Of a stretch of DNA of 64,000 nucleotides, positions 1-64,000 are shown one piece after another. The stretch spans positions 62,001 through 126,000 of the forward strand of contig JASBTM010000003.1 of NCBI GenBank assembly GCA_030148425.1, given 5' to 3'. Position numbers and translations under genes: made by a program. The notes beneath the pieces were generated by a model, which saw only the letters and a list, made by a program, of their open reading frames with translations, was not told the DNA's origin and did not search any database. The stretch comes from Hyphomicrobium sp. (GTDB lineage Bacteria; Pseudomonadota; Alphaproteobacteria; Rhizobiales; Hyphomicrobiaceae). The stretch's first letter is position 1, and every line of letters starts with the position of its first letter.

Positions 1-215
1 GCGGTCCCGGGCCGTGGGAACGTCGTTGAGCGCAGAGAGGACGACCTCCGCGCGGCCATATTGCCGCTAGGCAGGACACGTGCGAGGATGCTTAACGCAT
101 CGCGCAGCTGTTCCTTGCTGCCATGGTCCCGCCGATCAGGGCAGCGCTTTCGCTGAAGCGGCCGGACTGCCGATGCTCGAGCCGATACGAACATGAAGCT
201 TGGAGACTGAAGACG

Positions 216-1688
216 ATGCCGCATATCGAGCTGCCTGAGCCCGATGCCGGCGTCATCAGGCGCCTGCCGATTCTGATCGAGGGGCTGAAGGCGCGGGTCG
301 GACAAGATCTCCTCATTCTCGATGAGGAAGGAAGGCGTGCCTACGAGACCGACGCTTTTACTGCGTATCGTCGCGTGCCGATGCTCGTCGTGCTGCCGCG
401 CACGACGGAGGAAGTTTCGAAGATCCTGAAGTTTTGCCATGAGAACGACGTCAAGGTCGTGCCTCGCGGCGCGGGCACGTCGCTCTGCGGCGGCTCGTTG
501 CCGACGGAGGACGCCATCGTTCTCTGCATCTCGAAAATGAACCGGATGATCGAGATCGATCCGGCCAATCGCATCGCGCGAGTCGAGGCAGGCATCACCA
601 ATCTGCAGATTTCGGCGCAGATCGCGAAAGAAGGGTTTTTCTACGCGCCAGATCCGTCGTCGCAGCTCGCATGCTCACTTGCGGGCAATATCGCGATGAA
701 TTCCGGCGGCGCGCATTGCCTGAAATACGGGGTGACGACCCACAATGTACTCGGCGTCAAAATGGTGCTGATCGACGGCACCATCGTCGAAATCGGCGGC
801 GTATCGCTCGAGCGAAACGGCTACGACCTTTTGAGCCTCGTCATCGGCTCGGAGGGGCAGCTCGGCGTCATCACGGAAGCGACGGTAAAGATCGTCCCGT
901 CGCCCGAAGGTGCGCGGCCGATGATGATCGGTTTTCGCTCGCCGGAAGCCGCCGGAAGCTGCGTTTCCGCTATCATCGCGGCGGGTATCATTCCGGTCGC
1001 CATCGAATACATGGACCACGCGGCCATCGAGGTGTGCGAAGCCTTTGCGGGCGCCGGCTATCCGCTCGACGTCGAAGCGCTGCTTATCGTCGAGGTTGAA
1101 GGTTCGGAGAGCGAAATCGGCGTGCTGCTCGGGCGCGTCGCGGAAATTGCGGCGCGCTTCGATCCGAAGACGGTCAAGATCAGCTCGGATCCGGAGCAGA
1201 GCGCGCGCATCTGGGCAGGCCGGAAAGCGGCGTTCGGCGCCATCGGCCGTGTCGCCGATTATCTCTGCATGGACGGTACCATTCCGCTCGCTCAGCTGCC
1301 GCATTGCCTCACGCGCATCAGCCAGATCTGTGCCGAGTACGGTCTCAAGGTTGCGAACATCTTCCATGCGGGCGATGGCAATCTGCATCCGCTCATTCTC
1401 TACGATGCCAACAATCCGGACGAGGCGGAGCGCGCGGAACTTGCGGGCGAGGCGGTGCTGAAGCTTTGCGTCGAGCTTGGCGGCTGCCTCACGGGCGAGC
1501 ACGGCGTCGGCATCGAGAAGCGCGAACTCATGACGACGCAATTCACGCCGACCGATTTGGCCGTGCAGATGCGCATCAAAACGGTTTTCGATCCGACGTG
1601 GCGTCTCAACCCGGCGAAGGTTTTTCCGCTCGCGCTTAGCGACGAGATGCGTACGGGCAACGCTGTAAGCACGCCCGAGGCTGCCTAG
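216..1688 (+). CDS. glcD: Glycolate oxidase FAD-linked subunit GlcD
   Basis: FAD-binding oxidase motifs (VVPRGAGTSLCGG, HAGDGNLHP, GEHGVGIEKRELM); followed by glcE and glcF. Internal ATG at 216 preferred over the 123 ORF start. Confidence 0.92.
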   Translation: MPHIELPEPDAGVIRRLPILIEGLKARVGQDLLILDEEGRRAYETDAFTAYRRVPMLVVLPRTTEEVSKILKFCHENDVKVVPRGAGTSLCGGSLPTEDAIVLCISKMNRMIEIDPANRIARVEAGITNLQISAQIAKEGFFYAPDPSSQLACSLAGNIAMNSGGAHCLKYGVTTHNVLGVKMVLIDGTIVEIGGVSLERNGYDLLSLVIGSEGQLGVITEATVKIVPSPEGARPMMIGFRSPEAAGSCVSAIIAAGIIPVAIEYMDHAAIEVCEAFAGAGYPLDVEALLIVEVEGSESEIGVLLGRVAEIAARFDPKTVKISSDPEQSARIWAGRKAAFGAIGRVADYLCMDGTIPLAQLPHCLTRISQICAEYGLKVANIFHAGDGNLHPLILYDANNPDEAERAELAGEAVLKLCVELGGCLTGEHGVGIEKRELMTTQFTPTDLAVQMRIKTVFDPTWRLNPAKVFPLALSDEMRTGNAVSTPEAA

Positions 1689-1701
1689 GAGATATCAGGC
1701 C

Positions 1702-2925
1702 GTGAGCGAACTTTGGCGTCCCGCCGCGGAGTGGGAATTGCAGTCCATGATCGCCAAGCTCGTGCGCGAGAATCGCGGCATCGAGGTCGTCGGACATGGC
1801 GCGCTTCGCAATACCGGCCGCGTCGCGAAATCCGATGTCGTGCTGACGACGTCGGGCCTCAAAGGCATCACACTGTACGAGCCGACGGAACTCGTGATGT
1901 CGGCGCGGGCCGGAACACCGCTCTATGAGATTGAGGCGGTGCTGGCGGCGCGCGGGCAAATGCTGGCGTTCGAGCCCGTGGATCTCGGTCCGACGACGGG
2001 CGCTCCGGGTGGGGCGCTCTCTATTGGCGGAATTTTCGCGACGAATTTCTCGGGCTCTCGACGCATCTCGGCGGGAAGCGCGCGCGATAATCTTCTCGGC
2101 GTTCGGGCCATCAACGGACGCGCCGAACTGTTCAAATCGGGCGGCCGGGTGATGAAGAATGTGACCGGCATCGATGTCGCCCGCGGGCTGACAGGCAGCT
2201 GGGGCACACTTGCCGTGATGACGGAGGTCACGTTCAAGGTCGCGCCCATTCCTCAGACGATGCAGACGCTGGCGTTTCCTGAGCTTCCCGACGATCTTGC
2301 CATCGAAGCGCTGTCCGTCGCGATGGCGACGCCGCTCGAAGTTTCGGGTGCGGTGCACTTGCCGCGCAATTGCGCTGCGCGCCTCAGGACGCCGAAGCTC
2401 AAAGGTATCGACCAGTCGCTGACGCTGCTGCGGCTCGAGACGTTCGCGGCGGCCATCGATCAGCGCAAGGAAAAGCTCAAGGCGGCGCTGAAAGTATACG
2501 GCACGCCAATCGAACTCGATTCCGAAGAAAGTTTCAGTCTTTGGAGCGAGTTCCGATCGCTTTCCATCATGCCGTTTTCGACTGAAACGGCGCTCTGGCG
2601 TATATCGACGTTGCCGACGAAGGCCGCCGAGATCGTCTTCGCCATCCAGAAGTTCATGCCTGCCGTGGCTTTCTACGATTGGTCAGGCGGCATGGTGTGG
2701 CTCGAAGTTCCTGCGGCTGCCGACGCGGGCGCTGCCGACGTGCGGCGCGCCGTTGCCGTTCGCGGCGGTCATGCAACCCTGATCCGTGCCGAGCCCGAGG
2801 TTCGAAGCAACATCGACGTGTTCGAACCGTTGAAGCCCGAGATCGAACGATTGACACGGGGTATCAAGTCGGCGTTCGATCCGGCCGGCCTTTTCAATCG
2901 CGGGCGCATGTACGCCAATCTCTAG
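1702..2925 (+). CDS. glcE: Glycolate oxidase FAD-binding subunit GlcE
   Basis: GTG start; shorter FAD_binding_4 protein between glcD and glcF (SGGRVMKNVTGID, GLFNRGRMY). Confidence 0.9.
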   Translation: MSELWRPAAEWELQSMIAKLVRENRGIEVVGHGALRNTGRVAKSDVVLTTSGLKGITLYEPTELVMSARAGTPLYEIEAVLAARGQMLAFEPVDLGPTTGAPGGALSIGGIFATNFSGSRRISAGSARDNLLGVRAINGRAELFKSGGRVMKNVTGIDVARGLTGSWGTLAVMTEVTFKVAPIPQTMQTLAFPELPDDLAIEALSVAMATPLEVSGAVHLPRNCAARLRTPKLKGIDQSLTLLRLETFAAAIDQRKEKLKAALKVYGTPIELDSEESFSLWSEFRSLSIMPFSTETALWRISTLPTKAAEIVFAIQKFMPAVAFYDWSGGMVWLEVPAAADAGAADVRRAVAVRGGHATLIRAEPEVRSNIDVFEPLKPEIERLTRGIKSAFDPAGLFNRGRMYANL

Positions 2926-2952
2926 ACACCGAAGCCCGGCAATCTGGCGCAA

Positions 2953-4317
2953 ATGCAAACCAATTTTACGAGCGAGCAGCTTCAAGATCCGGACGTGAAG
3001 GAAGCCGAGCGCATCCTTCGCCGCTGCGTCCATTGCGGTTTCTGCACCGCGACGTGCCCGACATATGTTGTGCTCGGCGACGAGCGCGACAGTCCACGCG
3101 GGCGCATCTACGCCATCAAGGACATGCTCGAGAAGGGCTACGATGCGAAGCCCGAGGTCTCGATCCATATCGATCGCTGTCTCTCGTGCTTTTCGTGCAT
3201 GACCACGTGTCCGTCGGGCGTCGATTACATGCATCTCGTCGAGGTGGCGCGGAAGCACATCGAGAAAACCGGGCATCGCAGCCTGAAGGATCGCCTCATC
3301 CGGCGAGCGCTGACGCAGATCGTGCCTTATCCGCGCCGGTTCCGCTGGGCATTGCGGGTCGCGCCTTTGGGACGCCGCTTGGCCCCGACGTTGCGCGCTC
3401 TCAATTTTCCCGAGCTTGCCGCGATGGTCGAACTGGCGCCGGTCGGCGTACCGAGTTCTGGGCGTTTCAAAGGGCCGGGAACAGCGTCGCCGACGGGCGT
3501 GCGGACCGGTCGCGTGATCATGCTGGCGGGTTGCGCGCAACAGGTGCTGAGGCCCGAAATCAACGACGCGACCATCCGGCTTTTCGCGCGCGGCGGCGTG
3601 GATGTGGTCGTGTCCGCAGGCGCGCAATGCTGCGGCGCGCTCAGCCAGCATATCGGCCGCGAGGACGAAGCGATTGCGGCCGCGAAGGTCAATGTCGACG
3701 CCTGGAGCAAGGAAATCGCCAAGGGCGGCGTCGATGCCATCATCATCAATACATCGGGCTGCGGCACAACGGTGAAGGATTACGGCCATCTGCTCAAGCA
3801 CGAGCCCGACTATGCCGAGCGCGCCAAGACGATTTCGTCGATGACGAAGGACGTGACGGAATTCCTCGACGAATACGATATCGGCGCGCCGAGACGGTGG
3901 TCGAGCCTCAAGGTCGCGTATCATTCGGCGTGCTCGCTGCAGCATGGTCAGCGGGTGACGACGCAGCCGAAATCGCTACTGAAAAAGGCCGGATTTACGG
4001 TGCTCGACGTGCCGGAAGCGCATCTCTGTTGCGGTTCGGCGGGCATCTACAATATCGTGCAGCCCGAGATCGCGGGCGCCCTCCGGGACCGGAAGGCCGG
4101 GCACATCAAGTCGTTGAAACCTGATCTGGTGGCGGCCGGAAACATCGGCTGCATCACGCAGCTCGGAACGGCGCTCGAGGTTCCGGTGGTGCATACGATC
4201 GAGCTTCTGGACTGGGCGCACGGCGGGCCGGTGCCGCCAGGGCTCGAAAATCTCGAGAAGTATTCGACGGACGTTCCGCAGCCGAAACACAGCGTTGAGG
4301 ATTATATCGGCGCATGA
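2953..4317 (+). CDS. glcF: Glycolate oxidase iron-sulfur subunit GlcF
   Basis: Two 4Fe-4S motifs (CVHCGFCTATCP, CLSCFSCMTTCPSGVDY) and C-terminal CCG domains (AQCCGALSQH, LCCGSAGIYN). Confidence 0.94.
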   Translation: MQTNFTSEQLQDPDVKEAERILRRCVHCGFCTATCPTYVVLGDERDSPRGRIYAIKDMLEKGYDAKPEVSIHIDRCLSCFSCMTTCPSGVDYMHLVEVARKHIEKTGHRSLKDRLIRRALTQIVPYPRRFRWALRVAPLGRRLAPTLRALNFPELAAMVELAPVGVPSSGRFKGPGTASPTGVRTGRVIMLAGCAQQVLRPEINDATIRLFARGGVDVVVSAGAQCCGALSQHIGREDEAIAAAKVNVDAWSKEIAKGGVDAIIINTSGCGTTVKDYGHLLKHEPDYAERAKTISSMTKDVTEFLDEYDIGAPRRWSSLKVAYHSACSLQHGQRVTTQPKSLLKKAGFTVLDVPEAHLCCGSAGIYNIVQPEIAGALRDRKAGHIKSLKPDLVAAGNIGCITQLGTALEVPVVHTIELLDWAHGGPVPPGLENLEKYSTDVPQPKHSVEDYIGA

Positions 4318-5360
4318 CGCTTGCATCTGAAGTTACCCAGTCCCGCGCGCTGCTGAGCGACAAGATCAAGGCGCACATTCGCGGCAAGGCGAAGCCTGTC
4401 GGATCGCTCGGACGGCTTGAAGAACTTGCGGTTCAGGTCGGCCTGATCGCGGGCTCGACGACGCCGGATCTCGGCGATGCGCGTATTGTGGTTTTCGCGG
4501 GAGATCACGGCATCACGGCCGAGGGCGTGACGGCCTACCCGTCCGTCGTATCGCGGGAGATCGCGAAGTTCGTTCTGGCAGGGAGTGCTGGAGTTAACGT
4601 GCTCGCGCGCGCTGCTGGCGTTGGCGTCGAGCTTGTCGATGCTGGGCTTCTCGAACCGTTGCCGCCGCACGATTCGCTGCTTGAGCGCCGTATCGGTCCT
4701 GGAACCAAGAATGCGCGGCGTGAGCCTGCGATGTCTGTCGAGGACTGCACGGCCGCGCTGGACGCGGGGCGGATTCTCGACGCGCGTCTCGGCGCGGAGA
4801 ATGTTGGTATCGTCGGATATGGCGAGATCGGCATCGGCAATACGAGCGCGGCGTCGCTTATTGCGCATGCGTTGACCGGGCTCGATCTCAAGACGCTCGT
4901 CGGTCCGGGTGCGGGCGCTCCGGCGCTCGGCCTCGACCACAAATACGAGGTGCTGAAGGAGACGTTCGCGCGTGCGGCGATCGCGCCTTCGTCCGAAGCG
5001 GGGCGAACGTTCGAGGTGCTCCGCCAGTTCGGCGGCTTCGAGATCGTAATGATGGCGGGAGCCATGACCGCCGCTGCGGCCGCGGGCCGGGTGATCGTCG
5101 TCGATGGTTTCATCTCGACAGCGGGAGCTATTGCGGCAGAAGCGCTGCATCCGGGAACGCTCGACAATTGCGTCTTCGCGCACTGTTCGGCCGAGCCCGG
5201 GCACGCGGCGCTGCTCCATCATCTGCGCGTCAAGCCGCTGCTCGAACTCGAAATGCGTTTGGGCGAAGGAACCGGTGCCGCGCTTGCCGTGCCGATCATT
5301 CGTGCCGCCGAGCTGATGCTGCGCGAGATGGCGGATCTGCCCGGCGAACATCCCGTATGA
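4314..5360 (+). CDS. cobT: Nicotinate-nucleotide--dimethylbenzimidazole phosphoribosyltransferase
   Basis: CobT motifs (KPVGSLGRLEELA, VFAGDHGI, GEIGIGNTSAAS, EPGH); ATGA overlap with glcF. Confidence 0.93.
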   Translation: MTLASEVTQSRALLSDKIKAHIRGKAKPVGSLGRLEELAVQVGLIAGSTTPDLGDARIVVFAGDHGITAEGVTAYPSVVSREIAKFVLAGSAGVNVLARAAGVGVELVDAGLLEPLPPHDSLLERRIGPGTKNARREPAMSVEDCTAALDAGRILDARLGAENVGIVGYGEIGIGNTSAASLIAHALTGLDLKTLVGPGAGAPALGLDHKYEVLKETFARAAIAPSSEAGRTFEVLRQFGGFEIVMMAGAMTAAAAAGRVIVVDGFISTAGAIAAEALHPGTLDNCVFAHCSAEPGHAALLHHLRVKPLLELEMRLGEGTGAALAVPIIRAAELMLREMADLPGEHPV

Positions 5361-6124
5361 TCGCCAATGAGGCGAGGCTTTTCCTCATCGCGTTGCAGTT
5401 TCTGACGCGTATCCGGGTGAAACAGATTCATCCGTTTCCAGAGGATTGGCTGCCGCGCTCGGCGAAATATATGCCGCTTGTCGGTGCGCTGATTGGAGCG
5501 GCTGCGGGAGCCGTTATCCTCCTCTCGGCCGCTTTCTTTCCGTCGCCGCTCCCTGTCGTCTTCGGCCTCATCGCCTCCGTTGTTTTGACTGGGGCGCTGC
5601 ATGAGGACGGTCTGGCGGACACCATTGATGCGCTCGGCGGTGGTGCGGACGCTGAGCGCTGCCTTGAAATCATGAAGGACAGCCGCATCGGCACTTACGG
5701 TGTGCTGGCGCTCGTCGCGGTCTTGGCATTGAAAGCGACATCGCTCGATGCGATTGGGCCGCTAACGGTCATCGGGGTATTGATCGCCGCATATGCCGGA
5801 GGACGTCTAGCGGCCGTTTTCGCTCTGACATTCCTTCCCTATGCGGGTGGCGGCAACGTCAAGGTCAGCCGCACGCCGGTGCGTATGACGGGGCGAGAAC
5901 TCATCGTGGCTATCGCAACCACGCTGGCGATCGGGTTCATCGCCATGAAGGCGGCCGTTTTTGTCGCCGCGACGGTGGTCGCGTTGTTTGCGGCGGCTGT
6001 CCTGGCGCTGATCGCGCGCCGCAAGATCGGCGGCTATACCGGAGACGTGCTTGGCGCTGTCGAACAAGTCTACGAGACGGCATTTCTCGCAGTCGCGGCC
6101 GCGTTGATCGCAGGGCCAGGGTGA
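5357..6124 (+). CDS. cobS: Adenosylcobinamide-GDP ribazoletransferase
   Basis: Membrane protein with LQFLTRI and HEDGLADTIDALGGG motifs typical of CobS/CobV; ATGA overlap with cobT. Confidence 0.92.
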   Translation: MIANEARLFLIALQFLTRIRVKQIHPFPEDWLPRSAKYMPLVGALIGAAAGAVILLSAAFFPSPLPVVFGLIASVVLTGALHEDGLADTIDALGGGADAERCLEIMKDSRIGTYGVLALVAVLALKATSLDAIGPLTVIGVLIAAYAGGRLAAVFALTFLPYAGGGNVKVSRTPVRMTGRELIVAIATTLAIGFIAMKAAVFVAATVVALFAAAVLALIARRKIGGYTGDVLGAVEQVYETAFLAVAAALIAGPG

Positions 6125-6288
6125 ATTTCGCAGAAGCGAAACGCGGGGCTGCCGGGCGGAATTCGCACGAGAATTGCAATCCTTCCTACTCTATTGAATG
6201 AAGTTCAGGACGGTGCAATCGCGCCGTCTTCGGGGTAGGATGTCGCTTTGCAACGCCTCGAGTGTATTGCGTACGGGCGACGGCAGAG

Positions 6289-7467
6289 ATGACGAACAGC
6301 GTCCTTCTGAATGCCGAGAATGTAGCTGCGCGGGCAGTCTCGCCGCGTGGCGGAGACGTCATTACCGAAATTTTCAATGGCGCGGACGAGGCGCTGGCGG
6401 CGCTCGAAGTGATCGAGAACGGACTTGTCGCGACCGGGTTCCAGACACTCGATTGGCTGACCATTCTCTACGAAGAGCTTGCGACCATGCGGCGCTGTCA
6501 TCCCCGTCTTGTCGTCGTTACGGACAAAGAAAGCGGCGAGGTCGTGATGGCTCTGCCGCTTGTCGTCGCGCGGGAGGGCTTGCTGCGCGTCGCGAGCTTT
6601 GCCGATCTCGGAGTTTCCGATTACGGCGCTCCGCTTCTCGGGCAAGTGCGTGTTGACGACAATGCGTGGATCCGGCGGCTCTGGCGTTCCGTCCGGGCGG
6701 CGATGCGCGACGTCGATCTGATCCGTCTCGAGCGCATGCCCGCCAAGATCGGAGACCTGGATAATCCGTTGCTCAGGCTGTTTGGATGCGCGCCTGCGCG
6801 CGATGTTGCACATCAATTGGATTTGCCCGGAAGCTTCGACGATTACCTCCACGCCCTCGGCAAGAAATATCGCAAGGATGTCGAGCGCTGCCATCGTCTT
6901 TGGGAGAAAGAGGGCGAGCCGCGCTTCTATCGTGCAACTTCGTCTGATGAGATCGCGCATGTCTTTTCGGTCATGGAGGAGCAGCAGGCGCATTGGCATG
7001 CGGCGCATCGCGGCAAACACCTGCATGAGATGCCGGCTTTCAGTCCGTTCTACGAGCGCATTGCGCTCGATGGGTCGGACGCCGGGCTAACGGCGCTTTT
7101 CGCGCTCGAAGCGAATGGGGAAATCATCGCCACGCTTTTGGGCCTTCTGCACGGCGAAACCTTCACGCTGCTGCGAATCTCCACGGCCGGGGAGCGGTGG
7201 AGCGATCTCTCGCCAGGTCGCCTTGTTGTGCTCGAAACGATAAAGCTCCTGGCGGCGCAGGGCTTCCGCCGCTTCAACATGGGTTACCGCTCCAATCCGC
7301 TGAAGCACGGCTTCGGCACCGAGGAGGTGCCTCTCTATGACTTGGTGATTGCCCAAGATATCGCGGCGCTGCCAACCTTTATGGTTCACGAGCTGGTCGC
7401 GCATCTGCGTGCCAGCCGGCGGCTCCGATCCGTGCTCAGTAAGGCGATGCCGCGCCGCGCAGGCTGA
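6289..7467 (+). CDS. GNAT-type acetyltransferase, BcsL/CelD-like (DUF6314/FemAB-like fold)
   Basis: Architecture and C-terminal GNAT-like segment (KKYRKDVERCHRLWEKEG, RFNMGYRSNPLKHGFGT). Function not determined. Confidence 0.65.
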   Translation: MTNSVLLNAENVAARAVSPRGGDVITEIFNGADEALAALEVIENGLVATGFQTLDWLTILYEELATMRRCHPRLVVVTDKESGEVVMALPLVVAREGLLRVASFADLGVSDYGAPLLGQVRVDDNAWIRRLWRSVRAAMRDVDLIRLERMPAKIGDLDNPLLRLFGCAPARDVAHQLDLPGSFDDYLHALGKKYRKDVERCHRLWEKEGEPRFYRATSSDEIAHVFSVMEEQQAHWHAAHRGKHLHEMPAFSPFYERIALDGSDAGLTALFALEANGEIIATLLGLLHGETFTLLRISTAGERWSDLSPGRLVVLETIKLLAAQGFRRFNMGYRSNPLKHGFGTEEVPLYDLVIAQDIAALPTFMVHELVAHLRASRRLRSVLSKAMPRRAG

Positions 7468-7595
7468 TTTTTGGGCTATTTCGCCTGACTTTCCTCATGC
7501 CGGTCGATCCGATATAAGGCGGGCTCGCGCGCCGGATGCCTGACAAGGTGTCTCGGCAACTTTTTTATCAGCCGTCTGGTTCTCCGATCCTCATC

Positions 7596-9050
7596 ATGTC
7601 CAAAGCAAATACCAACTCGCGTCCGGAAGCGCGCCTCGCGAAGGGTTTTCGCGATATCGAGGCGCCGGAACTCAAGGCGCTGGCCGATATGACGGGGAAG
7701 ATCCGCGAGGTTTATGAGCGCTATGGTTTCGACGCGCTGGAGACGCCCGCGATCGAATATACCGACGCGCTCGGCAAGTTCCTGCCCGATCAGGATCGCC
7801 CGAATGCGGGTGTTTTCTCGTTTCAGGACGAGGACGAGCAGTGGATGAGCCTGCGCTACGATCTTACCGCGCCGCTCGCCCGTTACGTCGCGCAGAATTA
7901 CCAGTCGCTGCCGAAGCCGTTCCGCCGGTATGCGTTCGGCAACGTCTACCGCAACGAGAAGCCGGGTCCCGGCCGCTTTCGCCAGTTCATGCAGTTCGAC
8001 GCGGATACCGTCGGCGCGGAAGGCATCGCGGCGGACGCTGAGCTTTGCATGCTCGCGGCCGACACGCTCGAAGCGCTGGGCGTGAAGCGCGGGGATTACC
8101 GGATCAAGGTCTCCAGTCGCAAACTGCTCGACGGCCTGCTGAGTGCAGCTGGGCTTGAGGGCGAAGATAATGCCGGACGCCGCCTCACTGTTCTGCGCGC
8201 GGTCGATAAACTCGATCGTCTCGGCATCGAAGGCGTGTCTCAGCTGCTCGGCAAGGGACGCAAGGACGAAAGCGGCGACTTCACGAAGGGTGCCGATCTG
8301 ACGCCGGCACAGACGATGGAAGTCATCGGCTTTCTCGAAAGGCCCATCGCTGAGAACGCTAACAATCCGGCCTTTCAGGCGGGCGTCGACGATCTGCTGA
8401 AGCTGCAGGAAATCTGCGCGGCGGCGGGTTACGAGGACAATCGAATTCGGCTCGACCAAACCGTTGTTCGCGGGCTCGAATACTACACGGGGCCTGTGTT
8501 CGAAGCCGAGCTGACGTTCGAGGTGAAGGACGAGGACGGCAAGCCGGTGCGCTTCGGCTCGGTGGGCGGCGGCGGGCGTTACGACGATCTCGTCGCGCGC
8601 TTCACGGGCGAGAAGGTGCCCGCGACAGGCTTTTCCATTGGCGTTTCGCGCTTGCAGGCAGCACTGTCGCTCATTGGCGAGAAGAAGGTGGAGACGCTCG
8701 GCCCAGTCGTTATCCTTGTGATGGATAAGGGCGAGATCGCGACTTACCAGAAAATGACGCAAGCGTTGCGCAATGCAGGCATCCGTGCGGAGATGTACCT
8801 CGGTTCGTCCGGCATGAAGGCGCAGATGAAATACGCCGACAAGCGCAACAGTCCGTGTGTGATCATTCAAGGTTCGGATGAGCGCGCGAAAGGCGAGGTC
8901 ACGATCAAGGATCTGATCGAAGGCGCGAAAGCCGCCGCCGCGATCAAGGACAACAAGGAATGGAAAGAAGCGCGTCCGGCGCAGTTTTCCGTTTCCGAAA
9001 ATCATCTGGTGCAGGAAGTTCACAACCTCATCAAGCGGCATCAGGGATGA
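7596..9050 (+). CDS. hisS: Histidyl-tRNA synthetase (alphaproteobacterial type)
   Basis: Class II aaRS motifs ([55 protein letters not shown]). Confidence 0.95.
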
Positions 9051-9053
9051 GCC

Positions 9054-10232
9054 ATGGCCGCTGAAACGACGCGAAGTCTCGAAGCGCTGGCGTCCCACGC
9101 CCAGACGGTGATGTCGGTTTTCACGAAGGCCGGCTACGACGCCGTTGCGCCTGCGATCATCCAGCCCGCTGACGTCTTCCTCGACGTCATCGGCGAAAGT
9201 CTGCGCGCGCGCACGTACGTCTTTACCGATCAAGACGGCGCCGAGCTTTGTCTGCGGCCCGACATCACCGTGCCGACGTGCCGCCTGCACTTGGAGCGTC
9301 ACGCCGATCCCATGACGCCTGCGCGCTACTGCTACAACGGACCAGCCTTCCGCTTTCAGCCGCAAGGCGCCACGGTTGCGCATCCGCGGGAATTCCGCCA
9401 GGCGGGGATCGAGCGCTTTGGCGATAAATCGCGCGAGGTCGCGGAAGCCGAGACGGTAGCGATAATCATCAAGGCGATCGAAAAGGTCGGTTTCAAGGAT
9501 TGGACGCTGCGGCTCGGCGATATCGGGCTGTTCTCGAGCGTTCTCGACGCTACGGGTGTCTCGCCCAATTGGAAGACGCGTCTTGACGATGCATTCCTGC
9601 GGCCGCTTTCGTTTCGAGATGCTTTGAAGAGCTTTGCCGTCGGCGTTCGCCCGCCGTCATCGAGCATTCCGGAGCAACTTTTATCATCGCTTCGGCGCGA
9701 CGATATGGAGGCGAGCGAAGCGGCCGTTGCCGTCTACCTCGAAGAGGAAGCGATCGAACTGATCGGGACGCGCTCGCTCGCGGACATCACCGAGCACTTG
9801 CTCATCGTCGCGGACGAACGCCGGGAGCCTCCGCTCGATGCGCGGGCTATCGAGATCATCGAGCGCTATAGCGGCATCTCGGGACCTGCGATTACGGCGG
9901 GCGAGAAAATTTCGGCGCTCATTAAGGAAGCGCCGAACAGTTCGGGGTTCGCGCTTGAAACCTACGACCGGCGCTTGGCGCTTCTCGCCAACGCGGGCAT
10001 CGATCTTGACCGCGTGACGTTCTCGGCGGAGTTCGGACGCACGCTCGCCTATTACACCGGTCTCGTATTCGAGGTGAACGCGGCCACGCTCGGGGCGAAG
10101 AGCCCGATAGCAGGCGGCGGACGTTACGACGGCCTGATGCGCGCGGCGGGATCGGGGGCGGATGTTCCGGCGGTCGGTGCCGCCATCCACTCCGAGCGGC
10201 TTCTCGCGGCGATGGGAGGCAAGGCGTCATGA
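9054..10232 (+). CDS. hisZ: ATP phosphoribosyltransferase regulatory subunit HisZ
   Basis: HisRS-like paralogue without anticodon-binding domain, immediately before hisG. Confidence 0.9.
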
Positions 10233-10951
10233 GCAAGCTGACACTCGCCATTCCATCCAAGGGCCGCCTGATGGAGCAGACGACCGACATGTTCGCGCGG
10301 GCGGGTCTCGTGGTGCGCAAGGTCGGGCATGTGCGTGGCTATCGCGGCGAGATCGAAGGCTTGCCCGGAGTCGACGTCGCTTATGTATCGTCGAGCGAGA
10401 TCGCGGAGGCGTTGAAATCCGGAAGCGTGCATCTCGGCATCACGGGCGAAGATCTGATCCGCGAGAACATTTCCGATGCGGCGACGCGCATCCGTTTTCT
10501 GCAGAAGCTCGGTTTTGGCTTTGCCGATGTCGTCGTTGCCGTGCCGACGTGCTGGATCGATGTTTCGACGGTAGCGGAGCTTGAAGAGATCGCCATTCCC
10601 TTCCGCCGCAAGCATGGCCGCTGGCCGCGCGTCGCCACGAAGTACATCAACCAGACGCGGCGTTTCTTCGGAATGAAGGGTTTCGGCGATTATCGCATTA
10701 TCGAGAGTGCGGGAGCGACCGAGGGTGCGCCGTCGTCCGGCATGGCCGAGCTGATCGTCGACATCACGACGACGGGCGAGACGCTGCGGGCGAATGGGCT
10801 CAAGATTCTCGACGATGGTGTGATCCTGAAATCGCAGGCCAACCTGCTCGCCACCAACGCTGCGCAGTGGACGCCAGAGAACGAAGCCGTTTGTGCGGAG
10901 CTGGTTGGAAAGCTCTCGGCCTCCATTCCGAAAAAAGCGACGGTGCGGTAG
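10229..10951 (+). CDS. hisG: ATP phosphoribosyltransferase, short form
   Basis: [13 protein letters not shown] start, [31 protein letters not shown] overlap with hisZ. Confidence 0.95.
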
Positions 10952-10989
10952 CACAGTCGCTCGCGCCGCGAACCACGCGAGGCCAGATG

Positions 10990-11005
10990 CAGCCGTGAAC
11001 GGCTG
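10990..11005 (+). terminator. Stem-loop after hisG (CAGCCG-TGAA-CGGCTG)
   Basis: Perfect 6-bp inverted repeat 39 nt after the hisG stop; no strong U-tract. Confidence 0.35.
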
Positions 11006-11021
11006 CTTTCTCCGCACCCAC

Positions 11022-11113
11022 ACCGTCATCCCGGCGACGGCCGGGATCCAGTCAAATCGAAAGATCGAGCGTTTTGATGCTTGATTGGGTGCCGACCCCG
11101 GCTTTCGCCGGGG
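11022..11113. repeat. REP/BIME-like pair of GC-rich palindromes
   Basis: CCCGGC-GACG-GCCGGG (11030-11045) in a CCGTCATCCCGGC...GCCGGGATCCA context, and CCCCGGC-TTTC-GCCGGGG (11096-11113), in the hisG/recQ convergent intergenic region. Confidence 0.6.
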
Positions 11114-11160
11114 CGGGCTCTTCGTCGGCGTGAGGCCGTAGGCCGTAATGAAGGACGAGC

Positions 11161-13347
11161 TTATACGCTATCGGCGAGCTGGCATTTGAGGATGCCGTAG
11201 TCGTAGCGGCCGTCGAGGGCGGCGAAGGCGGGGCCAAGCTTGCCCGTATCGCGGGTCTCGCAGCGTTCGAACGCCGCTTCGATCTCATCGCGCTCAACAG
11301 GATCGAGCTTCAAGGCATCTTCGGCCGTGATGATGCCCGCTTCGATTGCATCCGCGAGATGACCATAGACGGTCGAGACCTCGATGCCGCGTTCGGCAGC
11401 AATGGCTTCGGCATCGAGGCCACGCAAGTGGGCGGCGAGCGTGACATTCACAGTCGCGGACAAGCGGTTATTCAGCGCCGGATGCTTCTTGAATTGCGAG
11501 ATGACTTCAATGAAAGCAGCGCCGTAACGCGCGATCTTGCTTGCGCCAAGGCCCATGATGTCGTGCAGCGCGTTTTCCGTCGTCGGGCGCTTTTCGGACA
11601 GCTCGATGAGCGTCTTGTCCTGGGCCACGACATAAGGCGGAAGCTTCGCGGAGGCGGCGAGTTTCTGGCGCATGGCGCGGAGCGCGTCGAACAGCGGCTG
11701 GTTCTCACGCGCGACTTTCGGGGCACTGGATGCCGAACGCTTCGACGACTTTGCAGTTTGTCTCGTGACGCGCAGCAAGAAGCGCTCTTCGCCGCGAAGC
11801 AGTAGCCGCGAACGCTCGGTGAGCACCAGCGAACCCACACCTTCCTCGTCGATTGAGAGGTAGCCAAGCGCCGTGAGCTGCCGGAAAAGGCCCTTCCATG
11901 TCGTCTGCGGCACATCCTTGCCAATGCCGTAGACCGACAATCGATCATGGCCGTTGCGGATGATGCGCTCGTCGACGCCGCCGGTCAGGACATCCACGAG
12001 GTAGGTCACGCCGAAGCGTTGCTCGGTTCGATAGACGGCAGACAAGGCCTTCTGCGCGAGGACGGTGCCGTCTTCGGTGTGCGGCGGATTCAAACAGTTA
12101 TCGCAGTTGCCGCAAGGCTCGGAGCGCGTCTCGCCGAAGTAAGCCAGCAACGCCTGGCGGCGGCAGCCCGGCATTTCAGCGAGTCCAATCAGCGCGTCGA
12201 GCTTCTGGCGCTGCACTTTCTTGAAGGCTTCCGCGCCCTCCGACTGGTTGATCCATTGCCGGAGCTGCACGATGTCCTGGAAGCCGTATGCCATCCAGGC
12301 GTTCGCAGGCTCGCCATCGCGGCCCGCGCGGCCCGTCTCCTGATAATAGGACTCGATCGACTTCGGCAGATTGAGGTGGGCGACGAAGCGCACGTCGGGC
12401 TTGTCGATGCCCATGCCGAACGCGATCGTCGCGACGATGATAAGGCCGTCCTCGGATAGAAACTTCGATTGGGCTGCGGCGCGCAGCGAGGCGTCGAGAC
12501 CGGCATGATACGCAAGCGCTTTGCGTCCCTTCGACGAAAGCCATGCCGCGGTTTCCTCGACGGATTTGCGCGACAGGCAGTAGACGATGCCGGCGTCGTT
12601 CGGATGCTCGCTCTCTATGAACTGCCAGAGCCGCTCACGCGAGCTGACGCTGCCGAGCTCGGCGATCGTGTAGCGGATGTTCGGACGGTCGAAGCTGGCG
12701 ATGTAAGCGGCGGCGTTTTCGAGCGACAACTCCGAGATGATGTCCTGACGCGTCCGTTCGTCCGCGGTTGCGGTGAGGGCGACGCGAGGGACATTTGGGA
12801 AGCGCCGGGCCAAGATTTTGAGCTGGCGGTATTCGGGACGGAAGTCGTGGCCCCATTGCGAAACGCAGTGCGCTTCGTCGATGGCGAAGATGGCGATGTC
12901 GCTACGCTCGAGGAGATTGAGCGTGCGCTCCTGCACGAGGCGTTCGGGCGCGACGTAGAGAAGGTCGAGCGCGCCGGCGGCGAATTGCCGTTCGATCTTG
13001 TCCTGCGTCGCGCGATCTTGCGTCGAGTTGAGGAACGCTGCCTTTACACCGAGGTCGCATAGAGCGTCGACCTGATCCTGCATCAGGGCGATCAGCGGCG
13101 ACACGACAATTCCGGTGCCGCGGCGGACGAGAGCAGGGATCTGATAGCAGAGCGATTTGCCACCGCCCGTCGGCATCAGCGCCAGGCAGTCGCCGCCATC
13201 GAGCAGCGTCCGGATGATACCGCTCTGGTGCGAGCGAAAGTCCTTGTAACCGAAGACGTTTTCAAGCGTCGCGCGGGCGGCGTCCATCTGGCTGTCCGAG
13301 GTCGGAGCGAGCGGAAGGGAAAGCGGCGCGGCGCGGGCCGACATCAA
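11161..13347 (-). CDS. recQ: ATP-dependent DNA helicase RecQ
   Basis: Helicase motifs ([50 protein letters not shown]), RQC zinc motif, HRDC and a C-terminal HTH-like extension. Confidence 0.95.
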
Positions 13348-13671
13348 GGAACCTATGAACTGAAGATCAAGTCCGGGAGGCTAACCTGATTCGACATTTC
13401 CTCGTCACTCCAAGACCGGTGCAACTCAAGGAAAGCCGTTGATTTCTTTGAGCCCTTTCTGAAAGCTTCAATGTTGCGACTTTTTAACCTCACGTTCAGA
13501 ATGAGTTCATCTTTTCCCGGGTAAGGTCACACTCAAGCTGGTGATGACACCCCCCCCGTGCGCACCAGATGCTGCTGAGCCCGACCAAGCCCCAAGACAT
13601 CCCCCCGTCTTCCCCGCTTGGTCGGGCCGCGGCCCTCCTCTCCAAAAAAACTGGGTATTGCCGTTAACGCG

Positions 13672-14295
13672 CTACGCCGACCGCAGCGTCGTTTCGAGCG
13701 CGCTCGCGATGATGATAAGCGCGGCTTGGGTGGCGCCATTCAGATCGAGTGGCCGTTCGGAGAGATCTGCAGGTATGTGTATGAAGCCGACCTTGCAATC
13801 CGCGCGGGCTCGCGTGAGCGACTGGTAAAGCACGGCGTTGCAGAGATAGCCTCCAGCATCGTTCGAGATCGAGCATGGAATGTTGTGCGCGTTCAAAGCG
13901 TGCGCGATTGCGGGGATGTCGATGGTCGCGCGGCGCGTGCCCGGTCCTTCGGTCGAGAGCGTCGCCGCGAGCGGCAATAGGGCGGCGGCATCGGGCATTG
14001 CCCGGCAGACATTTTCGGCCATTGTTTCGAGCCGGAGGGCTCGCATCCCGGCCGCAACGCCAAAATGTAGGGCGAGGACGGGCCGATAGCGGGCGTGAAG
14101 ATTCGCGATCAACTCCGGCGCGCGGCGCCACTCCGTTGGCAGCACCGTCACGACGAAGCGGCGGCCAGGAAATGCCCGCCGGGCAAGAGGCGCGAGCTTT
14201 CTCACAAGTAGCGCAGACGCGTTGACCGGGATGCCCGGAAAAGGGCCGAAGCCGGTCAACACCACGGTCGGGCGCTTGTCAGCCACTTCCTGCAT
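13672..14295 (-). CDS. Pyroglutamyl-peptidase I-like (C15) peptidase
   Basis: VVLTGFGPFPGIPVNAS N-terminus and SNDAGGYLCNAVLYQSL (Cys active-site region) with GFIHIP. Confidence 0.85.
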   Translation of the reverse strand: MQEVADKRPTVVLTGFGPFPGIPVNASALLVRKLAPLARRAFPGRRFVVTVLPTEWRRAPELIANLHARYRPVLALHFGVAAGMRALRLETMAENVCRAMPDAAALLPLAATLSTEGPGTRRATIDIPAIAHALNAHNIPCSISNDAGGYLCNAVLYQSLTRARADCKVGFIHIPADLSERPLDLNGATQAALIIIASALETTLRSA

Positions 14296-14357
14296 CGAAC
14301 AACTATAGAGCGGCGCGGCCGACCTTTGAATGCGAGCCTATGACCGCAGCGGGGGTG

Positions 14358-14759
14358 TCAGCGCGGAGTAGGGGGCTTGTCATCGATCACGAGACGACCC
14401 TCTTCGGCCTTGTTGAAGTACTGGCTGGCGATCAGCCACCCCTTTAGCGGCCGCAGCGGCGGAATGCAGGTCAACAGGATGATGGGGAAACTCGTCAGAA
14501 GGTGAACCCAGAAGGGCGGCGAGTGCGCGACCTCGAGCCAAACGGCGAAGAAGGCGCTGGGAACGCAGGCGAAGCACATCACGAAGAACGCCGGACCGTC
14601 GGCCGGATCGGCGAAAGATAGATCGAGACCGCAGACGGGGCACGCCTTCTTCAGCTTTAGAAATCCGTCGAAAATCTTGCCTTCGCCGCAGCGCGGGCAG
14701 AGGCCCCACAGGCCGGTTTTGTATGGAGGAAGCTCCGGCCACTGATGTTTCGCACACAT
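14358..14759 (-). CDS. DUF983 family protein
   Basis: Zinc-ribbon CPRCGEGKIF...CPVCGLDL followed by two TM segments, typical of DUF983. Confidence 0.85.
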   Translation of the reverse strand: MCAKHQWPELPPYKTGLWGLCPRCGEGKIFDGFLKLKKACPVCGLDLSFADPADGPAFFVMCFACVPSAFFAVWLEVAHSPPFWVHLLTSFPIILLTCIPPLRPLKGWLIASQYFNKAEEGRLVIDDKPPTPR

Positions 14760-14805
14760 GCTCGCTGTCCTTTTTCGTCCAGTAATGCCCGCTTTTATGC
14801 ATCGT

Positions 14806-15004
14806 ATGTAGGCTAGATGTATGGCTATTGGCGCCTACATTCTATTGTTTGTATGGATAGTGCGTCATTTGGTCATAAAAGTCTTTAAATCCGTAGTTTG
14901 TGCGGTAAATAGCTACTTTCGTTGGGCCGCAGAGTCAATGCGGAGCAAAATCTCTCTGACTTGTTCTTCCGCATTTCTCCCATACATGTTATGCATGTGT
15001 ATGG
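14806..15004. promoter_or_regulatory. Divergent AT-rich regulatory region with repeated TGTATGG/CCATACA boxes
   Basis: TGTATGG at 14818, 14850 and 14998; inverted CCATACA at 14980; separate 8-bp inverted repeat ATGTAGGC(14806)/GCCTACAT(14833). Confidence 0.5.
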
Positions 15005-15028
15005 TTTTTGTATTCGAGGATATCCGAA

Positions 15029-16417
15029 ATGTCTTCTTGGAAGCCTTGGCTGGTTGAAGGCAGCCAGCTCAAATATCGCGGCATCGTGGAAGCCATCGAA
15101 TCCGACCTGAAAGCTGGAAATATCCAGCCGGGGGATCGCCTGCCGCCCCAGAGGACGATTGCGGAAGTGTTGGGCGTTGACCTCACGACGGTGACGCGGG
15201 CCTTTAACGAGGCGCGCCGCCGGGGGCTGGTCGAGGCCAATGCCGGGCGTGGCACCTTCATTCGCCGCAGGATCGACGACGGCCGAATTCTGGGACTTGG
15301 GGCGCCGCCAGCCGTCGACCTGAGCATGAACATTCCTCCGCAGCCCGCCAGCGCCAATCTCAAGCGGCTCATCCCCGAGACGATCGCGAATCTTCTCTCG
15401 GAAGAGCACGGAATGCTGCACCTCCATTATCAGGAGAGCACCGGCAGCGACGTCGATCGTGCGGCGGCGGCCGCGTGGCTCGCGCGCCGTATCGATCAGG
15501 TGCGTCCGTCTTCGATCGTGCTTGCGAGCGGGGCACAGAGCGCGCTGTTCGCGATTTGCGAATGCTTACTCGCTCCGGGGGACGCGATCGCTGCCGGTTC
15601 GGTGACGTATCCTGGACTCAAAGCTGTGGTGCGGCAGCGAGGCCTGGTGTTGCGTCCGCTGGCGATGGATGACAAGGGCATCATTCCGCAGGCCTTCGAG
15701 GCCTGCTGTATGGAGGCGCCGCCGAAAGCGCTTTACGTGATACCGGCCATCGACAATCCGACGACGGCAACTCTCCCCGAAGAGCGCCGCCGCGAGATCG
15801 CAGCAATCGCCCGGCGTTATGGCGTTGCGATCATCGAAGACGATCCCTATTCGGTGCTGCAGTTCGATCCGTTAACGCCGTTCGCGGCGTTAGCGCCGGA
15901 TCTGACGTGGCATATCGCGACGCTATCGAAATGCGCGACGCCCGCGCTTCGCATTGCTTATGTCGTCGCCCCCGGAGCGGCGCACGCCATGCGACTGGCG
16001 GGCGTTATCCGGGCCGTCAATTTGATGGCGCCGCCCATCAATGCGGCTGTTGCGTCGCGCTGGATCTCGACGGGAATCGTCGAAGATCTGGCGGTTGCGA
16101 TCCGTGAAGAAAACATTGCGCGCCAGAAGCTGGCGAAGACAGTCCTTGCCGACGCGAATATCGCGGCCGACCGCTGCGGCCATCATATCTGGCTTAAAAT
16201 GCCGATGCATTGGCGGGCGGCGGATTTCGTGGATCATGCCAGGCGGTCCGGGATGTCGGTCGTGCCCGGCTCAGCTTTTGCGACAGGTCCGGAGGAACCG
16301 GAGGCTCTCCGGCTTTCGCTGGGCGTCGCGCCGGATCGGGAATCTCTCGTCGACGCTCTGAAGCAGCTTGCGAGCCTGCTGGCGCAGCCGTCGGTCATGG
16401 TCAAGGCTATCGTCTAG
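15029..16417 (+). CDS. MocR/PdxR-type regulator (GntR HTH + class I aminotransferase domain)
   Basis: wHTH QPGDRLPPQRTIAEVLGVDLTTVTRAFNEARRRGLVEANAGRGTFI fused to an aminotransferase fold with TLSKCATPALRIAYV. Confidence 0.9.
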   Translation: MSSWKPWLVEGSQLKYRGIVEAIESDLKAGNIQPGDRLPPQRTIAEVLGVDLTTVTRAFNEARRRGLVEANAGRGTFIRRRIDDGRILGLGAPPAVDLSMNIPPQPASANLKRLIPETIANLLSEEHGMLHLHYQESTGSDVDRAAAAAWLARRIDQVRPSSIVLASGAQSALFAICECLLAPGDAIAAGSVTYPGLKAVVRQRGLVLRPLAMDDKGIIPQAFEACCMEAPPKALYVIPAIDNPTTATLPEERRREIAAIARRYGVAIIEDDPYSVLQFDPLTPFAALAPDLTWHIATLSKCATPALRIAYVVAPGAAHAMRLAGVIRAVNLMAPPINAAVASRWISTGIVEDLAVAIREENIARQKLAKTVLADANIAADRCGHHIWLKMPMHWRAADFVDHARRSGMSVVPGSAFATGPEEPEALRLSLGVAPDRESLVDALKQLASLLAQPSVMVKAIV

Positions 16418-16433
16418 CCTTTGACCTTTTCAT

Positions 16434-16467
16434 GAGGTCGTCCGTGATCGCGGACGACCTCCTTTTT
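16434..16467 (+). terminator. Rho-independent terminator of the mocR-like gene
   Basis: GAGGTCGTCCG-TGATCG-CGGACGACCTC, 11-bp perfect stem followed by CTTTTT. Confidence 0.88.
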
Positions 16468-16537
16468 AGTCGCTAAACTGTCAATTTCGTTGGAATTTCG
16501 TGCTTCGAAACGACCTGTTGCAAACGCCCGCCGCCCA

Positions 16538-16557
16538 GATATCCTTGTGGCTATATC
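16538..16557. promoter_or_regulatory. Possible ModE-type operator upstream of modA
   Basis: Inverted repeat GATAT-N10-ATATC 25 bp before the preferred modA ATG; resembles CGNTATA half sites only partially. Confidence 0.3.
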
Positions 16558-16581
16558 GCAATTCACAACAAGGTGGGTTTC

Positions 16582-17403
16582 ATGCTCGCGGCGTCGTTTC
16601 CTTCACGTCTTTCACTGCGTGTCGCGTTTGCCGGTCTGATGGCAGGCCTGATGCTTGTTTCGACGCTGGCCGTCGAAGCCCAGGCGCAAAAAACAGAGAC
16701 ATCGACCGTTACGATCTTTGCTGCAGCAAGCCTCAAGAATGCACTCGACAGTGCGGCTAAGGCTTATGAGAAGAGCACCGGCAACAAGGTCGTGATTTCC
16801 TATGCGGGCTCATCGGCGCTTGCCAAGCAGATCGAGCAGGGCGCGCCTGCCGATGTCTTTATCTCGGCCGATCTGGACTGGATGGATTACGTTCAAAAGA
16901 AAAAACTGATCAAAGACGATACGCGTTTCAATCTTCTCGGCAACCGGCTCGTTCTGATCGCGCCGAAGGACAGTGCGGTTGAACTCAAGATCGGCAAGGA
17001 TTTTCCGCTGGCCGCGGCGCTGGGCGACAATCACATCGCGATGGCGAACGTGAAGTCGGTTCCGGCCGGCAAATATGGTTCGGCGGCGCTCGAAAAGCTC
17101 GGTGTTTGGGCTGCCGTACAGCCCAAGGTCGCGCAGGCCGACAACGTCCGTGCGGCCCTTGCTTTGGTGGCGCAAGGCGAAGCCCCGCTCGGGATCGTGT
17201 ACGAGTCGGATGCCGCGGCAGAGCCGAAGGTCAAGATCGTCGATGTGTTCCCTGAGGACAGCCACCCGCCGATCATCTATCCGATTGCCATCCTTGCCGA
17301 TACGAAGAACGGCGATGCAGCGAAGGCCTTCATCGACGATCTTAAAACTCCGGAAGGGCAAGCATTTTTCACGAAGGAAGGCTTTACCGTTCTCCTGAAG
17401 TGA
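16582..17403 (+). CDS. modA: Molybdate ABC transporter substrate-binding protein
   Basis: Signal peptide, VTIFAAASLKNALD, YAGSSALAKQIEQGAPADVFISAD. Confidence 0.94.
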   Translation: MLAASFPSRLSLRVAFAGLMAGLMLVSTLAVEAQAQKTETSTVTIFAAASLKNALDSAAKAYEKSTGNKVVISYAGSSALAKQIEQGAPADVFISADLDWMDYVQKKKLIKDDTRFNLLGNRLVLIAPKDSAVELKIGKDFPLAAALGDNHIAMANVKSVPAGKYGSAALEKLGVWAAVQPKVAQADNVRAALALVAQGEAPLGIVYESDAAAEPKVKIVDVFPEDSHPPIIYPIAILADTKNGDAAKAFIDDLKTPEGQAFFTKEGFTVLLK

Positions 17404-17444
17404 CGGTAAGCCGGCTGCGGATTGGCGAACGGAAAGGCTGAAGA

Positions 17445-18143
17445 GTGCTCGGATTTTCTCCCGAGGAGTGGACGACTATTCTGCTTAGCCTGCGGGTCGC
17501 CACCGTGGGAACGCTGGTCGGCCTGCCGATTGCTCTGTTCGCAGCCTATGTGCTCGCGCGATGGCGTTTCCCGGGCAAAGTCATCCTAGACGGCATTCTT
17601 CACCTGCCGCTCGTGCTGCCGCCCGTCGTGACAGGTTACTTCCTGCTGCTGACATTCGGGCGGCAGGGTGTCATCGGAAAAGCGCTGTATGAAACGCTCG
17701 GCTTCACGTTCTCCTTCCGGTGGACCGGCGCCGCGCTCGCGTGTGGCGTGATGGGGTTTCCGCTGATGCTCCGCGCAATCCGGCTGTCGTTCGAGGCGAT
17801 CGACCGGCGGCTTGAAACCGCGTCGTCGACTCTTGGGGCCAACGCCTGGTGGACGTTCCTGCTCGTGACGATGCCTCTGGCTCTTCCCGGCGTTCTCGTC
17901 GGCCTCATTTTGTGCTTTGCGAAGGCGCTCGGCGAATTCGGCGCGACGATCACGTTCGTTTCGAACATTCCCGGGGAAACGCAAACCATTCCGTCGGCGA
18001 TCTACACCTATACGCAGGTTCCCGGCGGGGAATTTCAGGCGTTCCGGCTGGCGTGCGTTTCGATCGTGATCGCGATGGTGGCGCTGATCCTGTCCGAGGT
18101 GCTCAATCGGCGCATCCAGAAGCGGATTGCCGTGTTCGAATGA
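17445..18143 (+). CDS. modB: Molybdate ABC transporter permease
   Basis: PLVLPPVVTGYFLL, AKALGEFGATITFVSNIPGETQTIPSAIY. Confidence 0.95.
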   Translation: MLGFSPEEWTTILLSLRVATVGTLVGLPIALFAAYVLARWRFPGKVILDGILHLPLVLPPVVTGYFLLLTFGRQGVIGKALYETLGFTFSFRWTGAALACGVMGFPLMLRAIRLSFEAIDRRLETASSTLGANAWWTFLLVTMPLALPGVLVGLILCFAKALGEFGATITFVSNIPGETQTIPSAIYTYTQVPGGEFQAFRLACVSIVIAMVALILSEVLNRRIQKRIAVFE

Positions 18144-18826
18144 CGGGCGAGGAAGCGGCGCTCAGCGTCTCGGTCTTTCAGCGGCGGAACGGTTTCACTC
18201 TCGACGTCGCGTTTGAGAGCGATAGTCCGCTGACGGCGCTTTTTGGCCCATCGGGCTCGGGAAAGACTTCGGTCTTGAACATGATTGCAGGCGTCAGCCG
18301 GCCCGAGAGGGGGCGCATCGTCGTTGCCGGTCATGTCTTGACCGATACGGCAAAGCGCATCTTCGTCCCGCCGCATCGCCGCCGGATCGGCTTTGTGTTT
18401 CAGGACGCGCAGCTTTTTCCGCATCTGACGGTCGAGCAGAACATCAAGTTTGGCCGGTGGTTCCGCAGGGCGGAGGGGCATGCTCTGCCTTTGGACGTCA
18501 TTATTGAGGTTCTCGGGATCGGACATCTATTGAAAAGGCGTCCAGCAACGCTTTCCGGTGGCGAAAAGCACCGGGTTGCTCTGGCGCGTGCGCTGCTGTC
18601 CTCGCCGCGCATTCTCTTGATGGATGAACCTCTTGCCGGACTAGACGATGCTCGCCGCATGGAGATCATGAACTTGATCGAGCGGGTACGGGACGAGTTC
18701 GCGGTGCCGATCGTTTTCGTCACGCACAATCTCGAAGAAGTGCGGCGGCTAGCGTCGCGTGTGATCCGGATCGTCGATGGTCACGTGGTGGCGACGGGCA
18801 GCCCGAGCGACGTCTTCGGGACTTAG
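18140..18826 (+). CDS. modC: Molybdate ABC transporter ATP-binding protein, lacking the C-terminal TOBE/MOP domain
   Basis: Walker A GPSGSGKTS, LSGGEKHRVALARALL signature; ATGA overlap with modB; stops right after the ABC domain (about 228 aa). Confidence 0.9.
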   Translation: MTGEEAALSVSVFQRRNGFTLDVAFESDSPLTALFGPSGSGKTSVLNMIAGVSRPERGRIVVAGHVLTDTAKRIFVPPHRRRIGFVFQDAQLFPHLTVEQNIKFGRWFRRAEGHALPLDVIIEVLGIGHLLKRRPATLSGGEKHRVALARALLSSPRILLMDEPLAGLDDARRMEIMNLIERVRDEFAVPIVFVTHNLEEVRRLASRVIRIVDGHVVATGSPSDVFGT

Positions 18827-18832
18827 CGGGTC

Positions 18833-19225
18833 TCAGCTACGGGAGGTTTGGGCGAGCTTTTTCGCCGGCTTCGAATTCGTCTTTTCGACGGGCAGTAAAT
18901 GCTTTTCGATTGCGGCGAGCTGCTTCGAAAAAGCGGTGAGCGCCTTTGCTTCCATATCGCGGTAGTGGCGAACGACATCGGCGCCGAACGGCGTGAGCTT
19001 CGCCGCGCCGCCGCCTCTGCCACCGTGCTGCCGCTCGATCAAAGGATCGGCAAACAAAGCGCTGAACTCGTCCATCAGATACCAAGCGCGCTTATATGAC
19101 ATTCCCATCGCCTTCGCGGCCTGCGCAATCGAGCCGTGTTGGCCGATGAGTTCGAGCAGTTGAATCCGGCCGTGACCGATGTAGCGGTCGCCGTCAAAGT
19201 CGATGCGGATCTTTATGACAGTCAT
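18833..19225 (-). CDS. Short ModE-like LysR-type wHTH regulator (no TOBE domain)
   Basis: IQLLELIGQHGSIAQAAKAMGMSYKRAWYLMDE...GGRGGGAAKLTPFG typical of the ModE N-terminal domain; only 130 aa. Confidence 0.85.
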   Translation of the reverse strand: MTVIKIRIDFDGDRYIGHGRIQLLELIGQHGSIAQAAKAMGMSYKRAWYLMDEFSALFADPLIERQHGGRGGGAAKLTPFGADVVRHYRDMEAKALTAFSKQLAAIEKHLLPVEKTNSKPAKKLAQTSRS

Positions 19226-19589
19226 TTCCTACCGCTCTTCAATTCAAGCCTCGATCAACGCAAAATGCCAAACCGGTTTGATTGTGGAGCTGCCGAGTTC
19301 GGTCCTTTGGCGTTGGTAAACCTGAGCAACCAATCTTGACCACAAACCCAACCGCTGCAACTTGCGTAATCATCCGGCGAACTGAAGATCAAGTAGGCCG
19401 CCGGTGCCGAAAGTCCGTGCACTCCAGGGGCGATCTTTCGCGTATCGCGAAGAAGTTGTCTCCGGTCTCTCTGGCGTGCCCGAAATTCCTGAACTAACAT
19501 TACCCCCAGGAAACTCCGTGTAGAGGTTTGGGTGGATCGATCGCCACCACCGCCTCGTCACGGCGCGGCAATCGGAGGAGTAAGCACAC

Positions 19590-20744
19590 ATGACGCCCAC
19601 TCGGAAGACACTTGTAGCATCGACCGCGCTTCTTTTGATGGGCAGCTTCGCTGCTTGGGCCGAGCCCTTGACCTCGGTGGGGCCGGGAGAAGGCGAAGTC
19701 GATATCGTGGCCTGGCCCGGATACATCGAGCGGGGCGAATCCGATAAAAATTATGACTGGGTGACGAGCTTCGAGAAAGAGACGAGCTGCAAGGTCAACG
19801 TCAAGACGGCGGCGACGTCCGACGAAATGGTGACCCTGATGAACCAGGGCGGCTTCGATCTCGTGACCGCGTCTGGCGACGCTTCCCTCCGCCTCGTCGC
19901 CGGCAAGAAAGTTCAGCCGATCAACGTCGCTCTCATTCCAAGCTGGAAGACGATCGACCCTCGCCTTCAGGACGCGCCATGGCACACAGTGGACGGCGTG
20001 CATTACGGCGTTCCCTATCAGTGGGGTCCGAACGTTCTCGCGTACAACACGTCGATTTTCAAAGATGCGCCGAAAAGCTGGTCGGTCGTATTCGAAGAGC
20101 AGACGCTTTCCGACGGCAAGAGCAACAAAGGCCGCGTGCAGGCTTATGATGGTCCGATCTATATTGCGGACGCCGCGCTCTACCTCAGCAAGAAGAAGCC
20201 TGAGCTTGGCATCAAAAATCCTTATGAGCTGAATAAAGAGCAGTACGATGCGGTGATCGCTCTTCTGCAGTCGCAGCGTGCTTTGATCGGCCGCTACTGG
20301 CACGACGCCACGGTGCAGGTCGATGACTTCAAGAACGAAGGCGTCGTTGCGTCCTCGTCGTGGCCTTATCAGGTGAACCTGCTCCAAGCAGACAAGAAGC
20401 CGATCGCTTCCACCATTCCGGAAGAAGGTGCGACGGGCTGGGCTGATACCACTATGCTGCACGTAAACGCCAAGCATCCGAACTGCGCCTATAAGTGGAT
20501 GGAGCACTCGCTCAATCCGAAGCTACAGGGCGATCTCGCGTCGTGGTTCGGCTCGGTGCCGACGGTTCCGGCCGCGTGCAAGGGCAATGCGCTGCTGACC
20601 GATACGGGCTGCGCGACGAACGGCTACGAAAACTTCGAGAAGATCTGGTTCTGGCGCACGCCGACGGCCAAGTGCGAAAAGGAAAGCTCTTGCGTTCCCT
20701 ATTCGCAGTGGGCGAAAGACTACATCGCAATTCTCGGCAAGTAA
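19590..20744 (+). CDS. ydcS: Polyamine-type ABC transporter substrate-binding protein (YdcS-like)
   Basis: Signal peptide; GEVDIVAWPGYIERG; first gene of a ydcSTUVW-like order. Confidence 0.82.
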   Translation: MTPTRKTLVASTALLLMGSFAAWAEPLTSVGPGEGEVDIVAWPGYIERGESDKNYDWVTSFEKETSCKVNVKTAATSDEMVTLMNQGGFDLVTASGDASLRLVAGKKVQPINVALIPSWKTIDPRLQDAPWHTVDGVHYGVPYQWGPNVLAYNTSIFKDAPKSWSVVFEEQTLSDGKSNKGRVQAYDGPIYIADAALYLSKKKPELGIKNPYELNKEQYDAVIALLQSQRALIGRYWHDATVQVDDFKNEGVVASSSWPYQVNLLQADKKPIASTIPEEGATGWADTTMLHVNAKHPNCAYKWMEHSLNPKLQGDLASWFGSVPTVPAACKGNALLTDTGCATNGYENFEKIWFWRTPTAKCEKESSCVPYSQWAKDYIAILGK

Positions 20745-20757
20745 TCGTTACATCTTC

Positions 20758-20785
20758 TGCGGTCGGCCATTTGCGGCCGGCCGCA
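20758..20785 (+). terminator. Intercistronic stem-loop between the ydcS-like and ydcT-like genes
   Basis: TGCGGTCGGCC-ATTTGC-GGCCGGCCGCA, 11-bp stem with one G-U pair, no U-tract; attenuator or 3'-stabiliser. Confidence 0.55.
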
Positions 20786-20802
20786 ACCACTAGAAGAGTT
20801 TC

Positions 20803-21813
20803 ATGTCTCCAGCAGTCCGCTTTCAGAACGTATCACGCCACTTCGGCTCCGTTCGCGCCGTAGATGGCGTTTCCCTCGATATCGAGCCGGGAGAGTTTTT
20901 CGCGCTCCTTGGTCCTTCCGGCTCCGGCAAGACGACGTGCCTGCGCCTGATCGCAGGCTTTGAGCAGCCAGACGAAGGCCACATCGAGATTTTCGGCGAA
21001 ACCGTCGAAGGCGTTCCGCCTTATCGGCGAAACGTCAATACTGTCTTCCAGGACTACGCGCTCTTTCCGCATATGACGGTCGGCGAGAACGTTGCGTATG
21101 GACTGATGATCAAGGGCGTTGAAAAGTCCGTGCGCGAGGCGAAAGCCAAGGATGCGCTCGCGATGGTGAAGCTCGGCGGATACGAAGGCCGCCGTACGGC
21201 GCAACTTTCCGGCGGTCAGCGCCAACGCGTCGCGCTTGCTCGCGCGCTCGTCAATGGCCCCAAGGTTTTGCTGCTCGACGAGCCGCTCGGCGCGCTCGAT
21301 CTCAAGCTGCGCGAGCAAATGCAGGAAGAATTGAAATCGCTACAGACCAGCCTCGGCATCACGTTCGTCTTCGTGACGCACGATCAGGGCGAGGCGCTGT
21401 CGATGGCAAATCGCGTGGCGATCTTCAGCGACGGAAAGATCGTTCAGGTCGGGACGCCGACCGATGTCTACGAGCGTCCGGCATCGCGGTTCGTCGCGGA
21501 TTTCGTCGGCTCATCGAACGTGTTGCCGCCGGAGTTCGCGGCATCTCATAGCGGCACGCCGTCGTGGACCAGCCTTCGGCCCGAGCGGATCGAGGTTGTT
21601 TCCGACGGCGCAGCCATACCGTCCGGCTATGCTTCGGTTAAAGGCCTCATCAGCGTCATTAGTTATCAAGGCGCAGTGACGCGCATCACGGTGGTGACGG
21701 AGAAATTGCCGCTCATCGCGTCGATCCCGGCGACGACATCGCTGCGGAAAGGCGATCACGTCACGCTCGCTTGGCCGAAGGCCGCGATGGTCGCCATGGG
21801 AGAAAGCGCGTGA
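20803..21813 (+). CDS. ydcT: Polyamine-type ABC transporter ATP-binding protein (PotA/YdcT-like)
   Basis: GPSGSGKTTCLRLIAGFEQPDEG, LSGGQRQRVALARAL, C-terminal TOBE region. Confidence 0.88.
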   Translation: MSPAVRFQNVSRHFGSVRAVDGVSLDIEPGEFFALLGPSGSGKTTCLRLIAGFEQPDEGHIEIFGETVEGVPPYRRNVNTVFQDYALFPHMTVGENVAYGLMIKGVEKSVREAKAKDALAMVKLGGYEGRRTAQLSGGQRQRVALARALVNGPKVLLLDEPLGALDLKLREQMQEELKSLQTSLGITFVFVTHDQGEALSMANRVAIFSDGKIVQVGTPTDVYERPASRFVADFVGSSNVLPPEFAASHSGTPSWTSLRPERIEVVSDGAAIPSGYASVKGLISVISYQGAVTRITVVTEKLPLIASIPATTSLRKGDHVTLAWPKAAMVAMGESA

Positions 21814-22748
21814 CGGCGATGGCGGCTGAAAAACCGCGAGGCATCGCGGGCACGATATCGGATGTTTTCTTTACGCGGCCGCAGCTATTGACCTTGCTAC
21901 TGCTGCTGCCGCCGCTTCTCTGGATCGGCGTCGTCTACGTCGGATCTCTGTTCGCGCTGCTGCTGCAAAGCTTCTATTCGCTCGACGATTTTTCGGGCGT
22001 CGTCGTCCATGAATTCACGCTCGCGACCTATTCGCAGCTGTTCGAGGGCTCGAACGTCCAGATCATTCTTCGCACTGTGACAATGGCCGCGCTTGTGACC
22101 GTCGCGAGTGCGATCATTGCGTTTCCGATTGCCTACTATGCGGCGCGTTATGCGCGCGGCTGGATGAAAGCGCTTTTCTATCTCGCCGTGATGATGCCGC
22201 TGTGGTCGAGCTATCTCGTCAAGGTCTATGCCTGGAAGCTGATCCTCGCGAAGGAAGGCGTCATTACTTGGTTTGCGAACGCGCTGCATCTGGGATGGCT
22301 ACTCGACGGCATTCTGGCGTTGCCGATCATCGGCGGACCGTCGCTTTCGTTCAGTTATCTCGGAACGTTTCTCGTCTTCGTCTACATCTGGTTGCCGTAC
22401 ATGATCCTTCCGACCCAGGCGGCGCTGGAACGCGTTCCGACTAACTTCATTGAGGCTTCGGCCGATCTTGGCGCGGATCCGGGGCAGACGTTCCGCACGG
22501 TGATTTTTCCGTTGGCGCTGCCGGGCATTGTCGCAGGCTCGATCTTCACGTTTTCGCTGACGCTCGGCGATTACATCATTCCGCAGATCGTCGGGAATTC
22601 GCGCCTGATGATCGGGCAGGCCGTGTATACGCTGCAGGGCACCGCCGGCAATATTCCGTTGGCTGCCGCCTTCACCGTCGTGCCGATGGTGATCATGGGC
22701 TTCTATCTCTGGATGGCGAAACGCATGGGGGCCTTCGATGTCCTCTAA
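21810..22748 (+). CDS. ydcU: Polyamine-type ABC transporter permease (YdcU-like)
   Basis: GTG start overlapping the ydcT stop (GTGA); BPD permease motif [26 protein letters not shown]. Confidence 0.86.
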
Positions 22749-23556
22749 GGGCAAGACGGTTTCTCCGCTCGGTCTGAGGATCTCGGCGATCGGGGGGCTT
22801 TTATTCCTGCATCTGCCGCTCTTCTTCATTTTCCTTTACGCGTTCACGACTGAGGAAAAGAGCTTCGAGTTTCCGCCGCCGGGCCTCACGACGAAATGGT
22901 TCGGTGTGGCGTGGAACTCGCGGCCCGATATCTGGCCACCGCTTTATCTGTCGCTGCAAGTTGCGGCGATCGCGACGATCCTGGCGCTGATCTTCGGAAC
23001 GCTTGCGGCGGCTGCGCTGTCGCGGACGAAGTTCTTCGGGCGCGAGTCGATCTCGTTGCTATTCGTGCTGCCGATTGCGCTGCCGGGTATCATCACGGGC
23101 ATCGCGCTGCGGTCGGCGTTCGATATCATGAGCATTCCGTTCTCGGTCTGGACGATCATTCTCGGGCACGCGACGTTCTGCATCGTCGTCGTTTACAACA
23201 ATGCGGTTGCGCGGTTCCGACGGCTTTCCGGCAATCTTGTCGAAGCGTCGATGGATCTCGGCGCTGACGGCTTCCAGACGTTCCGCCACGTGATCCTGCC
23301 GCAAATCGGGACGGCTCTGCTGGCGGGCGGCATGCTGGCATTCGCGCTGTCGTTCGACGAAGTGATCGTCACGACCTTCACCGCCGGACAGCAGACGACG
23401 CTGCCGATCTGGATGCTATCCGAGTTGATCCGGCCACGGCAGCGGCCTGTGACGAACGTCGTCGCCGTTTTCGTATTTCTCGTGACGCTACTGCCCATTC
23501 TCGCGGCCTACTACCTGACGCGGGAAGGAGAACATACCGGCGGTTCCTCAAAGTAA
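22738..23556 (+). CDS. ydcV: Polyamine-type ABC transporter permease (YdcV-like)
   Basis: BPD permease motif [26 protein letters not shown]; overlaps ydcU-like gene. Confidence 0.86.
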
Positions 23557-23586
23557 CGGGGCGCCGGAAGATCATTGGAGGAAGCC

Positions 23587-25014
23587 ATGCTTGAAACCAA
23601 CATGCTGATCGGTTCCGACTTCGTTGCGGGAACGGATGCGCCTGAGCCGATCGTCAATCCGAAAACGGAAGAGGTCATTACCAATCTTCCCGATGCGTCG
23701 GTCGCGCAGGTCGATGCCGCCGTCACGGCCGCCGAGAAGGCGTTCAAGACTTGGTCGCAGACGACGCCCGGTGAGCGCTCGGCGCTGCTGTTGAAGCTCG
23801 CTGATGCGATTGAAAAAGACGGCGAAGCATTCGCAGCGCTTGAGGCGCTCAACACCGGCAAGCCGCGCATTCGCGTGCTTCAGGATGAAATACCCGGCGT
23901 TGTCGATTGCTTCCGTTATTTCGCTGCTGCCGTGCGCAACATGCATGGTCCTGTTGCAGGAGAATATCTTGCGGGCCACACGTCGATGATCCGCCGCGAT
24001 CCGGTCGGAGTCGTTGGTTCGATTGCGCCCTGGAATTATCCGCTGATGATGGCCGCATGGAAGCTCGGGCCTGCGCTTGCAGGCGGCAACACCATCGTGC
24101 TCAAGCCATCCGAACAAACTCCGCTGACGCTTCTGAAGCTTGGCAAGATTATCGCCGATATCTTCCCTGAAGGTGTCGTCAACATCGTCGTCGGCAAAGG
24201 CGCGACGACGGGCTCCGCGCTGATCAATCACCCGAAAGTTTCGATGGTCTCGCTGACGGGCAGCATCGGTACGGGCCAGAAGGTTTTGCAGGCAGCAGTC
24301 TCGACGATCAAGCGCACGCACCTCGAGCTTGGCGGCAAAGCACCGGTTATCGTTTTCGACGATGCGGATATTGCCTCCGTCGTCGAAGGCGTGAAAGTTT
24401 TCGGTTACTACAACGCTGGGCAGGACTGCACGGCCGCATGCCGCATCTACGCAGGCAAGAAGATCTATGACAATCTCGTCGCCGATCTCGCGAGCGCTGT
24501 CAGCAGTCTCAAATTCAACCAGGCGAATGACGACGAAAACGATCTCGGCCCGCTCATCTCGTCAGCGCAAAAGGGCCGCGTGCAGGGCTTCGTCGAGCGC
24601 GCGTCTCAGCTCAACCACATCAACGTAGCGGCGGGCGGCAAGGCTCCGACAGGCAAGGGCTTCTTCTTCGAGCCGACGGTTCTTGCTGGTGCGACGCAAG
24701 AAGACGAGATCGTGCGCAAGGAAGTGTTCGGTCCGGTTGTTTCCGTTACGCCGTTCGATGACGCCGATGAGGCGATTGCCTGGGCGAACGACAGCGACTA
24801 CGGCCTCGCGTCGTCGGTGTGGACGTCGGACATCGGCAGGGGCATGAAGGTCGCGTCGCGCCTGCAGTACGGCTGTACGTGGGTCAACACGCATTTCATG
24901 CTCGTCAGCGAGATGCCGCACGGCGGCTTCAAAATGTCGGGCTACGGCAAAGATCTCTCGATGTATGCGCTCGAGGATTATACCGTGCCGCGTCACGTAA
25001 TGGTGAAGCTCTAA
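23587..25014 (+). CDS. patD: Gamma-aminobutyraldehyde dehydrogenase (PatD/YdcW-like)
   Basis: [48 protein letters not shown], close to recalled E. coli YdcW/PatD. Confidence 0.88.
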
Positions 25015-25028
25015 AGCTCACATCTCGC

Positions 25029-25049
25029 GGGCAGCACAGCGTGCTGCCC
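25029..25049 (+). terminator. Stem-loop after patD (GGGCAGCAC-AGC-GTGCTGCCC)
   Basis: Perfect 9-bp stem, 3-nt loop, 14 nt after the stop; no U-tract. Confidence 0.5.
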
Positions 25050-25175
25050 TGTCAACTGCGGTGGCGGCGGGGTCAAGTCAGCTTTGCCGCTGCTTCGTAG
25101 GCTGCTCCGAAAGGATCGAGGTGGGCGTGCATATGGACGCCTGCCACGGGAGCGCATACGGGATTTCAAACGATA

Positions 25176-26240
25176 ATGACCGTCACGGCCGAACTCACGC
25201 ACGATGAGCTATTAGAACGCCTGCAAGCTCTGGCCGAGCGTGCAATCAAGCGTTTCGGCCTTCCCGGCGACGCTTCCGTCAAGCTCATCAATGTTTCCGA
25301 GAACGCTACGTATCGGGTCGACAACGGCTCGGGGCAGAAATGGGCGCTTCGCGTGCACCGCGAAGGATATCACTCGCGAACCGCAATCGCCTCTGAACTC
25401 GCGTGGCTTTCGGCTCTGCGCGAGGATGGAGTCGCGACCCCAACGGCTGTGCGGGGTCTCGACGGCGAATACATCCAGACCGTCGCCGGAGAGGGTTTGC
25501 CCAATCCCCGAAATGTCGTTCTGTTCGAGTGGGAGAACGGCGCCGAGCCTGAGCGTACCGACGTTGCGGGCTTCGAGCTTCTCGGCGAAACGGCGGCGCG
25601 GATGCACGCGCATGTTCGCAAATGGCGGCGGCCGCCGTGGTTCGAGAGGCATTCCTGGAATTTCGAAACGAGTCTCGGCGATCGTCCTCACTGGGGCTAT
25701 TGGAAAAACGGGATGGGGATGACCGCAGAAGCTATGGAGGCTTTTTCGGAAACCGTCGCGCTGATCAAGAATCGTCTCGAAGCATTCGGCAAATCACCCG
25801 ATCGTTTCAACCTCGTGCACGGCGACATGCGCCTCGCAAACCTGCTGATGGATGGCAGCAAAGTGAAGGTGATCGATTTCGACGACTGCGGCTTTTCCTG
25901 GCTGCTTTACGATTGCGCGACAACCGTCTCTTTCTTCGAGCATACGCCTGAGGTTCCGGAACTTCTCAACGCGTGGGTCCGGGGATATCGACGCATCGGA
26001 ACGCTTAGCCCGGAGGAGGAAAGCGAGATCGCGACCTTCGTGATGTTGCGCCGCCTGCTTCTCGTGGCGTGGATTGGATCGCACTCGGAGACCGAGCTCG
26101 CCCAGTCGATGGGTATTTCCTATACACAGGAATCGATACCGCTCTGCGAAACCTATCTCTCACTTTACGGTGGGGCGGGCAGGGTGACGGCTTCTCCTGC
26201 GGAGCCGAAAAAAGGCATCCTAAGCCGCCTCTTCGGCTGA
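25176..26240 (+). CDS. APH/homoserine-kinase-II-like small-molecule kinase; candidate amino-alcohol kinase
   Basis: APH motif LVHGDMRLANLLMDGSKVKVIDFDDCGFSWLLYDCA. Confidence 0.82.
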   Translation: MTVTAELTHDELLERLQALAERAIKRFGLPGDASVKLINVSENATYRVDNGSGQKWALRVHREGYHSRTAIASELAWLSALREDGVATPTAVRGLDGEYIQTVAGEGLPNPRNVVLFEWENGAEPERTDVAGFELLGETAARMHAHVRKWRRPPWFERHSWNFETSLGDRPHWGYWKNGMGMTAEAMEAFSETVALIKNRLEAFGKSPDRFNLVHGDMRLANLLMDGSKVKVIDFDDCGFSWLLYDCATTVSFFEHTPEVPELLNAWVRGYRRIGTLSPEEESEIATFVMLRRLLLVAWIGSHSETELAQSMGISYTQESIPLCETYLSLYGGAGRVTASPAEPKKGILSRLFG

Positions 26241-26369
26241 TTGCTGCAGTGCAATTGTGCAATTTCAGTATTTGAATGCCGAATAATTCAGCGTGCACAA
26301 GAGTTGACCCATCGAGCGCTTCTGATAGCCTTTTTCTTCTGAATATTGGCACTCGCTCATCAGGAAACG

Positions 26370-27449
26370 ATGGGAGTCGGCAGCATCGAAACCGTGGCGG
26401 CAAGCGCCGGTCGGGTGGTTGGCAAAGAAGCCGATCCGTCGGTTCTTGCGTCCGCCGCGACGGGTATCGTTAAATTCATCGAGCGCCAGCGCGGTGATGT
26501 CGACCGGATTTTTGGCAACGCGGGCATCTCACCGGAAATGGCGGGCTCGCCCACGCTTCAGCTGAGTCTCACCTCCTATTGCCGGTTGTTCGAGGAAAGC
26601 GCGCGCATCACGCGCAACGATAACTTTGGTCTCTGGTTTGGCCATGCTTTCGATCCGCGCGACCTCGGCCTATGGGGTTACGCCGCGCTCTCAGCACCGA
26701 CGCTGGGCGTGGCGCTTGAGACCCTCGTCGATCTCTTTCCATTGCATCAACAGTCGTCGACGATGGCGCTCAAGCTGGCGCCCGATGGGCTGATGCGGCT
26801 GGAATATCGGGTCGACGCGCCGCAAATCGTCGAGCGACGCCAGGATGCGGAGCTATCTCTAGGCATGTTCCTGAATCTCATCCGGGAGGCGATGGGGCAG
26901 AGCTGGGCGCCGGAAGAAGTTCACTTCGAACATCCGAAGCCTGCGCAGTGGCGTGACCATGAACGCGCCTTCGCCGCTCCGGCTTTTTTTGCACAGCCGA
27001 CGAACGCGATCGTCTTCCGTCCGCAGGTATTGAAGCATGTCATGCCGGCGGCCGATCCGCGCCTGATGTCGGCAATGAAGCTTTGTCTTGCACGGTTGTC
27101 TGAGCGTCAGGATGTGCGCTTCAGCATAACCGATCAGGTGCGCAGCGCCGTCAGGGCGCGCCTGCCCGAAGGCTTTCCTGCGATCGAAGGCATTGCTTCG
27201 GAACTCCGGCTTCCTCTCAGCACCCTGCAACGGGAGCTGCATTACGACGGCCTGAACTACAGCACGCTGGTTGAGAATACCCGACGCGACTTGGCGTTAT
27301 CGTATGTTCGCCAGCGCCAGCTTTCGTTTTCCGAGATCGCGTTTCTCGTCGGTTATTCCGAGCTTTCAGCCTTCAGCCGCGCGGTGCGGCGCTGGACGGG
27401 GCTTTCGCCGCGCGCGCTCCGCGCCGAGGTTCTTCGCAACCACGGCTGA
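26370..27449 (+). CDS. AraC-family regulator with N-terminal arabinose_bd-like domain
   Basis: C-terminal AraC HTH (LSFSEIAFLVGYSELSAFSRAVRRWTGLSPRALRAE). Confidence 0.9.
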   Translation: MGVGSIETVAASAGRVVGKEADPSVLASAATGIVKFIERQRGDVDRIFGNAGISPEMAGSPTLQLSLTSYCRLFEESARITRNDNFGLWFGHAFDPRDLGLWGYAALSAPTLGVALETLVDLFPLHQQSSTMALKLAPDGLMRLEYRVDAPQIVERRQDAELSLGMFLNLIREAMGQSWAPEEVHFEHPKPAQWRDHERAFAAPAFFAQPTNAIVFRPQVLKHVMPAADPRLMSAMKLCLARLSERQDVRFSITDQVRSAVRARLPEGFPAIEGIASELRLPLSTLQRELHYDGLNYSTLVENTRRDLALSYVRQRQLSFSEIAFLVGYSELSAFSRAVRRWTGLSPRALRAEVLRNHG

Positions 27450-27473
27450 CGAAGCGCGCGCAGCTTTTATTTT

Positions 27474-28253
27474 TCAAGCTTGAGCTAGAGCGTCCATGCT
27501 TTCTGGCAGGATCTGACCGCCGTCGACGATGATCGTCTGGCCGGTGATATATGCCGCTTCCTTCGATGCGAGAAACAGCGCCGCGTAGCCGATGTCTTCA
27601 ACCGTTCCGAGCTTGTTGAGCGGGATCGAAGCCGCCATTGACTTCTCGTATTCGGGCCCGAGAGCGGCTAGTCCCTCAGTCGCGATGTTGCCGGGAAGGA
27701 CTGCATTGACCGTGATGCCATACTTGGCAAACTCGATGCAGGCCGTGCGCATGAAGCCGAGCTGACCAGCCTTCGTTGCGCCGTAGTGCGCCCAACCTGG
27801 AAAGCCCGTGACCGGCCCCGTGATCGAGGATGTGAGGACGATGCGGCCCTCGCCCGATTTCTTGAGATAGGGGAGGCATGCCTTGATCGGTAGAAATGTG
27901 CCCTTGAGGTTCGTCGTCGTGACGAAATCCCAGTCTTCCGGCGACAGATCTTCGATTTTGGTCTGAGGGAAGATACCGGCGTTGGCGCAAAGGATGTCGA
28001 CGCCGCCGTGGGCGCTCGCCGCGGCCTCGGCGAGGAGCTGCATGTCGCCCATGCTGGTGATGTCAGCGGCAAAACCTTTTGCGGTGCCGCCTGCTTTGCG
28101 GAATTCCTCGGCCGTCGCTTCTGCTTCGTCGAGATGGCGTGAGACGACGAAGACCTTGCCGCCGTTCTTGGCGAAGACGCGCGCAATGCCTTTTCCGATA
28201 CCTTTGCTTGCACCGGTGACGATGACGGACTTGCCTGCGATGGACGTGAGCAT
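27474..28253 (-). CDS. SDR-family oxidoreductase (FabG-like)
   Basis: VTGASKGIGKGIARVF, CANAGIFPQ, YGATKAGQLGFMRTACIE, GQTIIVDGG. Confidence 0.88.
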   Translation of the reverse strand: MLTSIAGKSVIVTGASKGIGKGIARVFAKNGGKVFVVSRHLDEAEATAEEFRKAGGTAKGFAADITSMGDMQLLAEAAASAHGGVDILCANAGIFPQTKIEDLSPEDWDFVTTTNLKGTFLPIKACLPYLKKSGEGRIVLTSSITGPVTGFPGWAHYGATKAGQLGFMRTACIEFAKYGITVNAVLPGNIATEGLAALGPEYEKSMAASIPLNKLGTVEDIGYAALFLASKEAAYITGQTIIVDGGQILPESMDALAQA

Positions 28254-28291
28254 CGAGGTTGCTCCCTGGTTTATTCGGATTTTCTGATGAA

Positions 28292-28321
28292 AAGGCGGAT
28301 GCCCTTGCAAGCATCCGCCTT
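28292..28321 (-). terminator. Terminator of the APC permease gene
   Basis: AAGGCGGATGC-N8-GCATCCGCCTT, 11-bp perfect stem; T-rich downstream on the minus strand. Confidence 0.75.
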
Positions 28322-28350
28322 ACTTTTCCTCTCGTGGTCGAGCGGGATCG

Positions 28351-29898
28351 TCAGTCGTTCAAGACCATGCGACCGATACGGGCGTGGGCCGCAGGCGCCA
28401 GGAACCGGAGCGCAAGGCCCCAGACCAGACCGACGCCCAAGATGACGAAGGCAATGAGCGGAATGCGGCTGCCGAAGCTGCCCGTGCCGCCGAACGTCTC
28501 CAGGTTCACAACCAGCAGGTAGACGAGATAGACCTGCGAGAAGAATGCGATGACCGGAGCGATAAGGCCAGCGAAGACGTTCACTTCACCCGGATGGTTA
28601 GCCCGGAAGTAGACGATGATCGCGATCGATACCACGGCCTGCAGAATAAGCAGCAGCATCGTTCCGAGAACGGCGAGCATCGTATAGACGCCGAGGTATG
28701 CTTGGGCATTGGGGTCGTTCGTTCCGGCAAAGTAGGCGAACAAAATGATCCACAAGGCAGCAAACAGTGTCTGGACTACAGATGCCACGTGGGGGCTCTT
28801 GTGCGTCGGATGCGTCTTACCGAGAACGCCTGGCAGCACACCTTCACGACCCAGGGAGTACATGTAGCGGGCGGCCGTGTTGTGAAAGGCCATGCTGCAG
28901 GCAAAGGAACTCGTCAGAATAAGAACGGCCATCGCCTCGGTTGCCCACTGGCCGACGAATTCTGTCAGAGGCGAAAGGAAGAAATTGCCCGAGTCGGCGA
29001 CGGCCTTGGCAAGCATGTCGCCTTCGGTCGGATAAGCCGAAATCGCGCACCAGCTGGTGATGATGTAGAAGATGCCGAGGCCGATGACGGAGTAGTAGAG
29101 CGAGCGCGGGATGACGTACTTCGGATCGACCGATTCTTCGGCGTAGTTCGGCGCCATTTCGAAGCCGACCCACGACCAGAAGGCCATGAAGACGCCGACA
29201 GCCGCTGCGCCTGCCGCAATATCGGTCGTACCGACTTTCTGCGCGGCGACCGGTGTCATGACGTGAAGGACATTCAGCGCTTCGAGATTGAAGGCGCCAG
29301 GGCCTTTAGCGAGAAAAATGCCGACGTCGAAGATCGTCAACATGATCACTTCGAACACCAGAGCGGCGCCCAAGACCTTCACCGACAGCTGCACGTCCTG
29401 ATAGGAGAGGAACGAGCTGAGAGCGACCACGAAGAGGGCGAGATAGACCCACGGAACGTTGATTCCGAAGTGCGATTGAAGCCAAGAGTTGCCAAAAAAC
29501 GCGAACAGGCCGGTGAGGGAGGCTTCGAACACGCTGTAGGATGCGAGCGAAGCAAAGCCCGCGGCCATGCCGACATCACGTCCCAGCCCCAAGCTGATGA
29601 ACGAATAAAAACCGCCGACGGACGAGACCTTGCTCGCCATGGCTGCGTATCCGACGGAAAAGATGGTCAACACAATCGTGGCGAGAAGGAAGGCGGCGGG
29701 AACATAGAGGCCATTGCCGAAACCGGCGGCAAACGGCACGTTGCCGAGCATGGCGGACTCAGGCGCTGCGCCGGTGACCGTCAAGAACAACACGCCGATC
29801 AGGCCGATCGCTTTAGAGTGGAGCTTATCGACTGAGGCGTCCTTACTTACGTCGAAGCTTTCTTGGGCTTCGAGAGCACTTGCGTTAGGTGATGTCAC
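28351..29898 (-). CDS. APC-superfamily amino acid/amine permease
   Basis: About 12 TM segments; LTVTGAAPESAMLGNVPFAAGFGNG, GFEMAPNYAEESVDPKY. Confidence 0.88.
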   Translation of the reverse strand: MTSPNASALEAQESFDVSKDASVDKLHSKAIGLIGVLFLTVTGAAPESAMLGNVPFAAGFGNGLYVPAAFLLATIVLTIFSVGYAAMASKVSSVGGFYSFISLGLGRDVGMAAGFASLASYSVFEASLTGLFAFFGNSWLQSHFGINVPWVYLALFVVALSSFLSYQDVQLSVKVLGAALVFEVIMLTIFDVGIFLAKGPGAFNLEALNVLHVMTPVAAQKVGTTDIAAGAAAVGVFMAFWSWVGFEMAPNYAEESVDPKYVIPRSLYYSVIGLGIFYIITSWCAISAYPTEGDMLAKAVADSGNFFLSPLTEFVGQWATEAMAVLILTSSFACSMAFHNTAARYMYSLGREGVLPGVLGKTHPTHKSPHVASVVQTLFAALWIILFAYFAGTNDPNAQAYLGVYTMLAVLGTMLLLILQAVVSIAIIVYFRANHPGEVNVFAGLIAPVIAFFSQVYLVYLLVVNLETFGGTGSFGSRIPLIAFVILGVGLVWGLALRFLAPAAHARIGRMVLND

Positions 29899-30070
29899 GT
29901 TGGCTACTCCCCCTGGGTTGCGGTCATCCGAACATCCAGGAACTGTCCGGAGCGAGTTAAGAACGTACGCGTACTATCAGGCTGTCGTCTGCGGCTCAGC
30001 GCCCTCGATAATGGTGTGCCAGGTGGGTCGCACATGAATTCCGAGCGTATATGTGCGCCGCAAAGCGGGG

Positions 30071-30090
30071 TTTGACATTGCGCTGTCAAA
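30071..30090. promoter_or_regulatory. Perfect inverted repeat TTTGACA-N6-TGTCAAA
   Basis: Read directly between the permease start and the hydrolase stop; operator-like symmetry. Confidence 0.45.
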
Positions 30091-30102
30091 ACTTGACCTA
30101 AC

Positions 30103-30798
30103 TTAGTCCAGACCCATGATCTTCTTGAGCTCTGTGCTCGACATGACGTGACAGTAGATCATGTTCATGATCTCGAGCTCCTTATGGTGAAGCTCGTCCG
30201 AACCGGCGGCGCAACAGTCTTCCACAACGACGACTGAAAAGCTTTCGTCAGCCAGACTCCGGACCGTCGAAGCGACGCATTGGTCGGTAAAGATTCCGCA
30301 GCAAACCACCGTTTTGATGCCAAGATTAGTGAGGATCAGCCGCAAATTCGTGCCCGTCAGAGCACTGTCGGTTGTCTTCGTGACGACGATTTCATCGCCG
30401 ACCGGCGCGAGTTCTGGGACGATCTGCGACGGCAGTTCGTCCTTCGGCAGCAGCAGGTTGTTCCAGCCCGGCATCTTCTGCGATAGCGACCGGTCTCGCC
30501 CGTCCTTGGTGTGGCAGGCGATACGGGCGAAGAGGCATTCGATGCCGTTATCGCGGAATGTGGCGAGCAAGTCTTTGGTACGCGGCAGGACGGTCTGATG
30601 CATACGGTCGTGGAATGGTGTCCAGGCGTCGTACCGGCGCTGATCTTCGGGCGAGAGCGAGGTCCGTTCCGGACGCTCGAGGTAGGTGTTCTGGACATCG
30701 ATGATCAGGAGGGCGGTGTGGGCTTTGGCAAGGTCGGGATCGGCTGGTTCCGGAGCGCCGTCGTAGTAGATGGATCGGTAGTCTGTCTTCCAGCTCAT
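30103..30798 (-). CDS. Isochorismatase-fold cysteine hydrolase
   Basis: TALLIIDVQNTYL, GIKTVVCCGIFTDQCVASTVRSLADESF. Confidence 0.87.
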   Translation of the reverse strand: MSWKTDYRSIYYDGAPEPADPDLAKAHTALLIIDVQNTYLERPERTSLSPEDQRRYDAWTPFHDRMHQTVLPRTKDLLATFRDNGIECLFARIACHTKDGRDRSLSQKMPGWNNLLLPKDELPSQIVPELAPVGDEIVVTKTTDSALTGTNLRLILTNLGIKTVVCCGIFTDQCVASTVRSLADESFSVVVVEDCCAAGSDELHHKELEIMNMIYCHVMSSTELKKIMGLD

Positions 30799-30808
30799 GC
30801 AGGACCTT

Positions 30809-31237
30809 TCAATAACGCTTTTTGTAGAGGGAGCGGCGTTCGTAGACGTCGGCGGCTTCCTCGATGAAGGCAGCGACGCCTTCCGCCCCATAGACATCGC
30901 GAAGCTCTTTCGCCGCGGCAAGAAGTTCGTCCTTGGAGCCCGCGCGTCCGGGGCGCAGCAGCTCGTAGGTTCTCATGATGACGTCTTGCGGCACGTCGAC
31001 CAATTCGGCGCCGCGCTCGAAGTTGGCGGCCAGCGTCGGCCGTCCCGCCGCTTTGGAGATTTCCGCCTGCTGGCGGAGCGCCCGGCCCGTGATGCGCAGA
31101 TCTTCGAGCGTCACCCGGTCGGAGAGAACGGCGTCGAGGCCGATATCGTCGAGCGTTTTGCCGGCTTTCGTCTCGACGATCTCGGGACGCTTTTCGGCAA
31201 GCGGGTAGTCCGCAACAGTAAGGGTTTTGTCGCTCAT
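30809..31237 (-). CDS. B12-dependent diol/glycerol dehydratase small subunit (PduE-like), no N-terminal encapsulation extension
   Basis: ADYPLAEKRPEIVETKAGKTLDDIGLDAVLS...MRTYELLRPGR...YERRSLYKK aligns by eye to PduE. Confidence 0.9.
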   Translation of the reverse strand: MSDKTLTVADYPLAEKRPEIVETKAGKTLDDIGLDAVLSDRVTLEDLRITGRALRQQAEISKAAGRPTLAANFERGAELVDVPQDVIMRTYELLRPGRAGSKDELLAAAKELRDVYGAEGVAAFIEEAADVYERRSLYKKRY

Positions 31238-33516
31238 GCCGCGGCTCCGAGGAATTTGATGTCGATCTCTTCCGGCTCCGCGCCTTCGGACGTCATCTCG
31301 GTTTCGATCGCGTAGATCATCGAAACGCGGGCGTGGTAGCGCGACCCCATCGCTTCGCCGCGCGTCGGCACGATGACGGGCTCCGGCATCTCGCCGAGGG
31401 CGTAGGCAGCGGCATTGAGGCCCATGCGTTTGTAATGCTCGAGCTTCGTGATGGGCGAGTTCGAGAAGAGTTCGAGATTGTTATGCGGTAGCCGGTCTTT
31501 CTGGTGGATGACCGCGGTGCCTTTGGCCTGGATGCCAATGCCGACTCCGGATCCAGCAAGACGCGCGGCGCTCAGGCCCAAGAACGACGTATCTGCCGTG
31601 TGGCGCATGCGGACGACGCGCGCGGTACATCCGCCCTCAGCGATACCGGCGATCAGCACCCGCAAAATGGCTGAAAGCGGATGCCCGGCGACGGTCTGGA
31701 ATAGCTTCACCCCGAAAGCCGGGCTTATGCCGATGACGACCTCGCGCGGGTTGGCGGTGACGGCTGCAGGTCCGACCGGACGATAAGCGATGCGGGTGAC
31801 CTCCGCCGGGCGGAATTGAGCTTCGCCGCGCAGCACCTCCTGACGCGTCAGCACATCGCGGATGGCGACAATCTCTTCCCGGCGGCCTTCGCTGACGCGG
31901 TAGCCGGTTCCCGGTCCTTGATAATCATTTGGATCGTTGACGGCGCTGACGATCTTACCGTCCCGGATCATTGCAGATGTCTGCAGGTAATCGCCCGAAA
32001 CGCGAAGGCGGACGAGTTTTAGCAGGTTATCTGCCTCTTCTCGGAAGCCACGCGCGGCGAGCGCCTTGATGACGTCGATCACGGTGATCGAGCGGGCGAA
32101 GATGCTTTCGCTGATCATCGCGACGTCACGGCCGGAAAACGTGCGCGTTTCGTCGGAGCCTGAGGCCGCGATAACGCTTTGTTTCATGTCTGCGGTCGGC
32201 TTTGCCAGTCCAAGCTCTTCGAGCACGGCGCTGATAGCGTCGACGGCGCGGGCTCTCAGCTCCATGATGCGGGCTTCGCCGATCGGGGTCAGGCCGCCGT
32301 CGGCTTCGAAATCGCGCTGAAGGACAAGGTAATCCTCAAGCTCTTCGCCATTGAGCAACGAAGGGTTGAAGGAGTTGTCGTACTTCAGGATCGAGCCGAA
32401 GCCGGAGCAGATGAGATCCGAACCTGCGATGAGATAGGGCAGAATTTTCGCGCCGACACGGATTTCGGATTCCGTGGCACGTGCGTCGTTGCCGGAAGCA
32501 CATTCAAGGTCGAGCCAGACCGCAATCAAATTTTCTGCCATCAGTTCGCGCATGCCGCCCGGCACCGTGCAGGTGACGGGGGCGCCATCGACGCCGCCGT
32601 TCTGCGTGCCCTGAACGCCCATGGCGCGCTGCAGACAGAGACAACGGGCTTCAAGATAAAGAAGGGATTTGCTTTCGTGAAATCCCATCAGCAACTCGGA
32701 TCCGGCACCGGATGTGCAGCGCATCTTGATGCCACGAGACGCGTAGGCTGCCGCGAGAAACGCTTTCGACCAGGGTGTATCGTCGCCGTCGATGAAGCTT
32801 TTCTCGGTGCCGTAGACCGAAAGGGTTTCGGCATACGAGGTGAAGCCTGCCATGCCGATCTTCAGCTCTTCGGCTTCCTCGCTGGAGCACTGGAACAGCG
32901 TGCCCCAGCGGCCGACGGACGCCCCGACGGCGCACGCGACGGCGTTCGACCACGAATTGCGCGCGACGCGCATTGTCGTTTCGATTTCGTCGAAGCCGAA
33001 CGCCACGGCGGTTGCGGCGTCGGCCGCCATCTGCAGCGGATCGTCCTTCGCGTTCGTTACGTGCGCCTGATTGCCTGGCGTTTGACGCGCCCGCATTTTG
33101 CCGTAGGCAAAGGCGATTTCGAGAGACGACAGGTGCGCGACGACCTCGGCGAGCTTGGCGGGAGTCATACCGTGCGCTAAGCGAACAAGGGTGCTGCGCG
33201 GCACGTTCATATCGACCAACATCCGCGCGACCTCGATCGAGGGCATGGCCATCGCTTCAGGCGCGATCTCGGGATCGAGATGGTACTTGGATATAAAGAT
33301 GTCGATCATATCGAAGTCGCGGACGGCGATGCCATCCATCGACTCGACGACGCCGCTGCCCATCGCGAGCCCCGGCTTTGGATCATAGGGGCTGTTAAAG
33401 GCAGCGAAGCCGCTCGCCGCGTCCTCGGCGGCGAACTTGTCGAGGCGAAGCGGCCTCTCGTCCCAGTCGGAAAACCGCTTCCAGCGATTGGCGCGTATGT
33501 GCGATTCTTCCGTCAT
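31234..33516 (-). CDS. B12-dependent diol/glycerol dehydratase, fused large + medium subunits (PduC-PduD-like)
   Basis: PduC-like: RQTPGNQAHVTNAKDDPLQMAADA, YAETLSVYGTEKSFIDGDDTPWSKAFLAAAYASRGIKMRCTSGAGSE; PduD-like C-terminus: REVVIGISPAF, GSGVGIGIQAKGTAVIHQKDRLPHNNLELF. Confidence 0.93.
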   Translation of the reverse strand: MTEESHIRANRWKRFSDWDERPLRLDKFAAEDAASGFAAFNSPYDPKPGLAMGSGVVESMDGIAVRDFDMIDIFISKYHLDPEIAPEAMAMPSIEVARMLVDMNVPRSTLVRLAHGMTPAKLAEVVAHLSSLEIAFAYGKMRARQTPGNQAHVTNAKDDPLQMAADAATAVAFGFDEIETTMRVARNSWSNAVACAVGASVGRWGTLFQCSSEEAEELKIGMAGFTSYAETLSVYGTEKSFIDGDDTPWSKAFLAAAYASRGIKMRCTSGAGSELLMGFHESKSLLYLEARCLCLQRAMGVQGTQNGGVDGAPVTCTVPGGMRELMAENLIAVWLDLECASGNDARATESEIRVGAKILPYLIAGSDLICSGFGSILKYDNSFNPSLLNGEELEDYLVLQRDFEADGGLTPIGEARIMELRARAVDAISAVLEELGLAKPTADMKQSVIAASGSDETRTFSGRDVAMISESIFARSITVIDVIKALAARGFREEADNLLKLVRLRVSGDYLQTSAMIRDGKIVSAVNDPNDYQGPGTGYRVSEGRREEIVAIRDVLTRQEVLRGEAQFRPAEVTRIAYRPVGPAAVTANPREVVIGISPAFGVKLFQTVAGHPLSAILRVLIAGIAEGGCTARVVRMRHTADTSFLGLSAARLAGSGVGIGIQAKGTAVIHQKDRLPHNNLELFSNSPITKLEHYKRMGLNAAAYALGEMPEPVIVPTRGEAMGSRYHARVSMIYAIETEMTSEGAEPEEIDIKFLGAAA

Positions 33517-33761
33517 GGCATGTGTTCTCGGTAAAGGAGTGCCCGATTCAATCGGGGTCCACGATAACCCGGCCGCGACGCCCGCGTTTGACCTCAGCCC
33601 CCTCGAAGTTGACGGGTTTCGCTCGCAGTCCGCGCGAGACTGGCGTTGGAACTGAACAGACATGCCGAACGCCGGTCAAGCTGGAAGACGCCGGACAGCC
33701 TATAGTGGCGCGAAAATCGTGCAGAGCCGCACGCATCGTTAGGGAGCCGGTTTGAGGCAGC

Positions 33762-35099
33762 ATGGAAGCAACGAAGAAAATCCTCGAGCTCAACGCCTTC
33801 GACATGAACACGGCGGAAGGACTGTCGGCGGAGGTGACGAGCCTCGTCAAACGCCGGAAAGAAACCTTCGGTCCGGCGTCGATGCTGTTCTACGAGCGGC
33901 CGCTCAATCTCGTTCGCGGCGAAGGCGTCTGGCTTCACGACGCGGACGGGACCCGGTATCTCGACGCCTATAACAATGTGCCGTCGGTTGGGCATTGCCA
34001 TCCGCGTGTCGTTGAGGCCGTTTCCCACCAGTTCGGGGCGCTTAACACGCACACGCGCTATCTCTATTCGAATATCTACACCTACGCCGAGCGGCTGCTC
34101 GGCACGATGCCGGGCGCTGTCTCGAACATCGTCTTCACCTGCACGGGAAGCGAGAGCGCCGATTTTGCCCTTCGCGTCGCCCGCGCGGTGACAGGGGGAA
34201 CGGGTTTCATCGTTACCGACAACGCCTATCACGGCAACACGTCGGCAGTGACGGAGATTTCGCCTTCCTCCGCCAGCGCGGAGCCTCGGCCACCTTATGT
34301 GCGTGTGGTTGCTGCGCCGGATACCTATCGCGAAAAGATCGAGAAGGTCGGACCTCGCTTGGCGAACGATGTCCGTGCGGCGATTGCAAAGATGGCGGCG
34401 GACGGCATTCGTTTCGCGGGGTTCATTGCCGACAGTATCTTCTCCAGCGATGGGGTGTTTCCGGGCGAGCCGGGGTTCCTGCAGGAAACCTTGGAAGCCG
34501 TTCACGAGGCGGGAGGGCTCTATATCGCGGACGAGGTGCAGCCGGGCTTCGGCCGGACTGGCGAGAAGATGTGGGGTTTCGACCGTCATGGTCTCGTGCC
34601 CGATATGGTGGTGATGGGTAAGCCGATGGGGAATGGCTTCCCTATGGGCGGCGTCGCTATCAAGCCGGATCTTCTCAAAGCATTCGGCGCGAAGTCAGGC
34701 TATTTCAACACATTCGGCGGCAACCCCGTCGCGGCCGCGGCAGGTCTTGCGGTGCTGGACGTTCTGGAAGGCGAAGGGCTGCAACAGAACAGCCTCGAGA
34801 CGGGCGCCTATCTGCGGACCGAAATTCGTATCGCCGGAGCCGACGGCGGGTGCGTGGGCGACGTACGCGGTTCGGGGCTTTATATCGGCGTCGACATCGT
34901 CAAGGATCGCCAGTCGCGCGAGCCGGATCGGGGCATGGCCGAGACTATTGTGAACGGGATGCGCGACCGGAACATTCTTATCGGGATCGCTGGCGGGCAT
35001 GGGAATGTCTTGAAGATCCGTCCGCCGCTCTGCTTTACTCGCGAGCATGCCGATATTTTCATTGAGGGATTGAAAGGCGCGTTGGCCGACGCATCGTAA
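33762..35099 (+). CDS. Class-III PLP enzyme of the ethanolamine-phosphate/amino-alcohol-phosphate phospho-lyase type
   Basis: DAYNNVPSVGHCHPRVVEAV, NTHTRYLYSNIYTYAERLLG, FIADEVQPGFGRTG; closest in feel to ETNPPL/AGXT2L-type proteins. Confidence 0.82.
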   Translation: MEATKKILELNAFDMNTAEGLSAEVTSLVKRRKETFGPASMLFYERPLNLVRGEGVWLHDADGTRYLDAYNNVPSVGHCHPRVVEAVSHQFGALNTHTRYLYSNIYTYAERLLGTMPGAVSNIVFTCTGSESADFALRVARAVTGGTGFIVTDNAYHGNTSAVTEISPSSASAEPRPPYVRVVAAPDTYREKIEKVGPRLANDVRAAIAKMAADGIRFAGFIADSIFSSDGVFPGEPGFLQETLEAVHEAGGLYIADEVQPGFGRTGEKMWGFDRHGLVPDMVVMGKPMGNGFPMGGVAIKPDLLKAFGAKSGYFNTFGGNPVAAAAGLAVLDVLEGEGLQQNSLETGAYLRTEIRIAGADGGCVGDVRGSGLYIGVDIVKDRQSREPDRGMAETIVNGMRDRNILIGIAGGHGNVLKIRPPLCFTREHADIFIEGLKGALADAS

Positions 35100-36607
35100 T
35101 GGCCAGCTCAGCGTTTCATTCAGCAGGAGCCTCTATGCAATCGAAGCTTTTCATCGACGGAGCGTGGACGGATGCCCGCGATGGTGGAACGCTCGACGTC
35201 ATCAATCCGGCCAACGAGCAGGTGTTTCACAAATGCGCCGCCGGAACCGCTGCGGACATCGATGCTGCGGTCGCCGCCGCCAAAGCGGCTATGGCAGGAC
35301 CTTGGGCGCGGACCACTGGCAAGGATCGAGCCGGATATCTGCGCGCCATCGCCGCGAAAATCGAAGAGCAGAAGCAGGCGCTCGCTGAGATTGAGGTCCG
35401 CGACAACGGCAAGCCGCTGCCGGAGGCGCTGTGGGACGTTGGCGACGCGGCTTACTGCTTCAATCTTTATGCGACCTACGCCGAGGAGCTTGACGGCAGA
35501 CAAGGGGAGATTGTCGGTGTTCCAGATGACCGCTTTCAGTCGCGTGTGAAGTACATGCCGGCGGGAGTCGCGGGTCTCATCGTGCCGTGGAATTATCCGC
35601 TGCTGATGGCGGCGTGGAAGGTGGCGCCAGCTATTGCTGCCGGTTGCGCGATCGTATTAAAGCCGTCGGAATATACGCCGCTGACGGCGCTCGAACTCGC
35701 GCGGATCGCGGCCGAAGCCGGTCTCCCGAACGGTGTCCTGAATGTCGTGACGGGTTACGGCGCGACGGCGGGCGCGTGTCTCTCGGCGCATCCGGATGTT
35801 CGGAAACTTGCCTTTACCGGCTCTGTGCCGACCGGAATTGCCGTTGCGTCCGCGGCGGCGCGCGATGTCAAGAGTGTGAGCCTTGAGCTTGGCGGCAAGT
35901 CGCCGATCGTCGTTTTTGACGATGCCGACATCGAGCAGACCGTCGAATGGGTGATGTTCGGCATTTTCTGGAACCAGGGTCAGGTCTGCAGCGCGACCTC
36001 GCGGATGATTGTCGAGAAGGGCATCGCGCCGAAGTTGATCGACCGGCTGTCGGAAGAGGCTAAGAAAATCACTATCGGCGACGGCATGGCGGCGGGGACG
36101 TTGCTCGGACCGCTCGTGAGCAGGGCGCAGTATCAGAAGGTGCTGAGCTATATCGACATCGGTAGAAGCGAGGCGACGCTGGTGACAGGCGGTGCGCGGC
36201 CATCGCATCTCAACGAAGGGTACTTTCTGGAGCCGACGATATTCGCCGATGTTTCGCCAAGCGCGCGGATCTGGAAAGAAGAAATCTTCGGGCCGGTTCT
36301 CGCCGTTTCGACTTTTGAAACTGAAGATGAAGCCGTGAAGCTTGCCAACGACAGTGAGTTCGGTCTGGCGGCCGCAGTCATGTCTGGGGATCACAAGCGC
36401 GCGGAGCGCGTGGCCGATGCGTTCGAGGCCGGTGTCGTCTGGATCAACTGCTCGCAGCCAAACTTTCTCGAGCCGCCTTGGGGCGGCGTCAAGAAAAGTG
36501 GCGTTGGCCGCGAGCTCGGGACGTGGGGACTCAACAACTTTCTTGAGCCCAAGCAGATCACCAAATATCTGAGCCGCGACCCGTGGGGCTGGTACCTGAA
36601 GGGGTGA
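35099..36607 (+). CDS. NAD-dependent aldehyde dehydrogenase, betaine-aldehyde/aminoaldehyde (plant AMADH-like) type
   Basis: LELGGKSPIVVFDDADIEQ, NQGQVCSATSRM, C-terminal QITKYLSRDPWGWYLKG; TAATG overlap with the phospho-lyase gene. Confidence 0.87.
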   Translation: MASSAFHSAGASMQSKLFIDGAWTDARDGGTLDVINPANEQVFHKCAAGTAADIDAAVAAAKAAMAGPWARTTGKDRAGYLRAIAAKIEEQKQALAEIEVRDNGKPLPEALWDVGDAAYCFNLYATYAEELDGRQGEIVGVPDDRFQSRVKYMPAGVAGLIVPWNYPLLMAAWKVAPAIAAGCAIVLKPSEYTPLTALELARIAAEAGLPNGVLNVVTGYGATAGACLSAHPDVRKLAFTGSVPTGIAVASAAARDVKSVSLELGGKSPIVVFDDADIEQTVEWVMFGIFWNQGQVCSATSRMIVEKGIAPKLIDRLSEEAKKITIGDGMAAGTLLGPLVSRAQYQKVLSYIDIGRSEATLVTGGARPSHLNEGYFLEPTIFADVSPSARIWKEEIFGPVLAVSTFETEDEAVKLANDSEFGLAAAVMSGDHKRAERVADAFEAGVVWINCSQPNFLEPPWGGVKKSGVGRELGTWGLNNFLEPKQITKYLSRDPWGWYLKG

Positions 36608-36627
36608 AGGCCGGTGTCAGGCCTTCA
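36605..36627. terminator. Hairpin between converging ALDH and ABC permease genes
   Basis: TGAAGGCC-GGTGTCA-GGCCTTCA, perfect 8-bp stem containing one stop codon in the stem and the other in the loop. Confidence 0.55.
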
Positions 36628-37378
36628 GCCGGTAGCCGGTCTTGAAGATCCACCAGACGATGGCCATGCAAACCGTGAGAAACACGAAGATCATAAGCAG
36701 GCTGACGCTGACGTTGACGTCCGAGATTTCGTAGAAGCTCCAGCGGAAACCGCTGATGAGATAGACCATCGGATTGAAGAGGGTGATGGTCTGCCATGCG
36801 GGCGGCAGCATCTTTAGCGAATAGAACGTGCCGCCAAGAAACACGAGCGGCGTGATGATGATCAGCGGCACGACCTGCAGCTTCTCGAAGCCGTCGGCCC
36901 ATACCCCGATTACGAAGCCAAGCATGCTGAAGGTCGCGGCGGTCAGAACGAGAAACGCGATCATCCAGAACGGGTGAGCGATATGGATCGGCACGAATAG
37001 GCTTGCCGTCGCGAGGATGAGCAGGCCGAGCAGGATGGCCTTCGTCATCGCCGCGCCGACGTAGCCGAGCACGATCTCGAAAGGGGAAATTGGGGCGGAC
37101 AGGTGCTCGTAGATCGTGCCGGTGAAGCGGGGGAAATAAATGCCGAACGAGGCGTTGGCCGTACTTTCCGTCAGCAGCGACAGCATAATGAGCCCCGGCA
37201 CGATAAATGAACCGTAGCTGACGCCGTCGATCGTCGAAATTCGAGAGCCGATAGCGGCGCCGAAGACGATGAAGTAGAGCGATGTCGAGAGGACCGGCGA
37301 GATCACGCTTTGCATCAGCGTGCGCTTCCACCGCGACATCTCGAAGATGTAAATGGCGCGAACCGCTTCGATGTTCAT
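36617..37378 (-). CDS. ABC-2 type transporter permease (NodJ-like)
   Basis: Six-TM ABC-2 membrane protein; [33 protein letters not shown]. Confidence 0.87.
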
Positions 37379-38301
37379 CGCTTTGTCCTCACGAGATCGA
37401 CGAAAATGTCTTCGAGCGAGCTTTGTATTGTCGACAGATCCTTGAACGAAATTCCGGCGCCGCGCATGTCGTTCAGAAGTGCCGTGATGCCGGTGCGCTC
37501 AGCGCGTGTGTCGTAGGTGTAGACCAACTCGCTCTTGTCGACGCCGAATTGCAGATTGTAGGTCGTGAGCGCTTCGGGAATGACGTCGAGAGGCACGGAA
37601 AGCTGCAATTGAAGCTGCTTCTTGCCGAGCTTTCGCATCAGCTCGTTTTTCTCTTCGACCAGGATGATTTCGCCATTCGCAATGACGCCGACACGATCGG
37701 CCATCTCTTCGGCCTCTTCGATGTAGTGCGTCGTCAAGATGATCGTGACGCCCTTCTCGCGCATTTCGCGAACGACGTCCCACATCTCGCGGCGAAGCTC
37801 GACGTCGACGCCTGCTGTCGGCTCGTCGAGAAAGAGGATGCGAGGTTCGTGCGCCAGCGCCTTGGCAATGAGGAGGCGGCGTTTCATTCCGCCCGAGAGC
37901 GTCATGATGCGGGCGTCTTTCTTGTCCCAGAGCGAAAGATCACGGAGGACCTTCTCGACGAGCGCCGGGTTGCGTGGCTTTCCGAACAAGCCCCGGCTGA
38001 AATTCACCGTCGCCCATGGGGTCTCGAACATGTCGGTCGAGAGTTCCTGCGGGACCAGACCGATCATCGCGCGCACTGTGCGGTAGTCGGCGGCGATATC
38101 CTTGCCGTCCACGGTGATCGTCCCGGACGTTGGATTGACGATGCCGCAAATCGTGCCGATCAGCGTGGTCTTGCCAGCGCCGTTGGGGCCGAGCAATGCA
38201 AAGATCTCGCCTTGCTTGATCTCGAGATTGATATCTTTCAGCGCCTTAAAGCCGGACGCATAGGTCTTCGAAAGATTGGCGACGCGAATGATGTTGGTCA
38301 T
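37375..38301 (-). CDS. ABC transporter ATP-binding protein (NodI-like)
   Basis: [55 protein letters not shown]; 4-nt overlap with permease. Confidence 0.9.
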
Positions 38302-38393
38302 CTTCGGACTCTTGGGCTGCGGGGAGAGACGCCGGCACGGCATCGCAGTGTCGTGCGCCTGTTGTCAACGCTCTCCCTCGCTTCGCACCAAAC

Positions 38394-41300
38394 TTATTCC
38401 GCAGGCGCCGGTGCCACATGACCGTGTGTGTCATGTGACGAAGCGACGGGGGCCGCGACGCCGCCTGCGTGGGCCAGCGGCTTGTTGCCGCTGAGTTTGC
38501 GTAGGATCACGTAGAAGACCGGTGTCAAGAAGATGCCGAACATCGTCACGCCGATCATACCTGAGAACACGGCAATACCCATCGCCTGGCGCATTTCGGC
38601 GCCAGCGCCGACCGACGTGACGAGCGGCACCACGCCCATGATGAAGGCCATGGACGTCATCAAGATCGGACGCAGACGGAGGCGGCTCGCCTCCACGGCA
38701 GCCTGCACGGGGTTGCGTCCCGCAAGCTCCAGTTCGCGCGCGAATTCGACAATCAGAATAGCGTTTTTCGCTGACAATCCGACAAGCACGATCAGACCGA
38801 TCTGCGTGAAGACGTTGTTATCTCCATGCGAAAGATAAACGCCCGTTATGGCCGCCAGCAACCCCATCGGAACGATGAGGATGATCGATAGTGGCAAAAC
38901 AAGGCTTTCATACTGAGCGGCGAGCACAAGGAACACAAGGAAGACCGACAGCGGAAACACCCAGATCCCCGAGTTACCGGCGATGATTTCCTGATACGTC
39001 AGGTCCGTCCATTCGAAGCCGATGCCCTTCGGGAGGACTTCCGCCGCGATGCGCTCGACCGCGGCTTTCGCCTGACCGGAGGAATATCCGGGAGCCGCGC
39101 CACCATTGACGTCGGCCGTCAGGAAGCCGTTGTAGCGCATGGCGCGCTCCGGCCCGGCGATCTGCTTGACGTTGAGCAGCGCGGACAATTGGATCATCGC
39201 ACCCGTGTTCGAACGGACTTTTAGTAAGCCGATGTCCTCGGGCCGCGCACGGAATTTCGCATCGGCCTGGACGCGCACAGAATAAGTGCGGCCGAATTTG
39301 TTGAAGTCGTTGACGTAGAGCGATCCAAGATACACCTGCATCGTGTCGAAGACGTCCTGCACCGCGACGCCGAGCTGACGCGCCTTCGTACGATCGATTG
39401 CGGCGTAGAGCTGCGGGACGTTGACCTGGTACGACGTAAAGATGCCCGCGAGTTCAGGCGCTTTGTTCAAGGCAGCCGTAAACGCGTTCATGCCATCGGT
39501 CAGTGCGTCATAGCCAAGGCCTGCGCGGTCTTCGACCTGTAGCTTGAAGCCGCCGATGGTGCCGAGGCCCTGGACGGGCGGTGGCGGGAACATGACGATG
39601 AACGCGTCCTTGATGACCGCGTATTCCTGATTGAGCTTGCCGGCGATCGCGCCGCCGCTGAGGTCGGGAGAGCGACGCTCATCGAATGGCTTCAACGTCG
39701 CGAAGACGATGCCCGAGTTCGAGCTGTTCGTGAAACCGTTGATCGAGAGTCCGGGGAAGGCGACGGCGCTTTCGACGCCCGGCGTTTTTAGCGTGATATC
39801 GCTCATGCGCCGGATGACATCTTCCGTGCGGTCGAGCGTGGCGCCATCGGGAAGCTGCGCAAAGCCGACGAGATACTGTTTATCCTGCCCGGGCACGAAG
39901 CCGCCGGGGACAGCCTTGAACAGGCCGACCGTGACGCCGATCAGCACGAGGTAGATAAAGAAGGCGATAGCTTTGTGGCCCAGCACTCGGCGGACACCGC
40001 CGCTGTAGGCGTTCGAGCCCCAGCTAAAGGCTTTGTTGAAGCGTCGGAAAAACCAGCCCAAGGCGAAGTCCATCGCCTTCGACAACCAGTCTTTGGGCTG
40101 GTCATGGCCCTTGAGAAGAAGTGCTGCGAGCGCGGGAGAGAGCGTCAGCGAGTTTATCGCCGAGATGACGGTCGAGATCGCAATCGTCAGTGCGAACTGT
40201 TTGTAGAACTGCCCTGTCAGGCCGGTGATGAGCGCGAGAGGGACGAACACCGCAACGAGCACCAGAGCGATGGCGACGATCGGGCCGGAGACTTCGCGCA
40301 TGGCTTGAATGGTTGCTTCGCGCGCGGGCAGGCCGTTCTCGATATTTCGCTCGACGTTCTCCACGACGACGATGGCGTCATCGACGACGATGCCGATCGC
40401 GAGCACGAGGCCGAACAGCGTCAGCGCGTTGATCGAAAATCCGAAGATGTGCATCACCGCGAAGGTGCCGATGATCGACACGGGCACCGCAATAAGGGGG
40501 ATGACCGAGGCACGCCACGTCTGGAGGAAGAGAATGACGACGAGGACAACCAGCGCCACGGCTTCGAGAAGCGTGTGGATCACGGCTTCAATCGAGGCGC
40601 GCACGAACTGCGTCGGATCATAAACGATGCGGTAGTCGACGCCTTCCGGCATGTACTGTTTGAGTTCCGCCATCGTCTTGCGGACGTTGTCCGAGATCTC
40701 GATAGCGTTCGAGCCGGGAGACTGGGAAATCGGAATGGCGACGGCCTGCTTGTTGTCGAGCAGCGAGCGCAACGAATAGTCCGCCGCGCCAAGCTCGATC
40801 CGCGCAATATCGCGCAGTCGCGTAACCTGATTGTTTGGACCCGCCTTGACGACGATATCGCCGAATTCTTCCTCCGACGCGAGGCGGCCTTGAGCGTTCA
40901 CCGATAGCTGGAAATCGAGATTGGGGAGCGACGGCGAGGAACCAACGACACCGACGGCCGCCTGCACGTTCTCAGCGCGAACCGCATTTGCGATGTCCAT
41001 TGCGGAAAGCCCAAGCTCGGCGGCCTTCGCCGGATCGACCCAGACGCGCATCGAATAGTCGCCCGAGCCGAACAACTGCACATCGCCGACGCCATCAATG
41101 CGCGCTAGGCGATCCTTGATGTTGATCACCGCGTAGTTCCGCAGATACGTCATATCGTAGCGGTCGTTCGGCGACAGCAAGTGAACGACCATTGTCAGGT
41201 CGGGCGAGGCCTTGATCGTCGTGATGCCGAGCGCGCGAACATCTTGCGGAAGGCGCGGTTCTGCCTGCGATACACGGTTCTGGACGAGCTGTTGCGCCTT

Positions 41301-41609
41301 GTCGGGGTCGGTGCCGAGCCGAAAGGTGACGGTGAGGGTCATCAGGCCGTCGGTCGTCGCCTGGCTGCTCATGTAAAGCATGCCTTCGACGCCGTTGATC
41401 TGCTCTTCGATCGGAGTCGCGACGGTTTCCGCGATGACCTTCGGGTTGGCGCCTGGGTAGTTGGCGCGAACCACCACCTGTGGCGGCACGACCTCGGGAT
41501 ATTCCGAGATCGGCATCGCGGGCAGCGAAATCAGGCCGCCGAGGAAGATGAGAGTCGACAGCACGCCTGCGAAGATCGGGCGGTCGATGAAGAACGTCGA
41601 GATATTCAT
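38394..41609 (-). CDS. RND efflux pump inner-membrane transporter (AcrB/MexF-like)
   Basis: 1071 aa, MNISTFFIDRPIFAGVLS, GIVVDDAIVVVENVERN, GLSAKNAILIVEFA. Confidence 0.95.
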   Translation of the reverse strand: MNISTFFIDRPIFAGVLSTLIFLGGLISLPAMPISEYPEVVPPQVVVRANYPGANPKVIAETVATPIEEQINGVEGMLYMSSQATTDGLMTLTVTFRLGTDPDKAQQLVQNRVSQAEPRLPQDVRALGITTIKASPDLTMVVHLLSPNDRYDMTYLRNYAVINIKDRLARIDGVGDVQLFGSGDYSMRVWVDPAKAAELGLSAMDIANAVRAENVQAAVGVVGSSPSLPNLDFQLSVNAQGRLASEEEFGDIVVKAGPNNQVTRLRDIARIELGAADYSLRSLLDNKQAVAIPISQSPGSNAIEISDNVRKTMAELKQYMPEGVDYRIVYDPTQFVRASIEAVIHTLLEAVALVVLVVILFLQTWRASVIPLIAVPVSIIGTFAVMHIFGFSINALTLFGLVLAIGIVVDDAIVVVENVERNIENGLPAREATIQAMREVSGPIVAIALVLVAVFVPLALITGLTGQFYKQFALTIAISTVISAINSLTLSPALAALLLKGHDQPKDWLSKAMDFALGWFFRRFNKAFSWGSNAYSGGVRRVLGHKAIAFFIYLVLIGVTVGLFKAVPGGFVPGQDKQYLVGFAQLPDGATLDRTEDVIRRMSDITLKTPGVESAVAFPGLSINGFTNSSNSGIVFATLKPFDERRSPDLSGGAIAGKLNQEYAVIKDAFIVMFPPPPVQGLGTIGGFKLQVEDRAGLGYDALTDGMNAFTAALNKAPELAGIFTSYQVNVPQLYAAIDRTKARQLGVAVQDVFDTMQVYLGSLYVNDFNKFGRTYSVRVQADAKFRARPEDIGLLKVRSNTGAMIQLSALLNVKQIAGPERAMRYNGFLTADVNGGAAPGYSSGQAKAAVERIAAEVLPKGIGFEWTDLTYQEIIAGNSGIWVFPLSVFLVFLVLAAQYESLVLPLSIILIVPMGLLAAITGVYLSHGDNNVFTQIGLIVLVGLSAKNAILIVEFARELELAGRNPVQAAVEASRLRLRPILMTSMAFIMGVVPLVTSVGAGAEMRQAMGIAVFSGMIGVTMFGIFLTPVFYVILRKLSGNKPLAHAGGVAAPVASSHDTHGHVAPAPAE

Positions 41610-41644
41610 AACGGGCGTGCTCGATTAGGTTGGCGCGAAAATTC

Positions 41645-42850
41645 CTATCGCTGCGGAATATCTGCGGCTGCGTGTTCTTCTGAAATGGCCTGGCCGTCTA
41701 TGGCCACCTGTTCCGGAGCGACTTCGTCTCCCGGCTTCACATGCTGCAGTCCGGCGACGATGACGCGATCGCCGGCATTGAGGCCATTGGTGACGATGCG
41801 GAGATTGTCGGTCATCGCGCCGAGCTTGACCTCGCGGTAAGCGGTCTTGTTGTCCTTGCCGACGATCATCACGTACTTCTTGTCCTGATCGGTGCCGATG
41901 GCCCGTTCGCTGATGGCGAGAACCGGCGCAGACTTCGGCTGAGCCAACCGGACGCGAACGAACTGACCCGCAATGAGGCGTCCGTCGGTGTTGTCGAACG
42001 TTGCGCGGAGACGAACGGTGCCGCTCGCGACATCGACCTTATTGTCGATGAGTTGCAGCGTGCCGGGCCGCCAAACGCCTTCGTTCGCAGCCGTGGACAT
42101 TTCGACGGGAATCTTTTCGACATGCGCCGTGGCGTTGGCTTCCGGCGAGAGCGTTGCGAGCGCCTTGGCGACTACGTTCTCGTCGGCGTTGAAGCTCGCA
42201 TAGATCGGGTTGACCGAGACGAGCGATGTCAGCAGCGGAGCGTTCGGTCCAGCTTCGACGAGGTTGCCGACCGTGATCTCACGGCGGCCGACGCGGCCCG
42301 AAACGGGGGCGCGGACTTCCGTCCATTCTAGATTGAGCTTCGCGGTCCGGAGCGCGGCTTCGGCGCTCTTGAGGTTCGCGACGGCGGCATCGTAGGCGTT
42401 GGCGCGGGTATCCAATTCGCGTTCCGAAAGCGCGTCGCCGATGATCTTGCGCGCGCGGGCGACGTCCGCCTTCGTGAAGACGACCTGGGCCTGGGCGGCT
42501 CCCACGACGCCGTTCAGGCGTTCGACTTCCGCGGCGTACGGCGAAGGATCGATCGTAACAAGGGAATCGCCGGCCTTTACCAGCGAGCCTTCGCGGAAGT
42601 GAATGGCGACGATCTGCCCGGCGACGCGGGGACGAAGATCGACCCGCTCGATGGCTTCGAGACGGCCGGAGAACTCATCCCAAGTGTTTGCTTCTCGCGG
42701 CGTGACGGTGGCGACGGAAACCGAGGGAAGTGCCTGGCCCTTCGCATCCTGTGCGAACGTCGCGTCGAAGGGCACCGCTACGAATGCTATCGCCGCCGCG
42801 GACGCTAAAAGTCCGACTAAAAACTTGGATCCACCTTTGACGGGCATCAT
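41645..42850 (-). CDS. RND efflux periplasmic adaptor (MFP) subunit
   Basis: RVDLRPRVAGQIVAIHFREGSLVKAGDSLVTID, VSGRVGRREITVGNLV. Confidence 0.93.
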   Translation of the reverse strand: MMPVKGGSKFLVGLLASAAAIAFVAVPFDATFAQDAKGQALPSVSVATVTPREANTWDEFSGRLEAIERVDLRPRVAGQIVAIHFREGSLVKAGDSLVTIDPSPYAAEVERLNGVVGAAQAQVVFTKADVARARKIIGDALSERELDTRANAYDAAVANLKSAEAALRTAKLNLEWTEVRAPVSGRVGRREITVGNLVEAGPNAPLLTSLVSVNPIYASFNADENVVAKALATLSPEANATAHVEKIPVEMSTAANEGVWRPGTLQLIDNKVDVASGTVRLRATFDNTDGRLIAGQFVRVRLAQPKSAPVLAISERAIGTDQDKKYVMIVGKDNKTAYREVKLGAMTDNLRIVTNGLNAGDRVIVAGLQHVKPGDEVAPEQVAIDGQAISEEHAAADIPQR

Positions 42851-43195
42851 CGATTCCTTGAATGTTTGCTGGCATTCGGCCCAAGGCCATCGTCCCCTTG
42901 CGGTGAGGCCTTGAGCACGCGTGTTCATTGGGAGCGTTGCGATGAGACGAGGTGAGTTCGCCGGACGCGTTCAGGAGAAATTGTCGAGGCTCAACCCCGG
43001 AAGCCAACGGCCACCCTGTTCGTCGTCCCGAGAGGAAATCTCAGGCGCACGGTATCCACAGGCGGATACAACGTATGGAGTGTGATCTTCGTCAGACGTC
43101 GCGCTGGTCGTCCGGGTGGAAAACCACCCCGCGAAACCCCGAAGGGCCGCTGCGGTCGTGTAAGAGAGAGAGCTTTTCATGACCCGCGAATTCCC

Positions 43196-43225
43196 CTATA
43201 TATGTACCGAGTGGTACGGATATAG
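43196..43225. promoter_or_regulatory. TetR-type operator O1: CTATA-N3-GTACC-GAGT-GGTAC-N3-TATAG
   Basis: Symmetric 30-bp palindrome between the divergent RND pump and tetR genes. Confidence 0.75.
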
Positions 43226-43255
43226 GCAAGCCGAAGGTGCTGTCAACTGCTATTT

Positions 43256-43269
43256 GTACTGATGAGTAC
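43256..43269. promoter_or_regulatory. TetR-type operator O2: GTACT-GATG-AGTAC
   Basis: Same 5-4-5 GTAC architecture as O1, centre 52 bp away. Confidence 0.68.
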
Positions 43270-43272
43270 GGA

Positions 43273-43908
43273 ATGTACAGTGACTCGACAAAGAAAATGA
43301 AGACCGGGAGAGAAGCGGTGCAAAAAGGCCGCCCTAGGGAATTCGACGCCGAGATGGCGCTCGACAAGGCGCTGCATGTGTTTTGGGAGCGCGGATACGA
43401 GGGCACGTCGCTTACCGACCTCACCGAGGCGATGGGCATAAGCCGGCCGAGCCTTTACGCCGCATTTGGCAACAAGGAAGAGCTGTTTCGGCGCGCGCTA
43501 GACCGCTACGCGGAAAAAGGGCCGGGCTCCGTCCATGCAGAAGCGCTTGCAGAACCTACCGCGCGGAAAGTCGTCGAGCATCTTTTGCGTTCGGTGGCGT
43601 CGTCCGTCACCGATCCGTGCCATCCTGCGGGCTGTCTCGCGGTTCAAGGTGCGTTGACGTGCAGTTCTGCTGCGGATTCCGTCAAGCAGGAACTCACGAA
43701 ACGGCGTTTGGAGGGGGAAGAGAACCTTCGTAGGCGTTTCGAAAGGGCAAAGGCTGAAGGCGATCTCAGTCCCCAGTGCAGTCCCGAATCTCTGGCGTGC
43801 TACGTGATTACGGTGACGCAAGGAATGTCGGTTCAGGCCTCAGGCGGGGCGTCGCGCGCGGATCTCCTTGCTGTTGTCGATTTGGCGCTAAAAGCTTGGC
43901 CGGTTTAA
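43273..43908 (+). CDS. TetR/AcrR-family regulator
   Basis: ALHVFWERGYEGTSLTDLTEAMGISRPSLYAAFGNKEELFRRAL HTH; start uncertain (43273 or 43297). Confidence 0.88.
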   Translation: MYSDSTKKMKTGREAVQKGRPREFDAEMALDKALHVFWERGYEGTSLTDLTEAMGISRPSLYAAFGNKEELFRRALDRYAEKGPGSVHAEALAEPTARKVVEHLLRSVASSVTDPCHPAGCLAVQGALTCSSAADSVKQELTKRRLEGEENLRRRFERAKAEGDLSPQCSPESLACYVITVTQGMSVQASGGASRADLLAVVDLALKAWPV

Positions 43909-44062
43909 CGGCGCGGCGCGGGACCAAGTCTAGCTATTATTGTCAAGTCTTGTACGTCGTGTCGCGGACGGCCACCTGTCGGCGGTGGCTCGTAATATCA
44001 CGCGGAGCGATTGGATGATCCCCTGGTTCACTGCCAGCGAGAGCGGCAAGGTATTTCCTCGT

Positions 44063-45346
44063 ATGGATAGCCGCTGTGCAGCGCTGTTTCTTTCAATTCT
44101 TGCGCTCTCGCCGCTGGCGATTGCTGACGGGCGTCCGGCGGCAGCCGAACCCGCCGAAGGATCGTGTCCGGGAGGAAACGCTGGCCTTACGCTTCCAAAG
44201 GGTTTTTGCGCGACGGTGTTCGCCGACAATCTCGGCGCGCCCAGGCATCTCGCCGTCGCACAGGATGGCACGGTTTACGTCAACAACCGGCGGCGCGGCG
44301 GCGAGCCTTCGTTACTCGCGCTCAAGGATACGAAGGGCGCGGGCAAGGCCGATGTGATCGAGACATTCGGGCCGCCCGGAGGCGGCGGCACGGGTATCGG
44401 CGTTTACAAGAATTGGGTTTACGTCGAACTCGGCGACGAGATCGTGCGCTACGAATTGAAGCCCGGCGACGTCTCGCCCAAGGGCAAGCCGGAAGTCATC
44501 GTGTCGAAGCTTCCGATTGACGGCGATCACAACTCGAGGCCGTTCGCGATCAACGACAAGGGTGAGCTTTTCGTCGATCTCGGCTCTGCGACGAATTCAT
44601 GTCAGCGGGATAATCGCGCCGAGGAGTCGCCGGGCGTCGATCCGTGCGTGGAACTCGAGACGAGAGCAGGGATCTGGCGTTTTTCCGCCGACAAGCCGGG
44701 CCAGGTTTTCTCTGCGGCAGAGCGTTTCGCGACGGGATTGCGCAACGCCGAAGGGATCGACTTCGACGAAGCGGACCGGGTTTTTGCTACTCAGCACGGC
44801 CGTGACCAGCTCTATGAGAACTGGCCAAAGCTCTATTCGTCGGAGCGTGGTTCGGAGCTGCCTGCCGAGGTTCTGGTCGAGGCTCGCGAAGGCGGCGATT
44901 ACGGCTGGCCCTACTGCTACCAGGACGGTTTTCAACAGAAGCTGGTTCTTGCGCCGGAATATGGCGGAGACGGCGGCAAGGCGGTCGGCCGATGCGCGGA
45001 CAAGCTGCCTCCGGTCGCGGCGTTTCCGGGGCATTGGGCGCCGAACGATCTCAAGATCTACAAAGCGAAGCAGTTTCCTGAAACCTATCGCGGCGGGGCA
45101 TTCATTGCGTTTCACGGCTCGTGGAACCGCTCGTCCGGCGGCCAGCAGGGCTATAATGTCGTGTTCCAGCCACTGAAGGATGGGAAGGCCTCCGGCTCTT
45201 ATATCGTTTTCGCCGATGGATTCCGGAACGGAGACGGAACGGGGACCGAGCATCGTCCGACGGGGCTTGCGGTCGGGCCTGACGGTGCGCTTTACGTTGC
45301 CGACGACGCTGGCGGCCGGATATGGCGCATCGTCTACAAGGGATGA
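44063..45346 (+). CDS. PQQ-type sorbosone/sugar dehydrogenase family secreted beta-propeller
   Basis: Signal peptide; GLRNAEGIDFDEADRVFATQHGRDQL, FIAFHGSWNRS, RPTGLAVGPDGALYVADDAGGRIWRI. Confidence 0.82.
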   Translation: MDSRCAALFLSILALSPLAIADGRPAAAEPAEGSCPGGNAGLTLPKGFCATVFADNLGAPRHLAVAQDGTVYVNNRRRGGEPSLLALKDTKGAGKADVIETFGPPGGGGTGIGVYKNWVYVELGDEIVRYELKPGDVSPKGKPEVIVSKLPIDGDHNSRPFAINDKGELFVDLGSATNSCQRDNRAEESPGVDPCVELETRAGIWRFSADKPGQVFSAAERFATGLRNAEGIDFDEADRVFATQHGRDQLYENWPKLYSSERGSELPAEVLVEAREGGDYGWPYCYQDGFQQKLVLAPEYGGDGGKAVGRCADKLPPVAAFPGHWAPNDLKIYKAKQFPETYRGGAFIAFHGSWNRSSGGQQGYNVVFQPLKDGKASGSYIVFADGFRNGDGTGTEHRPTGLAVGPDGALYVADDAGGRIWRIVYKG

Positions 45347-45384
45347 CGTTTCAATCTTGATGGCGAACGGGGCGCGGCGGCGAC

Positions 45385-46386
45385 GTGGTAGCAAAAGACA
45401 TCGCGTTCCTGACGGGCGCTTCGGGGTTCGTCGGTTCCGCAGTCGCGCGGAAGCTTCTCGATGAAGGGTTCGCCGTGCGCGCGCTCGTTCGCAAGAGCAG
45501 CAATCGCGCGAACCTCGCTGGCATCGATCTCGACGTTGTCGAAGGCGATATCCGTGATGCGGCGCTGATCCAGAAAGCGATGGCTGGCGTCCGGCAGGTT
45601 TTTCACGTTGCGGCCGACTATCGGCTTTGGGCGCCCGATCCGCAGGAGATCATCAAGACAAATACCGATGGCACGCGGGCCATCATGCGCGCGGCGCTGG
45701 CGTCGGGCGTCGAGCGCATCGCCTATACGTCGAGCGTGGCGACGCTTCGCTTGAGCGACGACGGCACGCCGTCGGATGAGACGATGCCGTTGTCGGCGGA
45801 AAATGCCATCGGGGCTTATAAGAAAAGCAAAGTGCTTGCCGAACGGCTCGTCGAGCGCATGGTTGCCGAGGAAGGGCTTCCAGCGGTTATCGTTAATCCT
45901 TCGACCCCTATCGGTCCTCGCGACGTCCGGCCGACGCCCACGGGACGCATCGTCGTCGAGGCTGCGGCGGGGCGCATGCCCGCTTATGTCGAGACGGGTT
46001 TGAACCTCGTGCACGTCGATGATGTTGCGGACGGTCACGTTGCCGCCTTGAAGAAGGGGCGAACTGGCGAACGGTATATTCTGGGGGGACAGGATATGAC
46101 GCTTGGGCAAATGCTTGCCGAAATAGCGACGCTCGCGGGACGACGGCCGCCCACGATCAAGTTGCCGCGTTCATTGATTTATCCGATCGCGTACGGCGCG
46201 GAAACGGCGGCGCGTATCACCGGACGAGAGCCGTTCGCGACCGTCGATGGCTTGCGCATGGCGAAATACAAAATGTTCTTCTCGTCAGCCAAGGCGGAGC
46301 GGGAGCTGGGATACCGTGCGCGGCCCGCACGTGAAGCGCTGGCCGAAGCGTTTCAATGGTTTCGGTCGGAAGGGTATTTCAAGTGA
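45385..46386 (+). CDS. hpnA: Hopanoid-associated sugar epimerase/reductase HpnA
   Basis: GTG start; extended SDR FLTGASGFVGSAVARKL, YKKSKVLAERLVE, NPSTPIGPRDVRPTPTGRI; precedes hpnB. Confidence 0.9.
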   Translation: MVAKDIAFLTGASGFVGSAVARKLLDEGFAVRALVRKSSNRANLAGIDLDVVEGDIRDAALIQKAMAGVRQVFHVAADYRLWAPDPQEIIKTNTDGTRAIMRAALASGVERIAYTSSVATLRLSDDGTPSDETMPLSAENAIGAYKKSKVLAERLVERMVAEEGLPAVIVNPSTPIGPRDVRPTPTGRIVVEAAAGRMPAYVETGLNLVHVDDVADGHVAALKKGRTGERYILGGQDMTLGQMLAEIATLAGRRPPTIKLPRSLIYPIAYGAETAARITGREPFATVDGLRMAKYKMFFSSAKAERELGYRARPAREALAEAFQWFRSEGYFK

Positions 46387-47546
46387 CCGTCATTGATATG
46401 ATCGCCGCGATCGGACTCGCGGCTTGGCTTTATCTGATCTTGTTCAATGGCGGCTTCTGGCTGAACAGCGAGCGTGAGGAAGCAGAGCAGAGCAAATTTC
46501 CCGAGCCGAAAGTTTGGCCGCGCGTTACGGCCGTCATTCCCGCGCGCAACGAGGCCGACATGCTCCCCGGCTCGTTGACATCGCTGGCCGCTCAGGATTA
46601 TCCGGGCGAATTCTCAATCGTGCTCGTCGATGACCAGAGTACCGACGGTACTGCCGATGTCGCGCGCGCGATTGCTGCGAAGGCAAACCGGCGCATCACC
46701 ATTGTCGACGGCGCGCAGCTTCCGGCACGCTGGACCGGAAAAGTCTGGGCGATGCATCAAGGAATCGCGACTGCGTCCGCGACGGAAACGGCGCCTGACT
46801 ATTTACTTCTGACCGATGCCGACATCGGCTATGGGCCGGGCGTTCTGAAATCGCTCGTGGTCAGCGCGACTGCAAATGACCGCGCGATGACGTCGGTGAT
46901 GGCCAAGCTGAAATGCGACAGCGTTGCGGAACGATGGCTCATTCCCGCATTCATTTTCTTTTTTCAGATGCTTTACCCGTTTCGGCGCGTCAATCGCGTG
47001 GGTGATCGGACGGCCGCAGCGGCAGGAGGCTGCATGCTCGTCGAGCGGTCGGCTTTGGAGCGCGCCGGCGGCATCGGTGCGATCCGCGGAGCCCTTATTG
47101 ACGATTGCGCTCTCGGAAAGTTGTTGAAAACGCAGGGCGCCATTTGGCTCGGGCTGTCCGAGAGAGTGGTTAGCCTCCGGCCGTATGAGACTTTCGAAGA
47201 TATTCGCCGCATGGTTGCGCGCTCAGCATACGCCCAACTGTATTATTCCCCGGTTTTGCTCGCGGGAACAGTTGTTGCGATGGCGGTCATTTATATCGCG
47301 CCGCCCGCTCTAGCTGTATTCGCGAGCTTTCCCGCCAATATGCTCGCAGCCGCAGCATACCTGTTGATGTTCCTCGCTTATCAGCCGACGTTGCGCTTTT
47401 ACAACCGTTCGCCAATTTGGGGCTTCGCGCTACCACTTATCGCGACAGCCTATGTGGGTTTCACGCTAGATTCGGCGTATCAGCATATGCGAGGACGCGG
47501 CGGTCTTTGGAAAGGCCGAGTTCAGGCCGAAGTGGGACGGCAATGA
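46383..47546 (+). CDS. hpnB: Hopene-associated glycosyltransferase HpnB
   Basis: GTGA overlap with hpnA; family 2 glycosyltransferase VTAVIPARNEADMLPGSL, VLVDDQSTDGTADVAR. Confidence 0.9.
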   Translation: MTVIDMIAAIGLAAWLYLILFNGGFWLNSEREEAEQSKFPEPKVWPRVTAVIPARNEADMLPGSLTSLAAQDYPGEFSIVLVDDQSTDGTADVARAIAAKANRRITIVDGAQLPARWTGKVWAMHQGIATASATETAPDYLLLTDADIGYGPGVLKSLVVSATANDRAMTSVMAKLKCDSVAERWLIPAFIFFFQMLYPFRRVNRVGDRTAAAAGGCMLVERSALERAGGIGAIRGALIDDCALGKLLKTQGAIWLGLSERVVSLRPYETFEDIRRMVARSAYAQLYYSPVLLAGTVVAMAVIYIAPPALAVFASFPANMLAAAAYLLMFLAYQPTLRFYNRSPIWGFALPLIATAYVGFTLDSAYQHMRGRGGLWKGRVQAEVGRQ

Positions 47547-48433
47547 CGGTCGATACGAAATACAAATCCGGCAAGTCGGAGGGCGACGAGAACTTTCCCG
47601 TCGCCTCGCGTATCGTTGCTGCGCGTCACCGCGCGCCGATCCTTGCGTTCTATCGTTTTGCGCGAGCGGCCGACGATGCTGCCGATCACCCGACGCTCGA
47701 TGCTCAATCGAAACTTTCGATCCTGACTGCTCTGGAAGAGACGCTGCTCGGCCGTTCCGATGACGCGACCGACGCGCTCGCGCTTCGAGAGCAATTGAAG
47801 CTCCGCAATTTGAGTGCGCAACATGCGCTCGATCTTCTGAAGGCTTTCCGCCAGGACGTCACGAAGAACCGTTACGAGAGCTGGGAAGAACTCATCGAGT
47901 ACTGCCGTTACTCGGCAATGCCGGTCGGCCGCTTCGTTCTCGACGTCCATGGCGAGTCGAAGGCGACATGGGCGCATTCGGATTCACTGTGCGCAGCGCT
48001 GCAGATTATCAATCATCTGCAGGATTGCGCGAAGGATTATCGCGATCTCGACCGCGTCTACATTCCGTTGAACGACCTGTCGGCGCGTGGCCTCGGCGTC
48101 GAGGCATTGGCTGCCCCTCGAGCATCTGCGGATTTGCGCGCGTGCATCAACGCGCTTGCCGCGCGAACCGAGACACTCATGCCGGAAGCTGGTTTGCTGC
48201 CGCCGAGCGTCGCCGATTTGCGGCTCTCCGCAGAGACCGCTGTGATCGTCGAACTCGCACGAAGGCTGTTAGGACTTTTGAAGACGCGCGATCCTCTGTC
48301 GGAACGCGTGCATTTATCGAAATGGCAGGCAGCTCTGTTTGCCGCCAAGGCCACTGCCGCTACTCTTGCGAACCGGGGACTTGCCCGTTTCGCGTTTTCG
48401 AAATCGACGGGGATGATGCCGCATGAGCGCTGA
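47543..48433 (+). CDS. hpnC: Squalene synthase HpnC
   Basis: DENFPVASRIVAARHRAPILAFYRFARAADDAADHP; ATGA overlap with hpnB. Confidence 0.93.
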   Translation: MTVDTKYKSGKSEGDENFPVASRIVAARHRAPILAFYRFARAADDAADHPTLDAQSKLSILTALEETLLGRSDDATDALALREQLKLRNLSAQHALDLLKAFRQDVTKNRYESWEELIEYCRYSAMPVGRFVLDVHGESKATWAHSDSLCAALQIINHLQDCAKDYRDLDRVYIPLNDLSARGLGVEALAAPRASADLRACINALAARTETLMPEAGLLPPSVADLRLSAETAVIVELARRLLGLLKTRDPLSERVHLSKWQAALFAAKATAATLANRGLARFAFSKSTGMMPHER

Positions 48434-49265
48434 AGTCGATACCTTGAGAGCCGAAGAGGCTCCAGCCGCGGCAAGCAGCTCGTTCTACGCGGCGATGCGC
48501 GTGTTGCCGCGTTCGCAGCGAGACGCGATGTATCACGTCTATGCCTTTTGCCGCGCCGTGGACGACGTCGCTGACAATGGTGGTTCGCGAGAGGTTCGGC
48601 AGGCGGATCTCAATCGTTATCGCACCGATATCGAGCAGCTCTACGCGAATGGCCGTCTGACGTCGCGGACGCGCGATCTTGTGGCGCCGGTCAAGCAATA
48701 CGGGCTTCTGAAGGAAGATTTCATCGCCGTCATCGATGGCATGGAGATGGATATTGTCCGCGATCTCCGGGCACCAGAATGGAAGGTTCTCGATCTCTAT
48801 TGCGATCGCGCGGCGTCAGCCGTCGGGCGGCTGTCCGTTCGCATCTTCGGGATGGACGAGGAGCCGGGTATCGAGCTGTCCCATCACCTCGGCCGTGCGC
48901 TGCAGCTGACGAATATTCTTCGCGACATCGACGAAGACGCGGCGATGGGAAGGCTCTACCTTCCCAAGGAAGCTCTGCGCGACGCGGGCATCACGGAAAC
49001 GTCGATTGGCGATATTCTGGCGAACCCGGCGCTCGATCGGGTCTGCCGCGGCATCGCCGAGACGACGCGGAAATATTACGATCGTTCCGAGGCGATCATG
49101 GCGCACTCGCCGCGCCGGTCGGTTCGGTCGCCGCGCATGATGGCGACGGTCTATCGCGGCATCCTCGAAAAGCTGATTGCTCGCGGTTGGCGCGCTCCGC
49201 GTGTCGATGTCCGCAAATCAAAGCGCACCGTCCTGTGGGCGGTCCTGCGTGACGGCATATTCTGA
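48423..49265 (+). CDS. hpnD: Presqualene diphosphate synthase HpnD
   Basis: SSFYAAMRVLPRSQRDAMYHVYAFCRAVDDVAD, LTNILRDIDEDAAMGRLYLP. Confidence 0.94.
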   Translation: MSAEVDTLRAEEAPAAASSSFYAAMRVLPRSQRDAMYHVYAFCRAVDDVADNGGSREVRQADLNRYRTDIEQLYANGRLTSRTRDLVAPVKQYGLLKEDFIAVIDGMEMDIVRDLRAPEWKVLDLYCDRAASAVGRLSVRIFGMDEEPGIELSHHLGRALQLTNILRDIDEDAAMGRLYLPKEALRDAGITETSIGDILANPALDRVCRGIAETTRKYYDRSEAIMAHSPRRSVRSPRMMATVYRGILEKLIARGWRAPRVDVRKSKRTVLWAVLRDGIF

Positions 49266-50513
49266 ATGACGAACGGCACTGTACACATCGTCGGGGCCGG
49301 TCTCGCCGGTCTTTCGGCGGGGGTTGCGCTTGCCGGTCAGGGTCGGAAAGTAATCGTCCACGAGCTTGCGCGCCATGCGGGCGGGCGCTGCCGGTCGTAT
49401 TTCGAATCCGCACTCGGCATGACAATCGATAACGGCAATCACCTGTTGTTATCCGGAAATGCGAGCGCGCTGGCTTTTCTCGATAAGATCGGCGGCAGAC
49501 ATCTTCTCGATGAGCCGCAACACGCCGCGTTCAACTTTTTCGATCTCGCTTCGAATGAGAGCTGGGTGCTGCGTCCGAACGACGGGCCGGTGCCGTGGTG
49601 GATTTTTTCCAAGAATCGCCGTGTGCCTCGGACGAGCGCACTCGACTATATGCGTCTTGGAAATCTGCTTGGCGCAAGTGCCTGCGAAACGGTGACGGAG
49701 AGGATCGCTTCGGACACGGTTGTTTATCGAAATCTGATGGAGCCGGTTCTTCTCGCGGCGCTCAATTGCGACCTGAAGGAAGGTTCGGCTCAGCTCGCCG
49801 CGGCCGTCGTTCGCGAGACGCTGGGGCGCGGCGGGAAGGCTTGCCGTCCGCTGTTCGCGGCCAACGGGCTTGGGCCGGCGCTCGTTGATCCGGCGGTGAC
49901 GTTCATCGCGCAGAAGGGAGGCGAGGTGCGCTTCGATCATGGCGTGCGCGCGATTGAATGGGATGGCGCAAGAGCAACCGCGCTGAAGTTCGCCGACGAT
50001 ACGGTTCCGCTCAGTCCAGACGACAAGCTTATTCTTGCGGTGCCAGCGTGGGTGGCGCGGACACTCGCTCCGGAGCTCAAGGTTCCAACGGAATATCGCT
50101 CGATCTTGAACGCGCACTTTGCCTTTCCGTCGCCCAGGAGCTTGGCGAAGATCACCGGTGTCGTTAACGCGACGACCGAATGGCTGTTTGCATTCGAGAA
50201 CCGGTTATCGGTTACGGTGAGTTCGGCGGATCGCTTCAACGAAGCAGAGCGCGAGCCAACGGCGCGGCGCATCTGGGCCGAGATTTCGCAAATTGCCGGC
50301 ATCGACGCCGAGATGCCGCGCTGGCAGATCGTCAAGGAACGGCGTGCGACATTTGCAGCGACGCCGGATCAGAATGCGGTGCGCCCGCGCGCCGAGACGC
50401 GATGGAAAAATGTTTTCCTCGCCGGAGATTGGACGGCGACCGGCCTCCCTGCCACCATCGAAGGCGCAATTCGGTCGGGTGAAACGGCGGCCAAACTGGC
50501 GATGGCCGCATAA
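49266..50513 (+). CDS. hpnE: Hydroxysqualene dehydroxylase HpnE
   Basis: FAD motif VHIVGAGLAGLSAGVALAGQGRKVIVHE; C-terminal FLAGDWTATGLPATIEGAIRSG. Confidence 0.93.
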   Translation: MTNGTVHIVGAGLAGLSAGVALAGQGRKVIVHELARHAGGRCRSYFESALGMTIDNGNHLLLSGNASALAFLDKIGGRHLLDEPQHAAFNFFDLASNESWVLRPNDGPVPWWIFSKNRRVPRTSALDYMRLGNLLGASACETVTERIASDTVVYRNLMEPVLLAALNCDLKEGSAQLAAAVVRETLGRGGKACRPLFAANGLGPALVDPAVTFIAQKGGEVRFDHGVRAIEWDGARATALKFADDTVPLSPDDKLILAVPAWVARTLAPELKVPTEYRSILNAHFAFPSPRSLAKITGVVNATTEWLFAFENRLSVTVSSADRFNEAEREPTARRIWAEISQIAGIDAEMPRWQIVKERRATFAATPDQNAVRPRAETRWKNVFLAGDWTATGLPATIEGAIRSGETAAKLAMAA

Positions 50514-50548
50514 CTCTGATAGGACGCTCGGATCCCTGGAGACCCGAT

Positions 50549-52549
50549 ATGAATTTCGAATCCGCATCGCTGTCCGCCCGCATGGCGTCCGAGGCCGTAG
50601 AGCGCGAAATCACGCTGCCGGACATCGAGCGCGCCATCGGCTCGGCGAAGGAAGCGCTGCTGGCGCTGCAACGTGACGACGGCCACTTCGTCTTCGAACT
50701 CGAGGCGGACGCGACGATTCCCGCGGAATACGTTCTGATGCGGCATTACCTTGCCGAACCAGTGGACGAAATTCTTGAGGGGAAGATCGCCAACTACCTG
50801 CGCCGCATCCAATCGGACGATGGCGGCTGGCCGCTGTTTCACGCTGGAGCATCGAATATCAGCGCCAGCGTGAAAGCCTATTTCGCGTTGAAGATGATCG
50901 GCGTCGGCATCGACGAACCGTACATGAAGAAGGCGCGCGGCTGGATCCTGTCGCAGGGCGGTGCATCGCATAGCAACGTCTTCACGCGCAACCTGCTCGC
51001 GCTTTTTGGTGTGATCCCGTGGACTGGCGTGCCCGTGATGCCGGTCGAGATCATGATCTTACCGCGCTGGTTCCCGTTTCACCTGGACAAGATTTCGTAT
51101 TGGGCGCGCACGGTCGTCGTGCCGCTAACCGTGCTCAATGCGCTGAAGCCGATTGCCCGCAACCCGAAGGGCGTCGGCATCGCGGAGCTGTTCACGATCT
51201 CGCCGGATCAGGTGAAAGTCTGGCCGAAGGGACCGCACCAGAAATCGCCGTGGTCGGAAATCTTCGGTGCCATAGATCGCGTGCTGCGGGCGACGCAACC
51301 TTACTTCCCGAAATCGGTGCGCAAGAAATCCATCGATAAAGCGGTTGCATTCGTCGATGAGCGATTGAATGGCGAAGACGGCCTCGGAGCGATCTTTCCG
51401 GCGATGGTCAACGCATTGCTCGTTTACGATGCGCTCGGCTATTCGAAGGACCATCCAAACTATCAGACTGCGCGCGGCTCGATCGAGAAGCTCGTGACCG
51501 TCAAGGACGATGAAGCCTACTGCCAGCCGTGTCTGTCTCCGGTGTGGGATACTGCGCTTTCCGCGCATGCCCTCATGGAAGCCGGTGGCGCTGACGCGGA
51601 GGCTAGCTCGGACCGGGCGCTTTCGTGGCTGAAGCCGTTACAGGTGCTCGATACGGTCGGAGATTGGGCGGCGACGCGGCCGAACATCCGGCCTGGCGGC
51701 TGGGCATTTCAGTATGCAAATGCGCATTATCCCGACACCGACGATACGGCCGTGGTCGTCATGGCGATGGATCGCGCGCTGGGCCGCAGCCCGCAGCCTG
51801 ATAATTCGATGCGTGAGTCTATTGCGCGCGGACGGGAGTGGGTCGTCGGCATGCAAAGCAAGAACGGCGGCTGGGGCGCGTTCGACGCCGACAACACTTA
51901 CGAATACCTCAATCAGATTCCTTTCTCGGATCATGGCGCATTGCTTGATCCGCCGACTGCCGACGTTTCGGCGCGCTGCGTCTCCATGCTTGCGCAACTC
52001 GGCGAGCGCCGCGGAAGCAGTTACGAACTCGACAAGGCCATCGACTATCTTGAGCAAACGCAAGAGAAGGACGGAAGTTGGTACGGCCGTTGGGGCATGA
52101 ACTATATCTACGGCACGTGGTCGGTGCTGTGCGCGCTCAACGCGGTGGGCGCCGAGCCATCGTCGAGCGTTATGAGAAAAGCTGTGAACTGGCTGCTGTC
52201 GATCCAGAACAAGGATGGCGGCTGGGGCGAGGATGGCGAAAGCTACAGGCTCGATTACAAGGGGTACGAACCCGCACCGAGCACGGCATCACAGACCGCG
52301 TGGGCGCTGATGGGCCTCATGGCCGCCGGTGAAATCGACAATCCGGCCGTGAAGAAAGGGATCGCCTACCTCGCGGCGACACAGGCGGGCGACGGCTTCT
52401 GGAACGAGAAGCACTTTACGGCGACGGGCTTTCCGCGGGTGTTTTACCTGCGGTATCACGGTTACTCGAAGTTCTTTCCGATGTGGGCCCTCGCGCGTTA
52501 TCGCAACTTGAAGGCTTCGAATACCAAAGCCGTTATTTTCGGGATGTAA
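50549..52549 (+). CDS. shc: Squalene-hopene cyclase
   Basis: DTDDTAVV (DXDD), repeated QW motifs (QSKNGGWGAFDADN, QEKDGSWYGRWGMNYIYGTW), GFPRVFYLRYHGYSKFFPMWALARY. Confidence 0.97.
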   Translation: MNFESASLSARMASEAVEREITLPDIERAIGSAKEALLALQRDDGHFVFELEADATIPAEYVLMRHYLAEPVDEILEGKIANYLRRIQSDDGGWPLFHAGASNISASVKAYFALKMIGVGIDEPYMKKARGWILSQGGASHSNVFTRNLLALFGVIPWTGVPVMPVEIMILPRWFPFHLDKISYWARTVVVPLTVLNALKPIARNPKGVGIAELFTISPDQVKVWPKGPHQKSPWSEIFGAIDRVLRATQPYFPKSVRKKSIDKAVAFVDERLNGEDGLGAIFPAMVNALLVYDALGYSKDHPNYQTARGSIEKLVTVKDDEAYCQPCLSPVWDTALSAHALMEAGGADAEASSDRALSWLKPLQVLDTVGDWAATRPNIRPGGWAFQYANAHYPDTDDTAVVVMAMDRALGRSPQPDNSMRESIARGREWVVGMQSKNGGWGAFDADNTYEYLNQIPFSDHGALLDPPTADVSARCVSMLAQLGERRGSSYELDKAIDYLEQTQEKDGSWYGRWGMNYIYGTWSVLCALNAVGAEPSSSVMRKAVNWLLSIQNKDGGWGEDGESYRLDYKGYEPAPSTASQTAWALMGLMAAGEIDNPAVKKGIAYLAATQAGDGFWNEKHFTATGFPRVFYLRYHGYSKFFPMWALARYRNLKASNTKAVIFGM

Positions 52550-52550
52550 A

Positions 52551-53234
52551 GTGGCGTCGGGCTTCGTCATCGCTGCGACCGGGCTGAAGGCCGAGGCACG
52601 CATCGCCGAGCGGTCTGGCGGCGTAAAGGCGATCATCGGCGGAGGCCGCGAAGATCGCCTCACGGCGCTCCTGCATCAAGCCGTTGCGGGTGGCGCGACC
52701 GGTGTCATCAGCTTCGGCATCGCTGGCGGCCTGCGACCGGGGTTAATGCCTGGGACAATCGTCATCGGCACGTCGGTCATTCACAGCAGCGGCAGAATTT
52801 ATCAGGCGGATGCGCGCTGGAGCGATCGGTTGTTCGAGGCGTTGCCGAAAGCCGAGAGCGGGCCGGTCGTAGGATCGAGTTCCATCATTGCGAACCGGGA
52901 CGAGAAGCGGGCGCTTTATCTCGCATCCGGAGCGTTCGCTGCAGATATGGAAAGCCAAGTCGTGGCGCAGATTGCGACGGAGAAGGGTTTGCCGTTTGCG
53001 GTCCTGCGCGTGATTGCGGATCCGGCGACGCTGAGCCTGCCGCCGGCGGCGATCAATGGCCTCAACCCGGACGGAACGCCGAATATCGGGGGCGTACTGA
53101 AATCATTGGCGACGCATCCGGGCCAGCTATGGGACATCTTCCGCATAGCTGGCGCGACGCGTCGCGCAATGAAGGGCTTACTCCGCAGCCACAGGCTTCT
53201 GGGCCCGGGCCTCGGCGGCGCTGATCTCGGCTAG
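52551..53234 (+). CDS. hpnG: Hopanoid phosphorylase HpnG
   Basis: GTG start; nucleosidase/phosphorylase-like GVISFGIAGGLRPGLMPGTIVIG, FAADMESQVVA; directly after shc. Confidence 0.9.
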   Translation: MASGFVIAATGLKAEARIAERSGGVKAIIGGGREDRLTALLHQAVAGGATGVISFGIAGGLRPGLMPGTIVIGTSVIHSSGRIYQADARWSDRLFEALPKAESGPVVGSSSIIANRDEKRALYLASGAFAADMESQVVAQIATEKGLPFAVLRVIADPATLSLPPAAINGLNPDGTPNIGGVLKSLATHPGQLWDIFRIAGATRRAMKGLLRSHRLLGPGLGGADLG

Positions 53235-54326
53235 CTTCGTCTCGACGTGACGTGAGAACACGAACTCCGCCGGCCGCTGCTTATCGAGCGCGATTTCCGG
53301 AGCCATCGGGCCATCCGTTTTCACGCCGCGAAGAGCGACAGCTGCGATCTTCCAAGGCTTCTTGACGGCATCCATGACGGCTGTCGCTTCGAAGCCGCAA
53401 TGCACCATGCAGTCCGCGCACTTCTCATAGTTGCCCGTGCCGTACTTGTCCCATTCGGTGCCTTCCATCAGCTCCTTGAAGGTCTTGGTATAGCCTTCGC
53501 CGAGCAAGTAGCAGGGCTTCTGCCAACCGAACACGGTGCGCGTCGGGTTGCCCCACGGCGTGCACTGATAATTCTGATTGCCAGCAAGGAAATCGAGGAA
53601 CAGCGCCGACTGGAAGAACGGCCAAGCGCGTCCGCCGCGGCCGAGCTTGAAGATGTCGCGGAAGAGCTGCTTGGTCTTCGTGCGGTTGAGGAAGTGCTGC
53701 TGATCGGGAGCGCGCTCGTAGGCATAGCCGGGCGAGATCGTCACACCGCCAATGCCAAGCTTCGCCATCTCATCTAGGAACTTCGCGACCTGCTCAGCCT
53801 TGGCGTCGCTGAAGAGCGTCGTGTTGATGTTGACGCGGAAGCCCTTTGCCTTGGCGACCTTGATCGCTTCGACAGCGCGATCATAGACGCCCTTCTGGCA
53901 GACGGACTTGTCGTGCATCTCCTCGTCGCCGTCGAGATGGATCGACCAGTTGAAATTCTTGTGCGGCTTGTAAAGGTGGATCTTCTTTTCGAGCAGCAGC
54001 GCGTTCGTGCAGACGGTTACGAACTTGCCCTTCTTGAGCGCGCCTTCGACGATTTCCGGCAGCTCCTTGTGCAGCAGCGGTTCGCCGCCCGCCAGCACGA
54101 CGACCGGTGCGCCGCATTCGTCCATCGAATGCAGAGCATCAGCAACCGAGATGCGCTGGTTCAGAATTTTATCGGGATAATCGATCTTCCCGCAGCCCGC
54201 GCACGCGAGGTTGCAGCGAAAGAGCGGCTCGAGCATGAGCACGAGCGGATAGCGCTTGATCCCCCTGAGGTGCTGTCCGATGACGTAGGCACCCACAGAC
54301 AAAGCTTGGTTTAACGGAATTCCCAC
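53178..54326 (-). CDS. hpnH: Adenosyl-hopene transferase HpnH (radical SAM)
   Basis: CNLACAGCGKIDYP, VVLAGGEPLLHKELPEI, CADCMVHCGFEATAV. Confidence 0.95.
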   Translation of the reverse strand: MGIPLNQALSVGAYVIGQHLRGIKRYPLVLMLEPLFRCNLACAGCGKIDYPDKILNQRISVADALHSMDECGAPVVVLAGGEPLLHKELPEIVEGALKKGKFVTVCTNALLLEKKIHLYKPHKNFNWSIHLDGDEEMHDKSVCQKGVYDRAVEAIKVAKAKGFRVNINTTLFSDAKAEQVAKFLDEMAKLGIGGVTISPGYAYERAPDQQHFLNRTKTKQLFRDIFKLGRGGRAWPFFQSALFLDFLAGNQNYQCTPWGNPTRTVFGWQKPCYLLGEGYTKTFKELMEGTEWDKYGTGNYEKCADCMVHCGFEATAVMDAVKKPWKIAAVALRGVKTDGPMAPEIALDKQRPAEFVFSRHVETKLAEISAAEARAQKPVAAE

Positions 54327-54372
54327 CCGACAGGGCTCCTTCTAGCGGTGCTCGAGCCAGCATTCGTCCCAG

Positions 54373-55302
54373 TCATGATGCCTCGAGCAATTCAGGCGGC
54401 AGGCGGAAGGTTATCTTTTCCTCGACGCCGTCAAGCGTCTCGATTTCGATTGGCCCCGACCTACCTATCGCAGCTAATACGTCCTGGACAAGGACGTCGG
54501 GTGCCGACGCACCCGCTGTTACGCCGATTGTCGTTATCCCGGCAAGCCACGACGGATCGACTTCGCTTCCGTCGGCGACGAGATAACTTGGAATTCCACA
54601 CTCCGCCCCGATTTCCCTCAGGCGATTCGAGTTCGAGCTGTTGCTTGCCCCGACCACCAGCAGAAGCTCGACATGGCGGCAAAGGTCCCGGACCGCCGTC
54701 TGCCGATTTTGCGTGGCGTAGCAAATGTCACGCGTTTCCGGCCCAATTACGTCCGTGAACCGGCTTTTGACAGCTTCGATCGTGGTTCGGGTATCGTCGA
54801 CGCTCAGCGTCGTCTGCGTGATGTAGGCCACCGGGGTGTCGTCCGGAATGTCGAGGCTCGCGACGTCGTCGCTGTTTTCCACAAGGTAAACGGGACCTGA
54901 TATTCGTCCGAGCGTGCCCTCGATCTCGACGTGGCCGGCGTGGCCGATGAGGATGATCGTGCGGCCGAGCGAGGAATAACGCTGGCCCTGCTTGTGGACT
55001 TTCGAAACGAGAGGGCACGTCGCGTCGACGACGTTTAAACGGCGGCGGCGTGCATCATCTTCGACAGAGTGCGAAACGCCATGCGCGCTGAAAATGGTCG
55101 TCGAGCCAGCGGGGACTTCGGCCAGATCCTCGACGAAGCGGGCACCCTTCGCCTTCAATTCACTGACGACGTGGCGATTGTGGACGATCTCGTGGCGGAC
55201 GTAGACCGGCCCGTTGCGGTGGGCGAGCGCACGCTCGACGATGTCAATCGCGCGCACGACACCCGCGCAGAAACCCCGGGGTTGCGCCAGAATGATCTTC
55301 AT
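54373..55302 (-). CDS. ispH: 4-hydroxy-3-methylbut-2-enyl diphosphate reductase
   Basis: [72 protein letters not shown]. Confidence 0.95.
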
Positions 55303-55656
55303 GCAGAAACCCCCGTTTTCTGCCAACGCGCAATCATCTTTGCGTGCCAGGGCCTTGATGGTTCTGCGTCAGGCGCCGGAGTACGTTCGATCCACTCACC
55401 TTCGCAGGCGCGAGTTTACGCGTGAACTCTGCTCCAGGCAGCAAAGCCAACGTCGCGGCCCTCAAGCTGGCGGTATGGCGTGTCTCAAAAGCAACACAAC
55501 TCGCGTGCTTCTCCCTTCGGCGGCTCGACATGTTCAGCATCGAAAGTGCACTGGTTTAAAGATCGTTTTTCGTTAACAGCAACCGCGAGTCCGGCGCAGA
55601 ATGGCTAAACACGACCCTTGTTATCGATGCCATATCAATGCGATGGCAGCGGGCGC

Positions 55657-58278
55657 ATGATAGAGCGGCTTGTCGCCGGAACCGTCGCGCTCGCGGTGCG
55701 GCTGTCGTGGCTTACTATTCTGCTTGGGTTCGCGGTTACGGGCGGCGCGATTTACTACGTCGCCAGTCACTTCGCGATCACGACCGATACGAGCGAACTG
55801 ATCTCGCCGGAGCTTGATTGGCGCAAGCGTGAGCGTCAGTTCGATGCCGCCTTTGCGCAGCACACCGATACCATCGATATCGTCGTCGACGGAAAGACAC
55901 CCGAACTGACGGAGAGCGCGGCAGCGCGGCTCGCAGCCGCCTTGAGCGAATCGAAGCCCGATCCTTTTCAAATCGTCCGCAGGCGTGACGGCGGCCCCTT
56001 CTTCGAGCAGAACGGACTGCTCTATCTGTCGGTGCCTGAGGTGAAGGACATCACCGCGGGCCTGATCAAGGCGCAGCCGGTTCTCGGCACGCTTTCGGCC
56101 GATCCGACGTTGAACGGTCTCGCCAAGGCGCTGTCGCTCGTTCCTTTAGGGATCAAGGAGGACCGGGCCAAGTGGATCGACTTCGAGAAGCCGCTGGGCG
56201 TGCTCGGCATAGCCATCGACGATCTTCTTGCGGGCAAGAGTACGACGTTCTCGTGGGGAGAGCTTTTGACAGGCGGTACGCCGAGCCCCTCTGAGCTTCG
56301 ACGTTTCCTCGAAGTTAAGCCGGTTCTGAATTATGCCGATCTCGAGCCCGGCGCCGACGCGACGGACCTCATTCGTGCGACCGTAAAGCGCCTGGGGTTG
56401 ACGCCCGAGAATGGCGTCCGCGTGCGATTGACGGGCTCCGTGCCAATGGCCGATGAGGAATTCGGTACCGTCGCGGAGGGTGCGGCGCTCAATACAACCC
56501 TGACGCTCGCCGCCGTCCTGGTCATTCTTTGGCTCGCGCTGAGATCGGGGAAGATCATCTTTGCCGTACTCGTTGGTCTATTCTCGGGTCTTGCGATCAC
56601 GGCGGCGCTAGGACTGTTTCTCGTTGGCGCATTGAACCTCATTTCGGTGGCGTTCGCGGTTTTGTTCGTCGGCATCGGCGTGGATTTCGGCATTCAGTAT
56701 GCCGTGCGCTACAGACATGAGCGCTTCACCCGGCAGGGGCTGAAGGAGTCGCTTGTCGGAGCGGGGCGGAATGCCGGTAAGCCGTTGGCGTTGGCTGCTG
56801 CGGCGACAACCGCGGGTTTTTATTCGTTTCTGCCGACCGATTATAGCGGGGTGTCGGAGCTCGGGCTTATCGCGGGTTCAGGCATGATCGTTGCGTTTCT
56901 GACGAGCATCACGTTGCTGCCGGCGCTGCTCGAAGTACTCAATCCGCCGGGTGAGCTGCATGATGTCGGCTACCGGTCGCTGCAGCCCGTTGATCGCTTC
57001 ATGGCGCGTCACCGGAAGATCATTCTGGCGTTGACCGCGCTGGGTGTCATTGCGGGCCTTCCGCTGCTTGCCAAGCTCGAGTTCGATTTCAATCCGATCA
57101 ATCTGCGCTCGAGCAAGGTTGAATCCGTTTCGACATTTAACGACCTTATGCGCGACCCCAATACCGCGCCGAATACGATCCAAATTCTGGCGCCGAACTT
57201 GCCGGATGCAAAAATTCTCGCGGCGAAGATCGACAAGTTGCCGGAGGTCGATCGGACCGTCACGCTTGCGAGCTTTGTGCCGGATCATCAGGATGAAAAG
57301 CTGGCGTTGATCCGCGATTGCTACGATCTGATCGGGCCGACAATTGAGCCTGACGAATTGGCGCCTGCGCCCTCAGACGCCGATACCAAGGAAACGCTGC
57401 TCAACACCGCGAGGGATTTCGGGGATGTCAGCCGCTTGCCGGGTGCATCGCCGTTGGCGGCACGCATGGCGAGCACGCTGCGGAAGCTCGCCGACGCGAC
57501 GCCGGAAGTTCGGGCGAAAATCGGTTCGGCGCTGCTTGATGGGATGAAACTCAGGCTGGCGCAAATACGGTCTGCTCTCAAGGCAGAACCGATCACGCTT
57601 GAAAACCTGCCGCCAGAAATTGTGTCCGACTGGATGACGGCGGACGGCCGGGCGCGCATCGAGGTCGGCCCGAAGGGCGACGGCAACGACAACGCCAATT
57701 TGCGACGTTTCGCGGCCGCGGTTCAGGCTGTCGATCCGGAGGCAACTGGCGTCCCGATCTTGATCCAGGAATCGGCAAATACGGTTGTCCGTGCCTTCAT
57801 ACAGGCGGGCGCGCTTGCACTCGTTTCCATCACGATCATTCTGTTGGTCGTGCTGCGCCGGATAACGGATGTCCTGATGACGCTGGTGCCGCTTCTGCTT
57901 GCGGGCGTCGTGACGCTCGAGCTTTGCGTGTTGTTGAAGCTACCGCTCAATTTCGCAAACATCATCGCGCTGCCGGTGCTGCTCGGCGTCGGTGTTGCGT
58001 TCAAGATTTATTACGTGCTGGCGTGGCGGGAAGGGGAGACGAGCCTTCTGGCATCGCCGCTGACGCGTGCGGTGATGTTCAGCGCGATGACGACGGCGGT
58101 GGCGTTCGGAAGTCTATTCTTCTCGAGCCATCCCGGAACTTCGAGCATGGGAGAATTGCTCGCGCTTTCCCTCGTGACGACGCTTGCGGCGGCTGTGCTG
58201 TTCCAACCCATATTGATGGGTCCGCCACGGCATGCGGTCGACCGGGAGCTTGAAGAAGCTCCGGAAACGGCGGTCTAG
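55657..58278 (+). CDS. hpnN: Hopanoid RND-superfamily transporter HpnN
   Basis: MMPL/RND protein with repeated TM bundles (FVGIGVDFGIQYAVRYRHER; LLGVGVAFKIYYVLAW) inside the hopanoid locus. Confidence 0.92.
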   Translation: MIERLVAGTVALAVRLSWLTILLGFAVTGGAIYYVASHFAITTDTSELISPELDWRKRERQFDAAFAQHTDTIDIVVDGKTPELTESAAARLAAALSESKPDPFQIVRRRDGGPFFEQNGLLYLSVPEVKDITAGLIKAQPVLGTLSADPTLNGLAKALSLVPLGIKEDRAKWIDFEKPLGVLGIAIDDLLAGKSTTFSWGELLTGGTPSPSELRRFLEVKPVLNYADLEPGADATDLIRATVKRLGLTPENGVRVRLTGSVPMADEEFGTVAEGAALNTTLTLAAVLVILWLALRSGKIIFAVLVGLFSGLAITAALGLFLVGALNLISVAFAVLFVGIGVDFGIQYAVRYRHERFTRQGLKESLVGAGRNAGKPLALAAAATTAGFYSFLPTDYSGVSELGLIAGSGMIVAFLTSITLLPALLEVLNPPGELHDVGYRSLQPVDRFMARHRKIILALTALGVIAGLPLLAKLEFDFNPINLRSSKVESVSTFNDLMRDPNTAPNTIQILAPNLPDAKILAAKIDKLPEVDRTVTLASFVPDHQDEKLALIRDCYDLIGPTIEPDELAPAPSDADTKETLLNTARDFGDVSRLPGASPLAARMASTLRKLADATPEVRAKIGSALLDGMKLRLAQIRSALKAEPITLENLPPEIVSDWMTADGRARIEVGPKGDGNDNANLRRFAAAVQAVDPEATGVPILIQESANTVVRAFIQAGALALVSITIILLVVLRRITDVLMTLVPLLLAGVVTLELCVLLKLPLNFANIIALPVLLGVGVAFKIYYVLAWREGETSLLASPLTRAVMFSAMTTAVAFGSLFFSSHPGTSSMGELLALSLVTTLAAAVLFQPILMGPPRHAVDRELEEAPETAV

Positions 58279-58309
58279 TTTAGGGCGATATTCGATCTTG
58301 ATCTCGGTC

Positions 58310-58344
58310 TGGACGGACCCCCGTCCTGCGCGGGGATCTGTCCA
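58310..58344. terminator. Nested palindrome between hpnN and hpnJ
   Basis: TGGAC-GGAC-CCCCG-TCCTGCG-CGGGG-ATCT-GTCCA in a convergent intergenic gap; terminator- or REP-like. Confidence 0.5.
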
Positions 58345-58364
58345 AGTAGAGATTGAATCCAGTA

Positions 58365-59804
58365 TTACGCCGCGCTGCGGCGTTCGCGCAGGAACTGGAA
58401 GAACTCGACACCCTCGCGAAGACGGCGTTTCATCATGTCGGGCTGTGTCACCATCTCGCCCACGATCGAGGCAATCTTCGGCACCCGGAAGTAGAATTTG
58501 CGGTAGAAGTCCTCGACCGAGGAGAAGATTTCGGTGTGCGACAGACCCGGATAGTGCAGCGGCGCGATCTGGATGCCGTTGGCGTTGATGAGTTCGGCGT
58601 TGTCGACGTCGAGCCAGCCGTTCTCGGACGCCTGCTTATAGAGGAACGTGCCGGGGTACGGTGCGGCGAGGGAAACCTGGATCGTGTGCGGATTGATCCG
58701 CGTCGCGAATTTGATGGTCTCCTGGATCGTCTCCTTCGACTCGCCCGGAAGGCCAAGGATGAAGGTGCCGTGGATCTTGATGCCTAGTTCGTGGCAGTCC
58801 TTGGTGAACTTCTCCGCAACCTCGACCCGCATACCCTTTTTGATATTGTGCAGGATCTGCTGGTTGCCGCTCTCGTAGCCGACGAGCAGTAGGCGCAGGC
58901 CGTTGTCTTTGAGCACCTTCAGCGTCTCGCTCGGCACGTTGGCCTTGGCGTTGCAAGACCAGGTGACGCCCAGCTTGCCGAGTTCCTTCGCAATCGCTTC
59001 CGCGCGCGGGAGGTCATCGGTGAAGGTATCGTCGTCGAACATCAGCTCTTTCATCTGCGGGAACGCTTTGAGGATGTATTTCACTTCCTCAATCACGTGT
59101 CCGACGGAGCGGGTGCGATAGCGATGGCCGCCGACGGTCTGGGGCCAAAGGCAGAACGTGCAGCGGCTCTTGCAGCCGCGACCCGTGTAGAACGAAATGT
59201 ACGGATGCTTCAGATAGCCGATGAAGTAATTCTCCATCACGAGGTCGCGCTTGTAGACTGGTGTGACGAAGGGCAGCGTGTCCATGTCGTGCATCACTGC
59301 GCGGTCTTCGTTGTGCACGATGACGCCCTGCGCGTTGCGGTAGGACAGGCCCTTGATGTCGCTCCAGGCAACGCCGTCGGCGACGTCTTTGATCGTGAAG
59401 TCGAACTCGTTGCGGGCAACGAAGTCGACGATCGGCGCGTCTACCAGGCTTTCATTGGATTGCACCGCGACCTTGGCGCCGATCAGCCCGACCTTAAGGT
59501 TCGGGTTGGTCGCCTTCATCGCTTCGATGACCTTCACGTCCGAATCGAAGGACGGCGTAGAGGTGTGCAGCACCGCGAGGTCATAATTGCGTATTTGGGC
59601 GAGCACGTCCTGCAGGGTGGTACGATGCGGCGGCGCATCGATCAGCTTCGAATTCTCGACCAGAGCGGCTGGCTGAGCCAGCCAAGTTGGATACCAGAAC
59701 GATTGGATCTCGCGCCGCGCCTGATAGCGCGATCCGGCGCCACCATCGAAGCCATCGAACGAAGGGGCCTGCAGGAAGAGTGTGCGCATTTGGGCGCCTT
59801 TCAT
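58365..59804 (-). CDS. hpnJ: Hopanoid biosynthesis radical SAM protein HpnJ
   Basis: B12-binding-like N-terminus, GRGCKSRCTFCLWPQTVGGHRYRTRS radical SAM motif. Confidence 0.93.
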   Translation of the reverse strand: MKGAQMRTLFLQAPSFDGFDGGAGSRYQARREIQSFWYPTWLAQPAALVENSKLIDAPPHRTTLQDVLAQIRNYDLAVLHTSTPSFDSDVKVIEAMKATNPNLKVGLIGAKVAVQSNESLVDAPIVDFVARNEFDFTIKDVADGVAWSDIKGLSYRNAQGVIVHNEDRAVMHDMDTLPFVTPVYKRDLVMENYFIGYLKHPYISFYTGRGCKSRCTFCLWPQTVGGHRYRTRSVGHVIEEVKYILKAFPQMKELMFDDDTFTDDLPRAEAIAKELGKLGVTWSCNAKANVPSETLKVLKDNGLRLLLVGYESGNQQILHNIKKGMRVEVAEKFTKDCHELGIKIHGTFILGLPGESKETIQETIKFATRINPHTIQVSLAAPYPGTFLYKQASENGWLDVDNAELINANGIQIAPLHYPGLSHTEIFSSVEDFYRKFYFRVPKIASIVGEMVTQPDMMKRRLREGVEFFQFLRERRSAA

Positions 59805-60934
59805 ATCGGCGTAACGGTTCCATCGGAGCCGACGCTATAGCGCCGGCCTCTCCAGTTGACGTCTCCGGGAATGAAGCTCGCGACGAACACCGCGAAACTC
59901 AACATATCCCTCAGCGGGCTGAGCCACCAAGAACTCTTACCCCCACCCGGCAACCTCTCAACTTGTATCGGAACGAAAAGGCGACATGCAAGCGTTCCGG
60001 CAAGGATCATCCACGCTATGGCGCTGAAGCCACTTAATGGCAGGGCGGCCAGTGCAAAAGGCAGTGGATGAGTTACGATCGATCCCAGATAGCCGACGGG
60101 ATCCACGAGGCGAATCGTTCTTGCCCATCGCAGTTCGTGCGCCAAAAGCTCACTGAAAGACGCTTCGGAAAAGGTGTGTCCCACAGTGAAAGGTGCGATC
60201 TCGACCTTCAGTCCTCGGCATCTTACGGCATCGCCCATCGCATAGTCATCGGCGAGAGTATTAGCGAACGCCTCGAAGCCGCCGATTTGGGTCAGCGTCG
60301 TTCGCCGGAGCGCGATCGTCGATCCGAAACAGGGCTTCGCAAGGCCAAGCGAGATACCGACCAACACGCTCGGGAGAAAATGCTGATCCACGGCTGCGGC
60401 AGCCATCCGCGACCAAATGCCTGTGAGTGCACAACCTCGATAGAGGCATGTCACCAAGCCAGTTCCGGGCTGCTGGAGGAGGGGAATGAGTTCGCGAAGA
60501 TACTCGGGTGCAACCCGCATGTCGCTGTCGCTGAGCACGAGAATATCGTGTTTGGCACTCGGAAACATATTGACGATATTTGAGATTTTTGGATTTCCTC
60601 CGGCGCCTCGCGGTGCGACCACGAGGTCGATATCGCTGTTCGGAAATTGCTTCTGAAGGTTCTGAATGACATCGATCGCCGGATCCGATGGGTCTTGCAC
60701 GCCGGCGAGCACTTGCACTTTTGCAGGATATTCTTGGTTGCAAAACGTCGACAGGCTTGCGGCAAGACCACTCTCTGCACCGTAGAGCGGTTTCAGAAGG
60801 GTGACGTCTTCGGCTGCGGTGAAATGTTGCTTGGGCGAGCGTCCAAATCGTGCCACCAAAATGGAAGCTAACAAGGCGTAGACGCTGCCGATTATGGCAA
60901 AGAGGGTGCATACAAGCCACAGACAGGACGTCAT
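59801..60934 (-). CDS. hpnI: Hopanoid biosynthesis glycosyltransferase HpnI
   Basis: VTLLKPLYGAESGLAASLSTFCNQEYP, HDILVLSDSDMRVAPEYL; 4-nt overlap with hpnJ. Confidence 0.92.
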   Translation of the reverse strand: MTSCLWLVCTLFAIIGSVYALLASILVARFGRSPKQHFTAAEDVTLLKPLYGAESGLAASLSTFCNQEYPAKVQVLAGVQDPSDPAIDVIQNLQKQFPNSDIDLVVAPRGAGGNPKISNIVNMFPSAKHDILVLSDSDMRVAPEYLRELIPLLQQPGTGLVTCLYRGCALTGIWSRMAAAAVDQHFLPSVLVGISLGLAKPCFGSTIALRRTTLTQIGGFEAFANTLADDYAMGDAVRCRGLKVEIAPFTVGHTFSEASFSELLAHELRWARTIRLVDPVGYLGSIVTHPLPFALAALPLSGFSAIAWMILAGTLACRLFVPIQVERLPGGGKSSWWLSPLRDMLSFAVFVASFIPGDVNWRGRRYSVGSDGTVTPI

Positions 60935-61068
60935 TCGGACGCTACTTTCTGGTTGAGTTTGGGATAGGCCTGCCGGCGACGGCAGGGAGGCTAGCGTTTC
61001 GAACGCGACTGCGATAGATCTTCTAAGGTTGCTCGGCTGGTGGGGCCAAGCAGGGGGAATAACGAGAC

Positions 61069-62097
61069 GTGAGAGTCAGGGCCATCCTCAATTGGGTCGG
61101 CTGCGCCTTGGTTGGCGTGAGCCTATCGGCTTGCGCCAGTACGTCTCCGCCTGGCCTTTCGCCGCAGCATTTGGCTGCGCAAGAGGATGATTCAACTCCG
61201 AAGCCCGTCACCGATCCGAATGAAGCCTTCAATCGCAAGGTTTTCGAGAATAACCAGCAATTCAATCACGAAGTCCTCTATCCCGTAGCGGCGGGGTATA
61301 ACAGCACCGTGCCGGAAGGTGTGCGCGATCGTATCGACGCGTTCACGACGAACCTCGCCGAGCCGATGACTTTCGCCAACAACATACTTCAGCTTCGTTT
61401 TGAAGCCGCGGCGACGACGTTCGGTCGCTTCGCCATGAACTCTACGGTCGGCATCGGCGGCTTGTTCGATGTTGCGACAACGCAGGGCATGTCGCATCAG
61501 TCAGGTGACTTCGGTCAGACGATGTACGTTTGGGGCTACCGCGACAGCGCGTATGTCGTGCTTCCCGTTTTAGGACCGACGACGGTTCGCGATGCGCTCG
61601 GCACAGGTATCGAGTTTGGTGCGACGATACCGGCTGCGGCGCTGATACCGTCGCGATATGCGTCTCTTGCTAGCCACGTCGATCTTGCCGGCACTGTGAC
61701 TAGTCCGTTGTCCAACCTCCGCAAGGTTGAGGATTTGCAGACCCTGGAAGACAGCTCGATCGACTTCTATTCGATGCTGCGCAGCGTGAGCCAGCAGAAG
61801 CGTCAGGCCGAGCTGCAGGAAGCTTTGGATACGAGCGCTCTGACGAGCACGCCTAAACCGCGCGATCCGAATGCCATCGAGCCGGTGACGGAACTGGTTT
61901 CCTCGCCGATGATGCTCGAGAAGCGTAACGTCACAGACGTTCCAAAGATGACGCGCACCGCCGAGCGGACTTCGATTGTTGTGGTCGGTCCGCCGAAGCC
62001 TGCCGGGATGGAAAGATCTCCGGCTGAAGAAGATGCTTCACCCGCTGAGGAGCAGTCGTCTCCGGCGCAGGAACAGAAGTCTCCCGCCGAAGAGTAA
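61069..62097 (+). CDS. mlaA: MlaA/VacJ-family lipoprotein with acidic C-terminal repeat tail
   Basis: Lipobox LSAC; DPNEAFNRKVFENNQQFNHEVLYPVA, TMYVWGYRDSAYVVLPVLGPTTVRDALG. Confidence 0.88.
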   Translation: MRVRAILNWVGCALVGVSLSACASTSPPGLSPQHLAAQEDDSTPKPVTDPNEAFNRKVFENNQQFNHEVLYPVAAGYNSTVPEGVRDRIDAFTTNLAEPMTFANNILQLRFEAAATTFGRFAMNSTVGIGGLFDVATTQGMSHQSGDFGQTMYVWGYRDSAYVVLPVLGPTTVRDALGTGIEFGATIPAAALIPSRYASLASHVDLAGTVTSPLSNLRKVEDLQTLEDSSIDFYSMLRSVSQQKRQAELQEALDTSALTSTPKPRDPNAIEPVTELVSSPMMLEKRNVTDVPKMTRTAERTSIVVVGPPKPAGMERSPAEEDASPAEEQSSPAQEQKSPAEE

Positions 62098-62224
62098 AGT
62101 TCGGTATTGCCGTCGGATTAGCGCTCTTGCCGGTCGCCCTTGCGGCGCCCGAAGGTGTGCGTCGGCGAGGCTTCGTCGGACGCGCCGTTCTGGCTTTGCG
62201 TTCTTGCGGATCAATGTTCTCGAC

Positions 62225-62258
62225 AAAAAAGCGCGGGCCGAATTCGACCCGCGCCTTT
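62225..62258. terminator. Bidirectional terminator between mlaA and hpnM
   Basis: AAAAAA-GCGCGGG-CCGAATTCGA-CCCGCGC-CTTTT. Confidence 0.78.
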
Positions 62259-62284
62259 TGCAATCAATAAGGTGATCGAAGGTG

Positions 62285-62923
62285 TCAGCTACCCGATAGA
62301 AGCTTATCGCCCTGCTTCTTGAGCGAGGCGATCAGGGCATCGGGGCCACCCGCTTGCAGGATGGTGGAGAACTCGGCGCGGCGGCTCGCAAGCTCGCTGA
62401 TGGTGCCGTCGAGATAGACGTCGACGATCTTCCACTCTGGACCGGATTTGCGCATCAGATAGTTGATCGCGACGGGTTTGCCGTTGCTTTGGATGATCTG
62501 TGTCTTGACCATCTTGTCGGCGGTTCCGCGATTGGAAATCTCGACAATTTGGAAAGTCTCGCCGGAGAAACCGTCGAAGCGCTTTGCATAGGTGGCAATC
62601 ATCATGCGCCGGAAGCTGTCGGTAATCGCCGCTTGCTGCGCAGGCTGCAGAGTACTCCAGGTCTGACCGACTGCGAGACGTGCCATCAGCGGCGTGTCGT
62701 AGGTCTTTGTCAGGACCGGAAGAAGGGCCTGATAGCGGCCGTTGACGCCCAACGATTGCGCCTGCTTCATTGTGCTCAACAGCGTTGTGTTCAGGCTGCT
62801 AATGGTGGTCTCTGGCGAATCTGCCGCCTGTGCGTGCGCCGCCAACGGCGGCATCGCAATCGAGACAAACACAAACGCTGCGACCGAAGCTCCAAACGCG
62901 CGAAATTTCGTGATCGGGACCAT
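62285..62923 (-). CDS. hpnM: HpnM, hopanoid-associated MlaC/Ttg2D-like periplasmic protein
   Basis: Signal peptide; RMMIATYAKRFDGFSGETFQI, PVAINYLMRKSGPEWKIVDVYLDGTISELASRRAEFSTIL. Confidence 0.88.
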   Translation of the reverse strand: MVPITKFRAFGASVAAFVFVSIAMPPLAAHAQAADSPETTISSLNTTLLSTMKQAQSLGVNGRYQALLPVLTKTYDTPLMARLAVGQTWSTLQPAQQAAITDSFRRMMIATYAKRFDGFSGETFQIVEISNRGTADKMVKTQIIQSNGKPVAINYLMRKSGPEWKIVDVYLDGTISELASRRAEFSTILQAGGPDALIASLKKQGDKLLSGS

Positions 62924-63165
62924 TGCCCCTCCCCTGACTGTTCGAAAATACATGTATGCCCCCGCCGATATCAGCGTTTCGGCCAAAAGGTGTTAGGCAC
63001 GCACGATGGCGGTATTTAGCCAAGCTCCTCTCTCATTTGTGATGCTTGAATGCAACATATCCCCGCAGAGTCCGCCCCGCGTCCTAAGTTCCATTTTTTG
63101 CGACGTATCATAGGTTCATAGTTTAACGTCGAGAGGGACTCGAGCGGCAGTTGGGGGAGTCGATC

Positions 63166-64000
63166 ATGGATGCAATTGTAACTCGGCAGTCCAAAACTCC
63201 GCTTTTGGATCAAGTTAATACGCCCGACGACCTCAAGCAGCTCGCGGAAAGCGAACTGCCGCAACTGGCGGCAGAGCTTCGCACGGAGCTCATCGACGCG
63301 GTCTCGCAAACAGGTGGACATCTCGGGGCCGGCCTTGGCGTGGTCGAGCTGACCGTCGCTCTACACTATCTGTTCGATACGCCGCGCGATCGACTGATCT
63401 GGGACGTCAGCCATCAGTGCTATCCGCACAAGATTTTGACCGGACGCCGCGACCGCATTCGCACCCTGCGGCAGCCCGGTGGCCTTTCCGGTTTCACGAA
63501 GCGCACCGAAAGCGAATACGATCCGTTCGGCGCGGCGCACTCTTCGACATCGATTTCCGCCGGTCTCGGCATGGCAGTCGCGCGCGACATGTCGGGTGGC
63601 TCGAATAATGTCGTCTGCGTTATCGGCGACGGCGCGATGAGCGCAGGCATGGCCTACGAAGCCATGAACAATGCGGGTGCGCGCAACGAACGGCTGATCG
63701 TCATTCTCAACGATAACGATATGTCGATTGCGCCGCCGACGGGTGCGCTGTCGTCCTATCTCGCGCGTCTCACATCGAGCGATTCCTATCTCTACGTGCG
63801 GGATCTCGCGAAGCAACTTGCGAAGCGTCTGCCGAAGAGCTGGGAAGAGCGGGCTGCGCGCGTCGAAGAATACACGCGCAATCTCTGGCACGGGGGCGCC
63901 TGGTTCGAGGAACTCGGCTTCTATTACATCGGGCCAATCGACGGACATGATCTGAGCCAGCTCGTTCCGGTTTTGAAGAACGTGCGCGACGCGGGAGAAG
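63166..64000 (+). CDS. dxs: 1-deoxy-D-xylulose-5-phosphate synthase (3' end beyond window)
   Basis: [77 protein letters not shown]; open to the window end. Confidence 0.95.

Follow-up and report, generated by a model that had tools for sequence, protein, structure and literature searches.

A single-chain diol dehydratase of Hyphomicrobium with an altered substrate pocket and amino-alcohol-type gene neighbours

The window, a stretch of 64,000 nucleotides of a Hyphomicrobium sp. contig, encodes a B12-dependent diol dehydratase whose large (alpha) and medium (beta) subunits form a single chain. With moderate confidence, this protein is read as a 1,2-diol dehydratase that acts on another substrate than the textbook enzymes, dispenses with a reactivase and belongs to an amino-alcohol cluster. 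The rebuilt pocket, the absence of the known reactivase and the amino-alcohol neighbours were less expected than the fusion itself.

The fused gene and its relatives

The dehydratase features of the window are as follows.

31234–33516, minus strand: fused alpha-beta B12-dependent diol dehydratase, 760 aa (reading frame, Pfam, NCBIfam, relatives)
31846–33486, minus strand: alpha part, PduC/DhaB1-like, Dehydratase_LU, residues 11–557 (Pfam)
31252–31815, minus strand: beta part, PduD/DhaB2-like, Dehydratase_MU, residues 568–755 (Pfam, NCBIfam, alignment, AlphaFold2 model)
30809–31237, minus strand: gamma (small) subunit, PduE/DhaB3-like, a separate gene with a 4-nt ATGA overlap with the stop of the fused gene (Pfam, sequence)

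An earlier note, made from the sequence alone, had described one frame running from PduC-like into PduD-like sequence without a stop codon, where canonical enzymes have separate alpha and beta chains; both statements were correct, as were its coordinates, and the two peptides it quoted were found. The changed pocket, the missing reactivase and the amino-alcohol neighbours had escaped that note. The gene starts with the ATG at 33516, ends with the final stop base at 31234 and contains no internal stop. The open reading frame listing offers an upstream ATG at 33663 (809 aa) as an alternative start, and sequence conservation begins at about residue 10 of the 760-aa frame. Pfam placed Dehydratase_LU (residues 11–557, E 4e-212) and Dehydratase_MU (598–711, 5e-28) on the one chain, and with the small subunit (6e-49) all three subunit domains were present. 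NCBIfam assigned the large subunit to residues 10–561 and the medium subunit to 568–755, the medium match lying under its curated cut-off. The beta part aligned without the N-terminal extension of Salmonella PduD, which is a shell-targeting peptide. AlphaFold2 models from 42 fused sequences (mean pLDDT 63.6) were reliable in the beta half alone, which matched the glycerol dehydratase beta chain 1mmf_B with a TM score of 0.92; pLDDT at the active site was mostly below 50, and the model was therefore left out of the reading of pocket geometry.

The fusion is common to about 85 relatives of the window protein. All 80 genome loci recovered were fused, with 66–96% identity and alignment across both domains or to the contig end, and in 51 of 81 loci the fused gene likewise ended on an ATGA. 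A stop or frameshift at the junction, and with it a sequencing error, is excluded by this recurrence. Because the 80-locus scan used the query peptides as probes, a Pfam survey blind to fusion was added. Among 399 Pseudomonadota genomes, the large subunit was found in six: the five alphaproteobacterial ones, the window's included, had one open frame of 769–829 codons across the domain, and the sole match from outside the class had a 557-codon frame. Fusion is the rule in the alphaproteobacterial branch and no artefact.

The alpha-beta fusion itself is already known and hence not new, since a review reports natural and engineered fusions (PMC7674605) and alpha-beta structures exist. Fused glycerol dehydratases, in which the alpha chain carries a beta-like extension, were reported for Mesorhizobium loti and Mycobacterium smegmatis (Liu et al. 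2010, cited by PMC7674605), in agreement with the earlier note's mention of fused actinobacterial homologues. Like the window enzyme, they combine alpha and beta in one chain and leave gamma separate, and seven Mesorhizobium sequences (L027–L032, L034) fell in the same clade as the window protein. No actinobacterial fused sequence came from the genome-contig scan, which yielded alphaproteobacterial-type loci only, or from the plasmid, phage and viral collections. In its accessible text, the review is silent on pocket residues, reactivase absence and gene context of the natural fused enzymes. Engineered Klebsiella glycerol dehydratases with alpha-beta fusions (linker and stop-codon variants) have the same topology, but are man-made and keep the canonical Ser/Gln pocket; the solved structures named as alpha-beta chains, the 9vi2 series, are probably of this kind. 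The Klebsiella enzymes PduCDE and DhaB123 (1dio, 1iwp, 3auj) share with the window the large, medium and small subunit parts, the alpha-beta-gamma composition and seven metal- and substrate-binding residues. They differ in having separate alpha and beta genes, Ser301 and Gln336, and reactivase genes alongside, at about 47% identity.

Active site, substrate pocket and reactivation

Residues are numbered as in the K. oxytoca diol dehydratase. Gln141, His143, Glu170, Glu221, Gln296, Asp335 and Ser362, the catalytic and metal residues, were invariant in the 81 aligned fused rows, and the window protein keeps all seven. For this reason a canonical radical mechanism is expected, and the fused enzyme very probably follows it: the adenosylcobalamin-dependent alpha-beta chain would act with the separate gamma chain, the metal and the two substrate hydroxyls being held by Gln141, Glu170, Glu221, Gln296 and Ser362 together with His143 and Asp335.

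The residues around the C3 substituent were changed. Ser301 was replaced by Asp in 86 of 86 fused proteins and was Ser in all nine split enzymes; Gln336 was replaced by Ala (73), Thr (10) or Cys (3), and was Gln in 9/9 split enzymes. The Ser301 plus Gln336 signature of the glycerol and 1,2-propanediol enzymes (PduC/DhaB1) is thus absent from the window and from the whole fused set. The codons concerned were located by alignment.

32587–32589, minus strand: codon of Asp310 (equivalent to Ser301), C3-pocket residue
32482–32484, minus strand: codon of Ala345 (equivalent to Gln336), second C3-pocket residue

Further changes in the fused set were Met373 to Ser, Cys302 to Gly and, co-occurring with Asp301 in 83 of 86 proteins, Thr337 to Arg (Arg346 of the window protein). 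Any single pocket change is unsurprising, since the fused set has lost 51 of the 250 positions that do not vary among the split enzymes. An acidic residue at 301 points to a cationic or hydroxylated group at C3, unless the charge is neutralised by Arg337, which might form a salt bridge with Asp301. With an Asp at 301 and a small residue at 336 the C3 pocket has been rebuilt, and the diol used as substrate probably carries a polar, probably cationic, group at C3. A different substrate is suggested by the rebuilt pocket, the lack of a known repair partner and the amino-alcohol-degrading neighbour genes; it is probably neither glycerol nor plain 1,2-propanediol.

Ser301 and Gln336 (once printed as 335) touch the 3-OH of glycerol and govern mechanism-based inactivation (PMC7674605). 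Single Ala mutants at either position were inactivated more slowly by glycerol and were also less active, and the S301A/Q336A double mutant gained no glycerol resistance (kcat/kinact 0.006, wild type 0.009) (PMC7674605). A pocket change alone therefore need not explain the missing reactivase.

PF08841, the family of DdrA/PduG-type reactivases, had no match over the cut-off in the window genome (86% complete) or in any of 47 genomes with a fused gene; two split records searched alongside as positive controls matched at 1e-145 or better. A reactivase is annotated beside the dehydratase in all eight split loci with flanks and near the fused dehydratase in none of 49 well-flanked loci (at least 8 kb on either side of the fused gene). 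Pdu operons carry both the reactivase (DdrA/PduG, DdrB/PduH) and shell genes, whereas the window has neither. In the 86%-complete window genome no second, separate protein matched Dehydratase_MU, a family that should also catch DdrB, the fused protein itself being the only match. Cobalamin adenosyltransferases were present in this genome; no Rfam match to a cobalamin riboswitch was found in the window or in a Fodinicurvata-type locus (L069) described below.

The fused enzyme is probably independent of the known reactivase, and turnover would proceed without DdrA/DdrB. Reactivation is described as a swap of the beta subunit (PMC7674605), which a covalent beta domain should hinder. The covalent beta probably stabilises the assembled cobalamin pocket and, by the same token, would block reactivation by swapping. 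Engineered Klebsiella alpha-beta fusions were active, one with slower inactivation; how fusion affects reactivation is, according to the review, not known (PMC7674605). The same genome encodes a second adenosylcobalamin eliminase with a fused light chain, a single-chain EutB-EutC protein of 738 aa (L109:670–2886, minus strand; G000:C16 near 343249–344541) with the Pfam domains EutB at 32–462 and EutC at 483–721. An ordinary EutB lies elsewhere in that genome (L108), and the EutA reactivase had no match over the cut-off there.

Gene neighbourhood and candidate pathway

The genes around the dehydratase are listed in order along the window.

19590–23556, plus strand: YdcS-like (PotD-type) ABC transporter genes adjoining the cluster, membership probable only (locus comparison)
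23575–25014, plus strand: second aldehyde dehydrogenase, kept beside the kinase in Hyphomicrobium-type loci (locus comparison)
25176–26240, plus strand: APH-fold kinase, closest solved structure 6ef6 (E 8e-82)
26346–27449, plus strand: AraC-family regulator, above the NCBIfam cut-off for QhpR (Pfam, NCBIfam)
27474–28253, minus strand: short-chain dehydrogenase (SDR), closest solved structures 6ci8/6ci9 (E 4e-86)
28351–29898, minus strand: APC-family amino-acid/amine permease (Pfam, locus comparison)
30103–30798, minus strand: isochorismatase-like cysteine amidohydrolase (amidase) (Pfam, NCBIfam)
33762–35099, plus strand: member of the amino-alcohol-phosphate phospholyase family of class-III PLP enzymes, its gene divergent from that of the dehydratase (structure matches)
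35099–36607, plus strand: non-acylating aldehyde dehydrogenase, betaine/aminoaldehyde type (Pfam, NCBIfam)

We take 6ci8/6ci9 to be the 1-amino-2-propanol dehydrogenase, and 6ef6 the (S)-1-amino-2-propanol kinase, of the M. smegmatis RMM (Rhodococcus-Mycobacterium microcompartment). The class-III PLP enzyme matched the phospholyase 5g4i (6e-114) and the ethanolamine-phosphate phospho-lyase 6tor (1e-104), the next match standing at 3e-51. By homology only, the SDR, APH kinase and phospholyase-type class-III enzyme have counterparts in RMM/AAU (aminoacetone utilization) loci, and the R. jostii RHA1 RMM locus carries a kinase and an aminotransferase homologous to the window's kinase and class-III PLP enzyme, respectively. 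The window differs from these systems in its extra amidase and AraC regulator, in lacking a PF00936 shell, a family with no match in the window genome (86% complete), and in its hydrolytic aldehyde dehydrogenases, which NCBIfam assigned to the betaine-aldehyde type; the acylating enzyme of RMM/AAU is absent. Papers on the aminopropanol dehydrogenase and the kinase of M. smegmatis are among the references of PMC8007038.

All 49 well-flanked loci had the small subunit, and most had the SDR (36), the kinase (35, leaving 14 loci with none nearby) and the amidase (31). One of two types of class-III PLP enzyme, the phospholyase type or a c9 type nearest to putrescine aminotransferase, was present in 33 of the 49 and both together in none; the two are read as alternative solutions for one step. 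An ABC or APC amine-type transporter occurred in 39/49 loci, never both, a PotD-type ABC transporter filling in other loci the slot of the window's APC permease. Four loci (L018, L021, L025, L035) carried after the small subunit a class-I glutamine-amidotransferase/Peptidase_C26-like protein in the amidase slot, two (L036, L042) had both this and an isochorismatase-like protein, and a TPR-repeat protein of about 555 aa lay between small subunit and amidase in two more (L011:12688–14358, L026:12684–14345).

Microcompartment shell genes were found in 14 of the 49 well-flanked relatives. In two loci the shell genes are followed by the fused gene, and the same enzymes belong to this co-directional run, an arrangement that suggests a microcompartment operon with the dehydratase in it. 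These loci belong to Fodinicurvata fenggangensis and a relative (L069:2000–12707 and L071), where SDR, kinase, class-III PLP enzyme, acylating aldehyde dehydrogenase, shell proteins, amidase and fused dehydratase are read in a single direction. RMM2 loci also contain diol dehydratase genes, which earlier authors excluded from the pathway on account of their opposite-strand arrangement (PMC4207490); the Fodinicurvata-type arrangement is unlike that one. The present reading thus bears on whether the RMM2-type diol dehydratase belongs to an amino-alcohol pathway.

The enzyme is read as serving a cluster for amino-alcohol catabolism that is related to the RMM/aminoacetone-utilization system but has no shell, and a candidate substrate would be an amino-1,2-diol, such as 3-amino-1,2-propanediol, converted to 3-aminopropanal. 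A literature search for 3-amino-1,2-propanediol together with bacteria and degradation returned nothing. Conversion of an amino-diol to aminoacetone, which would form a linear path together with the SDR and kinase, was rejected: it needs the opposite regiochemistry, and nothing spoke for it. In A. fabrum C58 the amine module stands without the dehydratase, which might therefore feed into it by a separate route. More tentatively, we propose a widespread, unrecognised amino-diol dehydratase in which Asp301 would bind the C3 ammonium, the covalent beta domain and altered pocket would permit reactivase-free working, and the product would feed an amino-alcohol catabolic module that some alphaproteobacteria enclose in a microcompartment.

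If the reading of a different substrate and reactivase-free turnover is true, glycerol and propanediol annotations are wrong in substrate across many Alphaproteobacteria, and the subfamily provides a naturally reactivase-free dehydratase. In practice, the Klebsiella glycerol dehydratase is known to be limited by its suicide inactivation and its dependence on DdrAB.

Alternative readings and origin

It is possible, though unlikely, that the protein is an ordinary 1,2-propanediol (or glycerol) dehydratase in a bifunctional cluster, its propanal joining that made from 1-amino-2-propanol by the SDR-kinase-phospholyase route. Such a role would fit the conservation of every catalytic residue, the proposal that RMM2 loci are possibly bifunctional (PMC4207490) and the growth on propylene glycol of Paracoccus yeei TT13, a reported RMM2 carrier (PMC8156839). 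However, the authors of the TT13 genome infer a route from propylene glycol to pyruvate without a pdu operon (PMC5773746), an Asp stands next to the expected methyl position in 86 of 86 fused proteins, and locus comparison revealed neither a reactivase nor any neighbour specific to glycerol or propanediol.

We consider quite unlikely a dehydratase of polyols or longer-chain diols, in which small side chains at 336 and 373 would leave space for a bigger uncharged substrate and Asp301 would hydrogen-bond to its additional hydroxyls. The loss of Gln336 and Met373 to small residues and Ser, respectively, does enlarge the pocket, and positions 301 and 336 have been engineered to admit longer 1,2-diols (Yamanishi 2012, by its title as cited in PMC7674605). 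The Agrobacterium/Shinella branch has sugar-type ABC transporters, yet the APH kinase and the class-III PLP enzyme are retained there too, and in most loci the transporter is an amine transporter of the PotD type or the APC family.

In a tree of the alpha parts of 86 fused proteins, all alphaproteobacterial, and nine split enzymes, fused and split sequences lay on opposite sides of one long branch (SH-aLRT 100); the refuting outcome named in the earlier note, a tree without separation from three-gene enzymes, did not occur. The window protein nested in a Hyphomicrobium clade inside the fused group, and the GC content of the gene (0.618) is close to that of the window (0.605). Lateral transfer, which the earlier note had entertained, is therefore unsupported as a recent event and was rejected in that form. 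Although fused enzymes are reported from M. smegmatis (PMC7674605) and RMM is named for actinobacteria (PMC4207490), recent acquisition of an actinobacterial fused dehydratase without special function is highly improbable given this placement, the native base composition and an identical gene order in many alphaproteobacterial genera. One contig labelled Halieaceae (L054) is probably mis-binned, as it and a Paracoccaceae contig (L056) have identical alpha parts.
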